From assembly GCF_016743795.2 (NCBI RefSeq), contig NZ_CP060138.2, forward strand, positions 248,001 through 312,000: a DNA stretch of 64,000 bases. The letters are read 5' to 3'. Each line of letters begins with the position of its first letter. The stretch's first letter is position 1. The notes beneath the pieces were generated by a model. That model saw only the letters and a list, made by a program, of their open reading frames with translations. It was not told the DNA's origin and ran no database searches. Position numbers and translations under genes: made by a program. Shown here one piece after another: positions 1 to 64,000 of the stretch. Source of the stretch: Rickettsia tillamookensis. GTDB taxonomy: Bacteria; Pseudomonadota; Alphaproteobacteria; Rickettsiales; Rickettsiaceae.

Positions 1-640
1 GCAAAACTGGATTAAATATAATAGTATTTTGGTCAACCCAAGTAGGGTAGGTAAATTTACCTTCTAACAATTTTCCATCGCTAGTTTTTGGTTCAAATCC
101 ATTTTTTACAAAATCTTTTTTCTCTAAATCCCATTCTCTAAAAAACATCTCATCCTTACCGCCAAATGACATGGCAATTAAGAAGCGATTAGGGTTTTGA
201 AAACAATCACTTCCACCTCGATACATTACTTTTTTACCGAGTTTTTTGGATAATTTATCAAAATCGATTAGAACTTCCCAATTTGGTTTGTCTTTCGAGT
301 AATTCTCAACTAATGTCCTACGCCATAATCCTTGCGGATTTTTATCATCCATCCAAAAATTATATACATATCCTTTACGGATAATACCATAAGGGGTTTT
401 TCTTTGGTCATATAATATAGATTCTATTTCTTTTTTAAGTATCTTATAACTAGGCATAGATTGGAAAGCCTTTTCTGTTTTATCAGTACGCTCTTTTGCC
501 CATTTTAGAGCTTCAGCTCCTTCAGCTTCCTCTAGAAACTTAGTGTCTTTTGAGTTATATATTTGTTCATCATTGTTTCCCATAGCTTGAACACAAAAAG
601 TTAATAAAACAATTATAAAATAGCAGGTAATTTTTTTCAT
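1..640 (-). CDS. Prolyl oligopeptidase (S9A) family, N-terminal part, cut by window edge
   Basis: Reading from an ATG at 640 toward base 1 gives 213 open codons with no stop, so the 3' end lies outside the window. Residues 1-20 look like a Sec signal peptide (basic start, hydrophobic core, Ala-Met-Gly exit), which points to a periplasmic or secreted enzyme. The mature part begins with LEEAEGAEALKWAKERT and continues through a segment with YNFWMDD and PQGLWRR, typical of the N-terminal beta-propeller half of S9A prolyl endopeptidases, which cleave short proline-containing peptides. The catalytic Ser/Asp/His half would lie outside the window, so activity cannot be judged. Confidence 0.8.
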   Translation of the reverse strand, partial: MKKITCYFIIVLLTFCVQAMGNNDEQIYNSKDTKFLEEAEGAEALKWAKERTDKTEKAFQSMPSYKILKKEIESILYDQRKTPYGIIRKGYVYNFWMDDKNPQGLWRRTLVENYSKDKPNWEVLIDFDKLSKKLGKKVMYRGGSDCFQNPNRFLIAMSFGGKDEMFFREWDLEKKDFVKNGFEPKTSDGKLLEGKFTYPTWVDQNTIIFNPVL

Positions 641-939
641 AATTTTAATGATATCTATTAAATTAAAAGCTTTATTTAAAGTTTTCTTTGAATTAGAATA
701 GTGTTTTATCATACACCTTGAATAAAATCAAAGAAAATGCTAGGTTTTGTGGGCATTTCTAATTGATTTGCTATTTTGAGGTCTTTTTTAGCAAAAATTA
801 ATAAGATTTTTGTAGGAATAGTTATTCATATTTCAAAAAAATCTTATAATTGCTAGCTGCAAATAACCAAAATTAAATCTTTTTAGAAATGTCCACAGAA
901 TCTAAGCTAGCACTAGCAAAAATACAAAATATGAGAGTT

Positions 940-2091
940 ATGGCTAATGATTTAAGTATTTATATTCATTGGCCGTTTTGTTTGTCAAAATGTCCATATT
1001 GTGATTTTAATTCTCATGTGGTAAGTACTATAGATCATCATCAGTGGCTTAAATCCTATGAAACGGAAATTGAGTATTTTAGGGATATTATTCAAAATAA
1101 ATATATAAAATCCATTTTTTTTGGCGGCGGTACTCCCTCTTTAATGAATCCTGTAGTCGTTGCAGGAATAATAAATAAAATCAGTAATCTAGCAATTATT
1201 GATAATAAAACCGAGATAACTCTAGAAACTAATCCCACATCCTTTGAAACTGAGAAGTTTAAAGCATTCAAATCCGCCGGAATTAATCGTGTTTCAATTG
1301 GAATACAATCCTTAAAAGAAGACGATTTAAAAAAATTAGGCAGAACTCATGATTGTATGCAGGCCATTAAAACAATTGAGGCGGCAAATACAATTTTTCC
1401 ACGCGTGTCATTTGATTTAATATATGCACGTAGCGGTCAGAAATTAAAACAGTGGCAAGAAGAATTAAAGCAAGCTATGCAGCTCGCAAATGGCCATATC
1501 TCTCTTTATCAATTGACTATTGAAAAAGGTACACCTTTTTATAAATTATTTAAGGAGGGTAATCTGATTTTGCCGCATTCAGATGCGGCAGCTGAAATGT
1601 ACGAATGGACGAATCATTATCTAGAATCTAAAAAATATTTTAGATATGAGATATCTAATTATGCTCTAGCAAATCAGGAATGTTTGCATAATTTGACTTA
1701 TTGGAATTATAATAATTATTTAGGTATAGGTCCCGGAGCTCATAGTAGAATAATTGATACTTCAAATTCAGTATCGGCAATTATGATGTGGCATAAACCT
1801 GAAAAATGGTTAGACTCGATTAACACAAAAAATGTTGGTATTCAAACTAATACTAAGTTAACAAATAAAGAAATCATTGAAGAAATACTAATGATGGGTT
1901 TACGTCTTAGCAAAGGCATAAATATTGCCACATTAGAGAAGAAAATAAACGCAAAATTAGTGGATATTTTAGACATGAATAACCTGCAGCATTATCAAAG
2001 CCAAGACTTAATTAAATTAGATAAAAATATCTATCTTACCGATAAAGGTTTAATGCTACATAGCTACATAGTCCCTAGGCTGATTATATGA
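940..2091 (+). CDS. hemW: HemW-type radical SAM protein (coproporphyrinogen oxidase-like)
   Basis: Radical SAM family protein. A CxxxCxxC cluster (CLSKCPYC) near the start binds the 4Fe-4S cluster, followed by the glycine-rich FFGGGTPS SAM motif. The HNLTYW motif in the C-terminal half is the HemW signature; that subfamily is regarded as a haem chaperone rather than the true oxygen-independent coproporphyrinogen III oxidase HemN. The frame is open from an ATG at 889, but the family normally begins just before IYIHWPFC, so I prefer the ATG at 940 (about 383 aa, close to the E. coli length); 931 is also possible. The stop overlaps the start of the next gene by 4 bp (ATGA), implying translational coupling. 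Confidence 0.88.
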   Translation: MANDLSIYIHWPFCLSKCPYCDFNSHVVSTIDHHQWLKSYETEIEYFRDIIQNKYIKSIFFGGGTPSLMNPVVVAGIINKISNLAIIDNKTEITLETNPTSFETEKFKAFKSAGINRVSIGIQSLKEDDLKKLGRTHDCMQAIKTIEAANTIFPRVSFDLIYARSGQKLKQWQEELKQAMQLANGHISLYQLTIEKGTPFYKLFKEGNLILPHSDAAAEMYEWTNHYLESKKYFRYEISNYALANQECLHNLTYWNYNNYLGIGPGAHSRIIDTSNSVSAIMMWHKPEKWLDSINTKNVGIQTNTKLTNKEIIEEILMMGLRLSKGINIATLEKKINAKLVDILDMNNLQHYQSQDLIKLDKNIYLTDKGLMLHSYIVPRLII

Positions 2092-2891
2092 AAATTATTC
2101 AAGTAATTTTAAAGTTTATAATTATTTTTATTATTCCTTCTATTCATGCTATGGAATGTAAACTTGAGTTTAAGACTGAAAAGATATATGTGAATGGTGC
2201 CACGTATGATCAAAAAGTCGGAACTCCAATTACACCGATAGCAGATGCTATTAAAGCAGATAATATTGATGAAGTAAAAAAAATATTAGACGAGGGGTAC
2301 GGAGTAAATCAACCATGCTTGGGTTGGACTCCTCTAGATTATGCTATATCGAATAATAATATAAAAATTGCCGATTTTTTATTAAAGCGTGGTGCATCCA
2401 TGAGTTTAATCCATATAAATATAGGATTTATGAAGTCGGAAATTGCTGAATTTTTAATTAATCAGGGAATGAGTCCTAATTTAAGATATGAAAACGGTAT
2501 TACCGGAATGATGCTAGCCGCAGAAAGAAATAATCCTGATTTAATAAAACTTTTGCTTAAACTAGGTGTTAATCCTAACGTTCAAAATTCTAAAACCGGG
2601 ATGACTTCCCTTATGTATGCAGCATCATATCTTAATGTTGAACCTGTTCGTATTTTATTAGAATATGGAGCAGATCAAAAAATTAAAGATTTTAAAGGAA
2701 AAAGAGCTTTGGATTGGATAGCAGTGGATGCTAATAGAAATTTGCATGCTTCTGATGCAGAATATTATACTGCTTTATTTCTTGCTCCATTTAAAACTAA
2801 ACTGAAAATTATAAAAGAAAGAAATAGCATTAAGACAAGAAATAAAGAAAAGGAAAAAGAAATAAAAAAGCTTCTCAATTCTCACCACTAA
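2088..2891 (+). CDS. Secreted ankyrin-repeat protein
   Basis: 267-aa protein with a strong signal peptide (residues 1-21, hydrophobic core after MKIIQVILKF, ending SIHA). From about residue 50 it carries four ankyrin-type repeats, seen as TPLDYAISNNNIKIADFLLKRG, a weaker second unit, GMMLAAERNNPDLIKLLLKLG and SLMYAASYLNVEPVRILLEYG spaced at about 33 residues. The last 35 residues are a highly charged Lys/Glu helix (RNKEKEKEIKK). It overlaps hemW by 4 bp, so it is co-transcribed. Ankyrin proteins of intracellular bacteria often bind host or bacterial proteins. The signal peptide suggests export to the periplasm or beyond; the partner is unknown. Confidence 0.85.
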   Translation: MKIIQVILKFIIIFIIPSIHAMECKLEFKTEKIYVNGATYDQKVGTPITPIADAIKADNIDEVKKILDEGYGVNQPCLGWTPLDYAISNNNIKIADFLLKRGASMSLIHINIGFMKSEIAEFLINQGMSPNLRYENGITGMMLAAERNNPDLIKLLLKLGVNPNVQNSKTGMTSLMYAASYLNVEPVRILLEYGADQKIKDFKGKRALDWIAVDANRNLHASDAEYYTALFLAPFKTKLKIIKERNSIKTRNKEKEKEIKKLLNSHH

Positions 2892-2958
2892 ATTTTGGTA
2901 GTGTTTCTATTTATATTTTACAAGTTAGGATAAAAATCTATTCTAAATTTTTATGGCG

Positions 2959-3112
2959 TTGTTGCATGGCTCAGAAAACCTGCTGAGTGTCATACCGTGG
3001 CTTGTCCACGGTATCCAGTAAAACAACTAAAAATACTAATATTATTAGTATTTTTAACTGGATCCCGTGAATAAATCACGGGATGACAACAAAAAAACCG
3101 AGCCATGCAACA
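2959..3112. repeat. Palindromic element, family A, full-length nested form
   Basis: The outer arms TTGTTGCATGGCTC (from 2959) and GAGCCATGCAACAA (to 3112) are perfect inverted repeats. They enclose an inner hairpin pair built on CCGTGGCTTGTCCACGG and CCCGTGAATAAATCACGGG, separated by an AT loop with its own small palindrome (AATACTAATATTATTAGTATT). It lies between the ankyrin gene and the convergent oxygenase gene, where it could act as a bidirectional terminator. Confidence 0.85.
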
Positions 3113-3117
3113 AAGCT

Positions 3118-3213
3118 GCAGTCGTAGTACTTGCGTAGCAATCTCATGAAATAATAACAAACTCCTGAGATTGCAGACGTACAATTGCTATACAATTTCC
3201 TCGCAATGACGAC
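3118..3213. repeat. Palindromic element, family C, left arm decayed
   Basis: The right two thirds (GCAATCTCATG ... CTCGCAATGACG) match the element at 5162-5265 nearly base for base and in the same orientation. The left arm is degraded and merges with the family A element just before it. From here to 3292 I see only scraps of the same repeats. Confidence 0.8.
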
Positions 3214-3292
3214 TTTCAGTATCCACGCAACAATGCCTGAACGCAATGACGTTTTTACGTGATTTGCATAAAACCGTCTGGTATTATGGTTA

Positions 3293-4246
3293 CTATACCC
3301 ATATCCAAGGTTGAGCAGAATTTGCTAATATACCTTGCTTTATATCTTTCACTGAATATATTCTAATAAAATAACGGTCTTTTCCATCCCATTTAGGACT
3401 ATAGCTATCTCTTTTATGTAAAACCGTTTTATTGCTTAATACAATAATATCACCGGAAGTAACATATATATAGTTTTGAATAGATTTTTGATCTACGATT
3501 TCTCTAATTTTATTTAAAAACCCTGCTGCTCTTGGTGTTTCAGGAATAGCATTCATTTTTATTCTGCTATAATAGCCGGTAGCGTGTTCTATTAATAAAG
3601 GAAGATTCTTGCTCACTATTTTACATGAAAAAGAATCTGCACTTGTTACTGTAAATTCATTACTACACCCGATTAAGATATCTTGGTAGCTCAATTGATT
3701 TAATATATCTTTAAGGCTAATATATACTATAGGTAGATTCTCATGTCCTTTATGTACAATCCCAAAAATTAAATAGTCAACTATAGGAGATAAGTTATCA
3801 CTCTTCTCTGTCATTGGACGGTATGCAGCATCTACATGCCAATCTAAATCATTATACGGCGATTGAGAGCTACGTTCATTATGAGAATTACGTTTTGGTG
3901 CTACTGCTCTAATAATATTCTTATCCTCATCTTTATATAATACAGGAAAACTACCAATTATCCCTATTACTCCATACATATGATAAATTAGCTCTTCTAT
4001 TTCGCTAACCCGTACCTCACCGTCATAGGGAGTCATTATATTATAATTTTTTTGATCGATATTTTTTATATGTATAATTTCTGCATTATTATTTACAGCA
4101 TCTTTAATTTCTTTTGTATAATTTACATATTTTGTTTCTAAAAAATTTTTTAAAAATACAGTAGATTTATATGGATTTTTAGTAAAATTGTTTAAAGCCT
4201 CATCGTTATTAATATTAAAATTTTTTAGATAAATTTCCTTTCTCAT
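3293..4246 (-). CDS. Clavaminate synthase-like Fe(II)/2-oxoglutarate oxygenase
   Basis: 317-aa protein resembling the TauD/clavaminate synthase-like superfamily, which hydroxylates or otherwise oxidises small substrates using Fe(II), O2 and 2-oxoglutarate. The metal motif is HVD (H137, D139) inside DLDWHVDAAY, the arrangement of asparagine oxygenases and clavaminate synthase. The distal histidine is H277 in VLHKRD, and R291 or R295 in DRYFIRIY is the probable 2-oxoglutarate-binding arginine, so the catalytic set looks complete. It lies 18 bp downstream of the CmcI-like gene on the same strand and is probably co-transcribed. There is no signal peptide, so it is cytoplasmic. The substrate is unknown; amino-acid beta-hydroxylation is one possibility by family analogy. 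Confidence 0.78.
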   Translation of the reverse strand: MRKEIYLKNFNINNDEALNNFTKNPYKSTVFLKNFLETKYVNYTKEIKDAVNNNAEIIHIKNIDQKNYNIMTPYDGEVRVSEIEELIYHMYGVIGIIGSFPVLYKDEDKNIIRAVAPKRNSHNERSSQSPYNDLDWHVDAAYRPMTEKSDNLSPIVDYLIFGIVHKGHENLPIVYISLKDILNQLSYQDILIGCSNEFTVTSADSFSCKIVSKNLPLLIEHATGYYSRIKMNAIPETPRAAGFLNKIREIVDQKSIQNYIYVTSGDIIVLSNKTVLHKRDSYSPKWDGKDRYFIRIYSVKDIKQGILANSAQPWIWV

Positions 4247-4264
4247 AATACACAGTCATTATCT

Positions 4265-5011
4265 TTAAATCTTTTTTATGACTGAGTTCCAATTTTTAGA
4301 AGCATTAATAATACCGAAAGGATCTACATATTTTGTATCTACTAAATATAAATCTTTTTTTTCTTTCAACCAGGTAGTTAATCTAACGATTTTATTGTTT
4401 AAATTTTCTAATTTTGCTATACAAGTTTTTTCATCTAAAGTTTTTCTCCAAACATCATAGCAAGCATTATTATAGTCAATATTAGTATCTTCAATGATGA
4501 AATAATCCCCTTCTTCAAAGATATTATTATGAAAATATTCTAAAATACCTATAGTATTAATATGAGCATCTTCTATTAATAGTATAGGATGCACTATTTC
4601 GGATATTTTTTCTTTTGAGAATATAGCCTCTACTTTATTAGAATCGCCTTGTAAAAATTCTATTCTATTATCCCCTTTTACGGTTTGATCAATATTTTCA
4701 AAATCAATATCTATACTAATAACTTTACCGTCTTTTACTGATAAACTTTGTATATCCGCCAACCAGAGGGCGGAAGCTCCTTTAAAGCTTCCAAATTCAA
4801 TTATGGTTTTGGGTTTTAATTCTTGAATTAAACCTTGAGTAGTAACAATCTGAAAAGGACTTTTTTGTAATGGTATATTTTTCCAATTAATATCACAGCT
4901 ATTTTCAGCGATAGAATGCCAAAACGATTCAGGTAAATCGCTTGCCGGAATTCTATTATTTATAGATACAAATCTTTTTGATGATGCAGTATTATTTAGG
5001 AAATTTAACAT
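4265..5011 (-). CDS. CmcI / cephalosporin hydroxylase-family methyltransferase-fold protein
   Basis: 248-aa class I SAM methyltransferase fold. Motif I is EFGSFKGASALW (residues about 72-83), followed by the acidic SIDID (99-103), LLIEDAH (144-150) and YFIIEDTN (160-167). This spacing and the paired IEDxH/IEDT acidic motifs fit the CmcI/RhmB family, described from cephamycin biosynthesis and from rhamnosyl O-methyltransferases. A GAGG ribosome site precedes the ATG. It is the first gene of a two-gene unit with the oxygenase. CmcI-family members bind Mg2+ and SAM, and the real reaction is usually O-methylation. The acceptor is unknown. Confidence 0.75.
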   Translation of the reverse strand: MLNFLNNTASSKRFVSINNRIPASDLPESFWHSIAENSCDINWKNIPLQKSPFQIVTTQGLIQELKPKTIIEFGSFKGASALWLADIQSLSVKDGKVISIDIDFENIDQTVKGDNRIEFLQGDSNKVEAIFSKEKISEIVHPILLIEDAHINTIGILEYFHNNIFEEGDYFIIEDTNIDYNNACYDVWRKTLDEKTCIAKLENLNNKIVRLTTWLKEKKDLYLVDTKYVDPFGIINASKNWNSVIKKI

Positions 5012-5161
5012 ATATCCTCAACTTTAAGTTAATATAGCTATTGTAATACACGCTATGAATTCCAAAGTCAATAGCTTTTTAAATTAAAAGTTGAAAATAA
5101 GAAAAGAAATTTGAGCATTATCATCCTGCAAACTTGTAGGCGTTGTTGTATGGATATCAAA

Positions 5162-5265
5162 TCGTCATTGCGAGCGACCGTAGGGAGCGTGGCAATCTCA
5201 TGAAATAATAACAAACTCCTGAGATTGCTTCGTCAATTGCTATGCAATTTCCTCGCAATGACGAT
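5162..5265. repeat. Palindromic element, family C
   Basis: CGTCATTGCGAG at the left and CTCGCAATGACG at the right are terminal inverted repeats, with inner arms GGCAATCTC and GAGATTGC around a loop shared with the element at 3118. The head unit GGCGTTGTTGTATGG precedes it at about 5139. It lies between the CmcI-like gene and gltP. Confidence 0.85.
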
Positions 5266-5282
5266 ATTCGGCCTTAATATAA

Positions 5283-6482
5283 TTAAGATAAATATACTTC
5301 CTTATCTAAAGTATCTTCGCTGTTATCTATAATCATAGTAATTGTTGCATCACCGGTAATATTGATAGTAGTACGTAGCATATCAAGTATTCGGTCAATA
5401 CCGGCAATAATTGCTACTCCCTCTATAGGTAAGTGAACCGAAGAAAGAACCATAGGAAGCATTATTAAAGAAGCACCGGGAATGCCGGCTCCGCCGATAG
5501 ATCCAAGTGTTGAGGTGAGAATAATTACTAGATAGTCGTGAGGAGCAAGCGTTACTCCCATCATTTGAGCAAAGAATATGGTAGTAAGAGACAAATTTAT
5601 AGCAAAGCCATCCATATTAATTGAGGCTCCTATCGGAAGTACGAATGAAGTACTAGACTCTGAAATGCCAAGCTTTTCACGACAAACTTGCATAGTAGTT
5701 GCAAGAGTTGCTTTACTACTTGAAGTAGAAAAAGCAAGTATCTGATATTCAAAACTTTTTTTATAAAAAGGTATAGGGGAAACACGGCAGAATACATATA
5801 TAAGTAAGCCAAAAACTAAATATTGAAATGTCATCGCCACAACTACCGCTACAACAAGTTTCGATAAACTAATCATTACTTCAACTCCCTGCATGCCTAC
5901 AATCCAGCCTGTTAAAGCAAAAGCACCGTAAGGAGATAATTGAATAACAAACGATATCATTTTTAATATTAATTTTGACATTACATGAATTAAATCAGTA
6001 ACAGGTTCACCGACAGATTTCATTTTGTTTAAGGTAATCCCGACAAAAATAGCAAAAAATACAACTTGCAAGACATCACCGTTTGCAAAAGCCCCAACAG
6101 CATTATCAGGGACGATATTTACAAAAAAATCAATTATATTAAATGAAGTTCTACTTGTCGTTCCTGAAGAGGTAAAATCTATATGTATGCCTACTCCCGG
6201 CTTTAATACTAAGGCAACAGTAAGTCCAAAAACCGTGGCAAAAAAAGTAGTACCTAAAAAAGCGGCTACCGCTTTCATTCCTACTCTGCCAAGGGCAGAA
6301 GTATCATTCATACTAGTGATACCGGAAACCAAGCTAAAGAAAATTAAAGGGGTAATGATCATTTTTATCAAGCGTAAGAAAATGTCACCGATAGGTTTAA
6401 TATAATTAACATATTGTGGTAAGTATATACCAAATATAATACCTAAGATTAACCCTAAGGTAACTTTTTGCCATAATTTCAT
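5283..6482 (-). CDS. gltP: Dicarboxylate/glutamate:cation symporter (SDF/DAACS family)
   Basis: 399-aa integral membrane protein that imports glutamate, aspartate or C4-dicarboxylates driven by Na+ or H+. The family signatures are all present: the serine-rich hairpin STSSSKATLATT, the NMDGFAINLS motif on the substrate-binding helix and GSIGGAGIPGASL on hairpin 2. An N-terminal membrane segment starts at about residue 5, and about eight hydrophobic spans follow. Length is normal for the family. It is the last gene of a minus-strand run after queD and cutA (40 bp gap). Such carriers suit an organism that takes amino acids from host cytosol. The exact substrate cannot be read from sequence. Confidence 0.9.
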   Translation of the reverse strand: MKLWQKVTLGLILGIIFGIYLPQYVNYIKPIGDIFLRLIKMIITPLIFFSLVSGITSMNDTSALGRVGMKAVAAFLGTTFFATVFGLTVALVLKPGVGIHIDFTSSGTTSRTSFNIIDFFVNIVPDNAVGAFANGDVLQVVFFAIFVGITLNKMKSVGEPVTDLIHVMSKLILKMISFVIQLSPYGAFALTGWIVGMQGVEVMISLSKLVVAVVVAMTFQYLVFGLLIYVFCRVSPIPFYKKSFEYQILAFSTSSSKATLATTMQVCREKLGISESSTSFVLPIGASINMDGFAINLSLTTIFFAQMMGVTLAPHDYLVIILTSTLGSIGGAGIPGASLIMLPMVLSSVHLPIEGVAIIAGIDRILDMLRTTINITGDATITMIIDNSEDTLDKEVYLS

Positions 6483-6522
6483 AATTTACTTACTTAATTT
6501 TTAAATTTGCTCAACTATAAGT

Positions 6523-6837
6523 TTATTTACTATTTTGGTCAATCCATTCTAAGTACTTTTGAAAGCCATAGTCAATATTTATTTTTATTATTTGCGGTAA
6601 TTCATAATTATGAATTTCAAGGAGTTTATTTTCAATTTCGTTATAATTAGAAGATTTTGTTTTAATTATAACTCTATATTCGGTTTCTAAAGTTACTCTA
6701 CCATCCCATCTAAAGTAACTTTTGACATCGTCAATTTGAATGCAGGCAGCAAGGTTTAATTCTAACAAAACAGATGCTATTTTCTCGGCAATTTGCAAAT
6801 CATTAGTAGTCGTTAAAATTAAACAGCAATCTTGCAT
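6523..6837 (-). CDS. cutA: CutA1 divalent-ion tolerance family protein
   Basis: 104-aa CutA1-type protein, a small trimeric ferredoxin-like fold protein reported to bind divalent metals. Typical motifs are CLILTTTNDLQIAEKIA at the start, LAACIQI, SYFRWDG, EYRVIIKT and the closing FQKYLEWI. Length is standard for the family. Only two bases separate its ATG from the queD stop, so the genes are translationally coupled. The physiological role of CutA is unsettled in most bacteria; metal homeostasis is inferred from family work. Confidence 0.9.
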   Translation of the reverse strand: MQDCCLILTTTNDLQIAEKIASVLLELNLAACIQIDDVKSYFRWDGRVTLETEYRVIIKTKSSNYNEIENKLLEIHNYELPQIIKINIDYGFQKYLEWIDQNSK

Positions 6838-6839
6838 GC

Positions 6840-7256
6840 TTAAACCTCAACAAAACAATTAGGTGTTTCATATAGTTTGAGGCTCGCTACGAAGAAGTTT
6901 TGACCTACGAAAAGTTTAGGAAAAATTTCATTCTTTAAATGCGTCGCTATATTTTCTGCAGTTGGGTTATTCTGCATGTAATATATTTTTTGACCGGTAC
7001 AATTTTCTATTTGTTGTCCCATTTCCTTATCGTCTTGATGTAGGATTAAGCTATGATCAAAATTTTCATCAATCCATTTTTTAGCTAAATCCTTAATTAA
7101 ACCAAAATCGATTACCATACCAAGTTTATCGGTTTTGTTTGCGGCTATAGCGATCTCAAGAACATAGCGATGACCGTGCAGGAATTGACATTTATTTTGA
7201 TGTCCTATAATTCTATGTCCTGCATCGAACTCAATGCGACGAGTACATTTTATCAT
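6840..7256 (-). CDS. queD: QueD, 6-carboxy-tetrahydropterin synthase
   Basis: PTPS-family enzyme of the queuosine/7-deazaguanine pathway, converting dihydroneopterin triphosphate to 6-carboxytetrahydropterin. Zinc ligands are recognisable as H in FDAGHRI and the HGH of CQFLHGHRY; the catalytic cysteine is in NKCQFLH; MVIDFG and NPTAENIA are also family motifs. The frame is open from a TTG at 7286, but the ATG at 7256 has an AAAGAAAG ribosome site and starts just before the first conserved block (138 aa), so I choose it. The upstream extension comes from a palindromic element. It is followed 2 bp later by cutA. Confidence 0.9.
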
Positions 7257-7288
7257 TAATATATACTTTCTTTGAACGGTAGGCAAAT

Positions 7289-7408
7289 CGTCATTGCGAG
7301 GAAATTACGTAAGTAATTGACGAAGCAATCCAGTAAAAAATGTTAAATTAACATTTTTTTATTATTTTTTCTAGATTGCCGTGCTCCTTACAGTCGCTCG
7401 CAATGACG
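7289..7408. repeat. Palindromic element, family C (AT-loop variant)
   Basis: Terminal arms CGTCATTGCGAG and CTCGCAATGACG enclose inner arms GCAATCC(A) and (T)AGATTGC and an AT-rich loop with an AATGTTAA/TTAACATT palindrome. It fills the space between queD and sucB. Confidence 0.85.
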
Positions 7409-7415
7409 ACATTTA

Positions 7416-8621
7416 CTACAAATTTAACAATAATTTCTCAGGATTCTCGATTAGCTCTTTAATTTTTACTAAGAACGATACTCCTTCTTTCCCATCAATT
7501 ATACGATGATCGTAAGATAAAGCTATATACATCATCGGGCGTATTTCAATTTTACCGTTTATAACTACGGCTCTTTCCTCGGTTTTATGTAAGCCTAGAA
7601 TACCTGATTGAGGAGGATTAATAATCGGGGTAGATAATAATGAGCCATATACGCCTCCGTTAGAAATCGAGAATGTTCCCCCTGACAAATCAACCATAGA
7701 AAGCTTACCCTCACGAGCCTTTTTAGCCAAAGTTCCTATAGCTTTTTCTACTTCGGCAAACCCCATTTTATCGGCATCCCTAACAACCGGTACAACAAGC
7801 CCTTGCTCTGTTCCGACAGCTACACCAATATCATAATAATTTTTATATACTAAATCATCGCCGTCTATTTCAGCATTTACCGACGGGATAAGCTTTAAAG
7901 CTTCAATTGTTGCTTTAACAAAAAACGACATAAAGCCAAGTTTCACAGCGTGCTTTTTCTCAAACTCTTCTTTATATTGATTACGCAAGGCAATTACTTT
8001 TGACATATCGATTTCATTAAAAGTAGTCAAAATAGCTGCTGTATTTTGTGAATCTTTTAAACGCTGTGCAATAGTTTTACGCAAGCGTGACATACGAACA
8101 CGCTGTACTCTTTCTTCATTAGTTTTGTTTACTGTAGGAGTAGAAGTAGCAGCAGACGGTGTGTTTATTGTTTCAAGCACGTCACCTTTGGTAATTCTAC
8201 CGTCTTTACCTGTTCCTTTTATATTATTGGGATCAAGCTTATTTTCGGTAACTAATTTTTGTACGGAAGGAGCAAGAATATTATTAACCACGACAGGTTT
8301 TTCTACAGACTTTTCTGAAGTAGGTTGCGTAACTGCTTGAACTTTAGCAGATTCATTATTAGTACCGGCAGTACTTGCAGCTGCCCCTTCATTTATTTCG
8401 CCTATTTCTTCGCCAACTGCTACATTTGCACCGTCAGTTTTCGATATTTTACCTATAGTACCGTTACAAGGAGCATTAACTTCTAAAGTCACTTTTTCGG
8501 TTTCAATTTCTAACAGTAATTCATCGGTTTTAACCGAATCACCTTCTTTCTTATACCATTTGGCAATAGTCGCTTCCGTTACGGACTCTCCAAGCGACGG
8601 TACTATAATTTTAACGCTCAT
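7416..8621 (-). CDS. sucB: Dihydrolipoamide succinyltransferase, E2 of 2-oxoglutarate dehydrogenase
   Basis: 401-aa E2 subunit that transfers succinyl from lipoamide to CoA in the TCA cycle. Residues 1-75 form the lipoyl domain with modified lysine K43 in ETEKVTL. A flexible Ala/Thr/Val linker follows, then a peripheral subunit-binding domain ([15 protein letters not shown] to RITKGDVL, about 117-152), then the catalytic domain from about 170 with the H372-x3-D376 pair in [12 protein letters not shown]. The length matches E. coli SucB. It follows sucA on the same strand with a palindromic element between them. Confidence 0.96.
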
Positions 8622-8668
8622 AATTTATTCTACTCCTAAAAATACGGTCAGTGTTATTCCTGCTCTAT

Positions 8669-8789
8669 ATGTCATTCCCGCGTAGGCGGGAATCCAGTAA
8701 TTAAAAGGTATAAACACACTAAATTTTTAAAATTAAAAGCTCGATTTATCTCGCTTTATGCTGGATTCCTGCCTACGCGAGAATGACAT
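8669..8789. repeat. Palindromic element, family B, between sucA and sucB
   Basis: Arms ATGTCATTCCCGCGTAGGCG and its partner ending GAATGACAT form a long inverted repeat. The loop contains AAAGCTCGATTTATCTCGC, which recurs in reverse orientation in the family A element at 45499. The right edge overlaps the 3' end of sucA. Confidence 0.85.
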
Positions 8790-11574
8790 CCAATCCTATA
8801 GCTTCTTTTAGCAATCTTTCCTGCTGTTTATTATGTGCTTGCAGCGAACCTACTGCCGGAGAGGCTGATTCCTCTCTACCTACATATTTAAATTCGTTAT
8901 TAATTCCTGCTTCTTTTAAAGCATCGTTTAAGTGAGAAACTATATAACGCCAAGCTCCCATATTTTTCGGTTCTTCCTGACACCAAATAAATTCCTGCGT
9001 CCTATTATATTTTTTTAATAGTGATGCTACAAGTTTTTTTTCAAAAGGGTATAATTGCTCAAGCCTAATAATCACTATATTACTGTTATTGCCACGCATT
9101 TCAAATAGATCGTAATATACCTTACCGCTACATAAAATTACTTTAGTAATATTATTTGTGTCTAGTTTATTTACCTCATCTAAAACCGGTAGGAAAGTAG
9201 TATTTTCGCTTAGCTCATTAAGTTTAGATACGGCATATTTATGACGTAATAATGATTTCGGCGACATTACGATTAGCGGTTTGCGGGTATCATCAAGTAT
9301 TTGACGACGTAGCAGGTGGAAAATCGAGGCAGGAGTAGTTGGATATGTAACATACATATTATCCTCAGCCGCTAGCTGCAAGAACCTCTCAAGCCTTGCC
9401 GAGCTATGCTCCGGTCCTTGCCCTTCAAATGCGTGAGGTAACAAAACCACAAGTCCGCTCATACGAAGCCATTTTGTTTCGCTGCTTGAAATAAACTGGT
9501 CAAAAATTATCTGAGCACAATTCGCAAAATCACCGAATTGTGCTTCCCATAAAACTAAATTTTTTGGATTTGCAAGTGAATAACCATACTCAAAACCAAG
9601 TACTGCATATTCAGATAAATTACTATCGGCTACCTCGTATTTTGCTTGTTCTTTAGATAAATTATTTAGAGGTATATAGGTAGTATCGTCAATTTGATTG
9701 TGCAATACTGAATGACGATGCGAGAAAGTACCGCGTCCGCAGTCTTGTCCGGTTAGCCTTATATTTGTACCTGAAGCAAGTAAGCTTGCAAAAGCTAGCT
9801 GCTCAGCTGTTGCCCAATCAATAGGCTGATCAGCCGTTAGATTGGCTTTTCGAGCTTCAAATAGTTTTACAAGTTTTGGATTAACGGCAAAATCTTTCGG
9901 TATTTCGCATAGTTTAGTTCCTAAATCTTGTAATGTTTTTTTTCTGACGCCCGTTATTGCAGCTTGTGAGCGAGTACGAGAAATGCCTTGCCATAACCCA
10001 CCTAAGAAATGTGCTTCCGGCTTATAACTTTTTGCCTGCTCATATTCCTTATCTAGTCTTGCTTTAAATTCTTCTTTTAACTTAGCAAAATAATTATTAT
10101 CAATTATACCGCTTTTTACTAACTCATTTGCGTAAATATTACCGGGAGTCGGTTTGCTTTTAATAATATTATACATCTTACCTTGAGTATACATCGGCTC
10201 ATCGCCCTCATTATGCCCGTATTTGCGGTAACAAATAATTTCGACTACAACATCCTTACCGAATTTTTGCCTGTATTCTACCGCAATATTGGTGGCTTTT
10301 AACACTGCCTCTATATCATCACCGTTAACGTGTAAAATCGGAGCAGCGATGATTTTAGCAAACTCCGTAGAATATCTGCTAGCTCTAGTATCTGCAGCAT
10401 TAGCCGTAAAACCTAGCTGATTGTTAATGACGAAATGTAATATTCCGCCGATATCATAAGCAGTGAGCGGTGACATTGATAGGCTCTCTGCAACTACGCC
10501 TTGACCGCAAAAAGCAGCGTCACCATGCACTAAAATAGCCTTAACTTTACTGCGTTTAGTATCTACAAGAATATCCTGTTTTGCTCTTACTTTCCCTGCA
10601 ACTATAGGATTTACCGCTTCTAAATGTGAAGGATTATCAGCTAGTGATAAATGTATTTTCTTGTTATCTATAGTTCTATCGGACGAATAGCCTAAGTGAT
10701 ATTTCACATCACCTGAAACATTTAGCTCATTAGGAAATACGCTACCGCTTATGAAGCCCGCAATAACAGCTTTATATGGCTTACCTACTACTTTAGTCAG
10801 AGTATTTAATCTCCCTCGATGTGCCATACCGATAACGATTTCTTCAACGCCTTGATTCATGGATAAATCTATAGCTTTACTCATAGCAACTATAGAAGCA
10901 TCGCCGCCTTCAACGGAAAAACGCTTAGCTCCAGGAAATTTTGTATGTAAATACTGCTCAAACCCTTCTACTTCTACTAAATCATTTAAGATAGTTTTTT
11001 TGTCTTCAGGAGAAAATGTAACTTCGTTTTCTAGCTGACTATATAACCAGCTTTTTTCTTCTTCGCTTGTTAACTGTTCAAATTCAATACCGATAGAGCC
11101 TGCATAAGTTTTATCGAGCTTGGTAATTAATTCAGATAATTTACAGTTCCAATTACCAACAAATTCATCCGTAATATTGATATTTTCCTCTAGTTGACTG
11201 TTATCAAGCCCAAAGATTTCTATATTAAGTTTTAAATCGTTTTTTGTTTTACGTAGCTCAAGACCAAGCGGATCAAGATTTGCTAAATAGTGAGCATGCT
11301 TGCGATAGGCATTGATCATTTCTTTAGCTTTCAAACTATTTAAGCTTTCAGAAGATAGATTATTATTTAACGGTTCTTTTTTTGTCTCATCAGGGATAAT
11401 TACTTTAGCCGTGCTTTTATTGAGTAAAGTATTATTATCCTTAATTTCGGTAAAAAACTCTTGCCAAGTTTGGTCAACAGAATTTGGGTTCGCTAAATAT
11501 TGTCTATATAATTCTTCAACAAAAACAGCATTCCCACCAAATAAATAACCTGTTTTTTTTAAATATTCTTCCAT
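8773..11574 (-). CDS. sucA: 2-oxoglutarate dehydrogenase E1
   Basis: 933-aa thiamine-diphosphate enzyme that decarboxylates 2-oxoglutarate and succinylates the E2 lipoyl group. The N-terminus ([13 protein letters not shown]) carries the E2-interacting segment, and the ThDP/Mg region is visible as [15 protein letters not shown] with a later NNQLGFT. The C-terminal half has [16 protein letters not shown] and GFEYGYSL, as in E1o proteins. Length matches E. coli SucA (933). The terminal residues DVILA and the TAG stop are encoded by the edge of the palindromic element at 8669-8789, so the element has supplied the end of the gene. Confidence 0.96.
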
Positions 11575-11599
11575 ATTATTGTTTATATTGTTTGTTTAA

Positions 11600-11691
11600 T
11601 GTCATTGCGAGCGACTGTAAGGAGCGTGGCAATCTCAGGAATTTTCCCGAGATTGCTTCGTCAAAGCTTATAGCTTTTCCTCGCAATGACG
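11600..11691. repeat. Palindromic element, family C
   Basis: GTCATTGCGAGCGACTGTAA at the left and CCTCGCAATGAC at the right, with inner arms GGCAATCTC and GAGATTGC. It lies between the M32 peptidase stop and the sucA start. Confidence 0.85.
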
Positions 11692-11700
11692 GTTTTATTA

Positions 11701-13188
11701 CTATAAATACTTCCCCTCTAAATACCCTATATATACTTGCGGATTTATCTTGTCCTCACCGCTAGCACTTTTTAATAAATCGGCTGAATTTTTTAACGAA
11801 CCGAGATTTCTAAAATTCTTATTTAGATAATTATTGAGGTTATTAAAATCCCCATTTAATATATCATCTTTTATACTCGGGTACATCTCTTTTACTTTTT
11901 TCATCACCATTGATGCGATAATTGCACCGTTTGTATAGGCAGGAAAGTAACCGAAATTTCCGTGTGACCAGTGAATATCTTGAAGACAGCCATTACTAAA
12001 GCTTACCGGTTTAATGCCTAAATATTCCTGCATCTTACTATCCCAAAAGCTTGGTAACTCATCAAGATTCAAGTCACCATTGATAAGCATTTCCTCTATC
12101 TCAAAACGTAATATTACATGCATCGGGTAAGTTACTTCATCTGCATCTACTCTTATAAAATCAGGTTTAACTTTAGTAATCTTTTTATATAAATTTTCTG
12201 CTGAATATTCTTCACTTTTAAAAGCAAATTCGTCTCGAAGTAATTTAGCTAAAAATTCCGTAAATTCTCTTGATCTACCTACTTGCATCTCCATAAATAA
12301 AGACTGGCTTTCATGAAAAGCCATACCTTTAGGACGTCCTACCGGTTGTCCTTTATACATTTCCGGCAAATTCTGCTCATATAAAGCATGACCTGTTTCG
12401 TGAATAATTCCCATTAAACCGCTTATGAAATTGTCTTTATCATATCTAGTAGTTAAACGTATATCATTCGGCGTACCGCCGCAAAAAGGATGCGTTGATT
12501 CATCTAAGCGTCCTTTTGTTAGATCAAACTGCATAATTTCCATAATGCGTTTTCCGATACGCTTTTGCATCTCAGGAGCTAGCTCACTGCTTACTAATTC
12601 TTTCTCGCTTTTCTGTTTTTCTAAAACTTTATTTATGAGCAGCGGGAGTTCTTTTTTAAGTACTGAAAAAACTTGTTTGATTTCGCTACTTTTTCTGCTT
12701 GGATCAAACATATCTATTAATGAGTCGTATAATCCGCAATTAAAAGCATTTGCTCGTACTTTAGCAACTTCTTTAGTATAATCTAAAACTTTTTGTAAGT
12801 GCGGTTTAAATAAATTATAGTCGTTATTTTTTCTTGCTTCTCTCCAAACAAGTTCAGCTTTAGTAGTCGCTGCTACCAATTTCTTTTGTAGCTGTTCATC
12901 AATACAATTCGCATCTATTATTTGCCTCTCAATCTCTCTAATATTAGCATTTTGCCAATCGTCAAGACTCTTTGATTCTTCTTTTGCCTTGCTAACTAAC
13001 TCTTTTAGCATAGGAGATTTGAGCAGCGAGTGAACTAGCGACGTTAAAGTTACTATTTCGTTTGTCCTACTCTCATCTGAACCCATAGGCATATTTACGG
13101 CAATATCCCAGTATAATATGCTCAAAATATTATTAAAATGCGAGACGGTAGAAAACTCGTTTTCTAATTTTGTGTAGTTGTTGTTCAT
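11701..13188 (-). CDS. M32 family metallocarboxypeptidase (Taq type)
   Basis: About 495-aa zinc carboxypeptidase. The zinc motif HETGH lies in GIIHETGHALYEQNLP, and FHESQSLFME about 30 residues later supplies the third ligand glutamate typical of M32. Other family blocks are HPFCGGTPNDIRLTTRY and VTYPMHVILRFEIE. There is no signal peptide, so it probably trims peptides in the cytoplasm to recycle amino acids. The frame is open from an ATG at 13209 that lies in a stub of a family C repeat; the ATG at 13188 gives the usual start and is preferred. Confidence 0.93.
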   Translation of the reverse strand: MNNNYTKLENEFSTVSHFNNILSILYWDIAVNMPMGSDESRTNEIVTLTSLVHSLLKSPMLKELVSKAKEESKSLDDWQNANIREIERQIIDANCIDEQLQKKLVAATTKAELVWREARKNNDYNLFKPHLQKVLDYTKEVAKVRANAFNCGLYDSLIDMFDPSRKSSEIKQVFSVLKKELPLLINKVLEKQKSEKELVSSELAPEMQKRIGKRIMEIMQFDLTKGRLDESTHPFCGGTPNDIRLTTRYDKDNFISGLMGIIHETGHALYEQNLPEMYKGQPVGRPKGMAFHESQSLFMEMQVGRSREFTEFLAKLLRDEFAFKSEEYSAENLYKKITKVKPDFIRVDADEVTYPMHVILRFEIEEMLINGDLNLDELPSFWDSKMQEYLGIKPVSFSNGCLQDIHWSHGNFGYFPAYTNGAIIASMVMKKVKEMYPSIKDDILNGDFNNLNNYLNKNFRNLGSLKNSADLLKSASGEDKINPQVYIGYLEGKYL

Positions 13189-13243
13189 ATATTTCTTGTT
13201 TTTTGTCATTGCGAGGAGGCATTGCTTGCGTAGGTACCTAAAT

Positions 13244-13339
13244 CGTCATTGCGAGGAAATTACGAAGTAATGGACGAAGCAATCTCAGGAGTATTATTTC
13301 ATGAGATTGCCACGCAGTCTACGACTGCTCGCAATGACG
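13244..13339. repeat. Palindromic element, family C, plus a stub at 13205-13235
   Basis: CGTCATTGCGAGGAAATTAC at the left and CTCGCAATGACG at the right, inner arms GCAATCTC and GAGATTGCC. A partial copy of the left end (GTCATTGCGAGGAGGC) lies just before it at 13205 and reaches into the start of the M32 gene. Confidence 0.85.
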
Positions 13340-13343
13340 TTCA

Positions 13344-14984
13344 TTACAAATGCAACAACTCCTTTGCTGCTTTTAAACTTGCCTCGGTGATTGTTTTGCC
13401 TGAAATCATGCGGGCGAGTTCTTCCTGTCTTTCAGTTAAATTTAAAGCTTTTACCGTTACTTTTGTTTCTTTTTCTAGCTGCGTTTTCTCGATTTTTATA
13501 TGCAAATCTGCTTTACCTGCTACTTGCGGCTGGTGCGTAATAACTATTACTTGAGTAACGCTACTAAGTTTTTTTAATCGCTCACCTACTTTATCTGCGA
13601 CCTCTCCGCCAATCCCAACATCTATTTCATCAAATATAATAGACGATTTTACCATTTTATCAAACAAAGAAGTTTTTAAAGCAAGCATAAATCTTGATAA
13701 CTCGCCGCCGGAAGCAATTTTATTGATTGCTTCTGCTGCCGTTCCAGGGTTAGTAGAAGCCTTAAACACAATATCATCATTACCGCCGCCACTCGGTTCT
13801 TTTCTAGCTTCTATCTCAATCTCAAAAATTGCTTTCGCCATTTTAAGCTGTTTTAACTCCTGATGCAACGATTCTTCTAGGCGTTTTGCAGCGATAAGAC
13901 GCTTTGCAGACAAATCACTAGCTAGCTTATAATATTTTTCCTGTAATATTACTTCTTGAGCTTTTAACTCATTACTATTTGCTATTTTGTTTTTTAATAT
14001 ACCGAGTTGCTCTAAGGATTTATCTAAAAATACACCTAGTTCATCAGCAGGAACATTATATTTACGGCTAATAGCTTTTATTAAAAATAATCTTTCTTCT
14101 GTTTCTTCGAGATTATATTCTTCATGATTAAAACTATCTAACAGCTTTGATAATTCTTGACGTGCTTCTTCTAGATTATTATAGGCTTCCTCTAAACTTG
14201 TAGCAATAGTTTCAAAACGCTCATGGTTGCTGTGTCTTGCTAATAATTTCTCTGCTCTATTAATTGAGGTATTTATTTCGGGATTATTAATCTGTTCTAG
14301 AATATCTTTTATTAGCTGTAAATCCTTATCTTTATTTTGCAAATCTTTTCTGATATTTGCTAATTTTTCTTCTTCACCTATTTGAATATTCAGCTTAGTT
14401 AATTCTTCCGTTGCAAAGCTCAAATAATCAATTTCCTGCTCTATAGAATTTTGTTTAAGCGTTATTTCGGTAATTTCTTTCCGAGCATTTTGCCAAATCT
14501 GATAACATTTGGAAAGCTCGGCTCGAAAGTCCAAAAGATTTCCATAGCTGTCTAAAATATCACGCTGAGTATTTGCTTCTAGAAGAGAAATATTATTATT
14601 TTGTCCATGAAGCTCAAATAAATAAGTAGCTAATTGCTGCATGATAGCTTTATTAACTACTTGATTGTTAATGAAAAAATTTTTTCGTCCTTCGGCTTTT
14701 TGCAAGCATTTTACAAGCAATAATTCTTCAGGCTCAATAAAATTTTGGATCAGAAAATTTTTTATCTCTTTATTTAAAGAGAATATTATATTAACAACAG
14801 CGTAATCTTTTCCACGCTTTATTATATTATTTGAAGTTTTATAACCTAGGCAAAATAAAATAGCGTCAAGTAAAATAGATTTACCGGCTCCCGTTTCACC
14901 GGTAATAACACATAAACCTTTATTAAACTCAATTTCCAGCTCGTCTATCAGAATGAAGTTTTTGACTGAGAGACTGCAGAACAT
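13344..14984 (-). CDS. recN: DNA repair protein RecN
   Basis: 546-aa SMC-like ATPase for double-strand-break repair. The N-terminus has Walker A GETGAGKS (about residues 31-38) after LCVITGETG. A long coiled-coil middle section follows, and the C-terminal lobe has IASGGELSRFMLALK (ABC-type signature) and SSIIFDEIDVGIGG (Walker B). Length is normal for the family. Its start is 7 bp after the bamD stop, so the two are co-transcribed in the order bamD-recN. Confidence 0.95.
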   Translation of the reverse strand: MFCSLSVKNFILIDELEIEFNKGLCVITGETGAGKSILLDAILFCLGYKTSNNIIKRGKDYAVVNIIFSLNKEIKNFLIQNFIEPEELLLVKCLQKAEGRKNFFINNQVVNKAIMQQLATYLFELHGQNNNISLLEANTQRDILDSYGNLLDFRAELSKCYQIWQNARKEITEITLKQNSIEQEIDYLSFATEELTKLNIQIGEEEKLANIRKDLQNKDKDLQLIKDILEQINNPEINTSINRAEKLLARHSNHERFETIATSLEEAYNNLEEARQELSKLLDSFNHEEYNLEETEERLFLIKAISRKYNVPADELGVFLDKSLEQLGILKNKIANSNELKAQEVILQEKYYKLASDLSAKRLIAAKRLEESLHQELKQLKMAKAIFEIEIEARKEPSGGGNDDIVFKASTNPGTAAEAINKIASGGELSRFMLALKTSLFDKMVKSSIIFDEIDVGIGGEVADKVGERLKKLSSVTQVIVITHQPQVAGKADLHIKIEKTQLEKETKVTVKALNLTERQEELARMISGKTITEASLKAAKELLHL

Positions 14985-14991
14985 ATACTGC

Positions 14992-15747
14992 TTAATTTTG
15001 ATGATTTTTAACTAGCCTGTACGCATAACTATACCATTGACTATCAGGATAGTTGTAACCTAGTACCGAGGCATATTTTTTTGCTTCATCAGGTAACCCA
15101 AGCATCATATAGCTTTCGACTAAACGGTAAAGAGCTTCTATCGAGTGAGAAGTAGTTTGATAATTATCAATTACCTCTTCAAATCTGTTAATTGCTGCCA
15201 TTGGGTTCTTTTTCTTTAAGTAAAATCGACCTACCATCATCTCTTTACCTGCTAAATGATCATTTACTAGGTCAATTTTTAAAGACGAATCAATAGCATA
15301 TTTAGTATTTGGGAATTTTGCTATTACGTCTTCAAAACTATCTTTAGCTAAGAAAGTTCTAGATTGATCATGATTTACGTCTGAAATTAACATATAATAT
15401 GATAATGCTTTAAGGTAATATGCGTAAGCAATATCGACATTTGCAGGGTGCAAATTAATGAACATATCAAGCACATCAACCGCTTCTTCATATTGAGCAG
15501 CGAGGAATAAAGAATAAGCCTGCATTAATTCGGCTTGTGGGGTCATCTCATTACCCGGATGTTGGTAAAATACTCTTCCGAATTCTTCCGCAGCTTTCTT
15601 ATATTTTTTCTTTTCTAATAAGGTAACGCCTTCGTTATAAAGGGTAGGGATAGGAACTACTATGTCATCACTGGTTTTTTTACTTTTACAGCCGCTTAAA
15701 GATAGACCTATAATGAAAAGGACGCTTAATAATTTTGCTAATTTCAT
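14992..15747 (-). CDS. bamD: Outer-membrane assembly lipoprotein BamD (ComL)
   Basis: 251-aa lipoprotein of the BAM complex that inserts beta-barrel proteins in the outer membrane. The signal peptide ends with lipobox LSGC, so the cysteine at about residue 19 is lipidated. The mature chain is a series of TPR-like helix pairs (YNEGVTLLEKKKYKKAAEEF, LMQAYSLFLAAQYEEAVDVL, YYLKALSYYMLI, RFYLKKKNPMAAINRFEEVI, LYRLVESYMMLGLPDEAKKY). It is first in a unit with recN, a common alphaproteobacterial pairing. The autotransporter encoded at 34647 would be one of its clients. Confidence 0.94.
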   Translation of the reverse strand: MKLAKLLSVLFIIGLSLSGCKSKKTSDDIVVPIPTLYNEGVTLLEKKKYKKAAEEFGRVFYQHPGNEMTPQAELMQAYSLFLAAQYEEAVDVLDMFINLHPANVDIAYAYYLKALSYYMLISDVNHDQSRTFLAKDSFEDVIAKFPNTKYAIDSSLKIDLVNDHLAGKEMMVGRFYLKKKNPMAAINRFEEVIDNYQTTSHSIEALYRLVESYMMLGLPDEAKKYASVLGYNYPDSQWYSYAYRLVKNHQN

Positions 15748-15818
15748 AAGAACTTAAATTCAGTTAATAACTAAATATACATATAGGCTTATAGAATTTC
15801 AAGGATTCAATTTAAAAA

Positions 15819-15945
15819 TATACTCTGCTGATTTCAAGAATTGCTCTTTATTATCTTCATGGATTCACGTACTCACTTATTAAGTATAAGCTGCGTGCGT
15901 TCACCATTCGATAACAAATTCAATTCTTGAAATCATTTGAGTATA
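15819..15945. repeat. Palindromic element, family F
   Basis: Arms TATACTCTGCTGATTTCAAG (from 15819) and TTGAAATCATTTGAGTATA (to 15945) pair over about 25 bases with a two-base bulge. I see no second copy in the window. The 500-bp gap between bamD and chaB holds this element and the family A copy at 15990 and no gene. Confidence 0.7.
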
Positions 15946-15989
15946 CTTGGTGAATTTCAAAAATTGGCAGCGTCGTCTAGCAAGTGGCT

Positions 15990-16143
15990 TTGTTGCATGG
16001 CTCAAAAAACTCGCTCGGTGTCATACTGTGGCTTGTCCACGGTATCCAGTAAAATAACTAAAAATACTAATAATATTAGTATTTTTAACTGGATCCCGTG
16101 AATAAATCACGGGATGACAAAGGTGAGACTGAGCCATGCAACA
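15990..16143. repeat. Palindromic element, family A, full-length nested form
   Basis: Outer arms TTGTTGCATGGCTC and GAGCCATGCAACA, with the same inner hairpins and central AATACTAATAATATTAGTATT loop as the copy at 2959-3112 and in the same orientation. The two copies differ at only a few positions. Confidence 0.87.
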
Positions 16144-16255
16144 CCGCTCTAGCAAGTTCTGCGGTACTGAACGTTTAAGTAACGGATTCCGCTCCTCATT
16201 TTACAGACCGATTACTCTTTTTGAAATTGACTTTCGTGTATCAATTCTTCATTTA

Positions 16256-16483
16256 TTAGGAGTGTACCCAGTGCCCTTTATCATTTTTATGATATTTTTT
16301 TTCTACGGCCGACCATGCTACTTTATGTGCAACTGTCTCTCTAGAGTCATTTCCGCGTCTTTTATCGGCATCCTTATATTGTTCAAATGCGTGATTAAAA
16401 GCTTCGCGATAAATATCCTTAGCATGGCTTGGAAGATGATTTTTAACTGAATCGGGTAAATCGTTATTATTTTTATAAGGCAT
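16256..16483 (-). CDS. chaB: ChaB family protein
   Basis: 75-aa protein matching the ChaB family: PYKNNNDLPDSVKNHLP, HAKDIYREAFNHAFEQYKD, RETVAHKVAWSAVEKKYHK and a closing tryptophan. Length equals E. coli ChaB (76 aa). ChaB was named as a regulator of the ChaA cation antiporter, but its role is not firmly known, and no ChaA is visible here. A GGAGG ribosome site lies just upstream of the ATG. It sits 78 bp downstream of dnaJ on the same strand, so it may be transcribed with the chaperone genes. Confidence 0.9.
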   Translation of the reverse strand: MPYKNNNDLPDSVKNHLPSHAKDIYREAFNHAFEQYKDADKRRGNDSRETVAHKVAWSAVEKKYHKNDKGHWVHS

Positions 16484-16561
16484 AAAAACCTCCGGTAATA
16501 TTATGCAAGTAATATTTTATAACATCGGAGGTTTCATTTCTATAGGAAAGTTAAATAAAAT

Positions 16562-17677
16562 TCACGACCATAGACTTTTCATTTTATTAAAAAAGCTACC
16601 GTCATTTTCTTTTTCATTTATTGATTCTTTTTTGAATTCTTCTAGTAGTTCACGTTGTCTTTTGGATAAATTTTTAGGTACCTCGACATGAATATGTGTA
16701 AGCATATCACCTCTAATAGTAGATCTTATTTTAGACATACCTTTACTGCGGAGTCTTAACTGATCACCGTTTTGCGTACCTGCTGGAATTGTTAAGTTTA
16801 CTTTTCCGCCTTCAATTACCGGTACTTCTATCTCTCCTCCAAGAGCGGCATTTACAAAACTAATAGGTAGTTTACAATGTAGATTTGCTCTGTCTACTTT
16901 ATAAATATCATGTGGTTTTATTGCTATATCAACGTATAAATCACCACTATTTCCGCCTCTAACACCTGCATTACCTTCGCCTGGATGTCTTATTCTAGTA
17001 CCGTTTTCAACACCTGCAGGAATATTTACCGATAAATTTCGCTGCTTATGGTAACGCCCCATACCATGACATTTCTTACAAGGATTTTTGATAATTTGAC
17101 CGTTACCTTGGCATTTATGACAAGTTTGTTCGATAGTAAAAAATCCTTGCTGAATTCTAGTCGCTCCAACACCACCGCAAGCGTCGCAAGTAGTTACGGT
17201 TTTACCTTTTTCAGAACCGCTACCATGGCAAGTATCGCATTTTACTTCGCTAGAAAAACTAATATTTTTTTCTATACCGTGAAATGCTTCCTCTAGGTTA
17301 ATTGTCAGATCATATTTTAAATCCGAACCTCTAGCCTTACTTGATGTAGGCTTTCTTCTATTACCTCCCATAAAGTCGCTAAAGAAGTCACCGAAAATAT
17401 CGTTAATATCGGGATGAAAACCACCGTGATTTCCTCCTCCGTCTCGTGACTGTTGATTTTGAAAAGTATCATGCCCGAAACGATCATAAGCGGCTCTCTT
17501 TTGCTCGTCTTTTAGAACATCATAAGCACTATTTATTTCTTTAAATTTCTTTTCAGCATCTTTAGCATCAGTAGTATCAGGGTGATATTGCTTGGCTAAT
17601 TTGAGGTAGGCTTTTTTAAGGTCAGCTTGGCTAGCTGTTTTACTAACGCCTAATATTTGATAATAATCTTGTGACAT
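16562..17677 (-). CDS. dnaJ: Chaperone DnaJ
   Basis: 371-aa Hsp40 co-chaperone that delivers unfolded clients to DnaK and stimulates its ATPase. The J domain has the HPD triad at residues 32-34. A Gly/Phe-rich segment (about 70-105) follows, then the zinc domain with four CxxCxGxG units ([32 protein letters not shown]), then the C-terminal client-binding domains. Length is standard. dnaK lies upstream on the same strand with a family C palindrome in the 127-bp gap. Confidence 0.97.
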
Positions 17678-17703
17678 AATTTAATTTATAAACATGGTTG
17701 TAG

Positions 17704-17795
17704 CGTCATTGCGAGCAGCCATAGGCTGCGTGGCAATCTCGTCAAATATCCTGAGATTGCTTCGTCAAAACTTACAGTTTTTCCTCGCAATGACG
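17704..17795. repeat. Palindromic element, family C, between dnaK and dnaJ
   Basis: CGTCATTGCGAGCAGCC at the left and TTCCTCGCAATGACG at the right, inner arms GGCAATCTC and GAGATTGC. It would form a stem-loop in a dnaKJ transcript. Confidence 0.85.
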
Positions 17796-17804
17796 AAATT
17801 ATTT

Positions 17805-19688
17805 CTACTTCTTCTCTACATCCTGAAAATCGGCATCTACTACTTTTTCATCGTTAGCAGTATTTTCTTCAGCAGGCTGGCTTTCGCTTTGTGCTTTATA
17901 CATTGCTTCACCGATTTTCATACTAGCTGCAGTTAAGCTCTCTGTCTTTTCTTTAATTAAAGCGGCATCTTCCGACTCAAGAACAGCTTTTAAAGCAGAT
18001 AGTGCTTCTTCAGCAGCTCCTTTATCTTCTGATGATAATTTATCGCCATACTCCGTAAGACTCTTTTCAGTAGAATAAACTAAACTATCGGCAGCATTTT
18101 TTGCTTCAATAAGTTCCTTACGCTTTTTATCTTCATCGGCATTCTGCTCAGCGTCTTTAACCATTTGTTCGATTTCGGCATCGCTAAGACCGCCGGAAGC
18201 CTGAATAGTTACTTTCTGTTCCTTACCGCTTGCTTTATCTTTAGCCGAAACATGCACTATTCCATTAACGTCAATATCAAATGTTACTTCTATTTGTGGA
18301 ACGCCTCTTGGTGCGGGAGGTATGCCTTCAAGGTTAAACTGACCGAGTAATTTATTACTAGCCGCCATTTCACGTTCACCTTGGAACACTCTAATAGTTA
18401 CGGCGTGCTGATTATCGTCGGCAGTTGAGAATACCTGACTTTTTTTAGTAGGTATAGTAGTATTACGATCGATTAACCTTGTAAATACGCCGCCGAGAGT
18501 TTCAATACCAAGAGATAGAGGCGTAACGTCTAATAATAATATATCCGTTACTTCTTTATTAAGTACTCCCCCTTGAATAGCAGCACCAAGAGCTACCACC
18601 TCATCAGGATTTACGCCTTTATGCGGTTCACGCCCAAAGAATTTCTTTACGGCTTCTTGTACTTTCGGCATTCTGGTCATACCGCCGACAAGTACTACTT
18701 CCTGAATATCAGAAGCTTTTAAACCTGCATCCTTTAATGCTTTACGGCAAGGTTCAATAGTTTTCTCAATTAAATCATCTACTAACTTTTCAAGGTCTGC
18801 TCTAGTAAATTTAAGATTTAAATGTTTTGGACCGCTGCTATCAGCCGTAATATAAGGCAAATTAATATCGGTAGTTACTGCAGAAGATAGTTCTTTCTTA
18901 GCTTTTTCCGCTGCTTCTTTTAAACGCTGAAGTGCTAAAGGATCGTTACGTAAATCTATACCGCTTTCTTTTTTGAATACATCTATTAAATGGTTTAATA
19001 TTCTTGTATCGAAATCTTCACCGCCAAGGAATGTATCGCCGTTTGTTGATTTTACTTCAAAAACACCGTCACCGATTTCAAGAATTGAAATATCGAACGT
19101 TCCGCCGCCAAGATCGTATACTGCAATAGTTTTACTTGCCGATTTATCAAAACCGTAAGCAAGAGCTGCAGCAGTCGGCTCGTTAATTATTCTAAGGACC
19201 TCAAGACCTGCTATTTTACCGGCATCTTTTGTTGCTTGACGTTGTGCATCATTGAAATAAGCAGGCACGGTTATTACTGCTTGTGTTACTTTTTCGCCTA
19301 AATAATTCTCTGCGGTTTCTTTCATTTTTTGTAAAATAAAAGCACTAATTTGGCTTGGTGAATATTTATTGTTATCAGCTTCGACCCATGCGTCACCGTT
19401 ATCGGCTTTAATTATATTATACGGTACGATATCTTGGTCTTTCTTAACCATAGGATCGGTGAAATTTCTACCGATTAATCGCTTTACCGCATATATAGTG
19501 TTGCGAGGGTTAGTTACTGCTTGTCTTTTAGCAGACTGCCCGACTAATTTTTCGCCGTTTGCAAAAGCTATTATTGACGGCGTAGTTCTCTCGCCTTCTG
19601 AATTTTCTATTACTTTTTGCTCTTTACCTTCCATGACCGCGACACAAGAGTTAGTAGTCCCAAGGTCGATACCTATTACTTTTCCCAT
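17805..19688 (-). CDS. dnaK: Chaperone DnaK (Hsp70)
   Basis: 627-aa Hsp70. The nucleotide-binding domain has [16 protein letters not shown] near the start, [18 protein letters not shown] and [15 protein letters not shown]. The linker [16 protein letters not shown] leads to the substrate-binding domain and lid, and the tail is acidic and ends [12 protein letters not shown]. There are no gaps relative to the family. It is transcribed before dnaJ. The 84-bp space upstream to the divergent protease gene carries a possible heat-shock promoter. Confidence 0.98.
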
Positions 19689-19735
19689 AAGATTCCTCGT
19701 TTTCTTTTTTTTATTTTATTATGACTTTTTATTTG

Positions 19736-19764
19736 ATATAGTGCGGCTTAAATGATTTTACAAG
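19736..19764 (-). promoter_or_regulatory. Possible RpoH-type promoter for dnaK
   Basis: On the minus strand CTTG (plus 19761-19764) and CTATAT (plus 19736-19741) lie 19 bases apart, a loose match to alphaproteobacterial heat-shock promoters (CTTG, 17-18, CYTATVT). The -35 part overlaps the ribosome site of the divergent protease gene. This is inference from spacing and gene identity. Confidence 0.35.
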
Positions 19765-19772
19765 AGGTGAAA

Positions 19773-21245
19773 ATGAAAAAACTACCGATTTTACTAAAAC
19801 TTTTATTTATTATTAATTTAGTTTTCCTAAATAATATAGTTTTAGCATCTTCTGAAGCAAGCAGTGCTATATTTGAAAAAGCGAAGAAAGCAATCGTAAC
19901 AATTGATACTAGAATTGCCGTATCGGCATATGATGATACAAGTAGTTGGACAGGAACGGGATTTATTAACGATAAGAATAACGGTTATATAATTACTAAT
20001 ACTCATGTTGTCGGCGGTGCGTCTATCGGAACTTATTTTGTTACTTTTTATAATGGCGAGCAGGCGGAAGCAAAACTTATCTATTACGATATTTGGCAAG
20101 ATTATGCCGTTCTAAAAGTAGAGAGCAAAGATATACCGGCATCTGCTACACAAATAGCTTTCTCAAATGAACTTCCAAAGTTAAATCAAAAGGTTTTCGT
20201 AGTCGGTAACACGGAAGCAAAAGGCTTTTCTTTCCATACCGGTTATTTGTCCGATCTTTATAATATTGAAGGTTTAATGCCGCAATGTACTTATGTTATT
20301 AATTTAAATAGTACTGGCGGTGCTAGCGGTTCACCGGTACTAAACGATAAGATTGAGGCTATAGGAGTATTATACGGCGGCGGTAAAACTCATTCTCTAG
20401 CACTGCATGGTGATTATGTAGCTCGTACCTTAGAAAGTTTAAAGAATAATAAACAACCAAGCAGAAAGCATATAGGAATAATAAGCGAGTTATATTCTTT
20501 AAATAAAGCAGTTAGACATCATAATTTCCCTAAAGAAGAAATGGATAAATATATAAATAAATTTCCTGACAGTAGAAATAGGGTGATAAGCGTTAAGGCA
20601 GTTTTAGCCGGTTCGCCTGCTGAAAAATCTTTAAAAGCCGGTGATATTATTTGGGCAGTTAATGATAAGGAACTCGGCGGTAATCTAGCATTATTTGATA
20701 GAGAAATGGATAATTTTAAAGGAATAGCTGTTAAACTTACTATATTTCGTGACGGAAAAAAGCTAGAACAAGCAGTAGATTTATATGATGTAAACAATAA
20801 TAAAATCGCTAAAATGATAAATTTCGGCGGTGCGGTATTTTTTGAAGCCGATGATTATTTTAGTAATAAATCAGGTGTCCCGCTTAAAGCTTTAAGTATA
20901 GCTTCCGTTCAATCCGGTAGTAGCTTTAGCTCTATACCGACATTCTTTACCAAAGATTATAAAAATGTTTATAGATTACAAATTTTTGAGATGAAAGATT
21001 TGACCTTAAGTAATCTTGAAGATTTGGTGAAATTCTTACCTGCTATTACTAAAGAGAAATTTATAACGGTTAGATTTAAAAATTATCAACCTTATTACGC
21101 TAATTTCGGTTATAACGAACTTATCTCCTCACATGATGATATGATTGCCGATGTAACCTTGGATTCTATAGATACCAAGCCTTATATATTAAAGTATAAT
21201 ACTGTTTCTCATGATTGGGATATGGAAAATATAAAACTTCAGTAA
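19773..21245 (+). CDS. Periplasmic trypsin-like serine protease with PDZ domain
   Basis: About 490-aa S1C-type protease. The signal peptide is KKLPILLKLLFIINLVF with an exit near LAS. The catalytic triad is seen as His in NTHVVGG, Asp in WQDYAVLKV and Ser in STGGASGSPVL. A PDZ-like domain follows (about 270-350: VKAVLAGSPAEKSLKAGDIIWAVN). The remaining 140 residues resemble no simple second PDZ, so it is a divergent DegP/HtrA relative. The ATG at 19773 has an AGAGGTG ribosome site and is preferred over 19752. Placed head to head with dnaK, it may share stress control with the chaperones. Confidence 0.85.
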   Translation: MKKLPILLKLLFIINLVFLNNIVLASSEASSAIFEKAKKAIVTIDTRIAVSAYDDTSSWTGTGFINDKNNGYIITNTHVVGGASIGTYFVTFYNGEQAEAKLIYYDIWQDYAVLKVESKDIPASATQIAFSNELPKLNQKVFVVGNTEAKGFSFHTGYLSDLYNIEGLMPQCTYVINLNSTGGASGSPVLNDKIEAIGVLYGGGKTHSLALHGDYVARTLESLKNNKQPSRKHIGIISELYSLNKAVRHHNFPKEEMDKYINKFPDSRNRVISVKAVLAGSPAEKSLKAGDIIWAVNDKELGGNLALFDREMDNFKGIAVKLTIFRDGKKLEQAVDLYDVNNNKIAKMINFGGAVFFEADDYFSNKSGVPLKALSIASVQSGSSFSSIPTFFTKDYKNVYRLQIFEMKDLTLSNLEDLVKFLPAITKEKFITVRFKNYQPYYANFGYNELISSHDDMIADVTLDSIDTKPYILKYNTVSHDWDMENIKLQ

Positions 21246-21420
21246 CTAATCAATTGTGATAAATTAACAATTCTTAATCAATTAAGTAATATATAATTCA
21301 ACTCGGCTTGTTGCGTTATTACCCTTAAATTTATAATCTTAATTTTAGGAGAATTGCAAATTAGCTCAATGTCATTCACCATGTTATGTAATTCACGCAT
21401 AGGGCGTTGTTGCATAGATC

Positions 21421-21550
21421 GATGTCATTCCTAGCTAAAAGCGGGAATCCAAAAAAATAGTCTAAATAATAGTACATACTTGATAAAATAACCCTATAAA
21501 AAACAAGTTTTATAGGGTTTACTGGATTCCTGCTTTCGCAGGAATGACAT
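21421..21550. repeat. Palindromic element, family B
   Basis: ATGTCATTCC at the left and GGAATGACAT at the right, inner ends GGGAATCCA and TGGATTCC. The loop includes an AACCCTATAAAA/TTTTATAGGGTT palindrome. The head GGCGTTGTTGCATAG precedes it at 21403. It fills the space before the ankyrin pair. Confidence 0.83.
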
Positions 21551-21627
21551 AGTCGAACACCTAAGAAATACAGCTAATTAGCAATCCCTCATAAAATAAT
21601 TAATAACTAATAAATTTAGGAGAATTA

Positions 21628-22236
21628 ATGACAAAAAAAACTATCTCTTCAGCTTTAGATTTTAAAAAAGTAGAAGAAGTACAAAAACAAGACGCAGTGA
21701 TTCAAGAAACAGCATTGATGCCAGAAGCAGAACTTTTAAAATTTTTTACAGAAAATTTTGAAGAATATGGTAATAATTCTGATATTCAGGAGTCACTAAC
21801 ATTACCATGCTCAGATGATAATATAAAAAGGGATATTTCTAAAAAAGAAGCTTCTTTAAAAGAATTGAAAGTATTAATAACTAAGAATAATCAAGATGAA
21901 CTAAAAGCATTTCTATTTGATGAAAACAATCAGTATATCTTACATGATGCGGTTGAGAGTGATGATGCAGAATCGGTTGAAACGATATTAATACTTGCTC
22001 CACACTTAACTACTGTGACCTATAATGGTTCAACAGCCTTACATTCAGCAGCTAAATTGTGTAGCCAATGTATCATTGATGCCTTACTAAGAGTAGCACC
22101 TCAACTAGCAACTGTCCAAGATGCGGATGGTAAAAAGCCATTTGATAACACACCATATGATTTGCAGCATGAAATAAATACATATTTAAAATTATCAGGA
22201 GAAAATGAGCCATATTTTGAGGAACCTAAGGCTTAA
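21628..22236 (+). CDS. Ankyrin-repeat protein, first of a tandem pair
   Basis: 202-aa protein without a signal peptide. Two ankyrin-like repeats are visible at about 105-170: ILHDAVESDDAESVETILILAP and ALHSAAKLCSQCIIDALLRVAP, each followed by an ATVxDADGKKPFD-type turn. The first 100 residues are acidic and helical with no recognisable domain. The leader TAAATTTAGGAGAATTA directly before the ATG supplies a strong AGGAG site and is repeated before the next gene. It is probably an effector-like or scaffolding protein; its partner is unknown. Confidence 0.8.
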   Translation: MTKKTISSALDFKKVEEVQKQDAVIQETALMPEAELLKFFTENFEEYGNNSDIQESLTLPCSDDNIKRDISKKEASLKELKVLITKNNQDELKAFLFDENNQYILHDAVESDDAESVETILILAPHLTTVTYNGSTALHSAAKLCSQCIIDALLRVAPQLATVQDADGKKPFDNTPYDLQHEINTYLKLSGENEPYFEEPKA

Positions 22237-22367
22237 CTTTTCTTATAAATAGTTTTATAGGGAAATATGCCATATGTTGTCCCCACACTACGGGAATGAT
22301 ATCAACGACCCACAAGCCCATGATATTGTAAAGGCTTGAGTAGCAACTGATAAATTTAGGAGAATTA

Positions 22368-23006
22368 ATGCCCAAAAAACAACAAATGTCTACTTTACCC
22401 ACGGCAGATTTAGATGAATATAAAACTTTAGGTCTAGATTCGCCTGAGTCAGATATAGAGATGAAATCCGCATCAGTAAAGAGTGATATAGACGAGTTAG
22501 AAAAATTATTTAAAGATAAAACAAAAAACGGTATAGCAATTTTTAATAGTGCATTAAAGGTATGTATTGAAAATAATCCCAATGCCTTATTACATGAAGC
22601 AGCTGAGCATGGTAAAAAAGAGTTAGTGGTAGCAATCTTAAAAGTAAATCGAGACTCTATAAATTCTACGACTCCTCTAGGTTTAACGTTATTACATTCG
22701 GCAATTGCAGGGGTTAGTAATAAAGAAACTATTGAAATTCTATTACAGGCAGAGCCTACTTTAGTGACAAAAAAAGATGCTTCAGGTCTCACTCCATTAA
22801 ATTATTCTACATATTATGGAAGTAGGGTAGAGATAGTAGAAATATTACAAACTTACACTCGAGATGTTAAAGATCGAATTCCTATAGAATCATCAAAATA
22901 CAATATAACACCATGTAATAATTTAGAAGAAGATATACACGAATATTCAAAAAATGATATGTCTATAATCGGAAAAGTTAAGTGTAAAATAATGGAGCTT
23001 GTATAA
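22368..23006 (+). CDS. Ankyrin-repeat protein, second of a tandem pair
   Basis: 212-aa paralogue of the preceding gene. It shares the ribosome-site leader TAAATTTAGGAGAATTA and the layout of an acidic N-terminal region followed by repeats LLHEAAEHGKKELVVAILKVN, LLHSAIAGVSNKETIEILLQAEP and PLNYSTYYGSRVEIVEILQT. The C-terminal 60 residues are unrelated to the first copy. There is no signal peptide. The tandem arrangement with copied leaders points to local duplication followed by rapid divergence. Confidence 0.8.
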   Translation: MPKKQQMSTLPTADLDEYKTLGLDSPESDIEMKSASVKSDIDELEKLFKDKTKNGIAIFNSALKVCIENNPNALLHEAAEHGKKELVVAILKVNRDSINSTTPLGLTLLHSAIAGVSNKETIEILLQAEPTLVTKKDASGLTPLNYSTYYGSRVEIVEILQTYTRDVKDRIPIESSKYNITPCNNLEEDIHEYSKNDMSIIGKVKCKIMELV

Positions 23007-23030
23007 AAAATTTGTAAATTATTGGACAAG

Positions 23031-23079
23031 CATCTTCCTTGTAAATTTAACATAGAATATTAGATTTGCAAGGAAGATG
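23031..23079 (+). terminator. Hairpin after the ankyrin pair
   Basis: CATCTTCCTTGTAAAT (23031-23046) and ATTTGCAAGGAAGATG (23064-23079) pair over 16 bases with one G-T type mismatch and a 17-base loop. There is no clear T-run, so it may be a transcript 3' end stabiliser between the convergent genes. Confidence 0.5.
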
Positions 23080-23147
23080 TAGAGAGTTCTTTAATAAAAA
23101 ACGGTAAGTATCTAAAACTTACCTATAAAATATTTTAAGCTTAAAAA

Positions 23148-23555
23148 TTATAACTCAGTGATAGGTATTTCGTTTCCTAACTCTTCAACTTGATAATACG
23201 CTGTTTTGTATGAATCATAGCCATAAACAGGTGTTATCTCTCCATCTTCTTTGGCTATATAATACTTTACTATGTGTAGCTTATGTTCCTCAATTCGTGC
23301 TAAATTACCTTGTTCTATTGCTTTGCTTATTAACTTTAATCTATTCAGACCAAAGTTTGTATTTAAATCACTTGCTTCTTCAATACAGTCTGATTCTGTT
23401 TCTTCTGATTCCTGCTTTATTTCGTCACTTTTAAAAAAACATGCTTTGAATTTTTTGATATATTTGCTAATAAGGTGTTTTATGCTACTAAGTCCCTTTA
23501 TTGTATCTTCTTGAGAAACTGGTTTTGAGTGAGTGAAAAGTGATATGATACTCAT
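23148..23555 (-). CDS. Hypothetical protein, 135 aa
   Basis: I do not recognise this protein. It is charged and has no clear signal peptide. Residues 30-45 are Lys/Cys/Phe-rich (KKFKACFFK), followed by an acidic patch (EESEETESD-like) and a C-terminal segment with several tyrosines (YYIAKEDGEITPVYGYDSYKTAYYQVEELG). It is transcribed toward the ankyrin pair. The start MSIISLF is the only plausible one in the frame. Codon use is as AT-rich as its neighbours, so I judge it a real gene, though this is not certain. Confidence 0.6.
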   Translation of the reverse strand: MSIISLFTHSKPVSQEDTIKGLSSIKHLISKYIKKFKACFFKSDEIKQESEETESDCIEEASDLNTNFGLNRLKLISKAIEQGNLARIEEHKLHIVKYYIAKEDGEITPVYGYDSYKTAYYQVEELGNEIPITEL

Positions 23556-23729
23556 ATTAATACCTTAAAATTATTTTGAAGCGGCAATATATAAGTCTTA
23601 TTTATAAATGTCAACATAAATTAATATATAATTACTATAAGTATTAACAAATGCTAATTATTATAATTTTCTTTCACAAAATCGAAATAAACTGTTATTA
23701 ATATAAAAAATCAATCTTAATCTAAATAT

Positions 23730-24203
23730 ATGCGTTCTTTATTTGTAGTAATTATATTCTTTCTAATGAGTAGTTGTAATTTAAAACCGGTATATAGTGA
23801 AAAATACAGTAGAAATAATGATTTAGAAGCTATTAAAGTTGAATTGATTAGAACAATTGAAGGAGCTGAGTTTTATCATCGTTTAACTAGTATTTTACCT
23901 CAGAAAGCAAAAGCAAAATACCTGCTTAAAGCAGAGCTTATCGCAACAACTATGCCTGCTACTATTGAAAAAAACTCCAATATTTTAAGGGAATATATTA
24001 ATCAATTAGTTAGGTATAAATTAATTGATATAGAAAGCCAAAAGGTTTTAATTGAAGAGAAGTTTTACCAAAACACGTCATATAATGCTATTTTTACACC
24101 ATATGCAACAAATGTTGAAAGAGATGAAACAGGAATAGACTTGGCATATCAAGCAGCAGAAGAAATTCGTAGCAGATTAATTTTATATTTTACACGGAAA
24201 TAG
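23730..24203 (+). CDS. lptE: LPS-assembly lipoprotein LptE family
   Basis: 157-aa small lipoprotein. The signal peptide MRSLFVVIIFFLMSSC ends at a lipobox cysteine (C16), followed by NLKPVYSE, the usual LPxY-like start of alphaproteobacterial LptE proteins. LptE plugs the LptD barrel that delivers LPS to the outer leaflet. Length is typical. The stop is 7 bp from holA, and the lptE-holA order is conserved in Alphaproteobacteria (usually behind leuS, which is not here), which supports the call despite low sequence conservation. Confidence 0.8.
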   Translation: MRSLFVVIIFFLMSSCNLKPVYSEKYSRNNDLEAIKVELIRTIEGAEFYHRLTSILPQKAKAKYLLKAELIATTMPATIEKNSNILREYINQLVRYKLIDIESQKVLIEEKFYQNTSYNAIFTPYATNVERDETGIDLAYQAAEEIRSRLILYFTRK

Positions 24204-24210
24204 TTAAGCT

Positions 24211-25191
24211 ATGAAATTTTATTTTTCACAAATAGGTAGATTATTTGAGCTAATAACAGCCGGAAAGATTAGAGCTCTTTTACTATACGGTCCTGATAAA
24301 GGCTATATAGAAAAAATTTGTAAGCATTTAGTAAAAAGCTTAAATATGCTACAAACTTCTATAGAATACTCAGATCTTAATATTTCATCTTTAGAAATAT
24401 TACTTAATTCGTCTAATTTTTTTAGTCAAAAGGAATTAATTAAAGTTAGAGGTGTAGGTAATTCAATCGATAAGAATTTAAAAACAATTCTAAACAATGA
24501 TTATATAAATTTTCCTGTATTTATAGGTGAGGAAATTACTTCAAGCGGAAGCTTTAAAAAGTTTTTTGAAACAGAAGAATATTTAGCGGCAGTTGCTTGT
24601 TATCATGACGATGAAGCAAAAATTGAACGAATTATTTTAGGTAAAGTAGAAAAAACTAATAAAATTATAAGTAAAGAGGCTATCACTTATTTAAAAACTC
24701 ATTTAAAAGGTGATCATGATTTAATTTGTAGCGAAATAAATAAACTGATATATTTTGTTCATGATCGAAGAGAAATTACTTTAAACGATGTTCTAAAAGT
24801 TATAAGTAGCGAAATTACGGCAAACGGCAGTGATTTAGCAATATATTTTTCAAAAAAAGATTATAGTAATTTTCTTCAAGAGCTGGAAATATTAAAAAAA
24901 CAAAATGTCAATGAAGTTTTAATTATTAGAGCATTAATAAGGCATTATTTAAATTTATATATAGTTTTGTCGAAAGTACAAAACGGTGAGAGTTTGGAAC
25001 TCGCAATAAAATCATTATCCCCACCGATTTTCTATCAATATATTAATGATTTTACAAAGATAGCAAACCGCCTTAGCCTAACTGAATGTTTAGAGACTTT
25101 AAAACTGTTACAGCAAGCGGAGGTGGATTATAAGCTAAACCCTGCTAGCTTTGACTTGCTCCAAAGCGTACTCCGAAGTAAATGCAGGTAG
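24211..25191 (+). CDS. holA: DNA polymerase III delta subunit
   Basis: 326-aa clamp-loader subunit that opens the beta clamp. Recognisable features are RALLLYGPDKGYIEKICKHL near the N-terminus (a P-loop remnant without the GKT lysine, normal for delta), FFSQKELIKVRGVG, and a C-terminal helical collar (ILKKQNVNEVLIIRALIRHYLNLY). It lies 7 bp after lptE. The stop is followed within 6 bp by a family E palindrome. Confidence 0.88.
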   Translation: MKFYFSQIGRLFELITAGKIRALLLYGPDKGYIEKICKHLVKSLNMLQTSIEYSDLNISSLEILLNSSNFFSQKELIKVRGVGNSIDKNLKTILNNDYINFPVFIGEEITSSGSFKKFFETEEYLAAVACYHDDEAKIERIILGKVEKTNKIISKEAITYLKTHLKGDHDLICSEINKLIYFVHDRREITLNDVLKVISSEITANGSDLAIYFSKKDYSNFLQELEILKKQNVNEVLIIRALIRHYLNLYIVLSKVQNGESLELAIKSLSPPIFYQYINDFTKIANRLSLTECLETLKLLQQAEVDYKLNPASFDLLQSVLRSKCR

Positions 25192-25196
25192 ACGAA

Positions 25197-25307
25197 GTTT
25201 AATTTGGAAAAGAGCAAGGATACTATAAGGCGAGGAGCGGAGCGTATACTTAATACGTGAGCACCGTAGCTCTTATAAGACGAGGTAGCCAATTTTTCAA
25301 ATTAAAC
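25197..25307. repeat. Palindromic element, family E, copy 1
   Basis: GTTTAATTTGGAAAA at the left and TTTTTCAAATTAAAC at the right are inverted. The interior has GGCGAGGAGCGGAGCGTA and a GAGCACCGTAGCTC hairpin. It starts directly after holA and ends 11 bp before the coq7 start. A diverged copy in opposite orientation lies at 26423-26528. Confidence 0.75.
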
Positions 25308-25318
25308 GAGTATACATT

Positions 25319-25858
25319 ATGCCCAGACCTGATTTTTCTGACCCTGACAAACAAATTCACGAAATAATTAGAGTTAATCATGCTGGAGAGTATGGGGCAA
25401 AAAGAATTTATCAAGGGCAGCTAAAACATATCAAATCTCAGAATGATCATATATTAATTAAAGAAATGCTTGATCACGAAGAGGTTCATTTAAATTATTT
25501 TGAAAAAAAATTATTAGAAAAAGAAGTAAGACCCACGTTTTTATTATTTTTTTGGCATCATTACGGATTTTTACTGGGTGCTTTATCTTCCTTGATGGGA
25601 ATAAAAACGGCGATGCTTGTTACCGAGAGTGTAGAAGAAGTAATAGAAAAACATTATGAACAGCAAATAAATTATTTAGAAAATAAAAATGTTGAGCCGG
25701 AATTATTAAATAATATTATTAAATTTCGACTTGATGAAATTGAACATAAAAATATTGCTATAATGAATGATAGTACTGAGGCAGTATTTGCAGAAATAAC
25801 TAGTAAAATAGCGAAGATAATTTGTCGTATCTCTATAATTTTAAGTAAGAAAATTTAG
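25319..25858 (+). CDS. coq7: 2-polyprenyl-3-methyl-6-methoxy-1,4-benzoquinone hydroxylase (Coq7)
   Basis: 179-aa di-iron hydroxylase for the last ring hydroxylation of ubiquinone synthesis. Iron ligands appear in order: E in HAGEYGAKRIY, ExxH in DHEEVHLNYFE, E in TESVEEVIEKHY and EIEH in LDEIEHKNIA. The mid-protein stretch GFLLGALSSLMGIKTAML is the membrane-associating hydrophobic helix pair of the family. Length fits short bacterial and mitochondrial Coq7. It shares no operon with its neighbours. Confidence 0.95.
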   Translation: MPRPDFSDPDKQIHEIIRVNHAGEYGAKRIYQGQLKHIKSQNDHILIKEMLDHEEVHLNYFEKKLLEKEVRPTFLLFFWHHYGFLLGALSSLMGIKTAMLVTESVEEVIEKHYEQQINYLENKNVEPELLNNIIKFRLDEIEHKNIAIMNDSTEAVFAEITSKIAKIICRISIILSKKI

Positions 25859-26112
25859 AGTTAACAGCTTAATTAGTTGAAAAATCTAGAAATATTTTAT
25901 TTCTAAGATATTAAGAAGATAATAAAAAAACATTAATAATATTATTAGAAACGGTGATGAAAAGAAAAACTTTTTTTGATTTTTTCTTTATTTTTTGCAT
26001 TTGTATTTTTTAGAATTAATAAATCTTTATTTTTATCAAACATAGCTAATACTACTCGCAATTCCTTTATTTAATTTATGCCTAAACCTAATCTAGAATT
26101 AATAAATAAAGG

Positions 26113-26251
26113 TGCCAGGGGTTAAGCTCCGTTGCTGTAAGACAACAACCTCCATTATACTTCATGATTTTACTCACTTATAATAATAGACCCCTGGCAT
26201 AACTTAATATTAAGTTTTGACAGATTGGTCTTGCAACAATGGAGCTTAAAC
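26113..26251. other. Unassigned structured intergenic element (possible small RNA)
   Basis: TGCCAGGGG (26113-26121) pairs perfectly with CCCCTGGCA (26191-26199). GTTAAGCTCC with GTTGC (26121-26135) pairs with GCAAC and GGAGCTTAAAC (26233-26251). The two stems share base 26121 and cross each other, so they are either alternatives or a pseudoknot. On the minus strand TTGCAA (26232-26237) and TAATAT (26207-26212) could be a weak promoter (19-base spacer), giving an approximately 87-nt RNA closed by the 9-bp stem and ending in TTTATTTATT. I cannot match it to tmRNA, RNase P, SRP or 6S RNA by eye. The rest of the 720-bp gap between coq7 and cox3 shows only AT-rich sequence and the family E repeat. 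Confidence 0.4.
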
Positions 26252-26422
26252 ATTATTAGCGGTCTATATATTAGTTGAATAATATAAAGAGTCAAGAGAT
26301 TTTAGTTGTCATTAATAATAAATAATGTAATTCTAAGTTACGAGGTATATTTTCTATATAATCTGCTTCTAGAATTTGCTTTTACATCAATAATAATTTA
26401 TATTTATTTATATACTAAGATA

Positions 26423-26528
26423 GAACTTGGAAAATTGACTATCTCGTCTTTGTAAGACCTTGGACGCTCACATATTACTATACGTTACTGCTCCTCGACT
26501 TACAGACTCTTTGCACTTTTCCAAGGTG
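26423..26528. repeat. Palindromic element, family E, copy 2 (inverted)
   Basis: ACTTGGAAAATTGACTATCT at the left and TTTTCCAAGGT at the right. Read in reverse complement it matches the copy at 25197 along its length (GGAAAAG.GCAA, GTCGAGGAGC, TATGTGAGC, GACGAGATAG) but is considerably diverged. Confidence 0.65.
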
Positions 26529-26578
26529 ATCTTCGTATATCTATTCGTAAGTATAATTAGAAAATGATAAAATAAAAT

Positions 26579-27415
26579 ATGAGTCCAAATTCACATTCTA
26601 TTACTAAATCGCACTTATTCCATATAGTAGACCCAAGCCCTTGGCCCGTCCTAACATCTTTTGCTTTACTTCTTTTGGTTATAGGCGGCGTCTCGTTCAT
26701 GCATGGCTACAAATTTAATATATATATTTTATCTGCAGGGGTTATTTCAGTAGGTTACTGTTTATATTCTTGGTGGAGAGATGTAGTGAAAGAAGGAATA
26801 GTCGAACATCAGCATACTAGTCCTGTTAGAAAAGGTTTACAAATAGGTATGGCGTTATTTATTTTAACGGAGATAGTATTTTTTGGTGTATTTTTTGCTT
26901 CTTTTTTTAAATCAAGTCTATCACCCGTAGGTCTTTTAGACGGTGTATGGGTTGTAAAGCAGGGAGTTTGGCCTCCACCTACAATTAAAACTTTTGATCC
27001 ATTTGATATTCCTTTTATTAATACTTTAATACTACTCTTATCAGGCACTACCGTTACTTGGGCTCACTACGCCTTAGAAGAAAAAAATCAAAAAGATTGC
27101 GTAACTGCACTTGCTCTTACCATATTGCTTGGAATATTTTTTACAACTATGCAGGCATATGAATATTATCATGCGGCATTTAAATTTACAGATGGTATAT
27201 ATGCTTCTAATTTTTATTTAGCCACGGGTTTTCATGGAGCTCATGTAATTATAGGTACTATATTTCTAATAGTTTGCTACTTTAGAGCAAAAAGAGGAGA
27301 TTTTACTACAGAAGGTAATGGACATTTAGGGTTTGAATTTGCTGCATGGTACTGGCATTTTGTGGATGTGGTTTGGTTATTTTTATTTACGTTTGTTTAT
27401 ATATTTGGAAGTTAA
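26579..27415 (+). CDS. ctaE: Cytochrome c oxidase subunit III
   Basis: 278-aa inner-membrane subunit of the aa3-type terminal oxidase. Family motifs are HLVDPSPWP-like at the N-terminus (HIVDPSPWPVLTS), WPPPTIKTFDPFDIPFINT, TVTWAHYAL, GFHGAHVIIGTIFL and WYWHFVDVVWLFLF at the end. Seven hydrophobic spans are expected and visible. It stands alone here; the other cox genes are not in the window. Confidence 0.97.
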   Translation: MSPNSHSITKSHLFHIVDPSPWPVLTSFALLLLVIGGVSFMHGYKFNIYILSAGVISVGYCLYSWWRDVVKEGIVEHQHTSPVRKGLQIGMALFILTEIVFFGVFFASFFKSSLSPVGLLDGVWVVKQGVWPPPTIKTFDPFDIPFINTLILLLSGTTVTWAHYALEEKNQKDCVTALALTILLGIFFTTMQAYEYYHAAFKFTDGIYASNFYLATGFHGAHVIIGTIFLIVCYFRAKRGDFTTEGNGHLGFEFAAWYWHFVDVVWLFLFTFVYIFGS

Positions 27416-27570
27416 ATTATACTATATGTGATTATAATGTTACTTAAAATAAGTGTTTTTAAAATATTTTTGCATATTAATTAAAATTGCATATATTTAG
27501 GAGTTGATTTATATATAAATAAATTATACATTATTTTTTAAATGCTAATTATTTTATTGAGGTAAAACAT

Positions 27571-27933
27571 ATGAACTTTCCTATTCGTAAATTAAACGAA
27601 GAATTAATCGATTATAATCTATCATTACGCATACTATTTACTATTCTAAGCGTGGCTATTATTATGGTAGCTTTTGATAGCTTAGGTAGTGGTAGTGTCG
27701 GCGATCCTGTAGGTGATGCATTGTGTAAGTTAATTAAAGTATTCAGAGGCAATACTGCAAAAGGTATAGCTGTTGTCGGTATAATTGTTCTAGGAATTCA
27801 AACATTAAGAGGAAAATTGCAGTGGGAAGTAGCTTTAGTAGTAGTTACTGCAATCATTATATTATTTAAAGCTCCAGATATTGTTAATATGGTATCAAGT
27901 GATACTAATAGCTCAAATTGTGGTGTTTCCTAA
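27571..27933 (+). CDS. rvhB2: VirB2-type pilin of the rickettsial T4SS (RvhB2)
   Basis: 120-aa TrbC/VirB2-family protein. A hydrophobic signal-like segment (LRILFTILSVAIIMVAF, about 19-36) precedes the mature pilin, which has GDPVGDALCKLIKVFRGNTA, then two membrane helices (IAVVGIIVLGIQTLRG, with the W-E turn in LQWEVA, and LVVVTAIIILF). This is the layout of T4SS major pilins. A GAGG ribosome site lies 8 bases before the ATG, and a strong terminator follows, so the gene is a single transcription unit away from the main rvh cluster, as described for rickettsial T4SS genes, which are scattered. Confidence 0.85.
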   Translation: MNFPIRKLNEELIDYNLSLRILFTILSVAIIMVAFDSLGSGSVGDPVGDALCKLIKVFRGNTAKGIAVVGIIVLGIQTLRGKLQWEVALVVVTAIIILFKAPDIVNMVSSDTNSSNCGVS

Positions 27934-27965
27934 TACGCGATAATAAAAATTATTATATCTTTAGT

Positions 27966-28000
27966 AATACCCATAAGTTTCGGCTTATGGGTATTTTTAT
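27966..28000 (+). terminator. Intrinsic terminator after rvhB2
   Basis: AATACCCATAAG (27966-27977) and CTTATGGGTATT (27984-27995) form a perfect 12-bp stem with a 6-base loop, followed by TTTATTTTT. It is the clearest rho-independent terminator in the window. Confidence 0.9.
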
Positions 28001-28072
28001 TTTTAAGTGAATTGCCTGTGTGGATACCGAGTCGTCATTGTGAGGAGGCATTGTTGCGTGGACCGGTTTATC

Positions 28073-28165
28073 CGTCATTGCGAGGGAAAACTGTAAGTTT
28101 TGACGAAGCAATCTCAGGATATTTGACGAGATTGCCACGCTCCTTACAGTCGCTCGCAATGACGG
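28073..28165. repeat. Palindromic element, family C, with family A half-element to 28201
   Basis: CGTCATTGCGAGGGAAAACT and GTCGCTCGCAATGACG are the ends, with inner arms GCAATCTC and GAGATTGCC. The head TTGTTGCGTGG is at 28051 and a fragment GTCGTCATTGTGAGGAGG at 28031. A short family A hairpin (GTCACCCCGTGGCTTGACTA ... CGGGATGACA, 28170-28201) and a closing CCACGCAAC (28214) follow. Confidence 0.8.
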
Positions 28166-28228
28166 CTCAGTGTCACCCCGTGGCTTGACTACGGGATGAC
28201 AGAGGCGAAATTGATCCACGCAACATTC

Positions 28229-28861
28229 TTACTTAAATAAAAGTCCTAATCTATTACCTATAGCAATATCAATATATTTTGCTGTAACAGGGATCCCTTC
28301 AATATTCATTTCTAGATATATTGCTTGTTTTGCAGGGATTTTTGTTTGTAGTTTTCTAATTGATACATATTCATCTAAAGCTTGATTATTACTATCCATT
28401 ACTCTAACTTTGATTATAGGATCAGAAATTAAATAATCAGACTGATTAGATAATTTATAAAATATCTTCATACCGCCTATATGATGAGATTTTCCTAAAT
28501 TAATTTCTTCTATCTTTAATTGATCATATTTACCTAAAAATTTAAAACTATCTATTAGTAATATCACTAAACAAAAAATTATAAAGCTAGTCCATAATAT
28601 TGGAAATATATTATATTTTTTCTTAGTAGGAATATACGGTAAAATAACCGGCACATTAGCATTATAATGATTTTTAATAGGAGTTTTAATAGTTTCTGTG
28701 TGTACTTTATCTTTAAAGTCATTTAATTTACTAGTATTATAGTCTAATTTTTGATACCACAAATGGCTACATTTGGAACATTTTACTCGTCGTCCGTTAA
28801 TACCTATTTGATTGCTTGTAACAATAAATCTTGTTTGGCAATTTGGGCAAGTAATATACAT
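28229..28861 (-). CDS. MJ0042-type zinc-ribbon membrane protein (DUF3426-like)
   Basis: 210-aa protein. The N-terminal zinc ribbon has CPNCQTRF and [10 protein letters not shown] (two CxxC pairs with the IGxxGRxVKCxxC spacing of MJ0042 domains). Residues about 84-105 are a single membrane helix ([19 protein letters not shown]). The rest is an extracytoplasmic domain with the [15 protein letters not shown] segment of DUF3426-like proteins. The architecture is common in Alphaproteobacteria; the function is not established. It is divergent from dapD with about 75 bp between starts. Confidence 0.82.
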
Positions 28862-28936
28862 AGTTAATTATAATTATTATGTTTGACTTCATGATAATCT
28901 CATTTATTATTTTTGGCAATAAAACAGTTAAAAGAT

Positions 28937-29761
28937 ATGTCCTCTCTTATTAAAGAAATTGAAGAAGCTTGGCAAATTAAGAACAAACTTCTTCAAGATT
29001 CTTCAAAGCTTATAACATTAAAAAAAACACTTAATGATATTATAGAAAGCTTAAATCAAGGTGTAATTCGTGTTTGTGAAAAGAAAGAAAATAGTTGGGA
29101 AGTTAATGAATGGGTAAAGAAAGCTATATTGCTATATTTTATCACTACGGAATCGCAACTTTATAATAACAATTATAATAGTTGGTATGACAAAGTTGCT
29201 CCTAAATTTTCTGCGGATACTGATAAAAATACATTCAAAGAAGCAGCTATACGTAAAGTTCCCGGAGCTGTTGTTAGAACCGGTACTTATATAGCTAAAA
29301 ATGTTGTAATTATGCCTTCTTTCATTAATATAGGTGCTTATATAGATGAGGGAACAATGATTGATACATGGGCTACTATCGGCTCATGTGCTCAAATCGG
29401 TAAGAATTGCCATATTTCAGGTGGTACGGGAATAGGAGGGGTACTTGAACCGTTACAAGCAAAGCCCGTTATCATTGAAGATAATTGTTTTATCGGTGCA
29501 AGATCGGAAATAGCAGAAGGGGTAATAGTAGAGGAAGGAGCAGTAATTAGTATGGGAGTGTTTATCGGTAGCTCTACAAAAATAATATACAGAGATACAG
29601 GTGAAATTATTTACGGCAGAATTCCGGCTTATTCTGTTGTAGTTCCAGGAGTATTACCTGCTAAAGAAGCAGGTAAGCCTGGACTTTATTGCGTAGTTAT
29701 CGTAAAACAAGTCGATAAAACTACTAGAGCTAAAGTAAGCATTAATGATTTACTGAGGTAA
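28937..29761 (+). CDS. dapD: Tetrahydrodipicolinate N-succinyltransferase
   Basis: Enzyme of the succinylase route to meso-diaminopimelate, needed for peptidoglycan and lysine. The C-terminal two thirds are a left-handed beta-helix of hexapeptide repeats ([73 protein letters not shown]). The frame is open from a TTG at 28913; the ATG at 28937 gives 274 aa, exactly the E. coli length, so I use it. The 3' end overlaps the convergent pseudogene by 12 bp. Confidence 0.95.
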
Positions 29762-31637
29762 ATCTTTAATATCGCCTAGTATCTTGTTTCTTTCTTGCTC
29801 TGAAGAAATATCCGGTTGTTGAGTTGCGTTATTATCTGAGATTCCTAAGAAAGTATTATATGCCGTAAGTACCGAGTTTTGTTGTTTTTGAGGATCATAT
29901 ACAACACCGGCTGCTTTAAAATATGATTCTGTAGCATCTGCTTCCTGTTGTTTTTGAAAGCGAAGTTCGTTTCCTTGGTTCATATATAAATCATATTTTT
30001 TTATAGGCTTTTCAGCCTTATCTATAAGACTGGTATAACATTCTAATATAGAGTCTAATTTATTATTCTTTCTATAAAATATGATAGCTGAATCTTCACG
30101 TCCTAAGTTAAATAGCATATCACCGATTTTATCGTACATTTCTTTAAGCTCTTCATTACATGTTAGGGCTGCATTATAATTAGCTAAAGCTCCATTATAA
30201 TCTTCTTCTTCGCTCAATATATCGCCTATTTTAGAGTAGCAGTTAGCTATAGTTTTAATTACTTCCGGCTTGTCAGGATATTTACTTAACTACTTTATGG
30301 CTTCTTGGTAATATTGCACCGGTTTATTATTTTCAGGTGTTATATTTTTTATAGAAGATAGATAGTTATTTTGTACGAATAAATCACATGTTTCAATTAA
30401 GGAATTATAGCACTCATTGGACCTAGACCATGTTGTAGATAACATTTCTTCAAATAATGATAATTCTTTAATTTGTAGGTTTAATACATATCGGTAGGTT
30501 TGAATAACCAGCTTATTATCCGTGAATTTCTCAATAGAGTCTAAAATTTGAAATATTGCCTCTATAAGGTTATTATCTTGTCTGTTTGATATAATAGTTT
30601 GAAGTTCCGATAATTGTGTTAATCCTTCAAAATAAGTAAAGAGTTTTTTCTATAGCTGGATATTGTATTGAAGAACTTGGTAAATATGGTTTAACATACT
30701 CATCATAATTATTATTATCTGAAAATTTTACACAGTTAAGAGATTTAGATATATTAAAATCTCTGAAAATTGATTGGATAGTATTAATTATATATTCTAC
30801 ATTTATCTGTATTTGTATATATAAACTTTCTATAAGATTGTCTTGTTCCTTTAGAAATGAACTTAGCTTCTTTATCTCTAAATTTTGTACTCCTGCTCTC
30901 TCTTCTAGATCTTTTAGCTCTAGGGTGAGCTTTATTTCTTCATCTTGAGAAGTAGGTTTATAGAAAAATTTTATATCAGAGGATTCTAATATATCTTTGT
31001 TACTAGCAATGCTATTTTGTAACATTGATATAATGTTTTCATGATTATTTTCATTATGTTGGGTTATTACGCATGTAACATTTCCTTTTAATTTTTTGTA
31101 TTCTTCTAAAGGGAAAAACTTTTTAAAGTCTTCTATGATCCTGTTAAAGATACTAGGAGATTTTACAGTCTCTTCTTTTGCTACTATGATAAATTTTAAT
31201 TTATCGGTCATTTGAACTAGTTTTTTTATGAAAAATATATTGATTAACTCTTGAACTATATCTGGTACCCCGTTAGAGCATTCCCAAAATACTTTTTCTG
31301 CAATTTCAAATTTTTGTGGGTGATATACGGCCGGTTCATATTTATGCTTAATTTCTGGTGTGTCAAAATCAAATAATTTATTAAATGTAAATTCTTCACC
31401 GTTCTCGATAATCTCGAGGTTGTTTTCAATAGCATTTAAAAATGTGCTTTTTCCGCTATAAGGCAACCCTATTATTACTGTAGCTTCCGGTGTTTTCCCT
31501 GCTTGTATTAGTGAATAATTAACTTCAGTCAATGCAGTTAGAATATTTTCTTTTAAAGAATCAAGAGCAGTTTCTTCTTCTGTTAAAGATTTAATATCAA
31601 CTTCTGTGGGAATTTTAAACATAATACTATAATTCAT
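29750..31637 (-). pseudogene. Broken P-loop/TPR protein gene (frameshift and stop)
   Basis: One long gene of about 629 codons appears interrupted twice. The 5' part (31637 to 30627, 336 aa) has Walker A GLPYSGKST at about 58-66 and a following Asp-rich FDFDTPE block; it ends in a new stop. A one-base shift at the A6 run (plus-strand T6, 30644-30649) restores a frame reading FEGLTQLSELQTIISNR onward, which runs to an in-frame TAG at 30290-30292 within EAIK*LSKYPDKPEV. After the TAG the frame continues with TPR-like helices (IGDILSEEEDYNGALANYNA, IGDMLFNLGREDSAIIFYRK) to 29750. The intact ancestor probably coupled a GTPase/ATPase-like domain to TPRs. The 5' fragment could still be expressed. 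Confidence 0.8.
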
Positions 31638-31647
31638 TAATTTATCC

Positions 31648-31819
31648 GGTATTGCTAACTAAATATAGATATCGTCATTGCGAGGAAAATTACTTAGTAA
31701 TTCGACAAAGCAATCCAGTAAAAAATTTTGTAAATCAGAATTTTTTTATTATTTTTTACTAGATTGCCACGTCGCTTCGCTCCTCGCAATGATGATATCT
31801 ATATTTGGTTAGCAGTGCC
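31648..31819. repeat. Palindromic element, family C, with unusually long stem
   Basis: The usual CGTCATTGCGAG/CTCGCAATGATG ends are extended outward by matched flanks (GGTATTGCTAACTAAATATA from 31648 and TATATTTGGTTAGCAGTGCC to 31819), giving arms of about 37 bp with four mismatches. It fills the gap between the pseudogene start and the pbpC stop. Confidence 0.85.
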
Positions 31820-31821
31820 AT

Positions 31822-34188
31822 TTATTCTTTAATATAAATTTTTATATTGTCGTTTTCGCCGCTATCACTGATAGCTCTAATAATAAATTCACCGATTTTT
31901 GCTTTCCATATTACAGGTTCGTTTGATTTTGCGGTTGCTATTAATTCATTATCTACAAACCAAAAAACGTTATTGGTTTTATTATCGCTAATCGCACTAA
32001 AAGTAATATTACCACTATCTTTAATTGAATGTATGGAATTTCTTAACGGGTATATAATTTTAGGTTTCTGATGATGCCAATTTATCAACCTATTGCAATG
32101 GTTTGTGGGTATCGGTTTCGGTAATATATGTATTCCTGCTTTTTGGTAAACCGAAAGCATATCCGTCGGCCATAAATTTACTGTTTTATATTCTGTTTGT
32201 CCTTTAATAAAGTTGCAAGCAGGCATACCAGTTTTTAAATCTATCAACATTTTTCTATAAATACCGGATTGTTTTATCGGCGATTTGCCTTTAATAAATA
32301 AGGTTTCTGCTTTAACCGGACACATATCGTTATCAATATCTCCCGTATCTGCACAAACTTTTACTTTAGTAATATTTAGTTCATTAATTTTTGAAAAGAT
32401 TAAATCCTCATCTTTATTTGGCTGGGCTATTGATTCTATAACATTAAAGAATAAAGGGGCAGCAGAAATATTACCTGTAAATGTTCCGTGAGTTTGACCT
32501 TTGAAATCTCCAACCCAAACGGCAAGTACGTATTTTCCGAATATGCCTACGCTAAGTGCGTCTCTAAATGAGCTAGAAGTACCTGTTTTCCAATAAATCG
32601 GTAAGTTATGCTTTGTATTGTTATAGGTAATAGGACGAGTCGTATCTTTTATAATATCAAGAGTTAGGTAGCTTGCTTCTGGGGATAATAGTACAGCATC
32701 CGTGTCACCCCGTGGCTTGTCCACGGGATCCAGTCTTTTTAAATTTTTTCTAGATCCCGTGGACAAGCCACGGGATGACATCAAGTTTTTCCTAAGCGGT
32801 TTATAGGTACCGAAATTAGCAAGCATAGCATAAAGAGTAGTTAACTCTTCAAGAGTAATTTCTGCTGTGCCGAGTACTATAGATAGGCCGTAATTTTCAG
32901 GTTTTCGTAATCCGCTAATTTTTGCTTGTTGTAAGAACTCATAAAAATTCGGTTTTTTTAACTTAGAGGCCAGAAATATTACAGGTACGTTACGGCTCTT
33001 TATTAACGATTCTCTAGCACTTAATCCTCCTGTAAATCTGCTATCAAAATTTTCCGGTTTATAATGATCATAGTAAGTAGGTGTATCCTTTAGTAAAGTT
33101 AACGGATGTATTAGCGATTGATCAAAACTAAGTGCATAGACAAACGGTTTTAAAGCTGAGCCTGGAGATCTTCGACTTTTGGTGCCGTTAATCTGTCCGC
33201 AAATATCGTTATTAAAAAAATCACCTGAACCAACGCTTGCAAGCACTTCCATAGTAGTAAAATCAATAAGAATTATGGAAGCATTATTAATGCCGTATTT
33301 TTTCAGGTTATTAATATATAGCCGGACTTGCTTTTCTATAGTAGTTTGTAGATTCTTATCAATGGTCGTATATATAATAGGGCTATCATTATTTGCTAGT
33401 ATATCTAAAGTGAAATGCGGTGCAATAAAAGGAAGATTTTTATTTTGATTAAATTTAATCGGCAAACTAATTAACTTATTATAAATAATATCTTGTGGGT
33501 GAGTCGTTAGCCACTCAGTAAATAGATATTTACGCGCTTTAAAAATATTAATATCATTCCCGCCTCTTTTAAGAGGATTTTGTGGGATTACTGCAAGGCT
33601 TAGAATATCGATCAAATTTAAATCTTTTAGGTCACGATTGAAGTAAATATAACTGCCGGCTGCTATCCCTTCAATATTACTACCGTAAGGCACTAGGTTT
33701 AGATAAGCTTCTAGGATTTCATTTTTTGAATAATGTAGCTCTACATGAATAGCTTTAATGCTTTGATGGATTTTACCAAGAATAGTAGAAGAGCTTATTC
33801 CGTATCTTAAACGTGCTACTTGCATTGTTATAGTAGAGCCGCCTATTTTACGATTATTCTGTAAATAAGTAGAATAAAAAGCTTTAGCTAAAGAAACTGG
33901 GTTAACTCCAAAATGCTTATAAAAATGCCTATCTTCATATAATAACACCGCTTCTATAAAACTTGCCGGTATTTCACTTATAGGAGTGAATATTCTATAT
34001 TTATCGTCTTTAGAAAGCGAAATACGCATTAATTCGCCGTTTCGGTCAAATACTCTTTGTGAGAAACTTATGTTTTTAAGCAGTGGAGCAGGAGGAATAG
34101 CGAAATATAATATTATAATGCCGCTGATTGTAATAAAAAGTAATTTGGTTTTGAGAGACAATTTATGTACCTTATAGTTTAATGTCAT
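31822..34188 (-). CDS. pbpC: Penicillin-binding protein 1C, with in-frame palindromic insert
   Basis: 788-aa bifunctional peptidoglycan synthase. After an N-terminal membrane anchor (about 15-32) the GT51 glycosyltransferase domain has LLYEDRHFYKHFG (E85 catalytic) and GGSTITMQVARL. The transpeptidase domain has S344 in SPGSALKPF (SxxK) and KTGTSSSFRDA, and the last 100 residues are the PBP1C C-terminal beta domain. Residues about 468-496 (SRGLSTGSRKNLKRLDPVDK and neighbours) are encoded by a family A palindrome at 32703-32780. They fall between GTYKPLRKN and LLSPEASYLTLDI, a surface region just before the KTG motif, and the reading frame is kept, so the enzyme is probably functional. Confidence 0.92.
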   Translation of the reverse strand: MTLNYKVHKLSLKTKLLFITISGIIILYFAIPPAPLLKNISFSQRVFDRNGELMRISLSKDDKYRIFTPISEIPASFIEAVLLYEDRHFYKHFGVNPVSLAKAFYSTYLQNNRKIGGSTITMQVARLRYGISSSTILGKIHQSIKAIHVELHYSKNEILEAYLNLVPYGSNIEGIAAGSYIYFNRDLKDLNLIDILSLAVIPQNPLKRGGNDINIFKARKYLFTEWLTTHPQDIIYNKLISLPIKFNQNKNLPFIAPHFTLDILANNDSPIIYTTIDKNLQTTIEKQVRLYINNLKKYGINNASIILIDFTTMEVLASVGSGDFFNNDICGQINGTKSRRSPGSALKPFVYALSFDQSLIHPLTLLKDTPTYYDHYKPENFDSRFTGGLSARESLIKSRNVPVIFLASKLKKPNFYEFLQQAKISGLRKPENYGLSIVLGTAEITLEELTTLYAMLANFGTYKPLRKNLMSSRGLSTGSRKNLKRLDPVDKPRGDTDAVLLSPEASYLTLDIIKDTTRPITYNNTKHNLPIYWKTGTSSSFRDALSVGIFGKYVLAVWVGDFKGQTHGTFTGNISAAPLFFNVIESIAQPNKDEDLIFSKINELNITKVKVCADTGDIDNDMCPVKAETLFIKGKSPIKQSGIYRKMLIDLKTGMPACNFIKGQTEYKTVNLWPTDMLSVYQKAGIHILPKPIPTNHCNRLINWHHQKPKIIYPLRNSIHSIKDSGNITFSAISDNKTNNVFWFVDNELIATAKSNEPVIWKAKIGEFIIRAISDSGENDNIKIYIKE
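32703..32780. repeat. Family A palindrome inside pbpC
   Basis: TGTCACCCCGTGGCTTGTCC and GGACAAGCCACGGGATGACA are inverted arms around a short TTTTTAAATTTTTT loop. The outer GTTGTTGC heads are absent. The insert keeps the pbpC frame open on the minus strand. Confidence 0.92.
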
Positions 34189-34222
34189 TGTTGCATAGAT
34201 GTTGTTGCGTGGATACCCAAAC

Positions 34223-34325
34223 CGTCATTGCGAGCAGCCGTAGACTGTGCGGCAATCTCATGAAATAATAACAAACTCCTGAGATTGCTTCGTCGAATTA
34301 CTGCGTAATTCTTCTCGCAATGACG
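34223..34325. repeat. Palindromic element, family C
   Basis: CGTCATTGCGAGCAGCCGTA at the left and TTCTCGCAATGACG at the right, with the same CATGAAATAATAACAAACTC loop as copies at 3118 and 5162. The head GTTGTTGCGTGG is at 34201. Confidence 0.86.
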
Positions 34326-34546
34326 TTGAGATCGCACTCAACAATCATTATAAAGCATTTTAAAAATAATGAAAATTTTAATAATATAGCTTGCATGTAT
34401 AGAAGTAATATCATATAATGCACCACAAGGCATTAATAAATTAACTAATCGTTAACAAAAATTAAACATTACGATTGTTATAAATATTAAATTATCATAT
34501 AAAATCTACGCTACTATCCTACTTATAACTCATCAATATAAATTTC

Positions 34547-34574
34547 TTGACATAATATTTTTTTCGTGTATAAT
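34547..34574 (+). promoter_or_regulatory. Sigma-70 promoter of the autotransporter gene
   Basis: TTGACA (34547-34552) and TATAAT (34569-34574), both perfect, are separated by 16 bases. They lie 73 bp before the ATG, with an AAAGGGGAA ribosome site in between. This is one of the two best promoter matches in the window. Confidence 0.8.
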
Positions 34575-34646
34575 TACCTTTAATAACAAATTAAACATTA
34601 ATATTTTAAGTAATAATTAATATTTATTAAAGGGGAATTAGATATT

Positions 34647-37600
34647 ATGACAAAAAATATAAATTCTAAACTTACAAAATTATTCTTACTTAGCTGTGCT
34701 AACGCGGCAATCATGACTGCTATGGCCGGAGAAGCAAGAGCAGATATAGAGATCTATGATATATTAAATCATACTCCTGAGTATGAAGCATTAGTCCCTG
34801 CACAAAAGCTTAATATTATAAGAGGGATTCAAGCTCGTGAAGATTTTGGCGATCTTTTTGATGATCTTATGCCGCAGGAAAGAAGATTATTCAATAACGA
34901 AATAATAGAAGTCAATAAACTTCAAGCAGCTGCTCCTGTACTTAACGGTGCTAGAGAAAGAAGAGAAGCACGTGTAGCCGGTATTGAAGTTGTTGATTTA
35001 ATAGGTAATACGGCAGTAGAAACAGGACGTAACGAGCAAGAGATGGCTCTAGAAAATAGGCTTCAAGTACTGGAAATCCTTGCTAAAGCTGAAGGGGCAA
35101 ATGCCGTAAGCGTTAACGATAAAATTAAAAAGGCTATACATTTTAATAACATAGAAAATTTAAATACACCTTTGGAGCAGTTAAAATATATAGCTATGGC
35201 GGGCGGTGTAGATTCTAATGATAATTTAAAAGTTGTAAATAATTATGTTGAAACCCCTTTAACAAAAGAAACTTTTGAATATGTATTTTTTGGAGGTAAT
35301 ATTACTGACCCTACTGTAAGAGGTAAGGATACTTATGTTGATTATTATAAACCGGGGCAAAGTGATTTATTAAAAAAGTTTAAAAGCGTAGCGACTCCGG
35401 AAACAAAGCGTAAATTATTAAATCAATTTGAAAATTATGTTACTCAAAACTTAGTTGAACTTGAAGCTAACAAATCTAATATTACTACAAGACAGGCTAT
35501 AATAAAGCTAGCCGATCCTGCAAGATTAGTTACTTATTTAGAGAAAATGGCTGAATTAAAGACGTCATATATCGATAACGGTAAAAATAAGGTGGTTAAT
35601 GAAGAGGGGAAGTTACTTGATGAAGCCGGTTTAAAGAATTATAACAAGATTTTAAAAGATGCCGGTTTAATAACTAAAGATTTAGACGGCAAGAAAATGC
35701 AAGCATTGATAGATAATTTCGATGCTTTCACGATGAGTGATCTTGCACTTATTTTAAACAAGACTGTAGGTGAAATAAAAATAGATAATGAGCGTTTAGT
35801 AGGGCTTAATAATACAATGCCGCCGTTTCGGGGAGCAGGTGGTAGACCAGTTAGAAATTTAAATAATTTGGATGCGATAGCTGATCTTAGCCCAGAATTA
35901 AAATTAGCGGGTCATGATCTAAAAGCGAAAGAAGATGCGGTTGTAGTAGCAAGAGGAGCTGCACCGGTTATAGGTGGAGCAGCGGCAGTTGAAGAAGCTC
36001 TTGTAGCCCCGAATACTTTAGACGGCATATTTCATAATGAGATGTATTTAGTTAAAAATACAAAAAATCCTGAAAAATTAGAAGTAAGAACATTAGGTGC
36101 AGAAAAAGATTTAGGAATTACAATAAGAACACTTTTAACTTTAGAAGAAAGAAAAAGCCCGCGTGAGTCTTTAGCATTATTTTCAGAAGCAAATCCTGAT
36201 AAAGCACAATTAATAATAAAAGCTAAGAATATTTGGAATAGACTAAAAAATGATGATTTAATAAAGCAAACTTCAAGGCAAGCTTTAACTTTAAATAATA
36301 AAATAGCAAATGGTACATTTTTTGAAGAGCTGTTCAACGAAGAAGAACATAACGCAATAGATCGTTTAAATTATACTTTTGGTAAATTACCGCTGGACCT
36401 ACAAAATCATATTACGGCAAAAAGTAATGAAATAAAAATAAAAGATGAACTACAAGGTAAGAAAACAATTATATCAAGAATAGATTATATTGCTAAAAAT
36501 GAAAATGTTTTAGGAGCAAATTCTTTAAATAATGAAATAGAGAGAATTGTTGATAATTTTAATAGTTTAAAATTATCCGAGGTACTAGATATTGCTCTTA
36601 ATAAAGAAAATGTACGCGATAATATAGCCCTTACTCCTAAAGCAAACGAAGTAAATATTCAAGTAAATAATTGGATTAATAACAATATTGTTAATTTAAC
36701 AGTGGAAAGTAATATAGATAGCGGCGATTTAACATTTTTACAAAATAAAGCTGCCCCGGCAACATTATCAAAAATTTATGAAATAGGAGTTGATACTAAA
36801 GCAAAATTACTAAAAAAAGTTTTAGCCGATAATGCAGCTGACTTATCTAAAGCTTCTAAAAACATTACAGAGAAAAATATAACAGAGGAAGTAGCAAAAA
36901 ATTTCAATGCAAAAATGAAAGCTTTAACACCTAATACTAAAGATTTCTCAAAAGAGGAAATTGTAAAATTTCTTAATGTAATAAGTGATACGAAAATAGA
37001 AGCGGTATTAAAAGCAGTAAAAGCAGCGAAAGCTGCTAATAACCCTGCTGCTGCACCGGTGGTAATGGTGGTAGCAGGTGGACCACCGCCACCCCCACCG
37101 CCGCCTGTGAGAGTGGTAGGATATAATGGGCTTGGTATGGACGGTCTAGTTAGAAAGATGAATATCTTAAAGCCTATCGAAAATCTTTTTCCTAAAAAAC
37201 CCGATGCAGATGTAAGTGAAGTGGTTTATATTGCTCCTACTTCTGAAATAGGAAGAAAATATGAAGATGCCGTTAAAGTTATAGCAGCTGCAGCTGACAC
37301 TGAGTTTAAAAAAGAGTTAGCAATAAAAACTAAAGGAAAAGAAAAGCTAAAGGCACTAATTGTAGAGGAAGTTTTTGAGAAATATACAACTAAAAATGCA
37401 GATGCACTTGATGGTGATATAAATCAATTAGCTCAAGCTATACAAGAAGGAACCGATATTGAGTTTATCGGTCCTAAAAGAGAAGTAGCAAGTGGTATAG
37501 ATCAGGAAATAAGAAATCTATGTGTTAGAATGAATCAAGATGCAGGATTAATGCAGCAACTTAAAATGAATAATCCTAGGTTAGCTGCAGTTATAGAAGC

Positions 37601-39143
37601 GGCGGCCGTAAATGAAGAAGAAGTTGCTACAAGGCTTCCTGAATCGGCAGCAGCACAAGCAGTAGCAAACGGAGACGTAAATTATGGTGGAGTAGTTGTA
37701 GTAGCTCCTGCTGCTGTGTCCGTAGTTCCTGTTGTACCGTTAGTGTTACCGGCAGACCCTGAAGAGGAGGAAGAAGAGCCAATAGCTGCTCCGGTGGTTA
37801 TTAATATGGAAGATGTAGTGGTAGTTCCGCCTCCGGTGGAAGAAGCACCACAGGCTGATGCAGAAATTATGATTGTTCAACACATAGATAGGATTGTTCC
37901 GGTAGAGGGTAATATTGAAGACTTTGACGATGAGGATGATGATGAAGATTTTGAAGATGAGAACGATGATGATATAATACGAGAGCAAACAAAAGTAAAA
38001 GTATCTAGTAGCATTGCAGTAATTGGAAATAAATCAGAATCTAAGGATTCTGAAGATAACCTTGAAAACCTGAAACAAGAGGAAGCAAAAGTAGCCGCTT
38101 CTATAAAGGAAGCAGAGGAAGCAAGAATTGCTGAAGCTGTAAGAGTTGAAGCTGCTGAAGTTGTAGAAATGCAAACGGCAGTAAAAGAAGACAAAAAAAT
38201 AATTGGAGCAATATATAATCCGATTTATGATATCGCTAAAATGGGCCGTAATATTATATCGAATAGAATGTTCTCTGTTGCTGCGGTTGCTGCGGGTGAT
38301 GAAGATGAAAAAGTGTTAGATAAAGGTCTTTGGATTGCAGGTACTATCGGTACTAATAAGCAAAAAGGGGCTAGCGGTTATAAAGGTCAAGCTTCAGGCG
38401 GTACTATAGGTTTTGACATCGGTTCTGACAACTTTAAAGATTTAGTCGGTATTGCTTATACTAAACTAGATTCAAAGTTTAAATCTAGCGGTAGTAAATT
38501 AAATACTACTGTTGATAGCCATATATTAGCTCTATATGGTCAAAAAGAGTTACCGAAAAACTTTATAATCCAAGCTATGTTTGCTTACAATCATAATATA
38601 GTAAAGAGTAAAATCAATCGTTTAGGTACTATTGCAATCGGTAAATATAAGAGTGATAATTATAACTTTGAAACCTTATTAAGTTATAATCATCTTATGA
38701 AGGGCGGTATTACCCTTACTCCAAATCTCGGTATAAGATACGGTCACTCTAAAGACGGTTCGTATCAAGAAAGTGATGTAGGTATTCAGCATTTAAGTAT
38801 TGCTTCTAAAAAGCAGCATTTATGGAGCGGTATTTTAGGTGGCAGCGTAGCTTTAGCTCCGCAAAAAATAGCTGAAGGTTTCAGTATTACGCCTGCACTT
38901 CAAGCGTCTGTAGAAAATTACTTTAACAATAAGAGTAAAAAACTTAATGCTAAAGTAAAATGGAAAGATAGAGAAATTAATGAAACCGTTGCATTACCAA
39001 AACAACCTAAAGTCGGTTATAATATCGGTGCTAGTGTTTTAACAGAAAAAGGTAATGTAAGCGTAACGCTTGAATATAACTGCCACTTACAGAAGAAATA
39101 TCAAAGCCATCAAGGTTTTGTTAAGCTAAAAGTGAAGTTGTAA
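34647..39143 (+). CDS. Sca-family surface autotransporter with polyproline tract
   Basis: 1498-aa type V secretion protein. A signal peptide (about 1-33, ending EARA) is followed by a very long charged helical passenger. Eight consecutive prolines occur at about 812-820 (GGPPPPPPPPVR), then further helices, Ala/Val/Pro-rich linkers with an EEEEEEP patch, and an acidic run (DEDDDEDFEDENDDD, about 1094-1108). The last 280 residues are an autotransporter beta-barrel (LWIAGTIGTNKQKG, TVDSHILALYGQKELPKNF, ending FVKLKVKL with a C-terminal Leu). This matches the Sca (surface cell antigen) family of Rickettsia. The polyproline-plus-helix layout resembles Sca2, the actin nucleator, but the passenger is shorter than the long spotted-fever Sca2 and I could not assign a Sca number. 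It has its own promoter. Confidence 0.87.
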   Translation: MTKNINSKLTKLFLLSCANAAIMTAMAGEARADIEIYDILNHTPEYEALVPAQKLNIIRGIQAREDFGDLFDDLMPQERRLFNNEIIEVNKLQAAAPVLNGARERREARVAGIEVVDLIGNTAVETGRNEQEMALENRLQVLEILAKAEGANAVSVNDKIKKAIHFNNIENLNTPLEQLKYIAMAGGVDSNDNLKVVNNYVETPLTKETFEYVFFGGNITDPTVRGKDTYVDYYKPGQSDLLKKFKSVATPETKRKLLNQFENYVTQNLVELEANKSNITTRQAIIKLADPARLVTYLEKMAELKTSYIDNGKNKVVNEEGKLLDEAGLKNYNKILKDAGLITKDLDGKKMQALIDNFDAFTMSDLALILNKTVGEIKIDNERLVGLNNTMPPFRGAGGRPVRNLNNLDAIADLSPELKLAGHDLKAKEDAVVVARGAAPVIGGAAAVEEALVAPNTLDGIFHNEMYLVKNTKNPEKLEVRTLGAEKDLGITIRTLLTLEERKSPRESLALFSEANPDKAQLIIKAKNIWNRLKNDDLIKQTSRQALTLNNKIANGTFFEELFNEEEHNAIDRLNYTFGKLPLDLQNHITAKSNEIKIKDELQGKKTIISRIDYIAKNENVLGANSLNNEIERIVDNFNSLKLSEVLDIALNKENVRDNIALTPKANEVNIQVNNWINNNIVNLTVESNIDSGDLTFLQNKAAPATLSKIYEIGVDTKAKLLKKVLADNAADLSKASKNITEKNITEEVAKNFNAKMKALTPNTKDFSKEEIVKFLNVISDTKIEAVLKAVKAAKAANNPAAAPVVMVVAGGPPPPPPPPVRVVGYNGLGMDGLVRKMNILKPIENLFPKKPDADVSEVVYIAPTSEIGRKYEDAVKVIAAAADTEFKKELAIKTKGKEKLKALIVEEVFEKYTTKNADALDGDINQLAQAIQEGTDIEFIGPKREVASGIDQEIRNLCVRMNQDAGLMQQLKMNNPRLAAVIEAAAVNEEEVATRLPESAAAQAVANGDVNYGGVVVVAPAAVSVVPVVPLVLPADPEEEEEEPIAAPVVINMEDVVVVPPPVEEAPQADAEIMIVQHIDRIVPVEGNIEDFDDEDDDEDFEDENDDDIIREQTKVKVSSSIAVIGNKSESKDSEDNLENLKQEEAKVAASIKEAEEARIAEAVRVEAAEVVEMQTAVKEDKKIIGAIYNPIYDIAKMGRNIISNRMFSVAAVAAGDEDEKVLDKGLWIAGTIGTNKQKGASGYKGQASGGTIGFDIGSDNFKDLVGIAYTKLDSKFKSSGSKLNTTVDSHILALYGQKELPKNFIIQAMFAYNHNIVKSKINRLGTIAIGKYKSDNYNFETLLSYNHLMKGGITLTPNLGIRYGHSKDGSYQESDVGIQHLSIASKKQHLWSGILGGSVALAPQKIAEGFSITPALQASVENYFNNKSKKLNAKVKWKDREINETVALPKQPKVGYNIGASVLTEKGNVSVTLEYNCHLQKKYQSHQGFVKLKVKL

Positions 39144-39188
39144 TAAATGATGGTATTTCCGCAAGGTATTATTGCGTGGATATCTAAT

Positions 39189-39310
39189 CGTCATTGCGAG
39201 GAGCGAAGCGATGTGGCAATCCGAAAAAAATAATAAAAAAATTCTGCAAATCAGAATTTTTTTTCTTCCTTGCTTCGTCAAATTACTTCGTAATTCTTCT
39301 CGCAATGATG
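39189..39310. repeat. Palindromic element, family C
   Basis: CGTCATTGCGAGGAGCGAAG and CTTCTCGCAATGATG ends, with an inner AAATTCTGC/GCAAATCAGAATTT loop. The head ATTGCGTGG (39172) and closing CCACGCAACAACG (39321) flank it, so it is enclosed by the common outer unit. Confidence 0.83.
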
Positions 39311-39337
39311 GAAAACCGAGCCACGCAACAACGCTTT

Positions 39338-39456
39338 CCAGCGTAGGCGGGAATCCAGAAAAATTAATATAGAAGTTACATATTTGGTAAAATAAATCTA
39401 AAAAAACAAGTTTTTTATAGGTTTTACTGGATTCCCGCCGTTGCTAAGAATGACAT
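39338..39456. repeat. Palindromic element, family B
   Basis: GCGTAGGCGGGAATCCAG at the left and CTGGATTCCCGCCG ... GAATGACAT at the right. The loop shares AAAAACAAGTTTT and TAGGTTTTACTGG with the copy at 21421. The following 39480-39555 holds a decayed family A remnant (GGGATCTC, ACCGTGGCGGGG, GGGATGACA) and no gene. Confidence 0.75.
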
Positions 39457-39563
39457 AAAACTAGCCATGTAACAACGCCGACTTGATCGCGGGATCTCAG
39501 GACACAGCTTGTGATATAAGATACCGTGGCGGGGCCCCATGGGATGACACTGAATAATACTTA

Positions 39564-40010
39564 TTACTCGTCTCTTACTACTAAAACTGATATATCTGAA
39601 TGACGGACGATTTTAGAAGCATTAGGTCCAAGCATATAATCTTTTAATTGTAGTCTGACTGCAGAGATTATTATTAAATCGGCTTTAATTTCATTAGAGT
39701 GCTTAATTATTTCATCATAAACGGCACCGTTACCTATATAATAATCTGTTTCAATTTCATCAGGAATATATTGTTTGATAAGCTCTTTAATTTGAGTCTG
39801 ATACTTTTCTTTTTTCTCCGTTTTCCAATTTTTAGGTAAATAATCTTCAAACATTTTCGTACCGAATTCAGGAATTACATACATAAAATGTAATTTTGCT
39901 TGAAAGTTCGTTGCAAGCATTAAAGCCTTAGAAAGAATACCTTTTATAGATTTTTTATCATTTAAATCTATAGGTATAAGTATATTTTTAAATATAGTAT
40001 TTTCAGACAT
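39564..40010 (-). CDS. Universal stress protein UspA family
   Basis: 148-aa Usp-fold protein. The N-terminus ILIPIDLNDKKS is the first strand with the Asp used for nucleotide contact, and the C-terminus has LIIISAVRLQLKDYMLGPNASKIVRHSDISVLVV. The ATP-binding consensus G-2x-G-9x-G-S/T is altered: the first glycines are missing, but GPNASKIVRHSDISVLVV is retained. It is the last gene of the hscB-hscA-fdx operon run, 9 bp after the TAXI gene. Its role is probably stress tolerance, by family. Confidence 0.88.
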   Translation of the reverse strand: MSENTIFKNILIPIDLNDKKSIKGILSKALMLATNFQAKLHFMYVIPEFGTKMFEDYLPKNWKTEKKEKYQTQIKELIKQYIPDEIETDYYIGNGAVYDEIIKHSNEIKADLIIISAVRLQLKDYMLGPNASKIVRHSDISVLVVRDE

Positions 40011-40019
40011 AAGATATTG

Positions 40020-40961
40020 TTAGTTTTTATTTCTTACTGAATCATGTTTTGGTAGAACAAAATTTTTAGTATCGGCAAAATAGTTAATATCGAGGTTATT
40101 TAATAAGTAATTAGAAAGTTTAAAATTTGCTACGTTTCTATGAAAAGCTCCGATAAATTTATCTAAAATATCACGATTCGCCTCATCTCTAGTTACTAGG
40201 ATTGCTGATACTTTTACTGTAGTTTGATCATCGGTAATCCCTGGATATAAGCCCTTGTGAAGTATAGCTTTATGAAACGCTCTATTTTGTTTTATTAATT
40301 CTGCTATTTTATCATTTTCAATTGAAACGAAATCAACTTCACACTTATTAGCTATTAAATTTACTAAGGGGTTAGAGTGTCCAACCATCATTATTATAGC
40401 ATCTATTTCCTTATTACAGAATTTATCAATAGAATCTTCATAATTAATATGTAGCTCTTCAGGTTCTTTAGAAAATTTATATAAAGAACGTATGGCATCA
40501 TAAGTAATATTACTACTGGAAAATGCCGGACCGTTAGTTATTTTTTTTCCGTCAATATCAGCAAAAACTTTTATTTTATCCTCATCTTTTACAATAATCG
40601 TAAAAAACTCATCATGTAGATTAAGTACCTGACGTAAATTTTGCATTTTTTCTTGATCGTGATAATAACCTATGCCCTCATATGCTTCTACTGCAATATT
40701 AGCTTGCACTAGAGCTAAATCAATTTTGCCTTGTTGTAATAATTTTAAATTTTCTATACTGCCGTTTGTTGCAACAACTTCACATTTAATATATTCATTA
40801 TTTTTATCATCATTTGTAATAGTCTTGCATAAATCAAGTCCAATAGCATAATATCCTTTTAAAATAGAGCCGGTACCGATTTTAATGACTTTTGGAGCAG
40901 CATAAATACTACTACAAATAAGAAATATGCTAATAATAGTAGCTAGTTTAAAATTATTCAT
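40020..40961 (-). CDS. TAXI-family periplasmic solute-binding protein
   Basis: About 313-aa periplasmic protein. The signal peptide NNFKLATIISIFLICSSIYA is followed by PKVIKIGTGSILKGYYAIG, the usual TAXI start, and by LKLLQQGKIDLALVQANIA, ITNGPAFSSSNITYDAI and DAIIMMVGHSNPLV. TAXI proteins feed TRAP transporters, many for glutamate. No TRAP membrane subunits occur in the window, so the partner is unknown. The frame extends to a TTG at 41012; the ATG at 40961 begins the signal peptide and avoids overlap with the upstream gene, so I use it. Confidence 0.85.
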   Translation of the reverse strand: MNNFKLATIISIFLICSSIYAAPKVIKIGTGSILKGYYAIGLDLCKTITNDDKNNEYIKCEVVATNGSIENLKLLQQGKIDLALVQANIAVEAYEGIGYYHDQEKMQNLRQVLNLHDEFFTIIVKDEDKIKVFADIDGKKITNGPAFSSSNITYDAIRSLYKFSKEPEELHINYEDSIDKFCNKEIDAIIMMVGHSNPLVNLIANKCEVDFVSIENDKIAELIKQNRAFHKAILHKGLYPGITDDQTTVKVSAILVTRDEANRDILDKFIGAFHRNVANFKLSNYLLNNLDINYFADTKNFVLPKHDSVRNKN

Positions 40962-40965
40962 AAAA

Positions 40966-42036
40966 CTAATTTGAATTATTTTCGGTGTTTTGGTCTTCTT
41001 TATGTTCACCAAGTTTTAGTTCTAATAAATTAATAGAACCGATATTTATTCCTTTATCTGAAAACTCAATATCAAACTTAGCTTTTTCTATATTGTTGTA
41101 AGCCGAATTTGAATCATTTTGATCTATATTTAATTGTTCGTCGGAAGCTTTATTAATTGCTTTAGCAATAATTGTTTTAATTATTTTCTTAGAAAAAATA
41201 ATATTATTCGGTAATAATTTATCAACTATGGAATTATAATTTTCCAGCTCAAAATATAGTTTTCCTTCCGGTAATTTATTGGCAAAGAATTGTAAAGCAC
41301 CGTTTAAATTAACTTTAGAATCATTGTCACAAGTAAAAATAAATCTTTCTATATTAAAATTTTGTAGAATAGCTGAATCTTCTCCGTCTTCAGCAAATTT
41401 TAAAGAAGCAGCAATATCTAAATTAGCATTTTTAAAATTCAAAATATCTTTTTCTGAATAATAATTCATATTTAAAAATAAGGATATATTTTCCTCACTT
41501 GCTAAATTCTGTTTTCTTATAAGAAATGCTAAATCATTAATTTTAAAGATTTCTTGATTATCTTTAAATATCGATAATGCTTTATTATTTAATTGAATTG
41601 ATTTTAATATTTCTTTTAAATTATCATCTTTTGATATTTTATATAAAGGTTTATTAAATTTTCCTATACCCTTTATGTCATCATCGCTGCGTACATCATA
41701 GGTAAATGTTTTATCGCCGTAATTATCTACTTCTCTAATAAAAGGACCGAAATTAAGAGCGGCTCTTTTAGTACTAAAAGCTATATTTAGGACAATATTT
41801 TCACTAGTAAATTCTTTAGAATTTACATGATCAATTAATTTTACTTTAGGATCTGTTACGGTAATTTTCCAATTAAAAGGATAGCCTGAAAACTTAACTG
41901 CATTATAAGATATTTTAAGATTATCGGATTCAGAATTCTTAATTAAACTTACAACGTTATTTTTTATAGTATATGCAGTTGCAAACCATATTATAGTAAA
42001 GGCTAAAAACACAAAAAGAAGTATTTTACGTATCAC
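40966..42036 (-). CDS. DUF2125-like periplasmic or membrane-anchored protein
   Basis: 356-aa protein with an N-terminal membrane helix or signal ([18 protein letters not shown]) followed by a long beta-rich domain. The segment [19 protein letters not shown] matches the usual start of DUF2125 proteins, a family largely limited to Alphaproteobacteria and of unknown function. It lies 12 bp after fdx and 4 bp before the TAXI start, so it belongs to the isc-type operon. Confidence 0.7.
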
Positions 42037-42048
42037 TTTTTTAATCCA

Positions 42049-42387
42049 TTATAATTTTATATTACGAGTAGCAGAGGGAAGGCGTACTTTTATGCCGTCT
42101 AATTCTTCGGTTAAAATAATTTGGCATCCCAATCTAGAAGTATCGGTAAGACCGAAGGCTAAGTCAAGCATATCTTCCTCTGCTTCCGTAGGTTTTTTTA
42201 ATTTGTTGTAAAATTCTTCTTCTAAAATAACGTGACAAGTAGCACAAGCAAGCGATCCTTCACAAGCTCCCTCAAGGTCTAGATCGTTACTATGGGCAAT
42301 TTCTAAAATGGAAAGCCCTATAGGTGCTTCTACAGTTTTTTCTTCTCCATCATTTATAATAAATGTTACTTTTATTTTTCCTGACAT
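42049..42387 (-). CDS. fdx: Adrenodoxin-type 2Fe-2S ferredoxin
   Basis: 112-aa ferredoxin for Fe-S cluster assembly. Cluster cysteines are in [15 protein letters not shown] (C-x5-C-x2-C) and the fourth in [16 protein letters not shown] and the [20 protein letters not shown] loop are typical of the Isc ferredoxin. It follows hscA by about 50 bp, preserving the hscB-hscA-fdx order of the isc operon. Confidence 0.95.
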
Positions 42388-42436
42388 TCTTCTTATTTTT
42401 CCTTATCTAAATTAGTTCGATTATATATAACTGAGG

Positions 42437-44838
<2,402 letters not shown>

Positions 44839-44881
44839 CTAAACTGCTCTATCATATATCAAAAATTAAAAAAATACAATT

Positions 44882-45463
44882 ATGGAAGTAGATCTATTAC
44901 ATTTTGAAAAAAAATATCATAACTATATTGTAGCAGGTATAGATGAAGCAGGTAGAGGACCGCTAGCAGGTCCGGTAGTAGCAAGTGCCGTTATAATAGA
45001 TAACACTAATATTATAACGGGTATTAAAGATTCTAAAAAACTTTCCAAAAAGAAAAGAGAACTATTATATGAGCAAATAACTAGTAATTATGTTTGGGCA
45101 ACTGCTATTATTTCTCATACCGAAATTGATGAAATTAATATATTAGAGGCAACTAAAAAAGCTTGTTCTATTGCTGCGGCAAATCTTAGCCTTAAGCCGG
45201 AAATAGTTTTAGTTGACGGTAATATGCCGTTTAAGGATAAAAGATTTGTTAGTATAATTAACGGTGATAATTTATCGTTATCGATTGCTGCGGCTTCTAT
45301 TGTTGCAAAAGTTACTAGGGATCGTTTGATGCTAGATTTAAGTACTGAATTCCCACAATATTTATGGCATAAAAATTCCGGCTACGGTACAAAAGAACAT
45401 ATAGAAGCTATTAATATGCACGGCTTATCACCGTATCATAGAAGAAGTTTTAAGTGTTGTTAA
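44882..45463 (+). CDS. rnhB: Ribonuclease HII
   Basis: 193-aa endonuclease that removes ribonucleotides from DNA and degrades RNA-DNA hybrids. The catalytic block GIDEAGRGPLAGPVVASAV carries the DE pair, with later Asp in EIVLVDGN and in AKVTRDRLM. It ends HGLSPYHRRSF, typical of the family. The length is normal. A family A palindrome follows. Confidence 0.96.
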   Translation: MEVDLLHFEKKYHNYIVAGIDEAGRGPLAGPVVASAVIIDNTNIITGIKDSKKLSKKKRELLYEQITSNYVWATAIISHTEIDEINILEATKKACSIAAANLSLKPEIVLVDGNMPFKDKRFVSIINGDNLSLSIAAASIVAKVTRDRLMLDLSTEFPQYLWHKNSGYGTKEHIEAINMHGLSPYHRRSFKCC

Positions 45464-45498
45464 TGGGCGTTGTTGTATGGATCGAAAAACCTGCTGGG

Positions 45499-45620
45499 TG
45501 TCATCCCGTGGCTTGACCACGGGATCCAGCATAAAGCGAGATAAATCGAGCTTTTAGTTTTAAAAAATTGTTATATTTATATTTTTTTACTGGACCCCGT
45601 GGTCAAGCCACGGGGTGACA
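45499..45620. repeat. Palindromic element, family A, with loop shared with the family B copy at 8669
   Basis: GTCATCCCGTGGCTTGACCA at the left and GGTCAAGCCACGGGGTGACA at the right. The loop GCGAGATAAATCGAGCTTTTA is the reverse complement of the loop in the sucA-sucB element, although the stems are of different type. The head GGCGTTGTTGTATGG is at 45466. Confidence 0.85.
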
Positions 45621-45627
45621 ATCGGGT

Positions 45628-47613
45628 TTAGCTCAACTCAAGTGCTGCCTCTTCTAGAGTTTTCAGCTGATCACGAAGTTTGGCGGCTTGTTCAAATTCA
45701 AGATTACTTGCGGCTTTAAGCATTTCTTTCTTTAATTTGTCAATATGAGCTTTGAGCTTAGCGGGATTATCAAATAAATTATGGGCTTGTTTTTTATCAA
45801 GCTTATTACCGACTTTTTCAAGTTCTGCTAAAGCATGGATAGCACGGTTAATAGTCTTTGGAATTATGCCGTGCTTTTCATTATATTCCTGCTGAATTTG
45901 CCTTCTACGCAACGTTTCACTAAGAGCTTTATCGATAGATTTAGTCATTTTATCGGCATAAAGTATAACTCTGCCCTCACTATTTCTTGCAGCTCTTCCG
46001 ATTGTTTGTATTAACGATACTTCAGACCGTAAAAACCCCTCTTTATCTGCATCAAGTATAGCAACTAAGCCGCATTCAGGGATATCAAGCCCTTCTCGAA
46101 GTAAATTAATACCAACTAAAATATCGATAGTGCCTTGTCTTAAATCTCGTAAAATCTCGATACGCTCAAGCGTATGAACGTTAGAATGTAAATAAGAAGT
46201 TTTATATTTTAGCTCCTGCAAATAGGCGGTTAAATCTTCTGCCATTTTTTTAGTTAAGGTGGTGACTAGAACACGAAAACCTTTAGCTATAGTAGCCTGA
46301 ATCTCGCCAATTAAATCCTCAACTTGGTTAGTAGCAGGCTTGATAATACATTCGGGGTCAAGCAGTCCCGTAGGTCTGATAATCAGCTCTACTACAGTGC
46401 CTCCGGTTTCTTCTAGCTCAAATGGTCCCGGGGTTGCTGATACAAAGACGGTTTGCGGTCTGAATTTTTCCCATTCTTCAAATTTTAAAGGTCTGTTATC
46501 AAGTGCAGACGGCAGACGAAATCCATGCTCTACCAATACTTCTTTCCTTGCTCGATCACCGTTATACATTGCTCTAATTTGTGGTACGGATACATGGCTT
46601 TCATCGACAAATAATAACGCATCTTCCGGTAAATATTCAAACAAGGTAGGCGGCGGTTCACCGGCATTACGTCCTGTAAAGAATCTCGAATAATTTTCAA
46701 CGCCTTTACAGCTGCCTGTTTCCGTTAACATTTCAAGGTCATATTGAGTACGCTGATTTAGCCTTTGCGTCTCAAGCGGTTTATCTTGCGACTTTAAGAA
46801 TTCTAAGCGTTTTTGTAATTCTTCTTCAATGCCTGATATGGCACTATTTACAGTTTCTTGGGGCATCACAAAGTGCGAATTACCAAAGACCATAGCTTTA
46901 TCGAGCTTAGCAAGTTTTTCGCCTGTTAGGGGATCGAATTCATGGATATACTCAAGTTCGTTACCGAAAAACGACAAACGCCAAGCTTTATCGCTATAAT
47001 GTGAGGGAAAAATATCGATATTGTCACCTTTAACCCGAAAACAACCACGCTCAAACCCGATATCATTACGCTCATATTGCAGATTTATCAAATCATTTAG
47101 TAGCTTATCACGAGGATAGCTTTTACCAGGTTCTAGATTAACCGTCATCTGATAATACAAATCAGGAGAGCCAAGCCCGTAAATACATGAAACGGAAGAA
47201 ACTACTATAACGTCACGGCGCTCTAATAGCGATCTTGTAGCGGAATGACGCATTAAATCAATCTGTTCGTTAATTGATGAATCCTTTTCTATAAAAGTAT
47301 CGGTACGTGCTATATAAGCTTCGGGCTGGTAATAATCATAATATGAGACAAAATACTCAACGGCATTTTTTGGGAAAATCGACTTTATTTCTGAATAAAT
47401 TTGAGCAGCTAAAGTTTTATTATGAGCCATTATTAACGTCGGACGATTTGTCCTTTCTATAATATTCGCCATAGTAAAAGTTTTGCCTGACCCCGTAATA
47501 CCAAGCAACATTTGTGAGCGTTTTTTACTATTTAACCCTGCTATAATTTCATCTATTGCTTTTGGTTGATCGCCTGCCGGTTTATATTCTGAGATAATAG
47601 AAAAATTATTCAT
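45628..47613 (-). CDS. uvrB: Excinuclease ABC subunit B
   Basis: 661-aa nucleotide-excision repair helicase-like protein. Walker A is [13 protein letters not shown], the beta-hairpin region has [17 protein letters not shown], and motif blocks [19 protein letters not shown] and QTIGRAARN follow. The C-terminal UVR motif ([23 protein letters not shown]) binds UvrC. Length is standard. It converges with rnhB across the family A palindrome. Confidence 0.97.
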
Positions 47614-47683
47614 GTATTTTTACTTGCTTTAAAAACTATAGTTTAAGATAATATATTAAAATCTAACAAAAAAATATAACATT

Positions 47684-47992
47684 ATGAATAAAGCTATATT
47701 ACACACAATTATTATTTATACTCTCGCTAGTTGTCCTTATTGTATAAAAGCTAAAGCATTGCTTGATGAGAAAAATGTTGTTTATGAGGAAATTGAAGTA
47801 AGTAATTTTACTCAGGAAGAGAAAGAAAAATTTATTAAGAAATCCGGCGGCAAAAGAACTGTCCCGCAGATATTTATAGATAATATACATGTTGGAGGTT
47901 GTGATGCTCTGTTTGATCTTGAAAAAGAGGGAAGGCTAGATAAGTTGCTGGAAGGGCAACCGAAGAAGAAGACGCCTGCAGCCGGGGCGTAG
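47684..47992 (+). CDS. grxC: Glutaredoxin 3
   Basis: 102-aa dithiol glutaredoxin with active site CPYC (LASCPYCIKAKALL), the cis-proline segment RTVPQIFIDN and glutathione-binding GGCDAL. It reduces protein-glutathione disulphides in the cytosol. It is about 100 bp upstream of the Atm1-type exporter on the same strand, a suggestive pairing because Atm1 exports glutathione-linked compounds. A palindromic element separates them. Confidence 0.94.
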   Translation: MNKAILHTIIIYTLASCPYCIKAKALLDEKNVVYEEIEVSNFTQEEKEKFIKKSGGKRTVPQIFIDNIHVGGCDALFDLEKEGRLDKLLEGQPKKKTPAAGA

Positions 47993-48009
47993 GAAATAAG
48001 ACTCTTAGG

Positions 48010-48101
48010 TGTCATACCGTGGCTTGTCCACGGTATCCATAAAAACAACTAAAAATACTAATAATTTTAACTGGATACCGTGGACAAGCCACGGTATGAC
48101 A
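48010..48101. repeat. Palindromic element, family A, between grxC and the ABC exporter
   Basis: TGTCATACCGTGGCTTGTCC and GGACAAGCCACGGTATGACA arms around an AT loop (CAACTAAAAATACTAATAATT). It ends 6 bases before the exporter ATG and so forms the 5' leader of that gene. Confidence 0.88.
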
Positions 48102-48106
48102 ATTTC

Positions 48107-49870
48107 ATGTCCAACAACAATCACAAAAATTCATTTTATCTACTTCTGCCGTATTTATGGTCGAAGGATTTTGATATACGCCTGCGTATTGTTACGTCTC
48201 TTATTTGTCTAGTCATAGCTAAAGTAATCAATATTTTCGTTCCGATTGTTTATAAATATATAATAGACGGGCTAAATAAAAATTTTGCTCTGTCGGTTAT
48301 TATCGGGATTATTGTTGCATATGGTGGAACAAAAATACTTGTTCAAATTTTCAGTGAATTACGAAATATCATTTTTTCAAAGGTAGGACATCAGGCAACT
48401 CGTTTAGTTGCTCTAAATGTCTTTAAGCACATGCATAATTTAAGTATGCGTTTTCACATTACTAGAAAAACAGGGGGCTTAAGTAGGTCAATAGAGCGTG
48501 GTACTAAAGGTATTGAAGCGGTGCTGCGTTATTCATTATTTAATATTTTTCCGACAAGCGTAGAAATTATACTTGTAAGCGGGATGTTATGGTATGTTTA
48601 TGGTATTTGGTTTGCCGTAACTATTTTAATAACCATGATAGTTTATGTTGGTTATACTTTCCTAATCAGTACTTGGCGTATTTCTTTTGCAAGGGAAATG
48701 AACCAAAGTGATAACACCGCCAATAATAGAGCAATCGATAGTTTACTGAATTTTGAAACTGTTAAATATTTCGGTAATGAAGAATATGAGGCGATAAAGT
48801 TTAATGAGGCTCTGCAAACTTATGAAAAATCAGCCACTAAAACTACTAACAGCCTATCGATTTTAAATATCGGGCAGGATGTTATAATATCCTTAGGGCT
48901 TGTTAGTCTTATGATACTTTCGGCAAATGCTATTAATCAGAATAAAATGACCGTCGGCGATTTAATAATGGTTAATACTTACTTGTTTCAGCTATCAATT
49001 CCGCTTTCAATACTTGGCTTTGCTTATAGAGAAATTAAAAACGCTCTAGTTAGTATGGAAGATATGTTTAATCTTTTAGATATACCGGCAGAAGTAGAGG
49101 ACGTAGTAGATGCTAAGGAGTTAATTATCTCAAAAGGTGAGGTTAGTTTTGATAATGTTAGCTTTGCTTATAATCAGGAACGTCCGATTTTGCACAATAT
49201 AAGTTTTACGATTGGTAGCGGTAAAACTTTAGCGGTGGTAGGTAGTAGCGGGGCAGGGAAATCAACTATATCACGCTTGTTGTTCAGATTTTACGATATT
49301 AATAGCGGTAGCATTACTATAGATAATCAAGATATACGAGAAGTTACTCAAGGCTCGCTACGTAAATCTATCGGGATTGTTCCGCAAGATACAGTATTAT
49401 TTAATGATACGATATATTACAACATCGCATACGGTAATAACGCAGCAAGCTATGACGAAGTTATAGCAGCCTCAAAAAATGCTCATATTCATGAGTTTAT
49501 TAGCACGCTGCCTGAAGGGTATGAAACGCAGGTAGGCGAGAGAGGCTTAAAGCTTTCAGGCGGCGAAAAACAACGTATTGCAATCGCAAGAACCATCCTA
49601 AAAAATCCGGCAATATATGTTTTTGATGAAGCTACTAGCTCGCTTGATACTAAAACCGAAAAGCTAATCCAAGCAAGCCTTAAAGAGATCTCAGCACATC
49701 ATACTACCCTTATCATTGCTCATAGGTTATCGACTATTATCGATGCAGACGAGATTATCGTTTTAGATAACGGCTATATAGTCGAACGAGGCAACCATAA
49801 AACCTTGCTACAGCACAAAGGCTATTATGCGGAACTTTGGTATAAACAGCAGGAGGAGAAAAGTAAATAA
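48107..49870 (+). CDS. atm1: Atm1/HMT1-type ABC exporter
   Basis: About 587-aa half-transporter with six membrane spans followed by an ATPase domain. SLICLVIAKVINIFVPIVYK and GGLSRSIERGTKGIEAVLRY are the Atm1/ABCB7-type transmembrane signatures, which distinguish it from the lipid A flippase MsbA often named at this locus. The NBD has Walker A GSSGAGKST, signature LSGGEKQRIAIARTIL and Walker B IYVFDEATSS. Atm1 proteins export glutathione-linked persulfide or Fe-S related compounds. The frame is open from a GTG at 48080 inside the palindrome; the ATG at 48107 is preferred. Confidence 0.88.
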   Translation: MSNNNHKNSFYLLLPYLWSKDFDIRLRIVTSLICLVIAKVINIFVPIVYKYIIDGLNKNFALSVIIGIIVAYGGTKILVQIFSELRNIIFSKVGHQATRLVALNVFKHMHNLSMRFHITRKTGGLSRSIERGTKGIEAVLRYSLFNIFPTSVEIILVSGMLWYVYGIWFAVTILITMIVYVGYTFLISTWRISFAREMNQSDNTANNRAIDSLLNFETVKYFGNEEYEAIKFNEALQTYEKSATKTTNSLSILNIGQDVIISLGLVSLMILSANAINQNKMTVGDLIMVNTYLFQLSIPLSILGFAYREIKNALVSMEDMFNLLDIPAEVEDVVDAKELIISKGEVSFDNVSFAYNQERPILHNISFTIGSGKTLAVVGSSGAGKSTISRLLFRFYDINSGSITIDNQDIREVTQGSLRKSIGIVPQDTVLFNDTIYYNIAYGNNAASYDEVIAASKNAHIHEFISTLPEGYETQVGERGLKLSGGEKQRIAIARTILKNPAIYVFDEATSSLDTKTEKLIQASLKEISAHHTTLIIAHRLSTIIDADEIIVLDNGYIVERGNHKTLLQHKGYYAELWYKQQEEKSK

Positions 49871-49952
49871 AATACTAATTTATTAATATTCTCTTTACTT
49901 AATTTATAATTTTGTGTATAATGGTTTTTTAACAAAAAATAAGGTAGAAATT

Positions 49953-50267
49953 ATGACAAAAAGTACAACAATATATAATAGTGCTAGCATAGAGAATCTA
50001 GGAGCAAGGGATAGTTCGGTATCAGGCAGTGATACACTCAAATTTGGAAATTTTTCTAATATAAATTATAATAGCTTAGGTAATGGAGCAATAGTTTCTT
50101 CGGCGAATGGATTGCATGCTACTATAAATACAAGGCTTACTAAAGATATTATATTTAAACCGTGTTGTCCTAAAAATGATTTTAATTATTATTATGATAA
50201 TAATGATAACGGAGGGGAAGGCTTCGGGATATTAATAGGCAATTCTGAGTCTATAGAGGTTTGTTAA
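49953..50267 (+). CDS. Hypothetical small Asn/Gly/Ser-rich protein
   Basis: About 104-aa protein I do not recognise. It is rich in Asn, Gly and Ser, with repeated NS/NG turns (TIYNSASIENLGARD, FGNFSNINYNSLGNGAIVSS), a CC pair (FKPCCPKNDF), a Tyr-Asn-Asp run and a terminal cysteine. No signal peptide is evident. The ATG at 49953 has an AAGGTAG ribosome site; the frame is open from a GTG at 49914. The composition suggests an unstructured or beta-solenoid-like protein. It may be transcribed with the exporter. Confidence 0.55.
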   Translation: MTKSTTIYNSASIENLGARDSSVSGSDTLKFGNFSNINYNSLGNGAIVSSANGLHATINTRLTKDIIFKPCCPKNDFNYYYDNNDNGGEGFGILIGNSESIEVC

Positions 50268-50333
50268 TATAGTTACTTCTTCTTAATTTGATATAACTTT
50301 TAATAACTTTGTCATGGTTGGGGTGATAAGGCG

Positions 50334-50487
50334 TTGTTGCATGGCTCGGCTTCGCCTTTGTCATCCCGTGATTTATTCACGGGATCTAGTTAAAAATACT
50401 AATAATATTAGTATTTTTAGTTGTTTTACTGGATACCGTGGACAAGCCACGGTATGACACCGAGCGGGTTTTTTGAGCCATGCAACA
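50334..50487. repeat. Palindromic element, family A, full-length nested form in inverted orientation
   Basis: Outer arms TTGTTGCATGGCTC and GAGCCATGCAACA as at 2959 and 15990, but the inner part is flipped: CCCGTGATTTATTCACGGG comes first and CCGTGGACAAGCCACGG second. Loss of a uniform orientation shows that the interior can invert relative to the outer ends or that the whole unit inserted the other way. Confidence 0.87.
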
Positions 50488-50547
50488 CCATCTTTTGTCG
50501 TTCGCAATGACGATGAAACCGTTCCACACAATAACATCGATAGCTAA

Positions 50548-50575
50548 TTGACATTTCAAAAAAATTGAGTAAAAT
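50548..50575 (+). promoter_or_regulatory. Sigma-70 type promoter ahead of a structured leader
   Basis: TTGACA (50548-50553) and TAAAAT (50570-50575) are 16 bases apart. Transcription would start near 50582 and run into the structured stretch before the 90-aa ORF. Confidence 0.55.
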
Positions 50576-50581
50576 CTCTTG

Positions 50582-50830
50582 CAAGAATAGCGGTAACGTT
50601 ATTCTGGGGTTTCAAAGCCTCACTCCTAAGCGGTATTATCAGCCGTATAAATGGTATAATCCTCGACTTCATCGCGGTCGGGGAGATAATAGCTATGTAC
50701 AGAGCTTAAAGCATTGCTTTAAGCTTAAAGGCTATTGTAGCTGTCTTAGGCGGTTCTTTGAACTCCCCCGACCACCAAGGGATATTTCTCTTCGGTGGTT
50801 GAAACTTGAGCAATTTAAGTTTAATCAATC
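50582..50830 (+). other. Highly structured leader or unassigned RNA
   Basis: Nested inverted repeats fill this stretch: GTTTCAA (50609-50615) with TTGAAAC (50799-50805), GGTCGGGGAG (50676-50685) with CTCCCCCGACC (50763-50773), the perfect hairpin GCTTAAAGC/GCTTTAAGC (50704-50724), and ACCACC/GGTGGT (50771-50799). The last two larger stems overlap and would compete. The region is richer in G and C than its surroundings. It could be a leader RNA of the 90-aa ORF, an independent RNA, or an old palindromic element. An ORF through it (from 50565) looks incidental. Confidence 0.4.
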
Positions 50831-50842
50831 GGGAGCAATTAC

Positions 50843-51115
50843 ATGTTCAACAAAACTAATAAATTATTATCTAAAATATTACCGGTTTCTAAAAAAAATA
50901 AAGATTATAGTAAACTGATCCCCACTTTGTGCTTCGTTGTCCGCCCTTTCGCCTATTATTATAGGCTTCGCTCCTCACGTCTGTCACAAAATGGAGCTGA
51001 GTTTACTATAGAAAAATTGAGAGCTAAGTTTAAACAAAGGTTAGAAGAACCAGTAACATTAGATGATATAAAAAGAATAGAGCAGCGTTCATTATATTTA
51101 GAAAGTATAAAATAA
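50843..51115 (+). CDS. Hypothetical 90-aa protein with in-frame palindromic insert
   Basis: Small protein with a TCGGGAG ribosome site before its ATG. Residues about 23-55 (including KLIPTLCFVVRPFAYYYRLR) are encoded by a family D palindrome of 99 bp, exactly 33 codons. Without the insert the protein would be about 57 aa: a basic N-terminus MFNKTNKLLSKILPVSKKNK and a helical C-terminus EKLRAKFKQRLEEPVTLDDIKRIEQRSLYLESIK. I do not recognise the protein. The maintained frame on both sides argues that it is, or recently was, translated. Confidence 0.6.
   Translation: MFNKTNKLLSKILPVSKKNKDYSKLIPTLCFVVRPFAYYYRLRSSRLSQNGAEFTIEKLRAKFKQRLEEPVTLDDIKRIEQRSLYLESIK
50909..51007. repeat. Family D palindrome inside the 90-aa ORF
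   Basis: AGTAAACTGATCCCCACTTT and AAATGGAGCTGAGTTTACT are imperfect inverted arms. The core CCTATTATTATAGGCTTCGC matches the hscA insert at 43918-44018 in the same relative position. After the ORF, 51150-51310 holds decayed family C and A remnants and no gene. Confidence 0.87.
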
Positions 51116-51388
51116 TTCTAATATATAATAAAGTTTGTTAACTCTTACGATTATGTCATTGCCTAGAAACGGTTGATGTCGTCATTGCAAGTGACTAAAG
51201 AGCTTGTTGCGTAGATACCTAAGTCGTCACTGCAAGCAGGCATTGTTGCGTGGACCGGTAAAATCCACTGTGTCACTCCGTGGCTTGCTAACTAGGTCCA
51301 TAAAAACAATAATCCTGATTGACAATAAAAATCAGCTCAATATATTACCTTATATTTAGTTAAAATTAATTAATCTTTAAGGTTTGAT

Positions 51389-52342
51389 ATGTTTTTATTT
51401 GAATTTAGTCGTGATAATAAATCGGCTTATTTATTAGGGTCAGTACATTTTTTAAGCATAGATTTCTTGCCAAAGGTAGCAAAAGAATTTTTATTGAAAC
51501 AGAAAATACTTATTACCGAAGGAGATGGAGAAAAATCTGTTTCAGAGAGATTACAACTCTTATCAGACTTAAAATTGCTAAATAAAAATGCTGATAGTAC
51601 CCATGATGATATTGATCCAAGAATATTAAAGATAGCAGCAAAAGCTTTATCTCATAAATCGGAATTAAATCTTAAATTACACGATTTATCTCATGAAGGG
51701 GTTATAATGTTTGCTGCACAGGAAGGACATAAAGGTATGGATTCGGAGTTAGCAAGACATTACAGTCAAGAAGGAAAGTTAGTGCAAAACTTAGATGACA
51801 CGAATACTATGCAAGGTATGGACATACAATACCTTGAGAATTATGTTGTTTCCTGTATAGAAGACCCAAGATGGATGAATATCATATCTTTAGAATATTT
51901 GAAAGGGCATATGTTGACAGATATGATCCCATCAGATGATGCACTGCTCATTAAACAACGTAACACAGCATGGATAACTAAAATAGATCATTACTTTAAA
52001 GAATATAATAAAGATATTGTATGTTGTGTAGGAACAGCACACTTATTTGGTGAATATGGCTTGCTAAAGCTATTAATAGAAAGAGGATATTTAATTAATA
52101 GAATTAATAATGATTTAAGTAAAATTGGATTCTCTAGCGATGATTTAAATGAATTAGAATCATCAGCTAAAGATTTATTTATCTATAACGAAAATATAAA
52201 TGAGTGGTTCATCAATAAGGAATTAGACATAGAATCAGAGAATAACCTATTATATGAAGCAATAAGTTTGGCTAATCCCTTCTATGAGTTTCAAAGTGAT
52301 ACTAGTATAGAAAATAATAATTGTGTAGAAATTTTAGGATAA
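51389..52342 (+). CDS. TraB/GumN-like protein
   Basis: 317-aa protein resembling the TraB/PrgY/GumN family. The two hallmark motifs are present: YLLGSVHFL near the start (GxxH) and VGTAHLFGEYGLLKLLIERGY (GxxH) at about 215-235, with a conserved GMDSELARHY (GMD) between. Related eukaryotic TIKI proteins are metalloproteases; the bacterial function is unclear. There is no signal peptide, unlike many GumN proteins, and about 75 extra acidic residues follow the domain. Confidence 0.75.
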   Translation: MFLFEFSRDNKSAYLLGSVHFLSIDFLPKVAKEFLLKQKILITEGDGEKSVSERLQLLSDLKLLNKNADSTHDDIDPRILKIAAKALSHKSELNLKLHDLSHEGVIMFAAQEGHKGMDSELARHYSQEGKLVQNLDDTNTMQGMDIQYLENYVVSCIEDPRWMNIISLEYLKGHMLTDMIPSDDALLIKQRNTAWITKIDHYFKEYNKDIVCCVGTAHLFGEYGLLKLLIERGYLINRINNDLSKIGFSSDDLNELESSAKDLFIYNENINEWFINKELDIESENNLLYEAISLANPFYEFQSDTSIENNNCVEILG

Positions 52343-52352
52343 AATTAAATTA

Positions 52353-52388
52353 GTAGCCAAAATAAAAATCTCCTTTTATCTTGGCTAC
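52353..52388 (+). terminator. Hairpin after the TraB/GumN gene
   Basis: GTAGCCAA (52353-52360) and TTGGCTAC (52381-52388) pair perfectly, extended by AATAAAA/TTTTATC with one mismatch. There is no long T-run on the plus strand, so the termination call is moderate. Confidence 0.55.
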
Positions 52389-52524
52389 ACATTATTTAAA
52401 ACTCCTTTCTAAAAGAATTTTAATACTGCCTTTCAAAGTATAAAGTAAATACAAGCAATCCTTGAAAGAAATTTATTATGTCTCTATAATTAAATATAAT
52501 TCATTAATTCAAGGCTAAGCAATC

Positions 52525-55242
52525 GTGACTGATCAAAATTTTTCCAATTTAGTACCGGTAAATATCGAAGATGAGATGAAAGTATCTTATCTTGATTATG
52601 CTATGAGCGTTATAGTAAGTAGAGCTATACCGGATGTTCGGGACGGCTTAAAGCCGGTGCATCGCCGAATTATCTATTCTATGCATGAAGCCGGTAATCA
52701 TGCGAGCAAACCTTATAGAAAATCCGCAAGAATTGTCGGTGACGTGATGGGTAAATACCATCCGCACGGTGACAGTGCTATTTACGACTCGTTAGTACGT
52801 ATGGCACAAGATTTTTCCTTGCGTTTACCGCTTGTAGACGGGCAGGGTAATTTCGGCTCGATGGACGGTGATGCGGCAGCGGCAATGAGATATACCGAAT
52901 CTCGAATGGCCAAAGTTTCGCATAAGCTTGTGGAGGATATCGATAAAGAGACCGTCAGCTTTAACCCTAATTACGATGGTTCTGAAGAAGAGCCTTCCGT
53001 ACTTCCTGCAATGTTTCCCAATTTATTGGTTAACGGTAGCGGAGGTATTGCGGTCGGTATGGCAACTAATATCCCTCCGCACAATTTAGGTGAGGTTATC
53101 GATGCTTGTTGTTTATATACAGATAATAACGATATAGAAATATTAGATTTACTTGAAGTCGTTAAAGGACCTGATTTTCCTACAGGTTCAATGATTTTAG
53201 GTATTAGCGGTATTAGATCGGCATATCTTACCGGTAGAGGTAGTATAATTATGCGAGGTCGAGCCGAGATTGAGAATATCGGTAATAGCCGTCAAGCAAT
53301 TATTATTACCGAAATACCGTATATGGTAAATAAAGCAAGGCTTGTTGAAAAGATTGCTGAGATGGTTAAAGAGAAACGTATTGAGGGTATAAGTGATTTA
53401 CGTGACGAATCGAATAAAAACGGTGTAAGGATTTTTATTGAGTTAAAGAAAGATGTAGTTGCTGAAGTAGTCTTAAATCAAATATACGCATGTACGCAGC
53501 TACAAACTAGTTTCGGTGTTATTATGCTTGCTCTTAAAGACGGGCTACCGAAAGTGATGAATTTGAAAGAAGTAATTGCAGCTTTCGTTAGTTTTAGGGA
53601 AGTGGTAATTACTAACCGTACTATATATTTGCTAAATAAAGCAAGAGATAGAGCACATATTTTACTAGGATTAACCATTGCCGTTAGTAATATCGATGAA
53701 ATAATACGTATTATTAAAGCTTCAAATGACCCCAATGCCGCTAAACAGGAATTAATGGCCCGTAGCTGGGATGCGTTAAATATTCTGCCGCTTGTAAAGC
53801 TTGTTGATGATAAAGCAATGTTAAATGAGCATGGTAAATGTAACTTTACCGAAGTGCAAGCAAAAGCAATCTTAGAAATGAGATTACAACGTTTAACTGC
53901 TATGGAGAAAAACAAGCTTGAAGATGATTTAAAAAACCTTGCTACGGAAATTGCCGAGTACCTTAATATACTTGGCTCTCGTACAAGGTTACTTGAGATT
54001 TTAAAGGAAGAGCTAATTAAAGTTAAAGAAGAATTTGCGACTCCTCGTCTTACTTCAATTGAATTCGGCGAATTTGATCAAGATATAGAAGATTTAATTC
54101 AGCGTGAAGAAATGGTTGTAACCGTAACGCTTGGCGGGTATATCAAGCGTGTACCTCTAAGTAGTTATCGTTCACAAAAACGTGGCGGTAAAGGAAGATC
54201 AGGGCTTTCAATGCGTGATGAAGATATTACCACGCAAGTTTTTGTCGGTAGTACTCATACGCCAATGTTGTTCTTCTCAAATATAGGTCAGGTTTATAGT
54301 TTAAAACTGTATAAATTACCTTTAAGTAATCCGCAAGGTAAAGGAAGACCAATGGTTAATATATTACCGTTGAAAGAAAATGAGCATATTACGAATATTA
54401 TGCCGCTACCTGAAAATCAGGATGAGTGGGATAATTTAAATATTATGTTTGCAACTGCTAAGGGTAACATCAGAAGAAGCGATTTATTAGATTTCAAAAA
54501 GATTCAGTCGAACGGTAAAATTGCTATTAGGCTTGATGAGGACGATAAATTAATAGACGTAAAACCATGTAAAGAAGACGAGCATATTTTACTTGCTACC
54601 AAAGCCGGTAAAGCTTTAAGATTCCCTGTTGAATCACTGCGTATTATTAAGAGCCGTACTTCCGACGGGGTACGAGGTATGAAATTAGCTAAAGACGATT
54701 TCGTGATTTCTATGACCGTGCTTAAAGGCATTAGCAGTACAAAAGAAGATAGAGACGCTTATTTATCTGTGCCATGGGAGCAGAGGCTCGGCATTGCTAA
54801 AGGTGAAGAGTTTAATCCTGAAGAACTTGGCGTAAGCTTAACTGTCGAGGCTATTTTAGAAATGGCAAATTCCGAAGAATTTATTTTAACCGTAACTGAG
54901 AATGGTTTTGGTAAGAGAAGTTCGGCATATGGCTATAGAATTACCGATCGTGGCGGTAGCGGTGTAATTAATATGGATATCAACGACAAAACCGGTTTAG
55001 TAGTCGGCGTTATGCCGGTTAAAATGGATGATGAGTTAATGCTGATCACCAATAGCGGTAAGTTAATTCGCTGTAAACTTGAATCAGTGCGTATTACGGG
55101 ACGTAACACTAGCGGTGTAATCCTATTTAAGCTAGATGATGGTGAAAAAGTCGTGTCTGTCTCTTTAATTGCTGAAACTTCTGAAAACGAAGAAGATAGT
55201 GAGTTAGAGGAAGAGGGATTAGAACAATCTGAAGAAGTGTAG
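52525..55242 (+). CDS. gyrA: DNA gyrase subunit A
   Basis: 905-aa gyrase breakage-reunion subunit. The catalytic tyrosine is in AMRYTESRM. The quinolone region reads [12 protein letters not shown], with Ser and Asp at the positions that matter for quinolone sensitivity (83 and 87 in E. coli). C-terminal beta-pinwheel blades (about 535-875) include the GyrA-box [10 protein letters not shown]. The tail is acidic ([19 protein letters not shown]). The annotated start is a GTG at 52525. Confidence 0.98.
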
Positions 55243-55274
55243 TAGTTGTTACGTGGATAAATAAATGCGTTCAG

Positions 55275-55362
55275 CGTCACCCCGTGGCTTGACCACGGGG
55301 TCCATAAAAACAATAAATATAATAATTTTAACTGGATCCCGTGGTCAAGCCACGGGATGACA
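55275..55362. repeat. Palindromic element, family A, with family C fragment to 55413
   Basis: GCGTCACCCCGTGGCTTGAC and GTCAAGCCACGGGATGACAC arms. The head GTTGTTACGTGG is at 55245 directly after gyrA. A right-end fragment of family C (TTTTCCTCGCAATGACG) follows at 55372-55413. Confidence 0.83.
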
Positions 55363-55474
55363 CTCGAAAAATTGTTTCATCAAATTACTTTGTAATTTTC
55401 CTCGCAATGACGTTAATTTATTAACTGCTCTGCTTTTAGTTACCAGTACCTCCCAAAGAACTTCTAAAAAAGTA

Positions 55475-55502
55475 TTGCAACACTAATTTTTCTCTCTATA
55501 AT
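55475..55502 (+). promoter_or_regulatory. Promoter of the second SDF transporter
   Basis: TTGCAA (55475-55480) and TATAAT (55497-55502) with a 16-base spacer. The roughly 150-base leader after it holds an AACCGGTTTAAGCCGGT hairpin near 55565. Confidence 0.6.
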
Positions 55503-55653
55503 AACTGTATATTGAATTTATGAATATGCAAATATTAACTTTCCAGTCTTTCTTTACTACTACAACCGGTTTAAGCCGGTAACAATATCTCTATATCTTT
55601 CTTTTAATTATATCCACCCCTTTAAATTAACTAATTATTATTAGGTAAGTTTT

Positions 55654-56802
55654 ATGTTTCGTAAAATGCCACTTATTTTAATGGCTATTATCATAGCTAT
55701 CATATTATTGAACCCACTAATGAGTTTAGAAGTAAAAAGGTTATTATATTCAATAAGTCTATCTATTAAATCTATAATTGGATTATTTCTTCCTTTAATT
55801 ATTTTTGGCTTACTTTTTAAATCTGTTGTAATGCTAGCCAAAGATGCAACACGTATAGTTTTCTTAATATTATTACTAGTATGTGGGTCTAATTTTTGTT
55901 CTACCTTCATAAGTCATTATGTAGGTATATACATATATCAATTCGATTTATCAATGATCTCTCCTATAGAAAATGATAGCTTAAAGCCTTTATGGTTACT
56001 TAATTTCCCTAATATTATTTCTAATGATAAAATCGTATTTAGTAGTATTATCTTAGGCTTTATATCCTCAAAATTTTGTGCTGAGATTGCAATTGGATTG
56101 GCTTTCAAGATAGAAGCATTTGTTGCAAAAATATTGCGATTGTTTATCTATATAATTCCCTTATTTATAATGGGCTTTATCGTAAAATTACAGTTTGATG
56201 AAGTATTAGGTATAATTATTAAAGATTATATGTTCATTTTTGGGACAATCGCATTTGCTCAGTTTGGCTATATCTTTCTTGCTTATTTTATTTTAAGTAA
56301 CTGTCGAGTTAAGGAATTCATAGTTAGCCTCAGTAATATGATGCCAGCGTCTATAAGTGGATTTAGTGCAATGTCTAGTGTTGTAAGTATGCCACTTAGT
56401 ATAATAGGAGCGGAAAATAATACAAATAATAAAGCACTCGCTCGTACCGTTGTACCAATAACAGTAAATATTCACCTTGTTGGCGATTGTTTCGCTATAC
56501 CGATTTTGGCTTATGCTATACTAAAAAGCTATGGATTAGCTGAACCTACTTTATTTAATTATCTTATTTTTGCTTTTTATTTTGTATTGGCAAAATTTTC
56601 AGTAGCAGCTATACCAGGTGGAGGAATTATTGTAATGCTTCCTATACTTGAACAATATCTAGGTTTTAATACTAATATGATGTCTCTGATTACAGCTCTT
56701 TATATCTTGTTTGATCCTGTGATCACTTGTGCTAATGTTTTAGGAAATGGTGCTTTTGTTAAACTGATAGATAATATATATAGTGTAACTCAGAAAGCTT
56801 AG
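55654..56802 (+). CDS. Second SDF (dicarboxylate/cation symporter) family transporter
   Basis: 382-aa membrane protein with about eight hydrophobic spans. Family motifs are weaker than in gltP at 5283: the serine hairpin is SSVVSMPLSIIG-like, the NMDG motif is replaced by NIHLVGDCFAIP, and AIPGGGIIVMLPIL stands where GAGIPGASLIMLP would be. It may transport a different solute or have lost cation coupling. It has its own promoter and long leader and lies between gyrA and a strong inverted repeat. Confidence 0.75.
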   Translation: MFRKMPLILMAIIIAIILLNPLMSLEVKRLLYSISLSIKSIIGLFLPLIIFGLLFKSVVMLAKDATRIVFLILLLVCGSNFCSTFISHYVGIYIYQFDLSMISPIENDSLKPLWLLNFPNIISNDKIVFSSIILGFISSKFCAEIAIGLAFKIEAFVAKILRLFIYIIPLFIMGFIVKLQFDEVLGIIIKDYMFIFGTIAFAQFGYIFLAYFILSNCRVKEFIVSLSNMMPASISGFSAMSSVVSMPLSIIGAENNTNNKALARTVVPITVNIHLVGDCFAIPILAYAILKSYGLAEPTLFNYLIFAFYFVLAKFSVAAIPGGGIIVMLPILEQYLGFNTNMMSLITALYILFDPVITCANVLGNGAFVKLIDNIYSVTQKA

Positions 56803-56823
56803 ATTAGGTTTCTCAAAATACTC

Positions 56824-56912
56824 TAGGTTCTTGCGTGCGGAAAATTAAATTATTTGTATTTTTAGATATTTTTAAGTGGAAATTAATAAGAACGCAAGAA
56901 CCTAATATCTCT
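56824..56912 (+). terminator. Perfect 13-bp inverted repeat with large loop, then T-rich tract
   Basis: TAGGTTCTTGCGT (56824-56836) and ACGCAAGAACCTA (56892-56904) are exact complements around a 55-base AT-rich loop, followed by a TCTCTTTTTTC tract. It is probably the end of the transporter transcript. The rest of the gap to 57100 is AT-rich with nothing recognisable. Confidence 0.5.
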
Positions 56913-57100
56913 TTTTTCTTTTAAAGTAATTGTTGAATTATCTATATTTGATAAATTAGATATTTGTGTCCCTAGAATTGTTATTTTTTGTAAAGAATAG
57001 TTAATTTTTTAACTAATTATCAATATTAATTAGATAATTGATTTAAAAGAGAAAAAGCATATAATCTTTGTGTAGGAAGTTATATATTGAGTAATAAATT

Positions 57101-57286
57101 ATGATGTGGTTATTAATTGCGATTGGTTTAACCGTTTTGGTTCTTATTATAGGGGTAGTGTCGATGGCTATCGGAGGAAAGTTTGATAAGAAATTTAGTT
57201 CAAAGCTAATGACTTTAAGAGTTTTTTTTCAGGCAGTTGCTATATTTTTATTGATTATAATATATTTTTATAAAGTTAATTTATAA
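57101..57286 (+). CDS. HIG1-domain twin-helix inner-membrane protein
   Basis: 61-aa protein with two membrane helices (LLIAIGLTVLVLIIGVVSMA and VFFQAVAIFLLIIIYFY) joined by a basic loop KFDKKFSSKLMTLRVFFQ. This matches the bacterial hypoxia-induced (HIG_1_N) domain proteins, whose mitochondrial relatives associate with respiratory supercomplexes. Bacterial members are common in Alphaproteobacteria. The true start could be either of the two tandem methionines. Confidence 0.78.
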   Translation: MMWLLIAIGLTVLVLIIGVVSMAIGGKFDKKFSSKLMTLRVFFQAVAIFLLIIIYFYKVNL

Positions 57287-57313
57287 ATGCCTGAAAATAA
57301 CTCAAAAAGCTAC

Positions 57314-57529
57314 TTAATCAATTTCTCTAATTTCTTCACGTAATTCTTCCCATTTGTCTAAAATTTCTTCTAATGTAACTTCTTCGACTTTTTTCTCTTC
57401 ATCTTCAAAGTCCTTTAAATCTCTAATCAGTTTCTCTAGCTTTAATAATGAAATTTTTTTTTCATTATACTGATCGCTACAATGTTCTTCGAGTTGTTCG
57501 GCAATTTCTTCAATATCACCCCAATGCAT
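57314..57529 (-). CDS. iscX: IscX-like Fe-S assembly protein
   Basis: 71-aa acidic helical protein. MHWGDIEEIAEQLEEH, then LLKLEKLIRDLKDFEDE and LEEILDKWEEL match the IscX/YfhJ pattern (W.D...IA..L, L..LI..L..F.D, LE.I...W) and length (66 aa in E. coli). IscX binds IscS and iron and tunes cluster assembly. It usually ends the isc operon, but here it is alone, 13 kb from hscBA-fdx and on the minus strand. A GAGG ribosome site precedes the start. Confidence 0.8.
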   Translation of the reverse strand: MHWGDIEEIAEQLEEHCSDQYNEKKISLLKLEKLIRDLKDFEDEEKKVEEVTLEEILDKWEELREEIREID

Positions 57530-57736
57530 TATTGTTCCTCCTTAATTTTAAGCAAGCCTTATTTATTAACATGTTATCTGATATTTGCTATTATTTTTTA
57601 CTAAATATTATTAATTCGACAAATTATTGCAAATAGGTGAGTTTATTATGCAACTATTGCCGGAATTAGGCAGGTTTGCTTTCTTTACATTTTAGTAGTT
57701 TTATGGTATAACTTAACGAAAATTAAAATTATACTT

Positions 57737-58264
57737 ATGTCAATATTACCGATAGTAACAGCACCGGATGAAAGGTTAAAACAGAAATCTCAGAGAGTTT
57801 TAGAAGTTACCGATCAAACACGAAAATTTATGGATGATATGGTTAAAACTATGTACCATGAAGATGGGGGAGGGCTTGCAGCAGTACAAGTAGGGGTATT
57901 GAAACGTATTTTAGTAATTGATATAAAAGATCATGATCCGGTAGAAAGACCAAAGGATTTTTATCCGCTTTTTATAGTGAATCCTGAAATAATAGAAAAA
58001 TCAGAAGAGCTAGTTACGGCTAATGAAGGCTGTATCTCATTACCGGAGCAACGTGTTGAGGTAGCAAGACCGGAATCTATAAAAATTAGATATTTAGACT
58101 ATCATGGTAAACCGCAAGAACTTCAGACAAATGATTGGCTTGCAAGAGTTATCCAGCATGAGTATGATCATTTAGAAGGTAAGCTTATGATTGATTATTT
58201 AAGTAATTTAAAACGAGATGTAGCGCTTCGTAAGCTCAAGAAACTCAAAAATAATATAGTGTGA
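57737..58264 (+). CDS. def: Peptide deformylase
   Basis: 175-aa metalloenzyme that removes the N-formyl group from new proteins. The three motifs are present: [10 protein letters not shown] (motif 1), EGCISLP (motif 2 with the metal-binding Cys) and HEYDH (motif 3). Length is standard for type I. The stop overlaps the fmt start by 4 bp, so the two are coupled. Confidence 0.97.
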
Positions 58265-59172
58265 AAATAATCTTTATGGGAACGCCTGAATTTGCAGTTC
58301 CCGCTCTTAAAAAACTTATAACTCATCACGAAGTTAAAGCTGTTTTTACACAGCAACCTAAAGCTAAGGGTAGAGGACTAAACTTAGCTAAATCTCCAAT
58401 ACATCAATTAGCATTTGAGCATCAAATTCCTGTTTATACTCCTTCTACTCTTCGTAATGATGAAATAATAAATCTAATTAATAAAGTTAATGCTGATATT
58501 ATAGTTGTTATTGCATATGGTTTTATTGTGCCGAAAGCTATATTAGAGGCTAAAAAATACGGCTGTCTTAATATCCATCCATCCGATTTGCCTCGTCATA
58601 GAGGAGCGGCTCCTCTGCAGCGTACTATTATAGAGGGCGACCGGAAAAGTAGCGTATGTATTATGCGTATGGATGCGGGGCTTGATACGGGCGATATATT
58701 GATGAAAGAAGACTTTGATTTAGAAGAAAGGACAACATTGGAAGAATTGCACAATAAATGTGCTAATTTAGGATCTGAATTACTAATAAAAACACTTGCA
58801 AATATCGATAATATAGTGGCGATAAAACAATCAAGTGATGGCATTACGTATGCTCATAAATTAACTAAAGAAGAAGGAAAAATTAATTGGCATGAATCCG
58901 CATATAAGATAGATTGTAAAATAAGAGGCATGAATCCCTGGCCCGGAGCATATTTTAGTTATAATGATAAAATAATTAAAATCCTTGAAGCAGAATATTT
59001 AAATGCGGATCATCACTTTACTTCCGGCACCGTTATTAGCGATAAGCTGGAAATAGCTTGTGGAAGCGGTATATTACGAGTGAAAAAACTTCAGCAAGAG
59101 AGTAAAAAAGCTTTGAATATAGAAGAATTTTTACGTGGTACAAATATTTTAAAAGATACAGTATTAAAATAA
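58261..59172 (+). CDS. fmt: Methionyl-tRNA formyltransferase
   Basis: 303-aa enzyme that formylates initiator Met-tRNA with 10-formyl-THF. It begins with GTG ([18 protein letters not shown] follows), overlapping def by 4 bp. The catalytic set appears as N and H in [19 protein letters not shown] and D in [11 protein letters not shown]. The C-terminal tRNA-binding domain begins near [12 protein letters not shown]. The gene precedes the 23S rRNA, as in Rickettsia. Confidence 0.97.
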
Positions 59173-59284
59173 TTAAGGACCACAAATCTGAACAAAAAGC
59201 CGACAAAGCCTACTTTAAAAAGAAGTTAAAATAACTTTAAGCCCCCTCATAAGAAATAAAATTAAAATTATTTGAAATTAGTGT

Positions 59285-59313
59285 TTGACAAGCTTTAAAA
59301 ATATAGATATAAA
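59285..59313 (+). promoter_or_regulatory. 23S-5S rRNA operon promoter
   Basis: TTGACA (59285-59290) and TATAAA (59308-59313) with an ideal 17-base spacer, about 160 bases before the mature 23S start. It fits the knowledge that Rickettsia transcribe 23S-5S separately from 16S. Confidence 0.85.
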
Positions 59314-59474
59314 ATCATCACACAAAGTTTGAAACGTAAAACTTTGTAGCTGTTTAAAAAGTTGATAAAGCTAAAAAACTAAATACACCGCGATAATAAA
59401 AATTTATATCGTGAGTAGATACTGAAAATAATTGTGAAATTAATTCTGTATGCATCGTGTAATCTCAAGTTAAA

Positions 59475-62240
<2,766 letters not shown>

Positions 62241-62340
62241 GCTGTGAGATTACATATGCATATAGTGTTAATTCTATAAAAATGTAGTATCAACTCACAA
62301 AGTTATCAGGTTAAATTAGCTTTATCGATGAATAAAAATG

Positions 62341-62449
62341 TTGTTGCATGACTAAACTTGTCATTCCTGCGAAAGCAGGAATCCAGATATTATAAATCTT
62401 TCTGGATACCGTGGTCAAGCCACGATATGACATTAACCATGCAGCAACA
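62341..62449. repeat. Chimeric palindromic element in the 23S-5S spacer
   Basis: The left half is a family B arm (GTCATTCCTGCGAAAGCAGG) and the right half is a family A arm (TACCGTGGTCAAGCCACG). Each half is its own hairpin and the join is TCCAGA/TCTGGA. The outer heads TTGTTGCATG (62341) and CATGCAGCAACA (62438-62449) enclose both. Confidence 0.8.
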
Positions 62450-62497
62450 TTAACAGCAAACTATAATACAAATCTGTTTTTTAAAAGTTTGTATTGC

Positions 62498-62617
62498 TAG
62501 CTTGGTGGTTATAGCATGAGTGAAACACACGATCCCATCCCGAACTCGAACGTGAAACCTCATAGTGCTAATGGTACTATGTCATAAGGCATGGGAGAGT
62601 AAGTCGCTGCCAAGCTT
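62498..62617 (+). rRNA. rrf: 5S ribosomal RNA
   Basis: The core CCCGAACTCGAACGTGAAAC and the end stem AGCTTGG/CCAAGCT (62499-62505, 62610-62616) are typical 5S features. The stem extends outward (TTTGTATTGC with GCAATGCAAA), and TTTTTAATTATC follows, which together may act as a processing site and terminator. Confidence 0.94.
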
Positions 62618-62652
62618 GCAATGCAAATTTTTAATTATCTTTCTTTCTCTTT

Positions 62653-63692
62653 ATGAGATATTTTATATTCATAATTCTCATCCTCTTCTGTATTAGTAAT
62701 GCTTACGCATTAAAGAATAAACATCAACTTATTTCCCGCTAAAATCTAACATAGAAATTAAAAAATTATTTAAAGAGAAAAATACTGATCAATTTATTTT
62801 AGAGTTACCAAATGGCACAGTAATTAATGAAGGTGGAATTTTAACTCAGGAAGGTTATATTCTACAAGATACTCAAACAAGCTTAGGTGATCAACATCGT
62901 TTATTAAATAAAAAACGAGATATTAATACAGAAAATCCTTTATATTTTAATGGAAAATTAGCAGTAATTTCATCTTCTGGTTCTGAAAATTGGTATCATT
63001 GGCTGCTACAAATTTTACCTAGATTAATTATATTAAAAGAATCGGACCTTGAATATGACCGTATCTATATTAATAATTTAAAATATTCATGGCAAATTAA
63101 GTCATTAGAAATAGTATTAAATTATTTAAATATACCGGAAGATAAGCTTTTTGTAGTAAATAGTGACTGTATAATTCAAGCTACTAGACTAATTATTCCA
63201 TCTGTACCGTTTATTCCGGTAAAAGGTATGCCTTTGCCTTTATGGTTAAAAAAAGATTTAAGAAATATTTTTATTAAAGATAATAGTAAAGCATACGATA
63301 AAATATATATTTCTCGTAAATACGCTTCTACCAGAAAAATAGTTAATGAAGAAGAATTAATAGAAAAAATTGAGAAACTAGGCTTTAAGATAATATATCT
63401 AGAGCTATCCTCGCCGTATGAACAGGCTCAGCTTTTTAATAAAGCAAAAATAATAGTTGGACCGCACGGATCAGGATTTGCTAATCTTATTTTTGCGGCT
63501 CCAAAATGCAAAGTAGTAGAGATTGATCACGGCACAACTCCTCCTAGAAGTTTTTATAAAAGAATGGCAAATTATATGTCATGTGATTATTATCCTTTTT
63601 ACGTAGATCAGACAACAGAAGAGCATTTAGAAGACGATATAAATATCAATATTGATGAATTTATTAAATTTCTTAGGTCTATCTGTAAATAA
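62653..63692 (+). pseudogene. GT61 (DUF563) glycosyltransferase, broken by an early frameshift
   Basis: A signal-like start (MRYFIFIILILFCISNAYA) begins at the ATG at 62653 but hits TAA at 62740-62742. The glycosyltransferase domain is open in the -1 frame from 62721 to the stop at 63692 (323 codons) and has NWYHWLLQILPRL, ISRKYASTRK and IVGPHGSGFANLIFAAP, the hallmarks of GT61/DUF563 enzymes that add sugars to polysaccharides. Both frames are open only between 62721 and 62739, around a CCC run, so a one-base loss or two-base gain there explains the break. It may be a pseudogene, a sequencing error, or expressed from an internal start. Confidence 0.8.
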
Positions 63693-63709
63693 ATTTTAAT
63701 TAGCTTTAA

Positions 63710-63738
63710 AATGGATTCCAGCTTCCGCAGGAATGATA
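63710..63738. repeat. Family B half-element
   Basis: GGATTCCAGCTTCCGCAGGA followed by ATGATAT is the right arm of a family B palindrome without a partner. It lies between the glycosyltransferase and the SDR gene. Confidence 0.6.
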
Positions 63739-63855
63739 TTAGAGTCTGATTTCATACTACAAAGTAACTCTTTCTAAGCAATAAAACAAAATAACTTGAC
63801 TTCAAGACATACGATATATTATTAATGGATTACTTATAATATTATTGAATTCTAA

Positions 63856-64000
63856 ATGTCTAAAGTTTTCGTTAAAGATTTAGTTGTTTTTATAACCGGT
63901 GCTAGCCGAAAAAAAGGTATAGGACGAGCTCTTGTTGAAGAAGCAATAAAAAGGGGAGCAAAAAAAGTTTATGCTACGGCACGGAATATCTCTCAATTAG
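63856..64000 (+). CDS. Short-chain dehydrogenase/reductase, N-terminal part, cut by window edge
   Basis: 48 codons from an ATG at 63856 to the window end. The Rossmann start VVFITGASRKKGIGRALVEE is an SDR coenzyme motif; RGAKKVYATAR follows, as in SDRs that prefer NADP(H). The usual TGxxxGIG spacing is lengthened by two lysines encoded in a run of seven A's. The function cannot be narrowed from this fragment. Confidence 0.75.
   Translation, partial: MSKVFVKDLVVFITGASRKKGIGRALVEEAIKRGAKKVYATARNISQL

What the first reader, a model, noticed from the sequence alone, without database searches (positions are those of the whole stretch)
3293..5011. Two-gene cassette pairing a CmcI-family protein with a clavaminate synthase-like oxygenase
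Seen: a class I methyltransferase fold of the CmcI/RhmB type and a complete HxD...H Fe(II)/2OG oxygenase 18 bp apart on one strand. Known: both families include enzymes tailoring beta-lactams, nonribosomal peptides or glycolipids. Inference: a small-molecule or sugar/amino-acid modification unit in an obligate intracellular bacterium, where secondary metabolism is normally absent. It may have been acquired laterally.
Basis: partly seen in the sequence, partly recalled or inferred. Interest (0 to 1): 0.72.

Follow-up and report, generated by a model that had tools for sequence, protein, structure and literature searches.

The report
Rickettsia oxygenase and methyltransferase gene pair
Two neighbouring genes in a Rickettsia chromosome encode an amino-acid-type oxygenase and a methyltransferase that probably work one after the other on the same small molecule; the pair is old, is shared with a few other bacteria, and is broken or lost in most of the Rickettsia genomes examined.

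Summary

The pairing is conserved: it recurs outside Rickettsia, once with reversed gene order. It is not a recent gain: between two Rickettsia groups, pair dS is 0.81-1.05 against 0.82 for neighbouring gltP. Both genes are full length in 4 of 23 Rickettsia genomes; 13 keep parts or relics and 6 have no match.

Best reading: the oxygenase hydroxylates an amino acid or amino-acid-like metabolite and the CmcI protein O-methylates the new hydroxyl. This is the CmcJ/CmcI logic of cephamycin with, as I recall, a different oxygenase family. Substrate and order of action are inferred, not shown. Both annotations were listed separately for Rickettsia in 2008 (PMC2635572, passages).

The parts
4265..5011 (-). 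CmcI-family SAM-dependent methyltransferase, 248 aa, first gene of the pair
3293..4246 (-). Clavaminate-synthase-like Fe(II)/2-oxoglutarate oxygenase, 317 aa, second gene
4247..4264 (-). 18-bp spacer between the two genes, consistent with one transcript
   Evidence: Coordinates; no promoter excess over shuffles in 2880-5300 (8 found, shuffle mean 13.5)
5150..5270 (+). Copy of a dispersed repeat on the upstream side of the pair
   Evidence: 43 matches in the own genome, 40 of 233 candidates scored, so a lower bound
3133..3212 (+). Second copy of the same repeat, same orientation, on the downstream side of the pair
   Evidence: 93% identity to 5187-5264
5283..6482 (-). Upstream neighbour, gltP-like symporter (name recalled, not profiled); anchor of the conserved site
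   Evidence: Found in 23 of 23 Rickettsia genomes
2088..2891 (+). Downstream neighbour, ankyrin-repeat protein; other anchor of the site
   Evidence: Ank_2 E 1.2e-27; synteny

Best explanation
The pair is a two-step methoxylation unit. The CSL-type oxygenase uses Fe(II), 2-oxoglutarate and O2 to hydroxylate a C-H bond of an amino acid or an amino-acid-like metabolite, gripping the substrate carboxylate with R295. The CmcI-type enzyme then moves a methyl group from S-adenosylmethionine to the new hydroxyl, giving a methoxy (O-methyl) product. Shown: fold, conserved catalytic residues, conserved adjacency, purifying selection. Inferred: substrate class, that both act on one molecule, and the order. 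Unknown: the molecule and what it does for the bacterium.
Against: No substrate, product or activity is known. The model is poor just around H137/D139 (block means 58, 54, 49 for residues 121-150). The oxygenase occurs without the methyltransferase in Legionellaceae G343, and the methyltransferase relic without any oxygenase match in G009, G016 and G019 (G019 is 270 contigs). The distance-correlation test is strong with all 14 pairs (r 0.80, 0 of 20,000 shuffles) but weak when one Rickettsia is kept (r 0.29, 10 pairs, 708 of 20,000). Most Rickettsia genomes lose or break the pair.
Confidence: 0.45

Rival explanations
1. The two enzymes belong to one pathway but not to one site: the oxygenase hydroxylates an amino acid, and the methyltransferase methylates a different group (a carboxylate, amine or another hydroxyl), perhaps on a conjugate made with other enzymes.
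For: Oxygenase alone in Legionellaceae G343, divergent from an Asn_synthase/CarA_N, AMP-binding/thioesterase, ornithine-cyclodeaminase, desaturase, Asp/Arg-hydroxylase and MATE cluster. Distant relatives sit next to LysE and an ABC transporter or next to TauE and a dehydrogenase, with no CmcI neighbour.
Against: In Rickettsia, G187 and G344 I saw no further conserved partner gene beside the pair (neighbours differ).
Confidence: 0.22
2. The methyltransferase caps a surface sugar and the oxygenase modifies the same glycan, as in polysaccharide clusters.
For: Other Rickettsiales CmcI-like proteins lie in nucleotide-sugar clusters with WbqC and DegT, one with a PhyH oxygenase (L154, L176). NCBIfam's rhamnosyl O-methyltransferase is the best named model for the window protein (57.7 bits, cut-off 400).
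Against: Those proteins form their own branch (100/100) away from the pair's methyltransferases, though long branches make that tree unsure. No sugar gene lies beside the pair in the window, L064 or L178 (lpxD, fabZ and lpxA names there recalled). The oxygenase fold is that of amino-acid hydroxylases.
Confidence: 0.12
3. In this genome the pair is already idle: two intact but unused remnants of an ancestral function on the way to loss.
For: Both genes full length in 4 of 23 genomes; parts or relics in 13 and no match in 6. The nearest kin of G000, namely G005 and G007, have a broken oxygenase and no pair. A 42-member cluster 95% identical to the window oxygenase lacks 58 residues near its N terminus (P0003).
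Against: No stop or frameshift in either gene of the window. dN/dS is below 0.25 in every comparison that involves G000. Full-length pairs survive in four separated branches (G013 left out).
Confidence: 0.18

Closest known systems
CmcI/CmcJ 7-alpha-methoxylation of cephalosporins (cephamycin C, Streptomyces clavuligerus)
   Different: The oxygenase here is of the clavaminate-synthase-like group; CmcJ belongs, as I recall, to another oxygenase group (not tested). Full-length identity of the methyltransferase to CmcI is 29% in alignment A2. No cephalosporin pathway was looked for.
Clavaminate-synthase-like amino-acid hydroxylases (VioC, CmnC, KDO1/KDO5, AsnO, OrfP)
   Different: Only 13-17% identity; HxD where VioC, clavaminate synthase and KDO5 have HxE; paired with a methyltransferase.
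RiOG 955 'Clavaminate synthase 1' and RiOG 819 'Cephalosporin hydroxylase' of Rickettsia (PMC2635572, Table 6)
   Same: Very probably these two genes, by annotation; listed as missing from R. canadensis plus typhus group and from typhus group respectively (passages).
   Different: Listed as separate orthologous groups; pairing and joint function are not mentioned in the passages I saw. My search found degraded relics rather than plain absence in several genomes.
CmcI-like methyltransferases of Rickettsiales sugar clusters (L154, L176)
   Same: Same Pfam family PF04989; in L154 a PhyH oxygenase lies in the same cluster.
   Different: Much higher family scores (291 and 275 bits against 76.7), a separate branch, and WbqC/DegT sugar neighbours.

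Membership tests
Clavaminate-synthase-like (CSL) oxygenases | Triad His, Glu/Asp, His (PMC6224419, passages) | tested here: met
   H137, D139, H277 in 23 of 23 rows
Clavaminate-synthase-like (CSL) oxygenases | Arg that binds 2-oxoglutarate and Arg that binds the substrate carboxylate | tested here: met
   R291 and R295 in 23 of 23 rows, aligned with VioC R330 and R334 (numbered by hand)
Clavaminate-synthase-like (CSL) oxygenases | Gln or Glu that contacts the alpha-amine (position P2 of PMC6224419) | tested here: inconclusive
   E107 is invariant, but in the alignment it falls one residue beside VioC Q137
Clavaminate-synthase-like (CSL) oxygenases | Fold | tested here: met
Clavaminate-synthase-like (CSL) oxygenases | Hydroxylation of an amino acid or derivative | not testable with these tools
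   Needs an assay
Clavaminate synthase proper | HxE metal motif and NCBIfam cut-off | tested here: not met
   HxD; NF043003 37 bits against 450
Pfam TauD (PF02668) | Gathering score 27 | tested here: not met
   25.3 bits for the window protein; distant relatives in L149, L150, L151 pass it
Pfam RMNT_CmcI (PF04989) | Gathering score 23.2 | tested here: met
   76.7 bits
Pfam RMNT_CmcI (PF04989) | Metal-site acidic residues of CmcI (D160, E186, D187; role recalled, entry titles name D160 with Mg) | tested here: met
   D148, E174, D175 in 29 of 29 rows, aligned
Pfam RMNT_CmcI (PF04989) | SAM-dependent O-methyl transfer | not testable with these tools
   Needs an assay
Rhamnosyl O-methyltransferase (NF045824) | NCBIfam cut-off 400 | tested here: not met
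   57.7 bits
Cephamycin CmcI/CmcJ system | CmcJ-type oxygenase and a cephalosporin pathway in the genome | not tested
   No CmcJ sequence was compared and no pathway genes were searched

The most novel reading that the evidence does not exclude
A self-contained two-enzyme pathway, carried by obligate intracellular bacteria of ticks, insects and probably protists, turns a host-supplied free amino acid into a methoxylated amino acid that acts as a signal or antimetabolite inside the host cell, and has been lost repeatedly as Rickettsia lineages changed hosts.
Probability: 0.15. Interest if true: 0.75.

Novelty: new variant of a known kind. Interest (0 to 1): 0.42.

Why it matters
Rickettsia genomes are reduced and are thought to lack secondary metabolism. 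A conserved oxygenase-methyltransferase pair with intact catalytic residues says that at least four Rickettsia lineages still keep a tailoring step, and it names the class of substrate to test (free amino acids). It would also be, as far as the passages I saw go, an independent pairing of a CmcI-type methyltransferase with a different oxygenase family. The repeated decay at one fixed site offers a natural comparison of kept and lost copies against host and life style. The two 2008 annotations (cephalosporin hydroxylase, clavaminate synthase) mislead, because nothing here points to beta-lactams.

Tried and rejected
Beta-lactam making: rejected as a default. The oxygenase is HxD, falls far below the clavaminate synthase cut-off, and no beta-lactam genes were seen beside the pair; I did not search the whole genome for such a pathway.

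Recent lateral gain: rejected for Rickettsia on synteny and dS. Against this, between G000 and G015 the pair's dS (0.26 and 0.34) is about twice that of gltP (0.16), and against G014 it is somewhat higher (1.04 against 0.82), so the equality is rough. The pair also sits at a different place in G003, G013 and G014.

Phage or virus carriage: no relative of the oxygenase confirmed in viral contigs. 18 loci hold distant CmcI-like proteins at 29-44% identity; not followed up.

Promoter search: 8 sites against a shuffle mean of 13.5, so no evidence. Foldseek searches were not run, so fold results come from VIA-align 2, which only re-aligns Foldseek's top 1000 chains.

Rows dropped: A1 holds 22 of 29 hits plus the window; A2 holds 28 of 59 plus the window; the oxygenase tree left out P0003, P0007, P0024, P0029; the methyltransferase tree took P0030-P0072 and P0083 and left out five short ones; the species tree holds 22 of 23 genomes, G013 left out. 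In the distance test two of the 11 equal-length pairs (23569 and 6209) were left out as duplicates of G014 and G344.

Full report
What is there. The window is part of a 1,438,972-base Rickettsia chromosome (G000; genus from named relatives; the species is not given). Two minus-strand genes, 4265-5011 and 3293-4246, are 18 bp apart. The first is a CmcI-family methyltransferase (PF04989 76.7 bits, cut-off 23.2). The second is a 2-oxoglutarate oxygenase with weak family scores (TauD 25.3 bits, cut-off 27; GntD, VioC and clavaminate synthase models well below cut-off).

Distribution inside Rickettsia. Of 23 genomes, the oxygenase matches in 14 and the methyltransferase in 17. Both are full length in 4 (G000, G003, G014, G015; the G015 oxygenase carries an in-frame insert), 13 have parts or relics of at least one gene, and 6 have no match (G007, G012, G017, G018, G020, G021). 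In 14 of the 15 genomes of one clade the pair or its remains lie at the same site, between the hemW-like and ankyrin genes and gltP-cutA-queD-sucB-sucA (gene names recalled except the ankyrin; in G002 split over two contigs, in G019 at a contig end). G007, in the same small clade as G000, lacks the pair and has the ankyrin gene and gltP 253 bp apart with one repeat copy between them. In G003, G013 and G014 the pair lies elsewhere; a protein named R. bellii (P0004) groups with G003 and G013. By hand count on the tree (22 of 23 genomes), at least seven separate breakages or losses are needed if the pair was never regained.

Age and selection. Between G000 and G003, dS is 0.81 (oxygenase), 0.88 (methyltransferase) and 0.82 (gltP); against G014 it is 1.04, 1.05 and 0.82; against G015 it is 0.26, 0.34 and 0.16. 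So the pair is about as old in these lineages as a core neighbour, though the match is rough. dN/dS within Rickettsia is 0.15-0.22 for the oxygenase and 0.06-0.16 for the methyltransferase.

Outside Rickettsia. G187, another genus of the family, has the methyltransferase followed by the start of the oxygenase at a contig end. G344, an alphaproteobacterium MAG outside the 343 genomes of the window's order, has oxygenase then methyltransferase on one strand, the reverse order. Legionellaceae G343 has the oxygenase alone, divergent from a cluster with Asn_synthase/CarA_N, AMP-binding plus thioesterase, ornithine cyclodeaminase, desaturase, Asp/Arg hydroxylase and MATE genes; whether it belongs to that cluster is unknown. 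Among database proteins, 11 of 29 oxygenase clusters have the same longest-contig length as a methyltransferase cluster, including one of 2,244 bp that could hardly hold more than the two genes. Searches of whole orders found close relatives of the oxygenase in few genomes: 18 of 343 with any match, 14 of them Rickettsia; 3 of 143; 3 of 42, most of the non-Rickettsia matches distant. With the methyltransferase profile 84 of 343 genomes match, but outside Rickettsia and G187 the best is 76.6 bits against 397.7 for G187. The methyltransferase of the G344 species is 66% identical to the window's (P0046) while SucA is 46%, which suggests an old transfer; for the oxygenase (49-50% against 46%) the same comparison is not decisive.

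Do the two genes travel together? Pairwise distances correlate (r 0.80, 14 pairs, 0 of 20,000 shuffles), but much of that is Rickettsia against the rest: with one Rickettsia kept, r is 0.29 (10 pairs, 708 of 20,000). The adjacency evidence is therefore stronger than the co-divergence evidence.

How it most likely works. The oxygenase makes a hydroxyl on an amino acid or similar metabolite, and the CmcI-type enzyme methylates it. The precedent is cephamycin, where the methoxy oxygen comes from O2 and the methyl from methionine, with a hydroxylated intermediate isolated and cmcI/cmcJ assigned to the two steps (PMC6097109, passages). The substrate class rests on fold and arginine conservation; the coupling rests on adjacency and precedent. 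Neither has been assayed.

Literature. PMC2635572 (passages) lists 'Clavaminate synthase 1' and 'Cephalosporin hydroxylase' as separate Rickettsia orthologous groups. PMC2577010 (passages) reports a cmcI fragment, RC0221, among transcripts raised in R. conorii eschars. A full-text search for both annotation terms found two papers, the first being that one and the other on Streptomyces. Searches gave no paper that treats the pair as a unit; most subscription papers are outside that library.

Score. A divergent but recognisable pair, useful and testable, not a new kind of chemistry: interest 0.42, new variant of a known kind.

Noticed in passing
window 5150-5270 and 3133-3212: The pair lies between two direct copies of a dispersed repeat with at least 43 matches in the genome; G007, which lacks the pair, has one copy at the empty site. 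Repeat-driven deletion is possible, not shown.
   Followed up: partly
L164:3657-4724 (G015) and proteins P0002, P0007: In-frame inserts in the oxygenase gene (about 39 residues in P0002 and G015; P0007 is 472 aa, with its extra residues near the N terminus), of the look of Rickettsia palindromic elements (recalled).
   Followed up: no
L066:268-10418: Legionellaceae MAG: relative of the oxygenase divergent from a biosynthetic-looking cluster with a CarA_N/Asn_synthase protein, AMP-binding/thioesterase, ornithine cyclodeaminase, desaturase, Asp/Arg hydroxylase and MATE efflux.
   Followed up: partly
L154:2612-11344 and L176:6019-11530: A second, separate CmcI-like methyltransferase in Rickettsiales sugar clusters with WbqC and DegT proteins; a PhyH oxygenase is in the L154 cluster. 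L176 is from Rickettsia genome G019.
   Followed up: partly
L151:8587-12918, L152, L149:6371-8665, L150:387-2788: Distant relatives of the oxygenase beside a LysE exporter plus ABC transporter, or beside TauE plus a 3-hydroxyisobutyrate-dehydrogenase-like gene (for L150 the oxygenase and TauE only were profiled), which also hints at amino-acid-like substrates.
   Followed up: partly
window 59481-62615: 23S and 5S rRNA genes on the plus strand explain the G+C peak at 60-62 kb.
   Followed up: yes
RC0221 of R. conorii (PMC2577010, passages): A cmcI gene fragment is reported among genes raised in eschars, so transcription at this locus does not show function.
   Followed up: no
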